Below are positions 1-38,213 of a stretch of DNA of 38,213 nt, piece by piece. The stretch comes from an uncultured bacterium (GTDB lineage Bacteria > Planctomycetota > Phycisphaerae > Phycisphaerales > SM1A02), in contig CAJCCX010000284.1 of assembly GCA_903961015.1 (NCBI GenBank), forward strand, positions 1 through 38,213. Direction: 5' to 3'. The notes beneath the pieces were generated by a model. It was given only the letters and a program-made list of their open reading frames with translations. It was not told the origin of the DNA and did not search any database. How positions within the stretch are numbered: position 1 is the stretch's first letter; the number at the start of each line of letters is the position of its first letter. The translations under genes and the position numbers were made by a program.

Positions 1-1
1 C

Positions 2-139
2 GACGGTTCTGATCTGAGCTCATTCCTGAGTGCATGGGGAACTTGCACAGACTGTGCTGCAGATTTCAACGGCGATAATTCAGTTGACGGAAACGACTTC
101 AGTTTCCTGCTGTCGAATTGGGGAGCGTGCGGTTCTTAG
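2..139 (+). CDS. C-terminal end of a secreted GC-type dockerin protein (5' truncated by window)
   Basis: The open frame enters from the left edge and stops with TAG at 137-139, so only the last 45 residues are visible. They contain two EF-hand-like dockerin half-repeats (DGSDLSSFLSAWGTC, then DFNGDNSVDGNDFSFLLSNWGACGS). The stop lies three residues after the Trp-Gly-x-Cys motif. In Phycisphaerae this kind of tail ends many large exported proteins and is thought to act as a sorting or anchoring signal; the rest of the protein cannot be inferred. A second protein with the same type of tail lies at the other end of the window on the minus strand. The dockerin assignment is firm; the role of the tail is inference. 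Confidence 0.8.
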   Translation, partial: DGSDLSSFLSAWGTCTDCAADFNGDNSVDGNDFSFLLSNWGACGS

Positions 140-185
140 TCGGCGGTGCCGAGCAGTTCACTTCGGGGGAAACACATTCCAGAAC

Positions 186-692
186 TTACTTTGCTCCAGC
201 GATCCGCTGGCGCCCCCACAGAATCCAACTGGAATCTGGCAGCGTATGACCCATGCTGCGAAACATGAAAGAAATCTGCGCATTGTGATAAAGCGCGTGG
301 GTTGGCACTTGCATGATTGAATCGATGGCTCTTTGACGATATTCGATTCCGTCTCGAACGCGAACCACGACTCGATCGCACTCTGCGGGTGTCAGCCGTT
401 CAAGATATCCATCCCAGCGCGCACGAACCTTCGCAAACTCACCGCGAATCGATGCGATATCTGGCAGTTCGCTCGTCGGAGGCATTGTCACTGTCGCATC
501 GCCCTCAAGCACACCAATCCAAATTCGCTCAGCTCCAACGAGATGCACGATGGTTGCATGCACAGATCCCATTCCAATTGGAAAATCTCGGCGGAAATCT
601 GCGTCTGGGATTGTTGCGGCAGCATCGAGTGTGCGTCCAGTCATCCATCGCAGCCAATCATGCGCATCACATGCAATCGTGTTTGAATTCAT
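186..692 (-). CDS. DinB/YfiT-like four-helix-bundle protein
   Basis: The 168-residue protein has the DinB-superfamily pattern: a first helix after HDWLRWMTGR, a HATIVHLVGAERIW helix with His45 and His50, and a late THALYHNAQ segment with His132 and His136. These histidines are spaced like the metal ligands of DinB/YfiT proteins. Family members are metal-dependent thiol transferases or stress-induced proteins of unknown substrate, so no reaction is assigned. The ATG at 692 is preceded by AAGGA at a spacing of about 8 nt, which supports the start. It lies 11 nt downstream of the lipoprotein-like gene at 704-1057 on the same strand, so the two are probably co-transcribed. Confidence 0.75.
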   Translation of the reverse strand: MNSNTIACDAHDWLRWMTGRTLDAAATIPDADFRRDFPIGMGSVHATIVHLVGAERIWIGVLEGDATVTMPPTSELPDIASIRGEFAKVRARWDGYLERLTPAECDRVVVRVRDGIEYRQRAIDSIMQVPTHALYHNAQISFMFRSMGHTLPDSSWILWGRQRIAGAK

Positions 693-703
693 AGTGCAAA
701 TCC

Positions 704-1057
704 TTATTGTTTGATTTCTGTCACTGCGCTGGCAACAATTTCGCCCCGTGCATCTCGTGCAACTGTCTCGACAATGATCATGCCATTTATGCGCTTTGAT
801 TGAACGGCGAAATCCATACTCTTTGCGCCATCTTCGACCTTGACCGTGGCCAACTGGCCAATGACCGCCACCACTTTTGGCGCAGAGAGCAACGATCCAT
901 CTGCGCTGTGCAATTCAATCTCGACGGTGACCGAATCTGCCCCTTGGCCCAAAGAAGAAATCGAAGCATTCACGATCAAAGAGCTTTCTGCAGGATGCGC
1001 GCATGCGCAGAGCGCGAGGAGAAAAAGACTTCCAGTGATTTTGAAAACGAACTTCAT
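704..1057 (-). CDS. Small exported, probably lipid-anchored protein of unknown function
   Basis: The ORF track starts at 1123, but the ATG at 1057 is better: an AAGGA sits about 9 nt upstream, and translation then begins with a classic signal sequence (MKFVFKITGSLFLLALCACAHPAE). LCAC looks like a lipobox. The mature part is about 95 residues, beta-rich, with a stretch (LLSAPKVVAVIGQLATVKVEDG) recalling the beta-strand/loop pattern in the N-terminal region of secretin-like proteins, but nothing else of a secretin is present. It precedes the DinB-like gene by 11 nt. No recognised family; the likely location is the periplasm or outer membrane. Confidence 0.6.
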   Translation of the reverse strand: MKFVFKITGSLFLLALCACAHPAESSLIVNASISSLGQGADSVTVEIELHSADGSLLSAPKVVAVIGQLATVKVEDGAKSMDFAVQSKRINGMIIVETVARDARGEIVASAVTEIKQ

Positions 1058-1125
1058 CGTATTTATTCCTTTGATTATGAAACATGCATTTCGTGTAAGT
1101 GGTTGCGAAGCGTAACAAATCATCT

Positions 1126-2541
1126 ATGCGATCGCATACCGTATGTGGCGTGACCGCTGCGAATCAAACTGGAACACCCACTGCAACAGAAGCCAACTTT
1201 GATGGCCTTGTTGGAATGACTCACAATTACGCTGGACTTGCTGCGGGAAATATGGCAAGCCAGAATAATGCGGGTCGGATTTCAAACCCAAAGGCTGCTG
1301 CTCTGCAAGGCATTGCGAAAATGGAGGCTGTTGCGGCGCTTGGTGTGACGCAATATTTTCTTCCGCCTCAAGAGCGACCAGCAATATGGGTGCTGCGTCA
1401 AAACGGCTTCACTGGCGACGATGCAAATATTCTCGCCGATGCACACGCCAACAAGCCGCATCTGCTGGCGCAATGTTGCAGTTCAAGTTTTATGTGGAGT
1501 GCAAACGCTGCCACTGTCGCGCCAGCACAAGATGCGCGCGATCAACGAACGCATTTGGTCGTGGCAAATTTGAAGTCCATGCCGCACCGCGCAATCGAGC
1601 CGCCATGCACGCATGCGATTCTGAGTGCTGTCTTTGCGGATCGCGAACGATTCGTTGTTCACCAGGCGCTTCCAAGCAGTGCGCAGATGGGCGACGAGGG
1701 CGCAGCGAACCACACACGTTTATTCGACGCAACAAACGCGCAACAACCCGCAACACATTTCTTTGTATTCGGAATTGACACGGCAAATCCACAGCGGCAA
1801 CCAAAGATTCATCCTGCGCGGCAAACGCTGCAAGCCAGTCAAAGCGTTGCCAATTTATTGCAACTCGATCTTGCGCAGTGCGTCTTTGCGCAGCAACATC
1901 CAGATGCGATTGACCAAGGTGTTTTTCACAACGATGTCGTTGCGGTTGGAAATGCATCCACCCTGCTCTATCACCAAGATGCTTGGCTTGATCATGATCG
2001 GGTCATGGATGCGCTTGCTGAGCGCGTTGGCAATTCATTTTGCCCTCTCGCGGTCAGTCGCGATGAATTGACGATCGCCGAAGCAGTCTCGACATATTTA
2101 TTTAATTCGCAACTTGTCACGACAACCGACGGAACTATGACTTTGGTATGTCCCAGCGAAGTTGAACACCATGCTCGCGCGCGCGCAGTGGCGCAGCGTA
2201 TTCAACAGGATCGCCGCAATTCAATCTCGCGTGTGGTGTATCTCGATGTGCGAGAAAGCATGCGAAATGGTGGTGGACCAGCGTGCCTGAGATTGCGCGT
2301 GCCGCTCGCACCTCATTCTGATTCCGATCCTTCCACGAATACTTTGCAGGGCATTCACCCTGGTTGTATTTTCAATTCGCAGCGTGCCGCACAATTGCGA
2401 GCATGGGTTGAAACGTGGTACCCAGACCAACTCACTCCAGAAGATCTTGCCGATCCGATGCTGCTCAAGCGCAATCGTGATGCACTCGATGCGCTCACGA
2501 AACAACTTGACCTCCCTGCAATCTATCCATTTCAATGCTGA
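1126..2541 (+). CDS. astB: N-succinylarginine dihydrolase
   Basis: AstB converts N2-succinylarginine to N2-succinylornithine, two ammonia and CO2, the second step of the arginine succinyltransferase pathway in the cytosol. The 471-residue product (family about 445) has the signatures FDGLVGMTHNYAGLA, SNPKAAALQG, MGDEGAANH, FHNDVVAVGN and SMRNGGGPACLRLRV. The expected catalytic residues are present as Glu191, His268 and Cys387, at near-constant offsets from the E. coli triad. The ATG at 1126 is chosen; an in-frame GTG at 1099 is possible, and neither has a clear Shine-Dalgarno. The neighbours are not astA, astC, astD or astE, so the enzyme stands alone here. It is divergent from the lipoprotein/DinB pair. 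Confidence 0.93.
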   Translation: MRSHTVCGVTAANQTGTPTATEANFDGLVGMTHNYAGLAAGNMASQNNAGRISNPKAAALQGIAKMEAVAALGVTQYFLPPQERPAIWVLRQNGFTGDDANILADAHANKPHLLAQCCSSSFMWSANAATVAPAQDARDQRTHLVVANLKSMPHRAIEPPCTHAILSAVFADRERFVVHQALPSSAQMGDEGAANHTRLFDATNAQQPATHFFVFGIDTANPQRQPKIHPARQTLQASQSVANLLQLDLAQCVFAQQHPDAIDQGVFHNDVVAVGNASTLLYHQDAWLDHDRVMDALAERVGNSFCPLAVSRDELTIAEAVSTYLFNSQLVTTTDGTMTLVCPSEVEHHARARAVAQRIQQDRRNSISRVVYLDVRESMRNGGGPACLRLRVPLAPHSDSDPSTNTLQGIHPGCIFNSQRAAQLRAWVETWYPDQLTPEDLADPMLLKRNRDALDALTKQLDLPAIYPFQC

Positions 2542-2999
2542 TTTCTATAAAAATCGGACTTCAGGCTTTGGTGTGGGTGAAGGCTCCGTTGTTTCTCTGA
2601 AATTGGAAGGGTTCCACGCAATGCCGACCGCAGGGCTCTCCTGCGCACTCGTCCGATACCCAACGTTTCAATCACCGAGCCCATCCGTCGAGAATTCAAT
2701 TCGCTCGTAGCGGTCGTTCTCGGGGGACCGCGGCCACTCAACAGTGCGCATCACGCCGTGCAGGATCACACTGCGAAGCGGCCAACCGAACGCGCAGTTC
2801 GGTATGCGGCGTCATACGACCCGACGGAGTGATTCGCGGCGGAATTGCGGCGGCGGGACTCATGGTCCCGACGGCGCACAGGTGCTATTCAAATCGTGCA
2901 CCGACCCAGCGCCCAGCATGACCTTCAGCGTTTTGTCGGGAGATGCGCCAATCAGGGCCAGCATGCCTACTTGGAGGGTAATACTTTTTGTCGGCTATT
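2542..2999 (+). other. Intergenic stretch without a convincing gene
   Basis: The listed ORFs here are short, overlap each other and have no recognisable motifs. Composition shifts from moderate GC near astB to clearly GC-rich from about 2740 onward, matching the toxin-antitoxin genes that follow. This suggests that the left boundary of an acquired segment lies between about 2560 and 2740. No inverted terminal repeat or attachment site could be identified. Confidence 0.5.
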
Positions 3000-3027
3000 T
3001 TGCATTTTCGCCTACATTTAGTATTAT
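3000..3027 (+). promoter_or_regulatory. Sigma70-like promoter for abiEi-abiEii
   Basis: TTGCAT (3000-3005), a 16-nt spacer and TATTAT (3022-3027) lie in an AT-rich patch of an otherwise GC-rich segment. The predicted start of transcription, about 3033-3035, is only a few bases before the ATG at 3040, so the mRNA would be nearly leaderless. That fits the lack of a Shine-Dalgarno before abiEi. AbiEi antitoxins are known to bind their own promoters, so this site is the likely operator region. Confidence 0.55.
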
Positions 3028-3039
3028 TATGCCAGCACC

Positions 3040-3648
3040 ATGCGCACACCACCCCGCTCCAAATCCGATGCACTGATCCGACTCGGGCGCAAAGGCCCCA
3101 TTCGAGCTCGCGACTTGGCTGAGTTTGGGATTCCGCGGACCTATCTGCGACGCCTGGTCGATGCCGGAACACTGGAACACATCGCGCGTGGGATCTATCG
3201 GCTTGCCGATGCCGAGCCAAGCGAAATGTCGACGCTCGCGGAGGTAGCCAAGCGCACGCCGCACGCCACCATCTGTCTCCTCAGCGCGCTGCAACTACAC
3301 GGCATGACCGACGAACTTCCGCACGCCGTTTGGGTGATGCTCGACCGAAAGGCGCGTAGACCGAGTGCGCCACACACACGGTTGCACGTTGTGCGCGCAA
3401 GCGGTGCTGCGCTCACGCACGGCGTTAATGTAAGACGCGCGGAAGGCGTGCCGATGCGCGTGACCAACCCGGCACGCACCGTTGCAGATTGCTTCCGCTA
3501 CCGAAAACACATTGGGCTTGATGTGGCGATCGCAGCGCTCCGCGAATTCCGCCGCAAGCGCAAAGGGTCGATGGATGCCTTGCTCGCCGCCGCGACCGTG
3601 CTGCGAGTGGCGCGCATCATGCGCCCGTACATCGAGGCGACGGCATGA
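3040..3648 (+). CDS. abiEi: AbiEi-family antitoxin of a type IV toxin-antitoxin system
   Basis: The 202-residue protein has the two-part layout of AbiEi antitoxins. An N-terminal winged-helix part (about residues 8-62) ends in the typical LEHIARGIYRLADAE strand; a C-terminal antitoxin domain follows with TICLLSALQLHGMTDELPHAVWVML and VTNPARTVADCFRYR. AbiEi represses its own promoter and counters AbiEii without a stable protein-protein complex, which defines type IV systems. Its stop overlaps the toxin ATG (ATGA), so the two are translationally coupled. Base composition is higher in GC than in flanking genes, suggesting transfer. Confidence 0.88.
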   Translation: MRTPPRSKSDALIRLGRKGPIRARDLAEFGIPRTYLRRLVDAGTLEHIARGIYRLADAEPSEMSTLAEVAKRTPHATICLLSALQLHGMTDELPHAVWVMLDRKARRPSAPHTRLHVVRASGAALTHGVNVRRAEGVPMRVTNPARTVADCFRYRKHIGLDVAIAALREFRRKRKGSMDALLAAATVLRVARIMRPYIEATA

Positions 3649-4562
3649 GCACGCCAGGGCCGAGTCTCCACGCGTCGATCCTGTCTCGCTTGAAGAACAT
3701 CAGCCGAGAACGACGCGAGGACATGCAGTTCACGCTGGCGCGCTATACCTGCGAGCGGTTGCTGTACAGGCTGAGTAGATCGCAGCACGCCGACTCCTTT
3801 GTGCTCAAGGGAGCGGCGTTGTTCGCGACTTGGGTGGATAGCCGCTATCGGGCGACGCGTGACATCGACTTCCTGGTCTTCATAGAGGCAACGGAGCAGA
3901 GGATTGCCGACGCATTCAGGGACATCTTCGCCGTGACCGTCGAACCCGACGACGGTCTGCTGTTCGACGCTGATTCCATCGAGGTCAGTCGCATCCGCGA
4001 GGAATTTAAATATGGCGGACTGCACCTCGACGCAGTCGCTCGACTGGGCACAACGCGGATACCGGTGAAGGTCGATTCCGGATTCGGTGATGTGATTACG
4101 CCTGCGGCGGTGGCGCTTACATACCCATCAATGCTCGGTTTTCCCGCAGCAACGCTGCGTGGATATCCCAAGGAGACCGTGGCAGCGGAAAAGTTGGAGG
4201 CGATCGTGCGGATCGGCATGACGAACAGCCGGCTGAAGGATTACTTCGATCTTCATCTCCTGGCGCGAGGATTTGATTTCGACGCAACGACGTTGGGCAA
4301 GGCGATCAAGGCGACATTCGAACGGCGCGGGACCGCGATTCCAAACGGAACGCCAAGCGGACTCAAAGCCGCGTTCGGCAACGACGCGGAGAATATAAAT
4401 CGTTGGAAAGGTTTTTATGCCAAGTCCGGAATCGATGAGATCGTGCCATTGCCGGAGGTCGTGGCCATGGTTGACGGGTTTGCATCGCCGATCTTCGCGC
4501 GCCTTGCTGCGGGCGATGCACTGACCGCGAAGTGGCACTGCGCATCGGCACGATGGGGCTGA
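3645..4562 (+). CDS. abiEii: AbiEii/AbiGii-family nucleotidyltransferase toxin
   Basis: The 305-residue protein carries the motifs of AbiEii toxins: FVLKGAALFATW (about residues 52-63), the nucleotidyltransferase signature RATRDIDFLVF with the metal-binding DxD-like acidic pair, an EKLEAIVRIG motif, and SRLKDYFDLHLLAR with the conserved Lys-Asp. AbiEii-type enzymes transfer nucleotides (characterised members modify tRNA 3' ends) and arrest growth or give abortive phage infection. The ATG overlaps the abiEi stop by 4 nt. The gene appears full length. Relics of insertion-sequence ends begin within about 12 nt of its stop. Confidence 0.9.
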   Translation: MSTPGPSLHASILSRLKNISRERREDMQFTLARYTCERLLYRLSRSQHADSFVLKGAALFATWVDSRYRATRDIDFLVFIEATEQRIADAFRDIFAVTVEPDDGLLFDADSIEVSRIREEFKYGGLHLDAVARLGTTRIPVKVDSGFGDVITPAAVALTYPSMLGFPAATLRGYPKETVAAEKLEAIVRIGMTNSRLKDYFDLHLLARGFDFDATTLGKAIKATFERRGTAIPNGTPSGLKAAFGNDAENINRWKGFYAKSGIDEIVPLPEVVAMVDGFASPIFARLAAGDALTAKWHCASARWG

Positions 4563-4573
4563 CTGAACCTTGA

Positions 4574-4625
4574 GGGCACAAACCGGTCACATAGGTGACA
4601 CAAGTATTCGGGCACATGGGTGACA
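4574..4625 (-). mobile_element. Relic of an insertion-sequence end with iterated GGxCACA motifs
   Basis: Two 16-nt near-copies, GGTCACATAGGTGACA (4585-4600) and GGGCACATGGGTGACA (4610-4625), are spaced by 25 nt and preceded by a shorter GGGCACA (4574-4580). On the minus strand this reads TGTCACC...TGTCACC..., an iterated transposase-binding layout like the ends of IS21- or IS481-type elements, with the outer tip near 4625 and the body expected to the left. No transposase reading frame is attached, so it is a solo end. The family assignment is from memory of such termini and is tentative. Confidence 0.45.
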
Positions 4626-5192
4626 GGCCGTGGAATTTGGAATCATTTCCCAAATGCCCTGGAAAGAAACCCTCGCCTCCACTTGCGAGAGCCAAGTCGC
4701 GAGATTTTCCTGAGGAAGAATTTCCAGCATCGCTTCGCGAAGTGCCCCCTCGTCTGGGGTGTCCACCAAATCTGGGGAGGTCCAGTATGAACCTTGCAAC
4801 CGAAATCGACCAAGGCTACCCTTACCTCCACAGGTTTTAAATTGTTCATCAAAATTCAAGGGGCTCACAAATTGGAATCGATTTCCGCCGGTGTTAAACT
4901 TGCATTGTTCGTTGGCAGCATTACTCTGCATCCCTTTCTTTTCAAGGCAATCTTGCAACCCAATATCGCCGCCTCGCATGCACAATGGCAGACTCAGGAG
5001 GATGGCTCAACATGTACCTATAATCAAGTCGAGTGCATCGCGGGTTATCGCATCATTTTGCCTGACAAAATCACTTGGCACTGCCATAAGGTCATTCTTT
5101 CAGAAAGCTGTAAGTGATTGACGCCCGCCCTGCGCACTGCCTTGCATATGCCATTACCTCCCGGACTCCGGCGACATCAAGTCACGCCTGCG
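4626..5192 (+). other. IS-scarred intergenic region without a convincing gene
   Basis: Several overlapping small ORFs exist on both strands (for example 4587-4985 minus and 4794-5117 plus), but none has a good start, a known motif or a coding-like composition that holds along its length. The region contains the first copy of the 22-bp IS-end-like repeat. The 4794-5117 frame has a hydrophobic stretch and a 4-nt overlap with the next frame, so a small exported protein cannot be fully excluded. Confidence 0.4.
4760..4784 (-). mobile_element. IS3/IS150-like terminal repeat, copy 1
   Basis: The sequence tgtccaccaaatctggggag and two following bases (4760-4781) recur exactly at 7229-7250. Read on the minus strand, TGGACCTCCCCAGATTTGGTGGACA has the layout of IS150-group termini (TG tip, CCC core, TTGG-TGGAC inner end). 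The tip lies at 4784 and the interior would extend to lower coordinates. No transposase remnant is readable next to it. Confidence 0.5.
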
Positions 5193-5220
5193 CTGACAGA
5201 CGCCGCAGGCGCTCTATACT
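5193..5220 (+). promoter_or_regulatory. Sigma70-like promoter for the exported gene pair
   Basis: CTGACA (5193-5198), a 16-nt spacer and TATACT (5215-5220) form a strong consensus-like promoter. It would give a leader of roughly 40 nt before the ATG at 5267, which has its own GGAG ribosome-binding site. Confidence 0.6.
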
Positions 5221-5266
5221 GATGACTTCTATGGGGATCATAAAAATAATATTGTGGAGACTGTCC

Positions 5267-5551
5267 ATGCATCAACGAAAATCGCAGGTTTTGTCGATGT
5301 TTATTCTCGCACCATTCATCTGCTTGAACTTTCAAATCGAAGCAGTTCCCCTCGGGGCGAGGAATCACCCAGCCTCAGTCGTGCCCGAATACGCGGTGCC
5401 AGTGTCGGAGTTTGCGGCAGAGTCAGCGTCGCAACTCCTTTATTGGCGGACCGTGTTGAATGGGACATGTTGCGATGCCAGGCCCGACCTCCAACGATCG
5501 GTCAAGTGCACAAGCTTTCTAAATCCAACGAAACCAACCACATGTCCATGA
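5267..5551 (+). CDS. Small exported protein of unknown function (94 aa)
   Basis: The track lists this frame from 5114, but the ATG at 5267 is preceded by GGAG at 7 nt spacing and lies just downstream of a good promoter. Translation from there starts with a basic stretch and a hydrophobic core (MHQRKSQVLSMFILAPFICLNFQIEA), a plausible signal peptide. The remainder contains two adjacent cysteines and a terminal PTTCP. Its stop codon overlaps the ATG of the next gene (ATGA at 5548-5551). No family is recognised. The coding assignment rests on promoter, ribosome-binding site, signal sequence and coupling, all seen in the sequence. Confidence 0.45.
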   Translation: MHQRKSQVLSMFILAPFICLNFQIEAVPLGARNHPASVVPEYAVPVSEFAAESASQLLYWRTVLNGTCCDARPDLQRSVKCTSFLNPTKPTTCP

Positions 5552-6951
5552 AACGCGTGATCGCAGCTTGTCGAGCCGCAGTACTCATACTCGCGCAGGC
5601 GTCGTTCGCCCAATCGCCGCAGGTCGGTCTTGATCCTTTTGTTACGGCATATGAGAGCGCGGTGCGCGATTGTAGAGAACTTGAACAGCGCACTCGCGAG
5701 TCTACGGATGTCGATGGGATTCAGTTGTTGTTTGTTCGACCGCTTCTCACATGTGCAACTCTCGAACAACTGGTGAAGTCGCTCGAACTCAATCCGCAAG
5801 GGCAGTTGCTCTGCATCGAAGCATGTCGCTCGTACTGTCAGCAGACGACCGCGGTGCACACGGGACCGATCCTGTCCCTCCGATTGCGCATGGCGGAGTT
5901 ATCTGCGGCGCTGAGTGCTGATGACAGCGATGCGATTTCAGAGCGGTGCGGTTCGATGCGTAGCGAACTCCTCCGACTCAATCGACTGTTGAAGTCGCAT
6001 GAGGCTCGCTTGTTCGCGTCGATCGTCGCGCAAGCACAAACTCGCGGAGCCCACGCAGCGGCGTTGTACGCCTACCAACAGGAGGTTCGTCTTTCGCAGA
6101 CGTGTCCATCTCGACTCAAGGGGGCGCTCGTTGATATCGTCGCCTTTCTTGCACTATGTGAGCAAGATGGAGCAAAGGCCGATCCTGTTGTACTGCGAGA
6201 GTGCGATGCGGTACTTGTCGCTGCACTGGATCAAGGGATTGCACTTCACCGTGAAAGAATCGAGCTTGTGAAGGATGCCCACTGCGAAATCGCGCGTGCG
6301 CGTTCGAATGCACTCACAAGTGGAATCGGGGCGTCACACGCGTGGGAGGTTTGCCGTCAAGCGGGCAAGCGAGAGCATCGCGCAAATCTCGCGATCGTGC
6401 AGTGGAATCGACTGGTCGTGGAGAAGTATGCCAGCGGGCTCTCCGCCGAGTGTGCGGCGTCGATTCGCGCGCGACTGTCCGAGATTCTTTTCCCAACCGT
6501 GTATCCCGACCCGACAACGCTTCATGATTTTCAGGCAAGACTCTTCGAAACAGAGGACGCATCGTTTGACCGTGAAGCAGTTCGTCTGATTCTTGCTGAT
6601 GCAGAACGGCAGCGGCGAGAAATCTGTGCAGAGATGGAGAAGCAGGCTCAGTTGTGGAGCGAAACAAAGGCTTCAGAACTTGGTGGGAACGATTGGTGGC
6701 AGCAACACTGTGACACATTCGCAGCTCTCGCACTGCGGAGATGGACGAGTGCTTCAACGGCTCTCTTGCAAGTAAAAACACTGGTCGCTCCGAGTGAAAC
6801 GAATCGCTCCGCGAACAGTCAGCTCGCTGCTCTCATTGCGCAGCGTGATGCCGAATTGTTCGAGTCCGCAACAATTCGACCCGATTCTGATATTCCAGTG
6901 ACGCTGAAATTGACTCGCACGACGGTGAAGTCAGACGACCGAGCGAAGTAG
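5548..6951 (+). CDS. Exported helical protein of unknown function
   Basis: The ORF track begins at 5254, but that extension overlaps the upstream small gene. The ATG at 5548 (or 5542) gives a clean signal peptide, MKRVIAACRAAVLILAQASFAQ, probably cut after the SFA. The mature protein of about 445 residues is rich in Glu, Arg, Ala and Leu, predicted largely helical, with about a dozen scattered cysteines and no recognised domain. The absence of membrane segments after the signal suggests a periplasmic or surface protein. It is coupled to the 94-aa gene by an ATGA overlap. The pair is bracketed by the two copies of the 22-bp IS-end-like repeat. Confidence 0.7.
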   Translation: MKRVIAACRAAVLILAQASFAQSPQVGLDPFVTAYESAVRDCRELEQRTRESTDVDGIQLLFVRPLLTCATLEQLVKSLELNPQGQLLCIEACRSYCQQTTAVHTGPILSLRLRMAELSAALSADDSDAISERCGSMRSELLRLNRLLKSHEARLFASIVAQAQTRGAHAAALYAYQQEVRLSQTCPSRLKGALVDIVAFLALCEQDGAKADPVVLRECDAVLVAALDQGIALHRERIELVKDAHCEIARARSNALTSGIGASHAWEVCRQAGKREHRANLAIVQWNRLVVEKYASGLSAECAASIRARLSEILFPTVYPDPTTLHDFQARLFETEDASFDREAVRLILADAERQRREICAEMEKQAQLWSETKASELGGNDWWQQHCDTFAALALRRWTSASTALLQVKTLVAPSETNRSANSQLAALIAQRDAELFESATIRPDSDIPVTLKLTRTTVKSDDRAK

Positions 6952-7534
6952 AGATTCGCTTGTGACTGTTAGTGGCGTCTCGGTAAATGCTTCGAGAATG
7001 CAGCCACAGCATTCTGAACCCCAATGGGTATAGATCCACTGGGCACTTCTGGGATGGCATCGTTGATCTGCCGTCGACCGCGACACTGGAAATCTTGAGA
7101 AAGTTCTATGCGATGAATGCGCGATTTAAAATATCATCAAGATTTCAAATTTCGTTCGTCACACCTGCTTCGGCACGGTGGATTGACCTGCCGGAACCCA
7201 TGGACCTTCAGCACTTTGTTCGTCAAGCTGTCCACCAAATCTGGGGAGGTTCACTGGCGCTGCATCCTCCAACAAGAGCGCATCATTGAGCTCCTTGAGC
7301 AAGGGGTTCAGGTTGTGGATTGCGAGGCTCATGGGTTCATTCTTTCCAACGGCATGACGTTGATCTGACTTTCAGAATATAAAAGTATAACTTCTGAAAA
7401 GTGGCAGTTAAGCCGCTATTTTAGGTATCGGGTCCACCCGCCTGTGCCGATGATCCGCATAGCCCGCGCGACGCAGATGGTGCAAGAATATTGAGGACGG
7501 AATCATCAACGCCTAAATACCCTGCCCCAACAAT
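6952..7534 (+). other. Intergenic stretch with an IS-end relic, no gene seen
   Basis: No ORF here has a recognisable motif or a supported start; the 7117-7368 and 6987-7289 frames overlap in different phases. It contains the second copy of the IS-end repeat (7229-7250) and an AT-rich 8-bp inverted repeat (tttcagaa 7370-7377 and ttctgaaa 7392-7399) that is not followed by a T-run on either strand. Confidence 0.45.
7229..7253 (-). mobile_element. IS3/IS150-like terminal repeat, copy 2
   Basis: This copy is identical over 22 bp to 4760-4781 and in the same orientation; the similarity continues loosely to the left (TCGTC a few bases before both copies). The outer tip reads TGAACC on the minus strand. 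With copy 1 it brackets the unrecognised exported gene pair. Direct orientation of two like ends fits two independent element remnants or one deletion-scarred copy rather than a simple intact element. Confidence 0.5.
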
Positions 7535-9094
7535 TCATTGACTTCCAAGCGTGCGATATTGCAGCGCTTCGGCCAAGAACACTGCATTGACTTCAACTTC
7601 GCCAGCAAGGTCTGCGATTGTCCTCGCAACTCTGCGAATCTTGTCATAGGCCCGCGCACTGAGCGCGAGTTCATCCAATCCTCGAGTCAACAAATCAGTC
7701 GCCGCTGCATCAAGGCGACAATGTCGATCAAGAACATCGACACCGAGCCGCGCATTTGGAATATTCCCTTGCCGATTCGCCGCGCGGCGACGTGCTTCGA
7801 TGACTTGATCGCGCAGAGTCTCGCTGTCGACACCAGGCTTCACTCGCGCAAGATCTCGCGCACTCACTCTGCGCACTTCGACATGAAGATCGATGCGATC
7901 CAGCACTGGTCCAGAAACACGCCCGAGATATTCTGACATCATCCTCGCACCTCCTGCCCCTGCGACTCGATCTCCGCGCGCAGTTGGATTCATCGCCGCC
8001 ACCAACATCGTGACTGCTGGCCAGCGCACTGACCCACTCGCGCGTGCGATCGCCACTTCACCGCCTTCGAGCGGTTCTCGCAAAGCTTCCAGCACATCTC
8101 TGCGAAACTCAGGCAATTCATCGAGAAACAAGACGCCGTGATGAGCAAGCGTGATTTCTCCAGGCCGCCCCATCGGACCTCCACCCACAATCGCAACTGC
8201 GCTTGCACCATGATGCGGCGCACGCACAGGTCGTGCAATGTCGAGTGTGCCGCGCGGAGTCTTTCGAAATTCGCACATGCCAACGCACGAACCGATTCGC
8301 ATGACTTCCAGCGCTTCCTCCGCCAAGAGAGGCGGCAGAATCCCAGCGAGTGCGCGCGCCAACATGGTCTTTCCACATCCAGCCGGCCCAAGCAGCAGCG
8401 CATTATGCCCCCCCGCTGCAGCGATCAACATCGCACGCTTCGCAAGCACTTGCCCTTTGATATCTCGAAAGTTCACAGGCGCGAGTCCAGGCGCTGGAAG
8501 TTCGTGTTCGTCTGGCAAATTTGCATCGAACGATTTATCTGCGAGCAAAGCCGGCGCAGATGGAGCACCCTCGCCCCGAAAAAATGCGACGACTTCGCAG
8601 AGCGTCGATGCGCCGATCACTTTCACGCCAGGAACGAGCGATGCTTCGATCGCATTTTCTGTCGGCACGATGACTCCACGATTGTGATCACGCGCCATCA
8701 ATGCAGCGCTGACAGATCCACGAATCGGACGCAATCGACCATCGAGTGCGAGTTCGCCAGCGATCAACCAATCCGCAGGTGATGGCGCATCTGCTCGCTT
8801 TGGCTCCGCAGTTCCAGCAGCGAATAGCAAACCCATTGCAATTGGCAAGTCATAGACGGGTCCCTCCTTACGCGTACCAGCAGGCGCAAGATTGACCAAC
8901 ACATGATGACGAGGGACTTCAAATCCAGAGACTTCGATCGCCCGCCGAACGCGTTCGACGGATTCACGAATCGCCGCATCTGGCAAGCCGACCACGCAAA
9001 TCTGCGGCAATCCATGGGGCGAAAGATGAACTTCCACTTCGCACGGAAGTGCGTCGATTCCCCGCAACATAAAAGCATGAACAAGTGCGTGCAC
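7535..9094 (-). CDS. comM: YifB/ComM-family Mg-chelatase-like AAA+ ATPase
   Basis: ComM is a DNA helicase that promotes branch migration in natural transformation. The 519-residue protein has a Lon-protease-like ChlI domain (about 1-175), an AAA+ domain with Walker A GPAGCGKT (236-243) and Walker B VLFLDELPEF (321-330), and a C-terminal Mg-chelatase domain (about 400-515). The start is GTG at 9094, which gives the usual family N-terminus ending in the RGIDA motif. The AAMNP motif is followed by TARGDR instead of the usual cysteine-containing CPCG. It stands alone on its strand; the exporter gene is divergent. Confidence 0.93.
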   Translation of the reverse strand: MHALVHAFMLRGIDALPCEVEVHLSPHGLPQICVVGLPDAAIRESVERVRRAIEVSGFEVPRHHVLVNLAPAGTRKEGPVYDLPIAMGLLFAAGTAEPKRADAPSPADWLIAGELALDGRLRPIRGSVSAALMARDHNRGVIVPTENAIEASLVPGVKVIGASTLCEVVAFFRGEGAPSAPALLADKSFDANLPDEHELPAPGLAPVNFRDIKGQVLAKRAMLIAAAGGHNALLLGPAGCGKTMLARALAGILPPLLAEEALEVMRIGSCVGMCEFRKTPRGTLDIARPVRAPHHGASAVAIVGGGPMGRPGEITLAHHGVLFLDELPEFRRDVLEALREPLEGGEVAIARASGSVRWPAVTMLVAAMNPTARGDRVAGAGGARMMSEYLGRVSGPVLDRIDLHVEVRRVSARDLARVKPGVDSETLRDQVIEARRRAANRQGNIPNARLGVDVLDRHCRLDAAATDLLTRGLDELALSARAYDKIRRVARTIADLAGEVEVNAVFLAEALQYRTLGSQ

Positions 9095-9172
9095 AGCGAG
9101 AACCTAGTTGCTTGCCGACGACGTCCGACAAATCTGCCCCTTTTTCTCTATCTTCAACCTTGCGAGCGCCAC

Positions 9173-9991
9173 TTGGATTTCCCAACTCTCACACTCTCAA
9201 TTCTGATCGGTACCGTTGGCGGTTTCCTTGGAGGGCTCTTTGGAATTGGCGGCGGAGTTGTGATCATCCCCCTGCTGACGATGGCGCAAGGAAGTAATCC
9301 GCATCTCTATCAAGCGGCAAGCCTTGTTGCGGCACTGCTCGTCAGCGCGGGCAGCATTCCGCAACACATTCGTGCACAGGCAATTCGCTGGGAATTCGCA
9401 GTTCGCACAATTCCATTTTCGATTGCAACTGTTGGCGTAGGCATTGCCATCGGCATTTATCTTCCCAGCACACAATGGCTCGAATGGATTTTTGCGGCGT
9501 TCTTAATCTGTGTAGCCATTTCTGAAATCACTCGCCGACTGCAAAATAATTCTGCAAATTCTAACTCTCCCGTGCTTGCCGAACGACTTGGGTGGGGACC
9601 AGCATCCATCATCGGATCGGTGATGGGAACGCTTTCTGGATTGCTTGGAATTGGCGGTGGCGTGATTGCGATGCCGTTGATGCGTGTCGTCAATCACTTC
9701 GACATTCGCACAACGATCGCAACAAGCGCATTTTTAGTTTTGCCAACGGTCATCGTTGCAGTGATCTTGAAATATTCCACGCTCTCATCTGTCAAGACAC
9801 CAGCAGGCGATCCCGTCACTCTCAGTTCGGCACTCTGGCTTGCGGCAGCACTCGCTCCTGGCGCATTTGTTGGCGCAAACATTGGCGCGTCGCTCGTTCA
9901 CAAACTTCCGATGCGCAAGCTTTCTTTCGCATTCGGATTGCTCTGCGCAATTCTTGCGATTCGCATGTCGGGGATCGTCACGTTCAAGTGA
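9173..9991 (+). CDS. TauE/SafE-family membrane transporter
   Basis: The protein belongs to the TauE/SafE (DUF81) family of sulfite/organosulfonate exporters and shows its internal duplication: GGFLGGLFGIGGGVVIIPLL near the N-terminus and GTLSGLLGIGGGVIAMPLM in the middle, with about eight membrane segments. The track start at 8903 lies inside comM on the opposite strand and is not credible. TTG at 9173 puts the first helix directly at the N-terminus and gives 272 aa, the usual length; it lacks a clear Shine-Dalgarno, so the start is uncertain. The substrate is not deducible. The next gene follows after 33 nt or less. Confidence 0.85.
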   Translation: MDFPTLTLSILIGTVGGFLGGLFGIGGGVVIIPLLTMAQGSNPHLYQAASLVAALLVSAGSIPQHIRAQAIRWEFAVRTIPFSIATVGVGIAIGIYLPSTQWLEWIFAAFLICVAISEITRRLQNNSANSNSPVLAERLGWGPASIIGSVMGTLSGLLGIGGGVIAMPLMRVVNHFDIRTTIATSAFLVLPTVIVAVILKYSTLSSVKTPAGDPVTLSSALWLAAALAPGAFVGANIGASLVHKLPMRKLSFAFGLLCAILAIRMSGIVTFK

Positions 9992-10024
9992 TTGGCGCAT
10001 TCAAGTGATAGGCTCAAGCAACAA

Positions 10025-10777
10025 ATGAACTTGGAATCACAAAACCATACGGCCTCAAAGTTCCGGCGAAATCTGGTGATCGCACTTGGGATTTTGTGGA
10101 TGTTGGTGCCCGCATTTCTGGGGATACTCCTTCTCACTGAAATTGGACCTGTTGGAGATTGGCTGCGAAGCCAACCAAATGGGAAGTTCTTTATTTTCGT
10201 TGGGATATTCGCAATCACCACTGGATTTGGACTTCTCCCGCCCTATGCACAAGCAATTCTCGGAGGCTGGGTCTTCGGCGCTGAGTATGGAACCATTGCC
10301 GTCATGTGCGGCCTACTCGGCGGCGCGACCATTGGTTTTTTCTTTGCACGCATCATCAGCGGCGCTTCCATCATTGGATTGATCGACCGCAATCCACGCG
10401 GCCGAGTTATCCGCACAGCGCTCGTTGAATCAAATCAACACCGAACTTTTTTCCTCATCCTGCTCCTTCGCCTTCCTCCCAATTCACCATTTGCGATCGC
10501 CAATCTAGCCATGGGCGCAGCAGGCGTAAGAGCACTTCCGTTTCTCGCAGGAACCGGGATCGGAATGCTTCCGCGAACATTTTTTATATGTGGAACTGCT
10601 GCGACTGCCGCAGCAACGGGAGCGCATGACTTGCAAGAGCTTCTCGCAAAGCAAGGATGGGGATGGATTGCCGTCGGCGTCGGCTGCCTCCTCGTCGCGC
10701 TATTCGCCATTCGCATGGTTTCCATCAGCGCGCTCAAGCGGGCAGGTTTGATGGAACAATCACCGCCCTCGCCGTAA
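10025..10777 (+). CDS. TVP38/TMEM64 (VTT-domain) membrane protein
   Basis: The 250-residue protein has a first membrane segment (VIALGILWMLVPAFLGILLL) followed by the VTT-domain pattern GFGLLPPYAQAILGGWVFGAEYGTIAVMCGLLGGATIGFFFAR and LLRLPPNSPFAIANLAMGAAGV. VTT/DedA-superfamily proteins act in membrane lipid scrambling or transport; the precise role is not deducible. An alternative TTG start at 9992 directly abuts the TauE stop and would add 11 residues. Both genes are probably one operon. Confidence 0.83.
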   Translation: MNLESQNHTASKFRRNLVIALGILWMLVPAFLGILLLTEIGPVGDWLRSQPNGKFFIFVGIFAITTGFGLLPPYAQAILGGWVFGAEYGTIAVMCGLLGGATIGFFFARIISGASIIGLIDRNPRGRVIRTALVESNQHRTFFLILLLRLPPNSPFAIANLAMGAAGVRALPFLAGTGIGMLPRTFFICGTAATAAATGAHDLQELLAKQGWGWIAVGVGCLLVALFAIRMVSISALKRAGLMEQSPPSP

Positions 10778-10800
10778 AAATACAGCCGTGGAAAGACAGC

Positions 10801-11385
10801 TCAAGGACCAGTCAACGGCGGCTGCACTCCGGAAGGATTTGCAACTGCTGGCGCAGGATCAGGGATCGTCTGAGTTGAAGTGTCGCGGGCAGACGGCGCT
10901 TCCAATCCATTTGGATCGGCAACTTGCGTCGTGGTTATCCCTGAAGCCGGTTTGCTCAAGTCAATCGGCAACTGCGCAAGTCGTGAATCAATCTCGCCAA
11001 AGAAGTGATCCGCTTCGGTCAAGAAATTTGGCGGACGAATGGCCGCCCGTGAATTCAGAACGATTTTCGGCACTCGATCATTTGCGTCGACAAGAACAGA
11101 AAAAGTCCACGTTTCATTTTGGCGTCGAAGCGCTTCGCCCGGCTCGGCATAATCTCGCTTTAGTTCGCGGTAAATTTCAATGCGATTTGCGTCCGCGTCG
11201 ACAAAGACACCGTTTTCCGTGACGAACCAGTTGGAATACTTTGGATTCCGTGCGGCACCAAGCGCAGCTTGCCAGAGTTGATCGTGACTGACGCCAGGAT
11301 AATCACGAGACACGGTATTGCATCCTGCTGCAAGCAAGATAACGGCGCACATCATCACTGCATTCTTAATCGATAAAAATTGCAT
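10801..11385 (-). CDS. Lipoprotein of unknown function
   Basis: From the ATG at 11385 the product is 194 aa with a type II signal sequence, MQFLSIKNAVMMCAVILLAAGC, lipobox LAAGC. The mature part has one conserved-looking alpha/beta region (YPGVSHDQLWQAALGAARN, then beta strands with YRELKRDYAEPGEALRRQ) and a Pro/Thr-rich tail. No family is recognised. The start overlaps the end of yebC by 20 nt, so it is the last gene of the nusA operon as laid out here. The track start at 11427 would place extra residues before the signal and is less likely; 11355 is another option. Confidence 0.7.
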   Translation of the reverse strand: MQFLSIKNAVMMCAVILLAAGCNTVSRDYPGVSHDQLWQAALGAARNPKYSNWFVTENGVFVDADANRIEIYRELKRDYAEPGEALRRQNETWTFSVLVDANDRVPKIVLNSRAAIRPPNFLTEADHFFGEIDSRLAQLPIDLSKPASGITTTQVADPNGLEAPSARDTSTQTIPDPAPAVANPSGVQPPLTGP

Positions 11386-12091
11386 TTGAAAAAACTTTCT
11401 GCACATCATCGTGCTCTTCAAGGGCATCGATCAAACGAACAATCTGCGCGGAGTGCTCGCCTTCAACTTCGACTGTTGTGGAGGGTATCCACATAATCTG
11501 CGCTTCCGCAGCTGGCATTTGTGCAGCTTCGAGAGCGTCACGAATGGCCGCAAGAGCAGCAGGCGAACACGTGATTTGCCACATTTCATCTTCGGCAGAA
11601 ACATCGTCCGCTCCAGCCTCCAGAACGATCTCCATCAAACGATCTTCTTCGATGCGTGTGCGCTCGATGACCAACACTCCTGCATGATGCAGGTTGTAAG
11701 AAACTGAGCCAAGAACGCCGAGATTTCCGCCGTTCTTGTCAAAGATCATTCGGATATCAGGAGCAGTGCGATTGACATTGGATGTCAAACATTCAGCAAT
11801 GATGGCAACCCCTCCTGCGCCATATCCCTCGTATCGAATCGCCTGAAAATTCTCACCATCAATTTCCCCCGAACCTTTCTTCACAGCTTTTTCGATTGTC
11901 TCGCGAGGCATGTTGACGCTCTTGGCTTCATCAATAGCCATGCGCAGCGAAGAATTGAATCGAACATCTCCCCCGCCAAGTCTCGCAGCAACGATGATCG
12001 CACGAGATGCTTTGGACCACATCTTCCCGCGCTTCTTGTCCACCGCAGCTTTGCGGTGTTTCATATTTTTCCATGCGCTATGACCAGCCAT
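11366..12091 (-). CDS. yebC: YebC/TACO1-family protein
   Basis: The 241-residue product begins with the invariant MAGHSAWKNMKHRKAAVDKKRGK and contains GGGDVRFNSSLRMAIDEAKSVNMPRETIEKAVKKG, RYEGYGAGGVAIIAECLTSNVNRTAPDIR and FDKNGGNLGVLGSVSYNL, all diagnostic. The family includes PmpR-type transcription regulators and TACO1-like translational activators that relieve ribosome stalling at proline runs. The latter role suits an operon of translation factors. Its leader carries an unusual repeat (12102-12157). Confidence 0.96.
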   Translation of the reverse strand: MAGHSAWKNMKHRKAAVDKKRGKMWSKASRAIIVAARLGGGDVRFNSSLRMAIDEAKSVNMPRETIEKAVKKGSGEIDGENFQAIRYEGYGAGGVAIIAECLTSNVNRTAPDIRMIFDKNGGNLGVLGSVSYNLHHAGVLVIERTRIEEDRLMEIVLEAGADDVSAEDEMWQITCSPAALAAIRDALEAAQMPAAEAQIMWIPSTTVEVEGEHSAQIVRLIDALEEHDDVQKVFSNAIFID

Positions 12092-12101
12092 GAGCTTTGT
12101 A

Positions 12102-12157
12102 CCTATTTTTTGCGCCTATTTTGGGTGCCTATTTTGGGGCCTATTTTGCGCCTATTG
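12102..12157 (-). repeat. AATAGG tandem motif array in the yebC leader
   Basis: On the plus strand CCTATTTT starts at 12102, 12115, 12128 and 12140, with a fifth partial CCTATTG at 12151, giving a period of 11-13 nt. In yebC mRNA sense this is five AATAGG motifs separated by C-rich spacers, filling the gap between the preceding stop (12170) and the yebC ATG (12091). The last AGG is about 11 nt before the ATG and may serve as a weak ribosome-binding site. Confidence 0.75.
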
Positions 12158-12169
12158 ATAAAAATAAAT

Positions 12170-12991
12170 TTAACGGGATCGAGCCGTGGCTTTCGCCTTT
12201 GGCTTTGCTTTTACCTTCGGCTTTGTAATGGTTTTAGCACTGGTCTTAGAACTGGTCTTTGCACTCGGCTTTGCCACGGGCTTGGGATGCGTTTTGGCAT
12301 GTTCGGCGGATGTTGCCGCTGCTCCGCGTGGCTTCTTCGTTGCTTCGCGTTTGATGCGAGCCTCTTCCGCACGACCAGAATTATGAAACGCATCCGCTGC
12401 TGCAACGAGTGCGAAATGCATCTGCCGCGCACGATCGCTCTTAAATTTCTTTGCAAAAAGTTCTGTCAGCGAACTGGGCTTCATATCTTCTGGAAGCACT
12501 TCATAATGCACCAACATATCAACTGTTGTCTGGTCGATCGGCACGAGGGCGACATCGAATCCAAGCAACATCATGCGAGAAACTGCATAGGTTCGCATTC
12601 CCTCAAGATTCTCAAGATAAATCCGAACGTCTTTCTTTGGCTTGCCCACAAGTTGTTCCAAACTGACTCGGTGATGTCGACGGAAGAGGTCAAATAATGT
12701 CATCCGCAATCTGCGCATACGCCCGAATCCATCTGGATATTTCAGCCCAATCGTCGTCACCATCTCTTCAACCAAGTTGACTCGGAATTCGTTGAAGTCA
12801 ACATTGCGACTTCGAACGCGCTGCATCGCCGTATCAGCCATCTCGGTGGTTGCGTCATACAAAAGCGATGAGTGAATCAGCAACGCCGTCAAATCTGCGA
12901 CATTTGGTTCTTCGGTACGCGCACGGGCGCTGTACTTCTTAATCAGTGAATTCAGACGATTGATGTTGAAAGCCGGTTTCTTCTCTGTCAT
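12170..12991 (-). CDS. HhH-GPD (endonuclease III-like) protein with histone-like basic tail
   Basis: Residues about 10-205 resemble the helix-hairpin-helix GPD fold of base-excision glycosylases: KDVRIYLENLEGMRTYAVSRMMLLGFDVALVPIDQTTVDML matches the HhH hairpin and the downstream catalytic-Asp region, with Asp153 where endonuclease III has its Asp. The lysine that marks bifunctional enzymes is not seen in the hairpin, and no Cys4 iron-sulfur cluster is present. Residues about 210-273 are a Lys/Ala/Pro/Ser tail like histone H1. The ATG overlaps the rbfA stop (ATGA). It could be a monofunctional glycosylase or a catalytically dead DNA-binding protein. Confidence 0.65.
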   Translation of the reverse strand: MTEKKPAFNINRLNSLIKKYSARARTEEPNVADLTALLIHSSLLYDATTEMADTAMQRVRSRNVDFNEFRVNLVEEMVTTIGLKYPDGFGRMRRLRMTLFDLFRRHHRVSLEQLVGKPKKDVRIYLENLEGMRTYAVSRMMLLGFDVALVPIDQTTVDMLVHYEVLPEDMKPSSLTELFAKKFKSDRARQMHFALVAAADAFHNSGRAEEARIKREATKKPRGAAATSAEHAKTHPKPVAKPSAKTSSKTSAKTITKPKVKAKPKAKATARSR

Positions 12992-13386
12992 GGGAGAGCC
13001 TCTTCAGTTGGTGGAATCAATTCGAAAATCAATTGCGGCACGCGCCGCAGACTGGTGGTTTCGCGCAGCGACGATCGGAAAAAACCAATCGCACTTCGCA
13101 AAGCCGCGAGCGAGAGCGGACCTCGATCTGCGGGAAGGACCGAGACCTTGATCCGAGCTGCCAATAAATCTGGACTGAGACGCACTTCTTGAATGGAAAC
13201 CATTCCCTGCAAGCGAGGGTCGGAGAGTCCTCGTACGATTCGATCTTGGAGCGCGCGCTGCAAAACGCTTGCAACCTGAGCTGGGCGCGAACTTGGCGCT
13301 TCATGCCGCGCAGTTCCATCCGAACTGAACGAAACTCCAGATGGAAGTTTCGGTCCTTTTCCTCGACGCTCACGCATTTCCGCCAC
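12988..13386 (-). CDS. rbfA: Ribosome-binding factor A
   Basis: RbfA binds the 30S subunit and assists 16S rRNA 5'-end maturation. The 132-residue protein has the family core: RPAQVASVLQRALQDRIVRGLSDPRLQGMVSIQEVRLSPDLLAARIKVSVL, then FRSSLRETTSLRRVPQLIFEL. The GTG start at 13386 lies 17 nt inside the end of infB, and the stop overlaps the next ATG, so it is coupled on both sides. An internal ATG at 13377 is an alternative start. Confidence 0.93.
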   Translation of the reverse strand: MAEMRERRGKGPKLPSGVSFSSDGTARHEAPSSRPAQVASVLQRALQDRIVRGLSDPRLQGMVSIQEVRLSPDLLAARIKVSVLPADRGPLSLAALRSAIGFFRSSLRETTSLRRVPQLIFELIPPTEEALP

Positions 13387-16180
13387 CTAGCGGCCGAACC
13401 GTGATCGTGCGATAGCACTCCAACACGTCGCCCTCGCGGATGTCGTCATACCCATTGATCTTCATGCCGCATTCGTTTCCGGAGCGAACTTCCTTCGCAT
13501 CTTCTTTGAATCGCTTGAGTTGCTCGAGACGGCGATCTTTTTCAACCACGATTCCATCGCGCGTCACGCGGATCTGCGCATTTCGCTCGATGACTCCGTC
13601 TGTGACATAACAACCTGCGATTGCACCGACCTTGGTGATCTTGAAGACGGCACGAACATCTGCATGTCCAAGAACCTGCAACTTGATCTCTGGTTCCAAG
13701 AGTCCGCGAACAGCCTTGTCCATGTCATCTGTCAACTGATAAATAACTTCGTAGAGTCGAATATCAATCTTGCGCACTTCCGCAAGTTGCCGCGACTTTG
13801 CGTTGCTTGTCACATTGAAGCCCACGATGACCGCGCCAGTCGTTGCAGCGAGTTCGACATCACTTTCGTTGATTCCGCCGACGCCTGCATGCTTAATAGA
13901 AATGCTGACATCTTCTGCTTTGATGCGGCCAAGAACGACTTTGAGCGTCTCCACGGATCCTTGCACATCGCCTTTGACGATCAATGGCAATTCCTTCTTC
14001 TTCGATTTCGCCATCGTCTCGAAAATATTGTCCAGCGTCACCTTTGGAGCAGAAAGTTCTCGATCTCGCTCGAATGCGCGTCGCTCAATCGCAGCCTGTT
14101 CGGCCGCTGCGAGACTCTCAACAACATAGAACTTATCGCCAGCATCTGGAAGCATGTCGATGCCAGAAATTGCTACAGCTGCAGTCGGTTCCGCGGTAGT
14201 GATGCGCTCATTGCGATCGCTCACGATGTCGCGGACTCGACCAAAGGCTCGTCCGACCACTACGAAATCGCCTCGCTTGAGACAACCTTCTTGCACGAGC
14301 AATTGTGCGACGGGGCCACGGCCTTCTTCCATGCGCGCTTCAAGCACACTTCCTTGAGCGTGACCTCCCCAATCCGCCTTCAAGTCCAACACGTCTGCTT
14401 GCAGCGCAATCGTTTCTAAAAGTTCTGGAAGTCCAGTGCCCTTGAGTCCACTGACAAGAGCGATTTCAACTGAACCTCCCCACGGAACGGGATTCAAGTC
14501 ATTCTTGGCGAGCTCGCCATAAATGCGTTGCAGATTCTTCTCGTCGAATTCTGGACGATCAATCTTGTTGAGAGCGACAATCACGGAAACCTTCGCCGCT
14601 TTAATATGATTGATGCTCTCGATGGTTTGTGGCATCAGCCCGTCAACAGCATCAATGACCAAGATGACGATGTCTGTCACCTTCGCACCGCGCGCACGCA
14701 TTGCTGTGAAGGCTTCGTGACCTGGCGTGTCGATAAATGTGATCATGCGTGGCTGATCGCCAGCCTTGACTTCAACCTGAAATGCACGAGTGGATTGGGT
14801 GATTCCACCCGCTTCGCCTGCTGCAACATTTGTGCTGCGGATTCGATCAAGAAGCGTCGTCTTGCCGTGATCGACATGCCCGAGAATCGTGACAACGGCT
14901 GGACGCGAACGTTCATCCACTCTGGTTCGCGCTGCGAATCGTTCTTCGATTTCATCCGATGCTGTCTTCGCTTCGTCGATTTCAATTTCAATATTGAATG
15001 CCATCATCAATTCCATCGATTGATCTCCATCAAGCGCTGTATTGATTGTGATTGGATTTCCGGCAAGCAGAGATTTCTTCATGAGCTCCGACATCTTCAC
15101 ACCAGTCAGCTCAGAAAGTTCCTTCACCGAAACTGGATTGGGAACATGGACTGGACCTTGTGGCTTGGCTACAACCGCTCGACCTTGCGGAGAATGCGAA
15201 GACCGTGTGGAAGTTCGGTGCTTGCGAAAGAAACCATCTGCTTGGCCAATTCGACTTGCACGCTCTTCAATATCTTTGTTTGAACGCGATCCATCACGTG
15301 CTGGATCTGCTCGACCAGTTCGACCCGCATCCGACGGACGGCGCTTCGATGGAGGCAATGCACCTCGACGATTCGCGGGATCACCTGCACCAGCGCCCGC
15401 TCCAGTGCCAATACTTGGACCACCAGTACGCCCCATTGGAGGACGGTTCGTACCGAATTGACCGCCCATTCGAGGGCGAGGCGCGGCGATGTTGTCGGCA
15501 GCTTCGACTCGAATGACTTTCGGTCCAGAAAGGCTTGTTTTCGTGGGTTGATCGAGCACTTGAGATGTCGGACGCGCCCGAACTGGACGCGTGGGAACAT
15601 TCATCGGTGCAGGAACAAATGGTTTCGGTGGTGGAACAACAACAACAGGCTTCGGCGGCAGAACAGGAACAACTGGCTTTGGTGGCGCGACTGGAGCGTC
15701 AACAACTGAAGTTCCTCCATCAATTCCATCGCTCGATTGATCCTTCGCCGTCACAGATGAAGCCGCCGCAGATGAAGCCATCACAGACGGCTGCTTTGCT
15801 GCAATATCGATCGAAGCAATAGGCTCTTCAATGGTCACAGCGCTTGCACTCGCGACAACAGCAGTTTCCGTGACCGATTTTGGTTCATCAGATGGCGGCG
15901 CATCCCCCGCCACTTTCTTTTTCTTCGGTGCAGCCTTCTGAACACGCTCACGAATTCCAACAACATCAACACTGGCTGCGATCTCCGCTCCAGTCGTGGA
16001 ACCTGATCCTCCGAACCATTCCTTGATTGTCTCAGCCAATCCAATTGGGATCGATGCTTGTGGCGACGTTACACCTTCAATGCCTTCGCTGATGCATTTC
16101 TCGATGATGTCCTTTGTTGGGATACCGAGATCTTTAGCGACCTGCGTGATTCGAATTTTCTTGACGGTCTTAGTTGCCAC
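13370..16180 (-). CDS. infB: Translation initiation factor IF-2
   Basis: IF-2 is the GTPase that places initiator tRNA on the 30S subunit. The 936-residue protein has an N-terminal IF2-N module (MATKTVKKIRITQVAKDLGI), a long Pro/Val/Ala-rich linker (about 90-340), a second IF2-N-like segment (about 350-400), the G domain with GHVDHGKT (434-441), DTPGH (484-488) and NKID (538-541), and C-terminal beta-barrel domains. The switch-region motif usually written GITQH reads GITQS (459-463) followed by TRAF. The start is GTG at 16180 with GGAG 8 nt upstream. It lies 81 nt after nusA and overlaps rbfA. Confidence 0.97.
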   Translation of the reverse strand: MATKTVKKIRITQVAKDLGIPTKDIIEKCISEGIEGVTSPQASIPIGLAETIKEWFGGSGSTTGAEIAASVDVVGIRERVQKAAPKKKKVAGDAPPSDEPKSVTETAVVASASAVTIEEPIASIDIAAKQPSVMASSAAASSVTAKDQSSDGIDGGTSVVDAPVAPPKPVVPVLPPKPVVVVPPPKPFVPAPMNVPTRPVRARPTSQVLDQPTKTSLSGPKVIRVEAADNIAAPRPRMGGQFGTNRPPMGRTGGPSIGTGAGAGAGDPANRRGALPPSKRRPSDAGRTGRADPARDGSRSNKDIEERASRIGQADGFFRKHRTSTRSSHSPQGRAVVAKPQGPVHVPNPVSVKELSELTGVKMSELMKKSLLAGNPITINTALDGDQSMELMMAFNIEIEIDEAKTASDEIEERFAARTRVDERSRPAVVTILGHVDHGKTTLLDRIRSTNVAAGEAGGITQSTRAFQVEVKAGDQPRMITFIDTPGHEAFTAMRARGAKVTDIVILVIDAVDGLMPQTIESINHIKAAKVSVIVALNKIDRPEFDEKNLQRIYGELAKNDLNPVPWGGSVEIALVSGLKGTGLPELLETIALQADVLDLKADWGGHAQGSVLEARMEEGRGPVAQLLVQEGCLKRGDFVVVGRAFGRVRDIVSDRNERITTAEPTAAVAISGIDMLPDAGDKFYVVESLAAAEQAAIERRAFERDRELSAPKVTLDNIFETMAKSKKKELPLIVKGDVQGSVETLKVVLGRIKAEDVSISIKHAGVGGINESDVELAATTGAVIVGFNVTSNAKSRQLAEVRKIDIRLYEVIYQLTDDMDKAVRGLLEPEIKLQVLGHADVRAVFKITKVGAIAGCYVTDGVIERNAQIRVTRDGIVVEKDRRLEQLKRFKEDAKEVRSGNECGMKINGYDDIREGDVLECYRTITVRPLGGGNA

Positions 16181-16261
16181 GATTTACTCCAATGGAAAGT
16201 GAAAAAACAAACGCGAATGAAACGTTCCATACTGAAGGATCAGTGTTGGAGTGATAGGTCA

Positions 16262-17596
16262 TCACGATTTGGTGGGCTCCGATGAACCGAATCCAAGGAT
16301 GTTGTCTGCAGCTGCTTCGCTGCGCTGATCGGTTGAAACAGGCATGTCTGAACCGCCGCCGAGCAATGCGTCAACCACTGCGCCCTCTTCAGCCTGCTTC
16401 AGTTCAGCTGCAGTCCGTTCGTTCTGCATTTCTTCTGCGACGACTTTGGCACGATCAGAACAAGCATCGACAACCTTGGTCGCCAACTCTTCCGTCATGC
16501 CGCAATCCGAGACCAAACTTGTCTCGCCGATTTCTTCAACATCGAAAACGCTGATCATGCCAAGAGCGCCCATGCGATCAAGCATTTCATCCGTTGCGCC
16601 TTCGACTGATTTCACAGCGGCCTGCAAGGTTTGCAATCCCTTTTCCAATTCCGGTGGAGTCAAAATATCGACGTCCCAACCAGTCAAACGCGCAGCAAGT
16701 CGCACGTTCTGTCCACGACGGCCGATTGCCAGCGACAACTGATCATCGCGAACGATGATCGTCGCTCGTCCGAGTTCGAAGCACAAACTGACTTCTTCAA
16801 CTTCAGCAGGCTTGAGAGCATTGGCGATCAACACTTGGCTGGATTCATTCCAACGAACGATGTCGATCTTCTCGCCACCCAGTTCATCAACAATATTTCG
16901 AATGCGCGAACCACGAACGCCCACGCATGCACCGACGGCATCGACCTTTGTATCCACAGACGAAACCGCCAATTTCGTGCGGAATCCAGGTTCGCGCGAC
17001 ATCGCTTTGATTTCGATGGTTCGCTCTGCGACTTCTGGAACTTCGGACTCAAAGAGTCGACGAATGAAATCGGGATGCGCACGGCTCATAACAATCTTGA
17101 CCTGACTGCCTGCATCGCGGACATCAAGAAGAATGCAGCGAACTCGATCACCTGCTTGAAATTGCTCGCCTGGAATCTGCTCACTCTTGGGCATGAATCC
17201 TTCGGTGCGTTCCAGCTGCACGATCAATGCGTTGCCTTCGTAACGCTGTGCCACACCTGTGACCAGCTCGCCTTGACGCTTCGAGAATTCATCAAGGAGC
17301 GAAATCCGCTCGTTCTCTCGGAATCTTTGGATCATCACCTGCTTGAAAGTTTGCGCTGGGATGCGTCCCAAACTCTCCAGTGGAATCACTTCACGTGTCT
17401 CATCTTCATTGTTGCGCCAGAGCGAAATCCCACCAGCAAGGCGGTCGATTTCGCAACCAAATTCGTCGGGATCCTCGGAGTTAAAGTGCTTCCTCGCGGC
17501 ACTCACCATTGCGAGTTCGAGGTCTTGAACCAAGAGTTCACGATCAATATTTCGGTCACGGGCAACGGAGTCGAGCAGTCGGATGATGTCATTCAT
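16262..17596 (-). CDS. nusA: Transcription termination/antitermination factor NusA
   Basis: The 444-residue protein shows the NusA order: an N-terminal RNA-polymerase-binding domain, an S1 domain (about 110-180, GELVTGVAQRYEGNALIVQL), KH1 (DAVGACVGVRGSRIRNIVDELGGEKIDIVRW) and KH2 (SLAIGRRGQNVRLAARLTGWDVDI), then a helical region with one HhH-like repeat and an acidic tail. NusA modulates pausing, termination and antitermination. The ATG at 17596 has AAGGA about 9 nt upstream. It heads the operon nusA-infB-rbfA, but rimP, the usual first gene, is absent upstream. Its leader holds a promoter and a terminator-like hairpin. Confidence 0.96.
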   Translation of the reverse strand: MNDIIRLLDSVARDRNIDRELLVQDLELAMVSAARKHFNSEDPDEFGCEIDRLAGGISLWRNNEDETREVIPLESLGRIPAQTFKQVMIQRFRENERISLLDEFSKRQGELVTGVAQRYEGNALIVQLERTEGFMPKSEQIPGEQFQAGDRVRCILLDVRDAGSQVKIVMSRAHPDFIRRLFESEVPEVAERTIEIKAMSREPGFRTKLAVSSVDTKVDAVGACVGVRGSRIRNIVDELGGEKIDIVRWNESSQVLIANALKPAEVEEVSLCFELGRATIIVRDDQLSLAIGRRGQNVRLAARLTGWDVDILTPPELEKGLQTLQAAVKSVEGATDEMLDRMGALGMISVFDVEEIGETSLVSDCGMTEELATKVVDACSDRAKVVAEEMQNERTAAELKQAEEGAVVDALLGGGSDMPVSTDQRSEAAADNILGFGSSEPTKS

Positions 17597-17628
17597 TTGA
17601 GAGGTCCTTTCGAATTGTCACCGCGAAT

Positions 17629-17665
17629 AAAAAAGGTCATGATCGCCGCGGTAGCGTTCATGACC
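17629..17665 (-). terminator. Terminator-like hairpin in the nusA leader (candidate attenuator)
   Basis: In the minus-strand RNA an 8-bp perfect stem (GGTCATGA at 17665-17658 with TCATGACC at 17642-17635) is extended by three further C-G pairs above an A-A mismatch and is followed by TTTTTTATT. This is a classic intrinsic terminator shape, placed 33-69 nt before the nusA ATG and after the only good promoter. Two further hairpins precede it (17669-17682 and 17685-17713). A GACCCG/CGGGTC pairing (17701-17706 with 17662-17667) could block the 5' arm of the terminator. Confidence 0.7.
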
Positions 17666-17900
17666 CGTCCGACTGCGCTCGGTCGGTCGATCAACCCATT
17701 CGGGTCTCCGACCAAACGATCGCCTTTGCCGAAACAAAACGCGGATGGACGCCAAAATGCGTCATAAGCGGTTTCGGTTTGCCGATTCGACACGATTCCA
17801 AAAAATACGATGAAAGAAATTCGTAGACATGGTCGTTCTCAAAGTGCGACTGACAAAGGACGGACGGGCAACCGTGGAGGCCATCTCCACGGGATGGACT

Positions 17901-17929
17901 ATTATAGCGTGACAACGCCTTTTTTTCAA
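17901..17929 (-). promoter_or_regulatory. Sigma70-like promoter for the nusA operon
   Basis: On the minus strand TTGAAA (17929-17924), a 17-nt spacer and TATAAT (17906-17901) match the consensus almost perfectly. Transcription would begin near 17894, leaving a leader of about 300 nt before nusA. The site lies between the divergent nusA and dsbD genes, 46 nt before the first likely dsbD codon. Confidence 0.75.
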
Positions 17930-17974
17930 GTCACTCCCATATTCAAGAGCCGATTCGCTCATAGGATGCTTCAA

Positions 17975-19936
17975 ATGCGGCTTGCAATTTTCAGCTTGTT
18001 CACAGCGATTTCTATTGGAAACGCAGCGATGGCGCAGGGCGGAGCCAAGGATTCTGCAGATGTCGTAAAGGTTCAAGCGATTCCTGCGATGCAAACTGTC
18101 GCTGCGGGAGCTGACCTCCCCGTCGCAATCGTGTTGGAAATCACCCCTGGTTGGCATATCTGGACGAACGATCGTCTTGGAAATGATGATGCTGCAAAAG
18201 GGATTGCCACATTTGATGGTGCCGTCTTTACTTCAATTCAGGCATCAAACGCATGGAAGATTGTCCGTGCAGCAAGCGCGAGCAAACCCGAATGGTTGTC
18301 GACCAAACCAATTGATTCATTCACAGATGTTCGCGCACAGTGGCCTGATTTTCATTCTGTAAAAGCCGATGTGGGCGATGGCATTCAAACCTATCCAGTC
18401 TTTGAAGGACAGGCTGTCATCTTTGTGCCCTTTTCCATCGCCCCAGATGCTCCGCTTGGTCCGCAGACGATTGTTTTCAAGTTGGAGTTTCAAGCGTGTA
18501 CAGCGACGAATTGCGTTGCGCCTTCGACTGTCGAAGTTTCGATGGATGTCGAAGTCAAAGCCGGGTCAGCGAGCGGCGCGCCACCCGCAGTGTTTGCGCA
18601 GTTCGATTCCGAAATATTTTCTCAGATTCATTCTGGAATTGCCCCATCTACGAACATCCAATTTAACTTCTTTGGTTGGGATTTTTCTATCGATCCAAAT
18701 GGAGGTGGTTTTTTCCTCGTCTTGATCATCGCTGCAACTGGCGGACTCTTGTTGAACTTCACACCATGTGTTTTGCCTGTGATTCCCCTGAAAATTATGG
18801 GTCTTTCGCGTATCGCCGGAAATCGCCGACGCTGCTTAGTTTTGGGCGCAGCGCTCTCGACTGGCGTGGTCGTCTTCTGGATCTGCTTGGGACTTGCTGT
18901 CTCTCTTCTCAGCGGATTCACGAGTGCGAGCCAACTCTTTCAATATCCACTCTTCACAGTGACTGTTGGATTGATTATTGCCGTGATGGCTGTGGGAATG
19001 TGCGGGTTCTTCGCGATTCAACTTCCGCAGTCGATCGCAGGAATTGATTTCCGACACGACACTTTCGTTGGCTCCATTGGATTCGGCTTAATGACCGCGG
19101 TGCTCTCGACTCCTTGCACTGCGCCTCTGATGGGTGCGGCTGCCGCATGGGCAACGACTCAAAATCCATTGATTGTGTTGATCGTTTTCGGCTCCATTGG
19201 TTTTGGTATGGCGCTGCCCTATTTCATACTCAGCGCTTTTCCCCAACTCGTCAGTCACGTTCCAAAGAGCGGACCGCCGAGTGACGTTGTCAAACAAACA
19301 ATGGGACTGCTGCTCTTGGCGGCGGCGGCATATTTTGTCGGAGCTGGTCTCGCTGGATTTCTTGTTGATCCGCCAAGTCCTCCAACCAATGATTATTGGT
19401 GGATTGTTTCAGCACTGGGAACCATCGCAGGACTCTGGTTGTGCTGGCGCACGCTGAAACTGACAAAAAGTCCGAAATTCCGAAGCATTTTCTGCTCTAT
19501 TGGAATTGCGATTGCCGCCATCAGTGTCAGCGTCGGCTTTCAATTCAGTAACGATGGCATGATCAAATGGGTGTTCTATACCCCTGCTCGTCTGGACACG
19601 ATTCTCAAGAGCGGGGATGCAGTCATGATCGATTTCACAGCGGAGTGGTGTTTGAATTGCAAGACACTCGAGAAGACGGTGCTAGAAAGTGCGAGCGTGC
19701 TTGCTCGATTGAAAGCTGGTGGAATTCAATCGGTGAAAGTCGACCTGACTGGAAACAACATAGATGGACGAACGCTGCTGAAGCAGTATGACCGTGTGAC
19801 GATTCCGCTGCTCGTCATTCTCGATCCCGATGGCAAAGAGATTTTTAAGAGCGACGCCTATACCCCATCTGAAGTTGTGAATGCGATTGACGAGGCGACC
19901 AGCCAAATCAATAAGCCACTTTCGAAAATCAACTGA
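17975..19936 (+). CDS. dsbD: DsbD-family thiol:disulfide interchange protein
   Basis: DsbD moves electrons from cytosolic thioredoxin to periplasmic thiol proteins. The ATG at 17975 has AGGA 8 nt upstream and begins a signal peptide (MRLAIFSLFTAISIGNAAMAQ). From it the 653-residue protein has an N-terminal alpha domain with ITPGWHIWTND and a CTATNC pair (about 175/180), a membrane domain with the paired cysteines of NFTPCVLPVIP (about 265) and STPCTAPLMG, and a C-terminal thioredoxin domain with the active site EWCLNCK (about 559/562). All three redox pairs are intact. The track start at 17810 runs through the promoter region and is rejected. Confidence 0.92.
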   Translation: MRLAIFSLFTAISIGNAAMAQGGAKDSADVVKVQAIPAMQTVAAGADLPVAIVLEITPGWHIWTNDRLGNDDAAKGIATFDGAVFTSIQASNAWKIVRAASASKPEWLSTKPIDSFTDVRAQWPDFHSVKADVGDGIQTYPVFEGQAVIFVPFSIAPDAPLGPQTIVFKLEFQACTATNCVAPSTVEVSMDVEVKAGSASGAPPAVFAQFDSEIFSQIHSGIAPSTNIQFNFFGWDFSIDPNGGGFFLVLIIAATGGLLLNFTPCVLPVIPLKIMGLSRIAGNRRRCLVLGAALSTGVVVFWICLGLAVSLLSGFTSASQLFQYPLFTVTVGLIIAVMAVGMCGFFAIQLPQSIAGIDFRHDTFVGSIGFGLMTAVLSTPCTAPLMGAAAAWATTQNPLIVLIVFGSIGFGMALPYFILSAFPQLVSHVPKSGPPSDVVKQTMGLLLLAAAAYFVGAGLAGFLVDPPSPPTNDYWWIVSALGTIAGLWLCWRTLKLTKSPKFRSIFCSIGIAIAAISVSVGFQFSNDGMIKWVFYTPARLDTILKSGDAVMIDFTAEWCLNCKTLEKTVLESASVLARLKAGGIQSVKVDLTGNNIDGRTLLKQYDRVTIPLLVILDPDGKEIFKSDAYTPSEVVNAIDEATSQINKPLSKIN

Positions 19937-20244
19937 TGTCTTTTCGATACACAGTCACTCTGACTTTTACCGACCCATCCACCGCCGTGAAGTGGTTGGC
20001 TTGGATGCGCGACGAGCATGCAGCGCAGGTAGTGCAGGCGGGAGCGCAGAATGCAGAAATCATTAAAATTGACGGTGTTTTACTTCGTTGTGAGGCAAGG
20101 TATTCGTTTGCTTCCCGCGCAGAGTTTGATCGCTATGTTCGAGATCACGCCCAGCGACTGCGGGAAGAAGGGCTTCGCCATTTTCCAGCGACACACGAGA
20201 TTCAGTACGAGCGCAGCTGCGGTGAAGTCATCGGTCGCGCTTGA
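19936..20244 (+). CDS. DUF4286-family small protein
   Basis: The 102-residue product has the pattern YTVTLTFTDPSTAVKWLAWMRDEHAAQVVQAGA followed by IDGVLLRCEARYSFASRAEFDRYVRDHAQRLREEG, typical of DUF4286, a ferredoxin-like fold of unknown function. Its ATG overlaps the last base of the dsbD stop (TGATG), so it is translationally coupled to dsbD. It has no signal sequence and should be cytosolic. Confidence 0.75.
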   Translation: MSFRYTVTLTFTDPSTAVKWLAWMRDEHAAQVVQAGAQNAEIIKIDGVLLRCEARYSFASRAEFDRYVRDHAQRLREEGLRHFPATHEIQYERSCGEVIGRA

Positions 20245-20245
20245 A

Positions 20246-22486
20246 TCATTTCACTTCCAACATTTGATTTTCAATCCACGCGCGTCGCTCGGCGGAAAAC
20301 AGGCGGAGTGGATCGAGCGAAAAGGTTTCGTTCACTTCAAGAGCTGTTTGCAATGCAGCATGCGCTCCTGCACCATCACCCAACTGCTTCAACACCTCGG
20401 CCAAGCGCAACCAACTTTCAGAATGGCGTGGATTCATTGCGAGCAATCTTCGCAGTGCATCCCGTGCGGCCTCCCACGAACCGCTTGATATTTCTGCTTC
20501 GCGAATTGCAATCGTCGAGATCAATAAACGCGCTGCGAATTGACATGACCTAAATGCTTCAACGCTTTGCGCCGATTCGCGTCCGCTGCGAAGCCACGAA
20601 CCAGCCTCATTTGGCAGCGGATCGCACGACGCGGCCGCTTGCCACTGTTCGGCAGCACGGAGTGCATAGCCCGTTCTTTGTGGCCAAATTTGAGATGCTC
20701 GAAAAAGAGATTCCCCTGCTTGCGCCCTTGCATTCGCGAGCAAGACACTCGAACCCTTCTGCGCTTCTTCGTTCAAATGAATCGCTGCCTGCAATGCGAT
20801 TTGATCTTGCCGAACGAACGCGGGCGAAACAACGAAAACCATTCCCAGCGCGCCCACGAGAAAAAAGAATGCGAATGCTGCAAGCGCGATGCGATTCACT
20901 GAAATGCGCTGGTTTCTTTCTCCAGAATTTTTCGCGAGTGCATCGACATCCAAATCGGAGCGATTCCACCATGCTGCGATACCCAAGACCAACCACGCCC
21001 ACAGCGCACTTCCTGGAAGCCAGAACACCATATCGATTTGACCATGGGTCAATACAACTGCGTCAATTCCACACAATCCAATTGCGACTGCACGATCCGC
21101 AGAAACTTTCCCAGTATTCATGATCTTTACGACAGCCCATGTGCTGACTGCTCCTGCGGCCATTCCAGCGAATCTCCAAACATATCCCATGGAATCTAAT
21201 GTTGGCGCTTCAAAGACAATCGAGATAATCGACGAAAGAACCACCACCGCAATTGAAAGTTCGACCACTCCCACCATTGGCGTCGATCGCGACTCTTTTG
21301 ATGAAATCCCAAATTTTTCAGGGGAATATGGTGCGGACCACCACGCAAGAATGAGCTGCAAGATTACAAGACCAATTCCAGCCAGACCAAATGCAATCAT
21401 CCAGTCTGCAAATGCGCCATGAGCGCTCACCACTTCTTCGACGCATTCGATCGGGCGAAATTGCACAAACGACGATTGAAATCCAGCGGGGCCTACGCCA
21501 ATCCACGGCGATGAGAACACGGTTTTTACAGCGCCGACGAAGTAATACCAGCGGAAAAGCAGGCTTTGTTCACCCCATTGCAAGCCGATCATTCCGCGCA
21601 GAATGATTCCACAGATTGCCATGATCGGCAATGCCACAAGAGTCGGACGCGCCAATGCACTCCAATGACGAGCGACAATACTGACAACCAATCCAAGTGC
21701 CAATGCGCTCACTCCGCCTTTCGATCCGCTTGTGATGACCAGACCTGCACAAAGAATGGTGCAGAACCACAACCAAGAACGAGCGGCAACAACTCCTCGC
21801 CCAATCGCTATGTTCGCCATCAATACAGCAGATCCAGCGGCAACGGTCGCAAAGACATTTGCAAATCCAAGCCAACCTGTGGCTTCATTCTGAAATAGCC
21901 GGCGTTCATAAGACAATGTTTGTGGCGAGTTGTGCAACCAACCTTGAGACCTCAAGAAAGCATCACGATTCGCCTTGTAATACTCCACATTCGAGATGTG
22001 CTCACTCGTCAATTGAGCAACCCCTCGCACACACAAGACCACTGCAATTCCTGCGAGTGTTGCGACGATCATCCGCCGCAAAAATGTCGCAGAGCTGCAG
22101 CCAGTTTGTGCGGTCAAGGCGAGAGCGATGGCAATTCCTGCGACCCAAGTCGACCCGCGCCAAAGTTGTTCCGCATCCATGACCCCATGGAACAATCCCA
22201 CCATGATTGCGGGAATGGACGCAAGTGCAATCACAACCCAATTCCAACCGATCGTGTTGGCAGACAGCATCCGACGAAGGAGCAACCATGATGCACTACC
22301 AAATGCCAAAGCATCCAAGAGCACACTTTCAGCAGGTGTTGCGCCGATAAACGGCGAAGCATCGATTGCAGGATCCATATCAAAAATCAATGTCGGAGAA
22401 AATGCGATCAAAACTCTTGCGCTCGCGGCGACCACGATCGCACCAAAAGCAATTCGATCGACAAGAGGTACCGCATCTCGATTCAT
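20246..22486 (-). CDS. O-antigen-ligase-like membrane protein with TPR-like tail
   Basis: The 746-residue protein has about a dozen hydrophobic segments over residues 10-570. It has the Wzy/WaaL features: a glycine-rich GSKGGVSALALGLV helix and a periplasmic loop with SPWIGVGPAGFQSSFVQFRP followed by VSAHGAFADWMIAFGLAGIGLVIL. Such proteins polymerise or ligate surface glycans. Residues about 590-746 are helical repeats of TPR type (RHSESWLRLAEVLKQLGDGAGAHAALQTALEV). The ATG at 22486 is 23 nt from the divergent LOG gene. It converges with the dsbD/DUF4286 pair and ends 1 nt from it. The glycan substrate is unknown. Confidence 0.78.
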   Translation of the reverse strand: MNRDAVPLVDRIAFGAIVVAASARVLIAFSPTLIFDMDPAIDASPFIGATPAESVLLDALAFGSASWLLLRRMLSANTIGWNWVVIALASIPAIMVGLFHGVMDAEQLWRGSTWVAGIAIALALTAQTGCSSATFLRRMIVATLAGIAVVLCVRGVAQLTSEHISNVEYYKANRDAFLRSQGWLHNSPQTLSYERRLFQNEATGWLGFANVFATVAAGSAVLMANIAIGRGVVAARSWLWFCTILCAGLVITSGSKGGVSALALGLVVSIVARHWSALARPTLVALPIMAICGIILRGMIGLQWGEQSLLFRWYYFVGAVKTVFSSPWIGVGPAGFQSSFVQFRPIECVEEVVSAHGAFADWMIAFGLAGIGLVILQLILAWWSAPYSPEKFGISSKESRSTPMVGVVELSIAVVVLSSIISIVFEAPTLDSMGYVWRFAGMAAGAVSTWAVVKIMNTGKVSADRAVAIGLCGIDAVVLTHGQIDMVFWLPGSALWAWLVLGIAAWWNRSDLDVDALAKNSGERNQRISVNRIALAAFAFFFLVGALGMVFVVSPAFVRQDQIALQAAIHLNEEAQKGSSVLLANARAQAGESLFRASQIWPQRTGYALRAAEQWQAAASCDPLPNEAGSWLRSGRESAQSVEAFRSCQFAARLLISTIAIREAEISSGSWEAARDALRRLLAMNPRHSESWLRLAEVLKQLGDGAGAHAALQTALEVNETFSLDPLRLFSAERRAWIENQMLEVK

Positions 22487-22509
22487 CGTCCACTATCGTA
22501 TAGAAACCT

Positions 22510-23133
22510 ATGGCTCCCCTTATGCAGCGTCCCGCCATCACCGTCTACTGTGCAAGCGCACGCGGAATCAATCAAGACTTTCTCGCCGCTGCGCGAATCT
22601 TCGGCGAAGCACTCGGCGAATCTGGCATGAATTTGGTGTATGGAGGAGGCGGCATTGGATTGATGGGAGAGTTGGCGCGAAGCGCGCAGAAGTCAGGTGC
22701 GCATGTCACAGGCATTATCACCGAACAATTTCTGCAACTCGAACAAGGTTGGACTGGATGCGACGAAATGATTGTCGTTGATTCAATGAGAGAAAGAAAG
22801 CGTCAATTAGAGGAGCGCGGAGCAGGATTCGCAATCTTGGCTGGAGGTCTTGGAACATGGGAAGAGTTTTTCGAAACATTCGTCGGCCGTGTCATCGGGA
22901 GACATTCCAAACCAATTGGATTGCTCAACACAAATGGATTTGCGGATCCGCTATGGGAACTTGTCAGCCATGGAGTCGATCATGGATTTGTTCGCAGTGC
23001 AGCTCGTGAATTAATGTGGATGGAATCGGATCCTCATACGCTTGCCAAGCGATTGCATACTGCTATGACAACGACCGTTGTAGAGCCACACGACCCGAAG
23101 ATTTTTCTTCCAATGCACGGACCGCAAGGATGA
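22510..23133 (+). CDS. LOG-family (TIGR00730-type) nucleoside monophosphate phosphoribohydrolase
   Basis: The 207-residue protein has the Rossmann-type LOG signatures: ITVYCASARG, LVYGGGGIGLMGELARSA, the catalytic SMRERKRQLEE, and AILAGGLGTWEEFFE in place of the more common PGGxGTxxE. Members release free cytokinin-type bases or ribose 5-phosphate from nucleotides; the bacterial substrate is often a purine or pyrimidine nucleotide. An alternative ATG lies at 22522. The downstream lpxI follows after 13 nt, so they likely share a transcript. Confidence 0.88.
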   Translation: MAPLMQRPAITVYCASARGINQDFLAAARIFGEALGESGMNLVYGGGGIGLMGELARSAQKSGAHVTGIITEQFLQLEQGWTGCDEMIVVDSMRERKRQLEERGAGFAILAGGLGTWEEFFETFVGRVIGRHSKPIGLLNTNGFADPLWELVSHGVDHGFVRSAARELMWMESDPHTLAKRLHTAMTTTVVEPHDPKIFLPMHGPQG

Positions 23134-23146
23134 ACGGACAAGGGCG

Positions 23147-23998
23147 ATGAACCGCGAAGATGTACTTCCAATACAAATCGGGATGATCGCAGGCAGCGGA
23201 ATGCTTCCGATCTTGGTTGCAGATGGAATTCGCGCCACGGGTCGAAAAGTGGTCTGCATAGGCCTTCGCGATCAATTTGATGCTGCCCTTCCAGACCACT
23301 GCGATGTCTTTTCCACTGCTGGAGTGCTGCAAATCGGCAAATGGATCCGAATTCTTCGGCGGGCAAAAATCGAAGAAACCGTGATGGTTGGTCGAGTCGG
23401 CAAAGCACGGATGTACGAGCCTTTTCGAGTTCTTCGCCAACTGCCCGATCTTCGTGCCGCTCTGCTTTACTATCGACGCCTGAGGTTCGATCGACGAAGT
23501 CACGTGCTGCTCAGCGCGGTCGCCGATGAACTTGCAACAAGCGGAGTACGACTCATCGACTCGACCACATATATCCCAGAACATCTCGCAACGATCGGCT
23601 TGATGGGAAAAGTCAAGTTGAGCGCAGTCCAACAACGCGATGTTGACTTCGCATGGCCAATGTTGAGATCAATTGCAAATCTTGGAGTTGGCCAAGCGAT
23701 CACTGTGCGTGAGTGCGATGTGATCGCTGTCGAAGCAATGGAAGGAACAGATGCGATGATCGATCGTACTGCGCAACTTTGCAGAACTGGCGGATGGGCT
23801 CTGTTGAAAACCGCACACGATTCTCATGACATGCGAGCGGATGTTCCAACTGTTGGCGTTCCAACACTCGAAAGGCTTGCGAGTGCGGGAGGACGCATGC
23901 TTGTGCTTGGAGCAGGACGAGTCATCATGCTTGAAAAACCTCGCATGATCGAAGTTGCAGATCGACTGGGAATCGCCCTGCTTGGTGTATCTATATAA
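23147..23998 (+). CDS. lpxI: UDP-2,3-diacylglucosamine diphosphatase LpxI
   Basis: LpxI cleaves UDP-2,3-diacylglucosamine to lipid X in lipid A synthesis and replaces LpxH in many bacteria. The 283-residue protein shows the family features: GMIAGSGMLPILVADGIRATG at the N-terminus, a central VMVGRVGKARM region, and the C-terminal DMRADVPTVGVPTLERLASAGGRMLVLGAGRVIMLEK. The ATG at 23147 has AAGG just upstream. Its presence shows a lipid A-type pathway in this organism. It follows the LOG gene and precedes a methyltransferase gene by 56 nt. Confidence 0.9.
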   Translation: MNREDVLPIQIGMIAGSGMLPILVADGIRATGRKVVCIGLRDQFDAALPDHCDVFSTAGVLQIGKWIRILRRAKIEETVMVGRVGKARMYEPFRVLRQLPDLRAALLYYRRLRFDRRSHVLLSAVADELATSGVRLIDSTTYIPEHLATIGLMGKVKLSAVQQRDVDFAWPMLRSIANLGVGQAITVRECDVIAVEAMEGTDAMIDRTAQLCRTGGWALLKTAHDSHDMRADVPTVGVPTLERLASAGGRMLVLGAGRVIMLEKPRMIEVADRLGIALLGVSI

Positions 23999-24054
23999 AA
24001 GATGATGGTTGAAAGATTATGAAACGAAGCCGATGAAACGAAGAGCGTGAAATT

Positions 24055-24639
24055 GTGGAATATGTTTCCCGAGCTGGAATTAAATTGGCCCACGCGCTTG
24101 ATGCGTTTCAGATCGATGTCACGGGGTTCGAAGGCGCTGATTTCGGCTGCAATGCTGGCGGTTTCACAGATTGCCTGTTGAAGCGAGGCGCAACGAAAGT
24201 CATCGCCGTCGATACGGGCTATGGCATGCTGGATTGGAAACTTCGCAATGATCCTCGCGTGGATGTTCGCGAAAGAACCAATGTGCTTTATTCTCCAGTC
24301 CCTCCTCAAGGGGTCGACATCGTCGTGCTCGATATGGCGTGGACTCGACAAAGGCATTCGATCCCCGTCGCATTGCGTTGGTTACGCCCGACTGGCTGCA
24401 TCGTGGCGCTGATCAAGCCTCACTATGAGTCGCAGGGAGATGAACGCAAAGCGCTTGTCAAAGGTTGCCTCCCTGCACATATCGCTTCGGATGTGGTCAA
24501 GAGAGTGCTGGCAGAAATGACTGAATTTGGAGTGCAAGTGATCGCCGATTGCCCAAGTCCCCTCGAAGGAGGAGGCGGAAACAGCGAACATTTGGCACTT
24601 CTTCGACTGACAAACAAGACTGCGGTTGAGCGATCGTAA
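24055..24639 (+). CDS. TlyA/FtsJ-like SAM-dependent methyltransferase without S4 domain
   Basis: The protein begins with YVSRAGIKLAHALDAF, the segment that in TlyA-type rRNA methyltransferases follows the S4 RNA-binding domain. It continues with a SAM site (GADFGCNAGGFTDCLLKRGATKVIAVDTGYG), then IVVLDMAWT and ALIKPHYES, which carries the catalytic-type Lys. At 194 residues it lacks the roughly 60-residue S4 domain of TlyA (about 260). Only 56 nt separate the GTG start from the lpxI stop, so no S4 module is hidden upstream. It may methylate rRNA 2'-O positions using another targeting partner, or act on a different RNA. Confidence 0.8.
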   Translation: MEYVSRAGIKLAHALDAFQIDVTGFEGADFGCNAGGFTDCLLKRGATKVIAVDTGYGMLDWKLRNDPRVDVRERTNVLYSPVPPQGVDIVVLDMAWTRQRHSIPVALRWLRPTGCIVALIKPHYESQGDERKALVKGCLPAHIASDVVKRVLAEMTEFGVQVIADCPSPLEGGGGNSEHLALLRLTNKTAVERS

Positions 24640-24728
24640 AAACATGCAAAGGCCCTTATTTTTGTATGTAAAAGTTGGCGCCAAAGCAGGCAAACTTTGT
24701 CGAAAATGGGTATGATTTTCACTTCGCC

Positions 24729-27338
24729 GTGACCACTGTTCCACCTGCAACTCCAGAACCAAATTCGACGCTCGGTCATGTGATCGATAAGACGATCGAC
24801 CGTGAATTGCACGAGTCATATCTCGTCTATGCAATGAGCACGATTATGGATCGTGCACTTCCAGATGTTCGCGATGGACTCAAGCCATCGCAGCGCCGCA
24901 TTCTTGTCGCGATGCATGATTTAAATCTTTCGCCTGGTCGCAAGCAGATCAAATGCGCAAAGATTTGCGGCGACACAAGCGGAAATTATCACCCGCACGG
25001 TGAGTCCGTCATCTATCCAACGCTTGTGAATCTTGGTCAATCGTGGAAGACGCGCGCACTGTTGATCGACAAGCAAGGAAACTTTGGATCAATCGAAGGT
25101 GATCCGCCCGCAGCGATGCGATATACCGAAGCTCGAATGACTGGCGTTGCAGTTGCGATGCTGGAAGATCTCGACAAAGAAACCGTTGATTTCAAGCCAA
25201 ATTATGACGATCGCTTGATGGAGCCGATGGTTCTTCCAGGCAAGTTTCCAAATCTTCTTGTGAACGGATCGTCTGGAATTGCTGTGGGTATGGCAAGTGC
25301 AATGCCTCCGCACAATCTTGGCGAAATTGCCAATGCCATTGTGGCGACGATCGATAATCCAGACATTGGATTGGATGGACTTCTCGCGCTTGTGCCGGGA
25401 CCTGATTTCCCAACGGGAGGTTCGATCATTGGACGTCGCGGAATTGCAGAGGCGTACGCCACTGGTCGTGGACGGTTGACTGTGCGTGGTCGTATTCGTC
25501 ACGAGACGAAAGACGGACGCAACATGATCATCATCGAAGAGATTCCATATCAAGTAGTGCAAAGCATTCTCATCGAGCGCATTGTCGATGCGAAGAAAGA
25601 CGATCGAATTCCAGATATCGTCGATGTGCGAAATCATTCGGGACGCGATGCACAAACGCGCATTCTGGTTGTGCTTCGCAAGGGAGCAGATCCAGCTGTC
25701 GTCGAACGCCAGCTATACGAATTCACGCCGCTGCAAACGACATACAGCATCATGAATATCGCGCTGGTCAACGGCCAGCCTCGAACGCTCCCCTTCCGCA
25801 ATCTGATTTCGTGCTACATCGATCATCGTTGCACAGTGATCCGTCGCCGCACGGAATTCCAACTTCGCCAAGCGCGACAGCAAGCGCATCGTCTCGAAGG
25901 ACTTGTCTATGCAGTGTGCGACATCGATGCAGTCATTGCAATCATTCGAGCATCGCGTACGCGTGAAGAAGCCATTCAGACTCTCATGGAACGCGCGTTC
26001 CGCATCGCAGAAGATCATCCCAGCGCACATTTGGTTCCAGAGCGCATTGCTATTGCGAGCCGAGTCGGCGCAGGCATCAAATTGACTCGCGTTCAAGCAG
26101 ATGCGATCGGCGCACTGCGACTGATTCAGTTGGTTGGATTGGAAGTCGAAAAACTCGCCAGCGAATTTGCTGCACTTCTGCTTGAAATCGATGGGTTTGA
26201 AAAACTCCTTGGCGATCAATCTCTCGTCTTAAAAATTGTTCGCCAAGATGTGCTCGATATCGCCGAAAAATTTAGCGATCCGCGCCGCACCACCATCGAG
26301 GCGGACGAGGCCGGCGACTTCGATCTCGCAGAACTCATCCAAGAACACGATGTGGCTGTCACCGTCAGCCACGAAGGATTTGTGAAGCGGCTTGCCGTCG
26401 ACACATTCCGCACGCAAGGTCGCGGCGGCGTTGGCGTTCGCGGATCCGATGCGAAGGATGGCGATTACATCGAACGTGTCTTCATCGCCAGCACGCACGA
26501 TGATCTTCTTTGTTTCACCAATACTGGACGCGTCTATCAAATCAAAGTGTGGCAGATCCCCGAAATGTCGCGTACTGCAAAAGGCCGCGCCATCAATAGC
26601 GTGGTCGAATTGAAGGACGGCGAAAGAATGGTTGCCTATCTGCCGATCAAGGACTTCGAACGCAGCGAGGATTATCTTTTCTTCGCATCATCAAGCGGAC
26701 GCGTGAAGCGATCGTCCCTGAAGGATTTCCGAAATGTCAATCGAAGCGGAATCATTTCTGTAAAACTGAATGAAGGCGACCGATTGGTGAATGTCGTGCA
26801 AACACGAGGCAATGATCACATCCTCCTAGCGACTGCAGAAGGAATGTCGATCCGCTTCGATGAAAATGATGCGCGCGTGATGGGCCGTGCCGCTGCTGGA
26901 GTTGCGGGAATCGATCTCGCTGAAAACGATGCCGTCGTTGGTCTTGTTCGCTGCGACGATCAAGCTGCACTCTTCACATGCACAGAACATGGATTCGGCA
27001 AACGAACGTCGATGACCGAATATCTCGTCCATCAAGAAGATGGACAAACACGCGCGCAAGCCCGCGGCGGCAAAGGACGAATCGATATTAAGACAGACGA
27101 GCGAAATGGACGCGTTGTCGCGGTGCATTCAACCCTCGAAGATGATGATTTGATGTTCATCTCGCGTGGAGGAATGATTGTCCGCATCCGCGCAAGCGAA
27201 GTCCGACTCGTAGGTCGAAATACCCTAGGTGTCCGAGTCGTCAAGCTGCAAGAAGACGACGCTCTTGTTGGTGCAGCCTGTTTCGAATCCGGTGAGGTCG
27301 CGGAATCTGAAGCAGCCATTGTGCCACCGACCGAGTGA
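24729..27338 (+). CDS. gyrA: DNA gyrase subunit A (type IIA topoisomerase)
   Basis: The protein has the GyrA breakage-reunion domain with MDRALPDVRDGLKPSQRRIL, the active-site region AMRYTEARMT (Tyr132 from this start), and a six-bladed C-terminal beta-pinwheel. GTG at 24729 is chosen because the track's TTG at 24675 adds 18 unsupported residues and moves the Tyr further from its usual position near 122. The GyrA-box position reads QGRGGVG, while a second blade has QARGGKG; E. coli has QRRGGKG at the first. Quinolone-site residues align as Ser (E. coli 83) and Pro (E. coli 87). ParC cannot be fully excluded, but the RGG box and length favour GyrA. No gyrB is nearby. Confidence 0.88.
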   Translation: MTTVPPATPEPNSTLGHVIDKTIDRELHESYLVYAMSTIMDRALPDVRDGLKPSQRRILVAMHDLNLSPGRKQIKCAKICGDTSGNYHPHGESVIYPTLVNLGQSWKTRALLIDKQGNFGSIEGDPPAAMRYTEARMTGVAVAMLEDLDKETVDFKPNYDDRLMEPMVLPGKFPNLLVNGSSGIAVGMASAMPPHNLGEIANAIVATIDNPDIGLDGLLALVPGPDFPTGGSIIGRRGIAEAYATGRGRLTVRGRIRHETKDGRNMIIIEEIPYQVVQSILIERIVDAKKDDRIPDIVDVRNHSGRDAQTRILVVLRKGADPAVVERQLYEFTPLQTTYSIMNIALVNGQPRTLPFRNLISCYIDHRCTVIRRRTEFQLRQARQQAHRLEGLVYAVCDIDAVIAIIRASRTREEAIQTLMERAFRIAEDHPSAHLVPERIAIASRVGAGIKLTRVQADAIGALRLIQLVGLEVEKLASEFAALLLEIDGFEKLLGDQSLVLKIVRQDVLDIAEKFSDPRRTTIEADEAGDFDLAELIQEHDVAVTVSHEGFVKRLAVDTFRTQGRGGVGVRGSDAKDGDYIERVFIASTHDDLLCFTNTGRVYQIKVWQIPEMSRTAKGRAINSVVELKDGERMVAYLPIKDFERSEDYLFFASSSGRVKRSSLKDFRNVNRSGIISVKLNEGDRLVNVVQTRGNDHILLATAEGMSIRFDENDARVMGRAAAGVAGIDLAENDAVVGLVRCDDQAALFTCTEHGFGKRTSMTEYLVHQEDGQTRAQARGGKGRIDIKTDERNGRVVAVHSTLEDDDLMFISRGGMIVRIRASEVRLVGRNTLGVRVVKLQEDDALVGAACFESGEVAESEAAIVPPTE

Positions 27339-27350
27339 TAGGATCACAAC

Positions 27351-27689
27351 ATGCCACTAAGCGATTGGTCTGAAAATATTGTCATCGGTGAAATGAGCGA
27401 CGAACCCATACTGGGTGAGGAGCTGAAAATGTTGATCGCTCGCGCCGAAACGAAACAGGTTGAGTTGCATTTCGTACTCGATATGCGAGGCGTGACATAT
27501 CTCAATTCATCCAACATCGCGCAACTTCTTCAACTTCGAAAGACCGTCGTCGCTGCGAAGGGAAGCCTTCATCTCTGCGGTGTGAATGACGCTGTTTGGA
27601 GCATTTTGCTGATGACTGGATTGGATCGTCTCTTCAAATTCACTGACGACGTGCCGACGGCTCTCGCCGCAGCGCAGCTTGGACTTTAA
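27351..27689 (+). CDS. STAS-domain protein (anti-sigma-factor-antagonist-like)
   Basis: The 112-residue protein is a single STAS domain: beta strands around HFVLDMRGVTYLNSSNIAQLLQLRKTVVAAKGSLHLCGVNDAVWSILLMTGLDRLFKF. The LNSSNI segment sits where SpoIIAA-type proteins have their phosphorylatable Ser, and two serines are present there. It may act in a partner-switching pathway or as a modulator of the membrane complex encoded next to it. It lies 12 nt after gyrA and 30 nt before the ExbD gene. Confidence 0.82.
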   Translation: MPLSDWSENIVIGEMSDEPILGEELKMLIARAETKQVELHFVLDMRGVTYLNSSNIAQLLQLRKTVVAAKGSLHLCGVNDAVWSILLMTGLDRLFKFTDDVPTALAAAQLGL

Positions 27690-27719
27690 TGGGGACTCTG
27701 GCCATCGGGTGAAATACAA

Positions 27720-28235
27720 ATGCGAATTCGCCGAACAACCCACGAGCCTCGAATCGAATTGATCCCGCTGATCGACGTGATGATGTTCTTGCTTTCGTTC
27801 TTTATTTATTCTCAGGCTCTCGCCGTGCGCATCAGCGTTGTGCCGATGGAACTGAGAAAGTTTCAAAGTGCCCAAGCAGCGAAGCCAGCTCCCGCTGCAA
27901 CAATCTCGATCACGCTTGACGGCAAGCTCTATTACAACCGAGTTCCATGCGAATTGCAGGATGTTGCTGGTCGTGTCGCAGAATCCAAATCTGAAGATGC
28001 AAAGACGGTTGTGTACATCGCCGTCGCAGATGGTCAAGGAACAATTGACCGTGCGCCAATCATGCAAAGTGTTTGGGACAAGTTGCGCGGATGCGGGCTT
28101 CAAGTCAACTTTGTTGGTCGGCCAATCGATAGTGACGAGAAAAAACCTGCGACTGCGCCAGCTGGGACTGCACCAGTACCAACTGCACCAGTGCCAACTG
28201 CACCAGTACCAACTGCACCGACGGCCACGCCGTGA
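27720..28235 (+). CDS. ExbD/TolR-type biopolymer transport protein
   Basis: The 171-residue protein has the ExbD layout: a short cytosolic N-terminus, one membrane helix with the essential Asp in PLIDVMMFLLSFFIYSQAL, and a periplasmic domain (about 60-140) with ISITLDGKLYYN and VYIAVADGQGTIDRAPIMQSVWDKLRGCGL. ExbD works with ExbB to convert the proton gradient into force on TonB. The C-terminus carries a TAPVP repeat. The stop overlaps the GTG of the TonB-like gene by 4 nt. No ExbB gene is present in the window. Confidence 0.85.
   Translation: MRIRRTTHEPRIELIPLIDVMMFLLSFFIYSQALAVRISVVPMELRKFQSAQAAKPAPAATISITLDGKLYYNRVPCELQDVAGRVAESKSEDAKTVVYIAVADGQGTIDRAPIMQSVWDKLRGCGLQVNFVGRPIDSDEKKPATAPAGTAPVPTAPVPTAPVPTAPTATP
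28167..28219 (+). repeat. 15-bp tandem repeat encoding TAPVP
   Basis: The unit ACTGCACCAGTACCA occurs three times (28167-28211; the middle copy has G for A) plus a partial fourth copy. It encodes the TAPVP repeat at the end of the ExbD-like protein. Multiples of 15 bp keep the frame, so copy number can change without breaking the coupled downstream gene. Confidence 0.85.
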
Positions 28236-29584
28236 CGGAATCGCGTCAACAGAACGCTCCACTCTATTTTGGCGCGGTCATTGCATTGATCCTGCATTTG
28301 TTGATCGCGATTCCTGTTCTCAGTGGTGCTTGGGGAGTCGGAGGCGATAGCCCCCTTCATTCTTCGCTCGACGGAAAAAGTGAGAGCGAAAAACGGCAAC
28401 GCGAACGACTTGAAGAAGCGCTAAAGAAAGCGAGGGAAACTTCCCCAGAAAATGAAAACGAAGTCGTTCCTGGATTGGAGAATGGGTCCGACCAAGGCAT
28501 GACTTGGATTGGATATGACGAATATAAAGAACAACTTGCACAACATGCGGAAGTCGAACAAGCTGCATTCACTGATAAAGACGTTGCGGGCGGTGGAGCG
28601 CTTGCTCAGGGTGAATTGAAGCAACTTCCTGCTGTCGCACCTGGACAAGAGGCGCAGGCTTCGCCGCCGCCTCCGCCACCAACTGCTCAGCCTTCGCCAC
28701 CAACTCCTCCTACTCCTGCGACTCCGCAAACAATTGCTACGCCGCAAACCCCCGAGACTCCGCAGTCGCCGACGACTCCGGCAACTCCTCAAGAGATGAA
28801 ACCTGTTGAAGCGGTTCGTGCAGTCAGTCCAACTGAAACTCCCCAACCAAGTGATATGAAGGGTGTCTCTCCAATGCCAGTGGAAACGGTGACTCTTCCA
28901 ACTGCTCCTGTTGGTCCAGATCCAAATCTGCCGCCTGCGATTGAGCGAGCAGAAATCAAGCCTGATCCTTCGAAGGATGCACCACCAACTGCGGAAGTGC
29001 AACCGATGAATACTCCAGAACCAGTTCCGCGCCCTGAAGTTCCACCAACGGAAAAGCCACAAGTTGAGATCCCAACAACTCCAAACTTGAAGCCCCCTTC
29101 TCCACAAACTCCACAATCGCCACCAACTCCGCAAACGCCGCAGAATCCAAACTCTGGTGCGAATGGTGCGACTTCACCAGTTGTTTCGCCTGTGACTGGC
29201 CCGCCTGGTGCACCTGGAAAGGGAACTGCAACTGGCGATAAATCTGATCGCGAATCTGATGCGACAAGTATTGTTGATGTTCCTCCTTCAATGTGGCGCA
29301 GTGGAAAGCCGCTTGCCCGAAAAGGGCTGGAAATCAAGACTAAAAAACCTGAACTTCCGATTCTGACCAGACTCACGACGTCTCCTGGCAATCCCGTTTG
29401 CGAAGTTCTTTTCGGCAAGGATGGTGTGCCAGTGTCGTGCAAGATTCTGCAATCGAGTGGGTTTGCAGATATTGATGGACCAGTCACAGACGCGTTGTAT
29501 CGCTGGCGTGCGAAAGGTTCGCAACTTGAAAAACTTGCTCCAGGAAAAACAGTGACCTTTCGAATTCGATTTATTCTCAACTGA
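28232..29584 (+). CDS. TonB-like energy-transducing protein
   Basis: The 450-residue product starts with GTG overlapping the ExbD stop (GTGA). It has one N-terminal membrane helix (about 12-33, FGAVIALILHLLIAIPVLSG), a coiled-coil-like charged region (about 50-75), a very long Pro/Thr/Gln-rich periplasmic spacer (about 140-325) and a C-terminal TonB-type domain (about 355-450; CEVLFGKDGVPVSCKILQSSGFADIDGPVTDALYRWRAKG). TonB proteins span the periplasm and power outer-membrane receptors. The spacer is long for the family. No receptor gene is adjacent. Confidence 0.8.
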   Translation: MTESRQQNAPLYFGAVIALILHLLIAIPVLSGAWGVGGDSPLHSSLDGKSESEKRQRERLEEALKKARETSPENENEVVPGLENGSDQGMTWIGYDEYKEQLAQHAEVEQAAFTDKDVAGGGALAQGELKQLPAVAPGQEAQASPPPPPPTAQPSPPTPPTPATPQTIATPQTPETPQSPTTPATPQEMKPVEAVRAVSPTETPQPSDMKGVSPMPVETVTLPTAPVGPDPNLPPAIERAEIKPDPSKDAPPTAEVQPMNTPEPVPRPEVPPTEKPQVEIPTTPNLKPPSPQTPQSPPTPQTPQNPNSGANGATSPVVSPVTGPPGAPGKGTATGDKSDRESDATSIVDVPPSMWRSGKPLARKGLEIKTKKPELPILTRLTTSPGNPVCEVLFGKDGVPVSCKILQSSGFADIDGPVTDALYRWRAKGSQLEKLAPGKTVTFRIRFILN

Positions 29585-29598
29585 GTCGCACGTAGCAC

Positions 29599-29855
29599 TC
29601 GCCGGGGTTCAAATCATCCCGCTGCCCACGTTGGCGAATCAAACTCTCGCTCGAACGTTTTTCAGATTCCGTCTCGTATCTGTTTGCGTGCCCAGCCGTT
29701 GGAAAGTTCTCTCGGGCGAGTTCCGCAGGCGGCCGACGGCACTTGCAATAAAATTTCGTAAACCAGATCGTGTCGGTCGCCGAGGACTGTCTGAGCCCCG
29801 AGAGGACTTTTCACGGCTGACCACTTATGTATGTCCGTGACTGTTTCCGGGGCTC
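29599..29855 (+). ncRNA. Candidate structured RNA with two competing folds
   Basis: This non-coding interval between convergent genes contains nested complementary segments. Read as plus-strand RNA, 29693-29716 pairs with 29797-29819 as a 23-bp helix (21 Watson-Crick, 2 G-U, one bulged U). It encloses a 10-bp helix, 29728-29737 with 29772-29781 (one G-U). A mutually exclusive hairpin pairs 29793-29800 with 29848-29855 and 29811-29816 with 29835-29840, both perfect. Smaller hairpins lie at 29603-29621 and 29663-29682. All three wobble pairs are G-U on the plus strand and would be A-C on the minus strand. No RNA family is recognised, and an inverted-repeat element is an alternative. Confidence 0.45.
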
Positions 29856-30811
29856 TATTTCGCCGCTGCTTGCGCGCTTCGAATCGCGCCCTCAGATAAG
29901 GCTCGCAACATGCTTCCACCCGCCCCACAATCGTCAGCAATCTTGATGAAAAGCCGCACAAGTTCATCGCGATCACCACGTGTGAAGGCACGAGTTCCCT
30001 CGCACTGTTCGATGCATGATTCGTGGATCACGCCAATGCCTGCAGCGAGCGCCCACCATCGACACCATCCCCACCATCGACTCTCCGAATCATCCCCTCG
30101 GGCTTGCAATAACATTGCATCTGCTGCAAGCCAAAGTGAACTTGGAATCTCAGCACCATCGATCGCCATAAATTGATCTTCCATTCGTGAAATTCGCGCA
30201 TGCCGCTTCGTTTCCAAAACCCATTGAGCCCTCGTCGGAACGATCAGCACAACATTGGCGCCGCCTAACACTGCTCGACCACTTGCAGCAAATGCTGCTC
30301 GAGCATCGATCGAATCCGCACGATCACCAATAGCCAAGATCACCAATGAACTTTCAGAAATCCCAAGACTTCTTCGCACATCATCCCGCTGCAACTCTGC
30401 AGTTCGTCTCCAATATTCGGTCGCAGCTTGCGCACAATTTCTTTGTGCCTGCGCCGGAGGTTCGAGATGAACAACCCGATCAACACCAGGAAGCGATGCA
30501 TGAGCAAGATCCCCAGCAGCCGCGCCATAAGCCATGATTTTTTGTGGGCAAGTTCCATGTCGTTCAACCCACGCTTGCAAACGGCGTGACAGCAATCGTT
30601 CGATGCCAAGTGGCGCGGTCAGAATGCTGTTGAATGCAATCAACAATGCTCGATTGGAATGACTGACGGCAGAAGGTCCGACTGCGATCCGCATGTCCGC
30701 GATCGAATCGCCAGTCATCGCTCCTGCAGTCCAACCGACTTCACCAGTTGTTTGCACAAGGTGCAAGATTCCCCCGCGTGGAAGATGACTCAACCTCAAA
30801 CGCCCAATCAC
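29855..30811 (-). CDS. Glycosyltransferase-like protein (GT-B fold, GT4 type)
   Basis: The 318-residue protein resembles family 4 glycosyltransferases in its second half: DDVRRSLGISESSLVILAIGD, ANVVLIVP, an IDGAEIPSSLWLAADAMLLQARGDD segment like the acceptor/nucleotide-sugar region, and GIGVIHESC. The N-terminal half has a Rossmann-like ILHLVQTTGEVGWTAGAMTG start. The usual EX7E motif is not clear, so activity is uncertain. GTG at 30811 overlaps the stop of the upstream lipoprotein gene (GTGA), so it is the last gene of a four-gene coupled operon. Confidence 0.6.
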   Translation of the reverse strand: MIGRLRLSHLPRGGILHLVQTTGEVGWTAGAMTGDSIADMRIAVGPSAVSHSNRALLIAFNSILTAPLGIERLLSRRLQAWVERHGTCPQKIMAYGAAAGDLAHASLPGVDRVVHLEPPAQAQRNCAQAATEYWRRTAELQRDDVRRSLGISESSLVILAIGDRADSIDARAAFAASGRAVLGGANVVLIVPTRAQWVLETKRHARISRMEDQFMAIDGAEIPSSLWLAADAMLLQARGDDSESRWWGWCRWWALAAGIGVIHESCIEQCEGTRAFTRGDRDELVRLFIKIADDCGAGGSMLRALSEGAIRSAQAAAK

Positions 30812-31491
30812 TTCTTCACACCAAGGCGACCGCCAAGTTCCCGTCGTTCGTGGGCGTAGAACAGTTTGGCAATATCTTCGCCCAACTTTTCGGCAAGCTT
30901 ATCTTCAACTTCTCTGCGTCCAGCACTTGTCGTGATGAGGGATGGGTTTATGTCTTGTAAGGAACTCTGGACTGCTTCTGATCCCGCCGTTGGCCAGAGA
31001 CGAGATCCGTTTGTAATGTCGAGGACCTTGACTAAAGCCACTGCTTCTGGTCCGCCCTCTTCACGACCGCCCGACAAATTAAAATCGTCGATTTCGACAT
31101 AGACAACTTGCTCCGCGCCGAGTGATTCGCATATCCGTTGGATCGAAACCGGCTTTGATGCCGTGTCCATTCGTCGAATCAATGCGACCGCATCCCGCGT
31201 GGTGATCGTTTCTGGGACAACATTGTTTTCCAGCAAATGCGTGCCAACAGAATCGCCAATACCAACCCGCAGTGCAACGCGAGGCATTCGATTGATTTTG
31301 TCATCCACAATAACGACTGTTCGCTTGGATGGAAGTTCAAACGCAGCAGGTGCTTTAGGCGGTCCTTCAATGATGTAGTTGGCAGGAAGAAGGTAATTAC
31401 ATCCAGCGACCAACAACACAGCAGCGCACATCACAACGATTGCTATCGCACGGGATTGCGCTGAAAAGATTTCAAGGCGAAATCGCTTCAT
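30808..31491 (-). CDS. Lipoprotein of unknown function, second of an adjacent pair
   Basis: The 227-residue product has a type II signal (MKRFRLEIFSAQSRAIAIVVMCAAVLLVAGC) with lipobox LVAGC. The mature protein has alternating strands and helices (TVVIVDDKINRMPRVALRVGIGDSVGTHLLENN; LGAEQVVYVEIDDFNL; ALVKVLDITNGSRLWP), resembling proteins that oligomerise at the outer membrane, but no family is recognised. Both ends overlap neighbours by 4 nt. The preceding lipoprotein is organised similarly, with a 'DRVIVIDIFEYRL' strand equivalent to 'EQVVYVEIDDFNL', so the two may be distant paralogues. Confidence 0.72.
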   Translation of the reverse strand: MKRFRLEIFSAQSRAIAIVVMCAAVLLVAGCNYLLPANYIIEGPPKAPAAFELPSKRTVVIVDDKINRMPRVALRVGIGDSVGTHLLENNVVPETITTRDAVALIRRMDTASKPVSIQRICESLGAEQVVYVEIDDFNLSGGREEGGPEAVALVKVLDITNGSRLWPTAGSEAVQSSLQDINPSLITTSAGRREVEDKLAEKLGEDIAKLFYAHERRELGGRLGVKK

Positions 31492-32204
31492 TTGCGCTTG
31501 ATTCCACGATCAGGATATTTTTCCTCGACATGGTCATAGAAAAGAAATCCCACTTGATCAACAAATGTTTTCTGAAGACCGATTTCGATTTCACGCGGGC
31601 CAGCTTGTGCCTTGCCGATTCCTTCCATATCAGGAAATTTCGAAATGACCTGAAACTCCTCTGCGAAAGAATCTGGGTCGATTCCATCTCGCTCCACGAC
31701 GCTGACATTCGCTCCTGCGACGCCATCCCAGAGAAAACTATTCCCTTCAGGATTTAAGCGGTATTCAAAGATATCTATAACAATCACGCGATCCACATCC
31801 AATTCTTTGGCAAGATCCGCGAGTGGAAGTGTCGGCCACCCTGGCGTCTGATGCATCCATGTCACCGAATAGCGTGGATCAAGCACTCGTGCTCCAGGAA
31901 CATTCTTGTCCAAGATCAGAACGACATTACCGACAATATTTGGAATCGCCGTTGGAAACTCATACGCCGTCCGTTGATCCGAATGCGCGAGTACTGCAAC
32001 AGATTTATTTTCAAGTCCGCGATACTTTGCAAGCACTTCGATTTGCTTTTGCTTTTCAATATTTGCGCCGATTGCAGAACTCAGTCCCACCAAAATGCAG
32101 CCGCTCATTGGCAGGAGCGAAGCCATCATCAGAAGGCAAACGATGCGTGCTGTCACGCATGCAGAGGTTCGCACTCGTTGAATATTGTCTATGCGCATGT
32201 TCAT
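31488..32204 (-). CDS. Lipoprotein of unknown function, first of an adjacent pair
   Basis: The 238-residue product has a signal sequence ending in LLPMSGC (lipobox), followed by ILVGLSSAIGANIEKQKQIEVLAKYRGLENKSVAVLAHSD. The mature part contains PNIVGNVVLILDKNVPGARVLDP, ELDVDRVIVIDIFEYRLNPEG and a C-terminal basic end. The ATG at 32204 overlaps the stop of the DUF2752 gene, and its own stop overlaps the next ATG. No family is recognised; location at the outer membrane or periplasmic face is inferred from the lipobox. Confidence 0.72.
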   Translation of the reverse strand: MNMRIDNIQRVRTSACVTARIVCLLMMASLLPMSGCILVGLSSAIGANIEKQKQIEVLAKYRGLENKSVAVLAHSDQRTAYEFPTAIPNIVGNVVLILDKNVPGARVLDPRYSVTWMHQTPGWPTLPLADLAKELDVDRVIVIDIFEYRLNPEGNSFLWDGVAGANVSVVERDGIDPDSFAEEFQVISKFPDMEGIGKAQAGPREIEIGLQKTFVDQVGFLFYDHVEEKYPDRGIKRK

Positions 32205-32677
32205 GCAATCAATCCTCCAAAGGTCAGCATCTTATAGCCCCACGATAATAGAATCGCTGCGCCAAAGAACCACCAAAATCTGCCGCTGATTTTATCTGTG
32301 ATCGCACTGAGCATTCGAGATCCTGTGAGTGCCGCGTATGAAGATACGACTGCGAATCCAGCAGTGACAATTGCAAGCAAAAAACCCATCGGTTGGGCTC
32401 GAAGAGAATCAAGGAATCGGCCATCTGCAGCGAGTGCGAATGCCGTTGTCATTCCACAACTTGGGCACGGCAAGCCAACCGTTGCAGGCCATGAACATGC
32501 TGGAATTCCCAGTTGCGTATGTGTTCCCATTCCTGCAGAAGCAGGCTGAAGCCACGCCGCCACGGACAAGAGCGTGATTGCGCAGAGCGAAAGCGCAGCG
32601 ACAACCAAACGCTCTCGGGTTGAAAGATGCGCTCTTTGTCGAGTTGCCACTGGCGAGGAAGTTGATGCAACACTCAT
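32201..32677 (-). CDS. DUF2752 membrane protein
   Basis: The protein has the DUF2752 hallmark GLPCPSCGMTTAF (a CPxCG motif after the first membrane segment) and three hydrophobic segments in total. The ATG at 32677 gives 158 residues; the track's TTG at 32701 adds eight. DUF2752 function is unknown. The gene heads the four-gene minus-strand cluster and is divergent from the M19 dipeptidase, with about 46 nt between the starts, where both promoters must lie. Confidence 0.8.
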   Translation of the reverse strand: MSVASTSSPVATRQRAHLSTRERLVVAALSLCAITLLSVAAWLQPASAGMGTHTQLGIPACSWPATVGLPCPSCGMTTAFALAADGRFLDSLRAQPMGFLLAIVTAGFAVVSSYAALTGSRMLSAITDKISGRFWWFFGAAILLSWGYKMLTFGGLIA

Positions 32678-32723
32678 TGAATATGCATCGTAGTCGATCA
32701 AGATGCGAAACGACTAGTCTGAT

Positions 32724-33719
32724 GTGATGTCACTCGCATGGATCGATGGCCATCTTGATCTCGCATACATCGCAATGCAGAGCGGGGATATTCGCAGAGA
32801 ACCCACAGTTGGTGAAGACCGCTGCGTCAGTCTTCCCGCACTCCGGCGTGGAAATGTCGGCATCATTGCAGCCACGATTTTCGTAGAAAAAAATTCTATA
32901 GCTGCAGCGAAGCCGTGGGAATATCGAGATGAACAAGATTGGACTGGCGCAAATCGCGCGGCCGAATTGCAAATGTCTTATTACGAAACTCTTGAAAATG
33001 AAGGACTTGTACGCATAGTTCACACGCGCGAAGATCTTGCCGATGAAAGTAAAACGCGTTTACTGATTCTGATGGAAGGCGCTGATCCCATTCGAGATGC
33101 AGATGACGTCGCTCGGTGGCATCATCGCGGCGTGCGAATGTGTGGATTGACTTGGGCACTTGGCTCGCGATTCGCAGGCGGAAACTCGACTGGTGGAGGA
33201 TTGACTTCAGCTGGTCGCGATGTGGTTGCAGCATTCGATTCGCTTGGCATACTGCATGATGCAAGTCATCTTTCGGATGCTGCGTTCGATGATCTCGTTG
33301 GCGCAACGACTCGACCAATCGTGGCATCGCATTCCAACGCTCGCACTTTCATGGGATCGAATCAACGCCATATCCGCGACGACCAAGTGCGCGAAATCAA
33401 TCGGCGCGGCGGAGTCGTAGGGTTGAATTTGTACGGCAAGTTCTTGGCGATCGATCGTCCAGCCACTTTGAATGATGCGCTTGATCATGTAGAGCATGTT
33501 GCCACGTTGGCTGAGTGCGACGATGTCTGCGTTCTTGGATCTGATCTCGATGGTGGGTTTGGACCAGCGTCGGCGCCAGAAGGGTTGCGCGGACCAGAGC
33601 ACTTTGCCACGTTGACGGATGCGTTGACCTCACGAGGCTGGAGCGCGAGTGCATGCTCAAAATTTGCGCATAAAAATTGGCTTCGAGTCTGGAATGCAGC
33701 GCTCGCTGAGCGACGATAA
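32724..33719 (+). CDS. Membrane dipeptidase-like metallopeptidase, family M19
   Basis: M19 enzymes hydrolyse dipeptides with a binuclear zinc centre in a TIM barrel. The 331-residue protein has the ligands HLD (His10, Asp12), Glu118 in LMEGADP, His182 in DASHLSD and His203 in ASHSNAR, followed by a late GSDLDGGFG loop with the conserved Asp. It has no signal peptide and is probably cytosolic. The start is GTG at 32724 or the adjacent ATG at 32727. It is a single gene, divergent from the DUF2752 cluster and convergent with the ParA pair. Confidence 0.9.
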   Translation: MMSLAWIDGHLDLAYIAMQSGDIRREPTVGEDRCVSLPALRRGNVGIIAATIFVEKNSIAAAKPWEYRDEQDWTGANRAAELQMSYYETLENEGLVRIVHTREDLADESKTRLLILMEGADPIRDADDVARWHHRGVRMCGLTWALGSRFAGGNSTGGGLTSAGRDVVAAFDSLGILHDASHLSDAAFDDLVGATTRPIVASHSNARTFMGSNQRHIRDDQVREINRRGGVVGLNLYGKFLAIDRPATLNDALDHVEHVATLAECDDVCVLGSDLDGGFGPASAPEGLRGPEHFATLTDALTSRGWSASACSKFAHKNWLRVWNAALAERR

Positions 33720-33729
33720 ACGGCTGGAA

Positions 33730-34968
33730 TCATGCGGTTTCAGAAGAATTCAGATCCACTCGGCGGCGAACAACTGTACCCATGACCGCAACATCCATAC
33801 GTGCGTGAAGCAAGACGCCAGTTCGGTGCAGAAGCGCTGCATCTCTTGCGTCATCGAGCAAGATGTGTTCGATGACTCGCACATGAGTGGAATTGAGTTG
33901 CGGACAAGCAGCGCAGAGCAATTTCCAATTCGCACGCGCCCAACCAGCCGCAATTCGAAGGCCATTTGTGCCAGTGTTGGATTGAATCAAGTGCAGCGCT
34001 GAAAATTCATCCGATGCTAATTGAACAGTTGCCGCATCCGGGCAATTGAATGCGAGAGCTGTGAACTCTGGGAAATAATCGCGCACAACTCCACTACTTG
34101 TTGCGGATGATTCCTGCTGAGAAGTTGTTGGCAATGGCGCAGCAATCGAAGGCGTGACATCTTTGGGCACAATGTCCACTGGAGCCTGCGACTCCTCGAT
34201 ATGTACTTGCTGCGATACGACTGCAGGTCGTGCCATGGGTCGATCTCGATCCGAAAATCGATCTGGATTTCCATTCTTCGCAATTCCAATGAATTCCACT
34301 GCAGCCGCGACATCGAGCGAGCTCAACATCGCAAGCGGAACAGGACCCGATGATTCGACTCGATCGACTCGAGGAGAATGTGCGCCAAGCGACAAGCGAA
34401 CGGAGAGTGTTCGTTCCGCTGCCCATGCAATCAAAGAATTGCATGCTGCTTGCGCTGATGTTTCTGGGGATCCAACAAAGGCAAGAGCGATCTCGCATGG
34501 TGCTGCGCCAGCAATTTTGCCAGCTTGCACAACTGCTTCAATTGTCTTTTTTGCTGCAGCAAGCGCAGTTTCATCTGTTCCGCTGAGAAAGACCAACGAG
34601 CAACCTGAAAGCGCAATCGCTGTCGGATCGCTCTGACAATCGGTGCAGACAATCCACGACCGTGCAAAGATGCTCGCACGTTCCATCCATGCGACGCCAT
34701 CCGTTGGAAGAGCCCGACCTTGAGCTCGATAAACCTCGCCGCGACTCGCTGCGCCATCGAGACGGATCAACGCGACAGGTCCAGCTATCCGAGCGTGTTG
34801 GTCTGCGTACTGGGCAATCCAAATTCCTGCGAGTGTTGGAACATTTCCCACGATCAACAATGTCGGCATCAATGACGCCTGTGCAACTGGTCGCGACTTG
34901 GCACCACCTGAAACTCCACCTAGAAATGCTGAAGTGATTCCATCAAAGTCGTCGGGGGCGCGGCTCAT
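33730..34968 (-). CDS. Unrecognised protein coupled to a ParA ATPase
   Basis: The 412-residue protein has three parts. Residues 32-235 look like an alpha/beta domain ([59 protein letters not shown]). A Pro/Ser/Gln-rich linker covers about 240-300, and a C-terminal alpha/beta domain about 305-400. No Walker motif, helix-turn-helix or membrane segment is apparent, and no known family is recognised. The ATG overlaps the parA-like stop by 4 nt, so the two are made together. It could be a positional or partner protein for the ATPase. Confidence 0.75.
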
Positions 34969-35957
34969 ACTGCTTGATCCAATTTCGTTGCGCGTAATCG
35001 CTCGGCAACCTCTCCCATTCGACCTTCGCCAACAGAAGGAGCTGGACTTTGTACTTCAATTTCGACAAGCGGCGGCTCGACTGAACGTGTGTTTGTTCGC
35101 GGCGCAGAAAGTTGGGCGAACACTGCTGCATCTGGATTCGATAAGTCGCTTCCAGCTGCGACTCCTCCTGCACGCTGCGGGGTGATGTTTTGGGAGACCA
35201 TCCAATCAGCAAGCTTCTCGAAATCTTTGCGTGCATCAGATGTTGGCGCGTATTCAGTCACGGGTTGACCAAATCCCGCAGCTTCGCGCAGCACATCATG
35301 TTCGCGAATAATCGTTGGCACCACATTTTCTCCAAAGGTACGGTCGATTGCCGCTAAAATATCCTGAGAAATTCGGGATTCTTGACGGACTAAGGTTGAG
35401 AGAATTCGAATTGCAATTGGCCTCTGAAGTTTGTCTGCGACGGCTCGGATTGTTGACACTTGCCGTTCAGCTGCACGAAATGCGAAGTATCCAGTTTCGA
35501 TCGGAATGATCACTTCGTCACAAGCGCGAAGTGCATTAAAGACAAGAAGTCCGATGTGAGGAGGACAGTCAATGATGCACCACTCAAATCGTGGAGCGAC
35601 TCGATCAAGAAGTCCTGCAAGTCGGCGATCTCGATCTGGGGCATTATGCAGCGGACCGTCAGGCGCTTCGAGCAGCGCTAAATTGACTGTGCATGGAGCC
35701 AAGACCAAACCGGGCGCGGGCTCCCAAAATAGTCCATCGTCCAAAAGCGCTGTGCCACTTCCTTGTCGAAGTGCATCTTCGATTCCCACCTCAATTCGAG
35801 CTGCGGGAACACCCAAAGCAAGTCCACAGTGGCCTTGCGGATCAAGGTCAACTAAGAGCGTTCGCTGTTTGCGTGCAGCGAGAACCGCAGCAAGGTTGAC
35901 CGCCGTCGTGGTCTTGCCACTGCCACCTTTCTGATTCACGATTGCAATCACACGCAT
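34965..35957 (-). CDS. ParA/MinD-family ATPase
   Basis: The 330-residue protein starts [20 protein letters not shown], the deviant Walker A of ParA proteins, with the switch motifs [10 protein letters not shown] and [11 protein letters not shown] and the long [19 protein letters not shown] segment. ParA ATPases bind DNA or membranes as dimers and position cargo. The C-terminal 70 residues form an extended Pro/Ser-rich tail absent from minimal ParAs. No ParB gene or parS-like site is adjacent; instead an unrecognised 412-aa partner is coupled to it. A cargo-positioning role rather than chromosome segregation is therefore plausible. Confidence 0.85.
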
Positions 35958-36043
35958 CTTGCTTCAAGATCGACTGAGTTGCCCACTTCTCTTGAAGTCT
36001 GAGGCAGTTATGAAGCAAGTCAAATTCCAATCTGTGGCAACTC

Positions 36044-37198
36044 TCACTCCGCATCGACTGCGTCGATCGATCGCAATCCGATGCGCAGCAATTCTGGATC
36101 AGCTTGGCGAACGATGTCAGCGCCGCCGCCTGTCTTGGGCAAAATGAGCGTCAAAGCACCGCCAAGCCTTTTTTTGTCGAATCCTGCGGCTTTTTCGAGG
36201 GTTTCGATGCTTGCCGACTGCGGCAATTTGACTTGAAAGCCAAGCGCTGCGACTCGATCTCGAACGCTTGCAGCCCCAGCGACTGTCATTCGACCCGATG
36301 CGGCAGAGGCCGCGGCGGCGGCGACGAGCCCCAATGCGACGGCTTCTCCGTGGAGCAACTCGCTTGAGAATTGTGATTCGATAGCGTGAGCAAATGTGTG
36401 ACCGAGGTTCAACAGCATTCGCTGATTGGCTTCGCGAGGATCGGCCGCGACGATGTCCAACTTGACCGCCGCAGAGCGCGCAATCAAATCGATCATTTTC
36501 CATTGATCCACGGGCTCACTGCTGGTGTAAATCGTCAAAGCCGAAGCCAGCAGTGGCTCGATCGATGCATCCACCAACATTGAATGCTTGAGACATTCTG
36601 CAAGTCCCGCCCGAAAGAATCGAGGAGGCAATGAAGTGAGCGTTAGCGAATCAGCGACGACTGCCGCTGGAGGCCAAAATGCACCTGCAAGATTTTTCCC
36701 CCAGTGTTGTTCTCCCAAAGCTTCGGCCAGCGGAAGATTCATTCCAGTCTTTCCCCCAATTGCAGCGTCGACCATACCCAGAAGAGTCGTTGGCACTGCG
36801 ACCCAAGCGATTCCGCGCAGATAAGTTGCCGCGCAGAATCCTGCGATATCCGTGACAATTCCCCCACCAATTGCAATGATCAACCCTTGTCGATCCAGAT
36901 CCGCGCGTACGGCTACATCCAAAACTTTCGCCCATGAATGAGCGGATTTATTGGGCTCTGTCGCAAGAATGGAAACCCGTGAAATCTCTTTGCACATCGC
37001 CGCATCGTTCTTCAACGACTGCTCAACAACTGTTGCCCAAGTTGTTGCAACAGCTTCATCTGAGACAATCAGAATCTTCGATGGATTCTTGCCACCATTT
37101 GCTCGACGGATGTGTTGTGCAATCGAAGCGAGTATTCCACTACCGATGATCACAGGAGCAGTTTCGTTTCCCATGCGCTGAACAAGTTCGCGTGTCAT
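36044..37198 (-). CDS. aroB: 3-dehydroquinate synthase
   Basis: AroB makes 3-dehydroquinate from DAHP, the second step of the shikimate pathway. The 384-residue protein has IAIGGGIVTDIAGFCAATYLRGIAWVAVPTTLLGMVDAAIGGKTGMNLP, AGLAECLKHSML, NLGHTFAHAIES and LLHGEAVALGL, covering the NAD site and zinc ligands. The track's 37390 start runs through a tandem repeat in the upstream gene; the ATG at 37198 has GGGGGA about 6 nt upstream and overlaps that gene's stop (ATGA). Confidence 0.95.
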   Translation of the reverse strand: MTRELVQRMGNETAPVIIGSGILASIAQHIRRANGGKNPSKILIVSDEAVATTWATVVEQSLKNDAAMCKEISRVSILATEPNKSAHSWAKVLDVAVRADLDRQGLIIAIGGGIVTDIAGFCAATYLRGIAWVAVPTTLLGMVDAAIGGKTGMNLPLAEALGEQHWGKNLAGAFWPPAAVVADSLTLTSLPPRFFRAGLAECLKHSMLVDASIEPLLASALTIYTSSEPVDQWKMIDLIARSAAVKLDIVAADPREANQRMLLNLGHTFAHAIESQFSSELLHGEAVALGLVAAAAASAASGRMTVAGAASVRDRVAALGFQVKLPQSASIETLEKAAGFDKKRLGGALTLILPKTGGGADIVRQADPELLRIGLRSIDAVDAE

Positions 37199-37911
37199 GC
37201 ATTCCCCCTGCTTGATTCCGAGTTTGATTCCGAGTTTGATTCCGAGTTTGATTCCGAGGTCGCCATGGAGTTTGCCCCAGAGTTTGATGCTGCAAATCCT
37301 CCCCTTTGGCGAGCTTGATCCGCAACGGCGCGAATTCGATTCGCACCCATACTCGACGAACGCTTCGCCATCACACGAACGCCGAACCATGCGCCAATCA
37401 GCACAATAACAGCGAAAATTGCGATCAGTCCGACGGGAAATCCAACACTTGTTCCCTTTGATGCGACTTGCATTTCGCGGGCTGCTGAGCGTTCAACTGG
37501 ACGGCCAATCACCGCGGGATATTCGCGCAGAGTTCCTTGACGATCCGCCAAACGAATTGTTCCTGCATCTCGCCCAATGATTGAAACGAGCGATCCAACT
37601 GGATACTGCGATTGCGTCATGACATAGACGGCGATTGGATTTCCTTCGCTCGTCCGCACGAACCATTCTTCTCCGTCGGGATGCACAGATCCCATCGGTG
37701 TTCGTTGTTCCAATTTTCCAGTGATCTGGACCCACGCACTTGCGGGAACTTTCCCCCACTCAGGATGTGTGATCACTGGCATTGCAGCGACTTGTTCCAT
37801 TGTGAATGGCCCAGTTGGCGCAGCGACAACGACTTGTTGCCAGAGCGATTCGAATTGATCGCTCGGCCAATCTCGAGTGCTTTGCGTCACTGCGTCTTGA
37901 AAAAGATTCAC
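37195..37911 (-). CDS. Single-pass membrane protein of unknown function
   Basis: The 238-residue protein has a soluble N-terminal region with a beta-rich section (VQITGKLEQRTPMGSVHPDGEEWFVRTSEGNPIAVYVMT; VGSLVSIIGRDAGTIRLADRQGTLREYPAVIGRPVE) like a small OB- or SH3-type barrel. One membrane helix follows (about 156-180), then a tail ending in an (ESNS)n repeat. No family is recognised. The start is GTG at 37911 with AAGGTG just upstream. The stop overlaps the aroB ATG. The orientation of the barrel domain (N-terminal, without signal) is not certain. Confidence 0.7.
   Translation of the reverse strand: MNLFQDAVTQSTRDWPSDQFESLWQQVVVAAPTGPFTMEQVAAMPVITHPEWGKVPASAWVQITGKLEQRTPMGSVHPDGEEWFVRTSEGNPIAVYVMTQSQYPVGSLVSIIGRDAGTIRLADRQGTLREYPAVIGRPVERSAAREMQVASKGTSVGFPVGLIAIFAVIVLIGAWFGVRVMAKRSSSMGANRIRAVADQARQRGGFAASNSGANSMATSESNSESNSESNSESSRGNA
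37212..37259 (+). repeat. 12-bp tandem repeat at the junction of the membrane protein gene and aroB
   Basis: Four consecutive copies of TTGATTCCGAGT (the last ends in G) lie at 37212-37259, a few bases from the aroB ATG. In the frame of the membrane protein they encode the SESN repeat; in the frame of the extended aroB ORF they read GIKL. More degenerate copies continue toward 37285. Copy-number change would keep both frames. Confidence 0.85.
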
Positions 37912-38003
37912 GCGATCACCTTATGGGTGATGTTAGCGAAGGCATCGATTGCGCTTTCGCACACTCGGCAGAATCAAAATTCGCTTTTCGTCGATTAGAA
38001 ATC

Positions 38004-38213
38004 TTATTGAGGACACAGACCCCAACCTGAAAGCACTTCGGTCAAGTCGCCACCATCGGTAAAACCATCGCCGTTCACATCGGCTCCTGCGGTCCCCCAA
38101 GCTGAAAGCAGAGCTGCAAGATCAGGGCCGCTCACGATTCGATCGTTGTTCAAATCCGCAGGGCATGGTGGAGGAGGTGGTGGTCCTTGGACTTCGTATG
38201 CGCCCATATCAAC
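38004..38213 (-). CDS. C-terminal end of a secreted dockerin protein, probably beta-helix (5' part beyond window)
   Basis: On the minus strand the open frame enters from the right edge and stops with TAA at 38004-38006. It reads VDMGAYEVQGPPPPPPCPADLNNDRIVSGPDLAALLSAWGTAGADVNGDGFTDGGDLTEVLSGWGLCPQ. The DMGAYE motif is typical of the last turn of parallel beta-helix 'choice-of-anchor' surface proteins. A polyproline linker and two dockerin half-repeats follow, ending with the Trp-Gly-x-Cys signature three residues from the stop. The track's Met start is internal. The protein is likely exported and large. Confidence 0.82.
   Translation of the reverse strand, partial: VDMGAYEVQGPPPPPPCPADLNNDRIVSGPDLAALLSAWGTAGADVNGDGFTDGGDLTEVLSGWGLCPQ

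Follow-up and report, generated by a model that had tools for sequence, protein, structure and literature searches.

The interval at positions 29599-29855 of the window (the whole 38,213-nt stretch of DNA analysed) holds one copy of an intergenic element that is both dispersed and structured. The element forms a long hairpin, with an invariant two-stranded internal loop lying between helices whose sequence is free to vary and whose complementarity is kept. The initial annotation had described a gene-free interval between convergent neighbors, and the flanking ORFs agree with this, the plus-strand one ending at 29584 and the minus-strand one at 29855. It had also proposed a long helix around a shorter one of 10 bp. 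For the plus strand of 29676-29830 the folding energy is -68.8 kcal/mol, against -48.8 ± 3.9 for shuffled sequences (z = -5.1; 0 of 200 shuffles were as low), which upholds that helix and refines its arms to 29693-29717 and 29795-29819. Conservation centers on the internal loop, GCGAGTTCCGCAG / GCGAGGACTGTYTGAGC, which separates the outer stem from the inner hairpin; both of these vary in sequence. A copy is made up of a core of ~125 to 145 nt, in some cases preceded by a 5' leader, and a 12-bp minirepeat tail. The parts of the window copy are as follows.

29597-29675, plus strand: 5' leader, which only some copies have (from aligned copies and their flanks)
29597-29628, plus strand: opening part of the leader, a truncated fragment of another, related repeat
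29629-29664, plus strand: second part of the leader, a shared module
29689-29824, plus strand: whole element according to a covariance model built from Adlercreutzia-group copies only (sole match in the window, E = 2e-5)
29693-29717, plus strand: left arm of the outer stem, pairing with 29795-29819 in the window fold; sequence free, complementarity kept (fold, and covariation in relatives)
29716-29728, plus strand: internal-loop strand 1, GCGAGTTCCGCAG, invariant or nearly so in 39 copies from the genus and in other phyla
29728-29737, plus strand: left arm of the inner 10-bp helix
29738-29771, plus strand: inner loop of the hairpin, variable (alignment A2)
29772-29781, plus strand: right arm of the inner 10-bp helix
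29780-29796, plus strand: internal-loop strand 2, CCGAGGACTGTCTGAGC, conserved
29795-29819, plus strand: right arm of the outer stem (fold and covariation), ending 35 nt short of the convergent minus-strand ORF
29823-29859, plus strand: tail of 12-bp minirepeats (CCGTGGCTGTWT-like), variable from copy to copy and the source of an unconserved second fold

No terminator-like site (a GC-rich stem followed by a T run) was found in window positions 29400-30000, and a T run is not a consistent feature of the listed flanks of copies. A search against Rfam 15 returned 0 matches at the gathering score and nothing relevant up to an E value of 10. We found no described family containing the element in open papers, where motif strings often appear only in figures or supplements and an earlier description is possible. 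We also note a second repeat upstream of many copies (for example, own-genome locus L009:1440-1510), truncated in the window at 29597-29628. On its opposite strand this repeat has the same loop logic as the main element (GGCGAGTTTGCAAGCC ... GCAGCATGTTTGAGCCC), and the leader thus looks like an inverted and diverged relative of that element.

Copies, sites, and compensatory change

A BLAST search with the 257-nt interval gives 56 matches in its own draft genome (2.88 Mb). Many of these lie at contig ends and some are in tandem; the loop strand GAGGAYTGTYTGAGC is present 47 times as an exact match. Many contigs (C63, C33, C101, C47, C73, and others) start or finish inside the repeat, so the assembly was probably broken by it and the real copy number may be higher. 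Related genomes were searched, as the initial annotation had suggested. Of the 18 other genomes in the genus, 9 match the core: G002, G008, G010, G012, and G016 have many good copies, and four more have weak or partial ones. The 42 relatives outside the genus gave one weak match. Of the findings that the annotation had named as speaking against a structured RNA, scattered copies of a mobile inverted repeat were found in part, in that copies are many and scattered, and a lack of conserved pairing clearly was not.

The window's own site carries the element in the window genome and in the five genomes with many copies, and lacks it in G001, G005, G014, G015, and G018. The simplest reading of these six occupied and five empty sites is a single gain followed by vertical inheritance; homogenization among copies inside one genome may also have played a part. 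Between the window and G008 the arms differ at this site by compensated changes. By eye, the upstream neighbor is the same in G008 and the empty sites, and the empty sites, which have diverged, contain no clear target-site duplication, a feature of a MITE of a DDE transposon. The left neighbor (window positions 28232-29584) belongs to an ExbD/TonB-like operon in the window genome and is replaced by a different conserved neighbor in G008, and the repeat may therefore mark a rearrangement breakpoint.

An alignment of 35 gapless Adlercreutzia-group copies provided the covariation check that had been proposed for the interval. Two-sided compensatory change was present in 25 of 33 base pairs, and 96.7% of cells were paired. 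None of 500 shuffles matched the observed values, a count that is not a probability because the copies are related; slid controls, which preserve relatedness, collapsed in every case. RNAalifold missed the outer arms in the genus alignment, which we attribute to a bulge lying in differing registers in the subfamilies, and the gapless Adlercreutzia alignment was used instead. The covariation strongly supports the structured, conserved non-coding element that the initial annotation had suspected.

The same pattern is seen at orthologous loci. Four Adlercreutzia-group genomes carry the element downstream of one conserved gene (by eye, dihydrouridine synthase), at 34 to 35 nt from the stop codon in three of them and at 90 nt in the fourth. 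Its arms differ by as many as 13 compensated pairs among these copies, and the inner hairpin can be wholly different; a signal recognition particle protein gene (by eye) provides a second such case. Summed over the compared pairs, which overlap and some of which may join non-equivalent copies, we counted 106 double changes, 18 single changes that kept the pair, and 26 that broke it. That single changes are rare suggests events affecting several bases at once, such as template switching from one arm to the other, with selection keeping the paired products.

Distribution across phyla and related hairpins

A pattern made of the two loop strands alone, with flanks unspecified, would be expected to match by chance ~0.06 times in the whole collection by our own estimate, and it matched at least 109 stretches, many from MAGs, in about ten phyla. 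By record labels these belong to Planctomycetota, Coriobacteriia, other actinobacteria, Latescibacterota, Omnitrophota, Eisenbacteria, Krumholzibacteriota, Gemmatimonadetes, Chloroflexi, Lachnospiraceae, and Bdellovibrio, and diverged members are missed by such pattern-based sampling. The flanks of these matches, across the roughly ten phyla, pair with a mean of -43.2 kcal/mol, compared with -20.0 when shuffled and -21.0 when partners were swapped, and a few (for example, the Lachnospiraceae copy) have a weak outer stem. The covariance model built from Adlercreutzia-group copies matched all 16 of the tested loci from other phyla that carry the main (type 1) form, most with E < 1e-3; in the window's whole genome it reached E ≤ 0.001 at only 2 places with default filters, which indicates that it detects the planctomycete branch weakly.

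The distribution is patchy. The loop strand occurs in 57 of 150 Coriobacteriia genomes (control, 0) and in 4 of 294 Planctomycetota genomes, 3 of them with single matches at control level. Genomes hold between 1 and 50 copies, and a reversed-pattern control gave 0 in 27 of 27 genomes. The type 1 pattern had 0 matches in 2.9 million viral contigs. Plasmid matches to a minimal type 1 query (Paracoccus, Delftia, and Streptomyces) contained a partial motif with a different left strand and were not counted. The Coriobacteriaceae genome RUG13125 holds 50 copies of the loop strand, and at four of its loci (L190, L195, L214, and L251) a complete loop motif is nested in the inner hairpin of another, ~45 bp apart.

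A second set of hairpins, with tip TGTTTGAGCGNAGCGAGTT, may plausibly be akin to the main element. Ilyobacter, Variovorax, Parabacteroides, and Butyrivibrio carry them on plasmids or chromids and 5 of 150 Bacillota genomes on the chromosome, and they also occur in 83 stretches of viral contigs, prophage-like ones among them (viral loci at L302-L381, with further loci at L294-L297 and L385-L414); the tip form was absent from E. coli when queried there. Proteobacterial hairpins like TTTGAGCGCAGCGAGTTT served only as a lead to this search. Common to both types are the strands TGTYTGAGC and GCGAGTT, stems that vary in sequence and are complementary (-23.7 compared with -9.0 when shuffled), and the same orientation rule for doublets (4 of 4 in the tip type). 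The stems are complementary and often long in many of the tip hairpins and not in some viral copies. The tip hairpins differ from the main element in that a short loop closes the motif on the other side, a circular permutation, and in that they are without CCGCAG / GAGGAC; model R1 had no significant match in the eight tip-form loci tested.

Genomic position and possible function

Gene contexts, taken from home-made codon-model gene calls that include draft genomes, place 33 sites between convergent genes, 37 between tandem genes, 9 between divergent genes, and 18 within called ORFs. The element thus prefers 3' gene ends, often beginning no more than a few dozen bases from a stop codon, and avoids divergent intergenic regions. 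In 72 of 98 cases, at a median distance of 66 nt, the gene lying 3' of the motif terminates at it. The motif strand is antisense to the abutting gene. Most neighbors are housekeeping genes, and in viral contigs they are phage genes; the neighbor survey identified no recurrent transposase near copies. Pairs of copies in opposite orientation within 700 bp are without exception (-,+), as seen in 6 of 6 type 1 pairs and 4 of 4 pairs of the tip type. In the Adlercreutzia alignment, departures from Watson-Crick pairing on the motif strand are G.U rather than A.C by 24 to 6, and fixed wobbles in planctomycete copies are also G.U on that strand, which lends modest support to the plus-strand polarity that the initial annotation had tentatively read from G-U pairs. 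The support falls short of decisive, since G.U and A.C balance out when the outer stems of all groups are counted.

We tentatively favor, with a confidence somewhat short of even, the reading that the element is an RNA-level border element of gene ends with a putative loop-binding factor. Its starting points are that the fold is conserved, the loop invariant, the position at gene ends, and the element retained at orthologous sites. From these we infer a transcribed element with one active strand, a partner factor, and an effect on the transcript: it would act at gene borders through a nucleic acid fold, probably of RNA, with the hairpin forming in transcripts that cross a gene end by read-through from the convergent neighbor or by antisense entry. 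The invariant loop would then be recognized by the putative factor, and the transcript ended, trimmed, or protected. The covariation, complementary flanks, changes at orthologous loci, six-to-five site occupancy, gene-end preference, (-,+) arrangement of 10 of 10 doublets, and 24-to-6 G.U excess support this border role. Counting against it, the strand evidence is mixed, with a motif strand antisense to the abutting gene; the excess of double changes could be partly mutational, through template switching, rather than selective (PMC8794818); and the patchy distribution also suits a mobile element. A broader form of the proposal, in our view less likely than not, would make the element a phylum-spanning class of 3'-border RNAs, the loop being read by a putative conserved factor that controls read-through or antisense transcription, the arms evolving in concert so as to remain complementary, and the tip-TGTTTGAGCGNAGCGAGTT hairpins forming a circularly permuted branch.

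The main rival, which we consider a real possibility, is a selfish, non-autonomous mobile palindrome like REP or REPIN sequences, in which the loop would be the site of a putative trans-acting single-stranded DNA enzyme, 3' gene ends would be safe landing places, and only copies that fold would multiply. The many copies per genome, tandem copies, inverted doublets, patchy distribution, and gain of the element at a formerly empty site all fit this, as does the preference for 3' ends, which REPs are known to share (PMC1525189). A Y1 (HUH) transposase (PF01797) was found in 0 of 19 genomes of the window's genus, however, in a search with positive controls, and the absence of a recurrent transposase beside copies and of a replication-strand bias (the leading strand carries 38 of 72 copies, p = 0.72) also argues against it. 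Moreover, long retention at orthologous sites with ongoing compensatory change is not expected of dead insertions.

Activity at the DNA level, as a cruciform or protein-binding palindrome at gene ends that relieves supercoiling or serves as a nucleoid or repair site with no need of transcription, strikes us as unlikely. It would suit convergent-gene gaps, where supercoiling accumulates, as well as the overall uncertainty about the active strand (balanced G.U/A.C). It would also suit the skewed placement of copies on two chromosomes, those of Adlercreutzia hattorii (G121) and A. caecimuris (G123), where 52 of 72 lie in the terminus half (p = 2e-4). A single strand, however, accounts better for the strand-asymmetric loop with its orientation rules and for the G.U bias seen in one well-aligned group. 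We think it still less probable that template switching at replication, a mechanism described for RNA hairpins (PMC8794818), is the main cause of the arms' lasting complementarity, by repeatedly rewriting one from the other, with the element itself doing little; this would account for the predominance of double over single changes at orthologous loci and would leave the invariant loop of 13 + 17 nt across phyla and the gene-end orientation rules unexplained.

The two-state RNA switch that the initial annotation had proposed can be set aside with near certainty: the window sequence does allow both folds (29793-29816 with 29835-29855 forms a duplex of -28.9, equaled by 0 of 500 shuffled tails), but the second is private to this copy, since the best pairing of this kind has a mean of -15.5 over 96 distinct copies from the genus, similar to shuffled sequence (-14.9), with -29 reached by the window only (the main stem averages -31.3 ± 3.5), the 95 other copies lack it, copies sit at 3' ends and not in 5' leaders, and an Rfam match is absent.

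The overall pattern suggests a shared recognizer or activity at tens of gene ends per genome that is named nowhere in the open literature we found. Carriers include cultured gut bacteria (Adlercreutzia), in which this is directly testable, and the element is a natural test bed for selection and template switching in compensatory evolution.

Comparison with known systems

The closest known systems are the REP, BIME, and REPIN repeats with their RAYT (TnpA-REP) transposases (PMC3116915, PMC6006769, PMC3733652). Like these, the element is extragenic, palindromic, and multicopy, prefers convergent gaps, and occurs as singles or inverted doublets. Its copy number and site preference are therefore REP-like, yet it fails the defining tests of a REP, lacking the Y1 transposase in the window's genus and having a core of about 125 to 145 nt rather than 20 to 60 bp and a loop sequence conserved across phyla where REP sequence is species-specific. 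The GTAG/CGTC foot is not conserved in most copies (among 70 Adlercreutzia-group copies, GTAG in 15, with ~4 expected, and CGTC in 2), and the lagging-strand preference of REPs is not shared, the copies showing no bias toward either replication strand.

Integron attC sites, which have RYYYAAC / GTTRRRY core sites at the base of their hairpin, differ in standing in cassette arrays, whereas copies of the element are dispersed beside housekeeping genes (by eye only). ERIC sequences are long imperfect palindromes, intergenic inverted repeats of >100 nt present in many copies, and are known from enterobacteria and close relatives. Compared by description only, they resemble the element as long, multicopy intergenic inverted repeats. 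The dispersed palindromes of bacteria are mostly lineage-specific in sequence; here a loop of 13 + 17 nt is common to about ten phyla, and the stems around it differ between copies, and between species at one locus, yet remain complementary.
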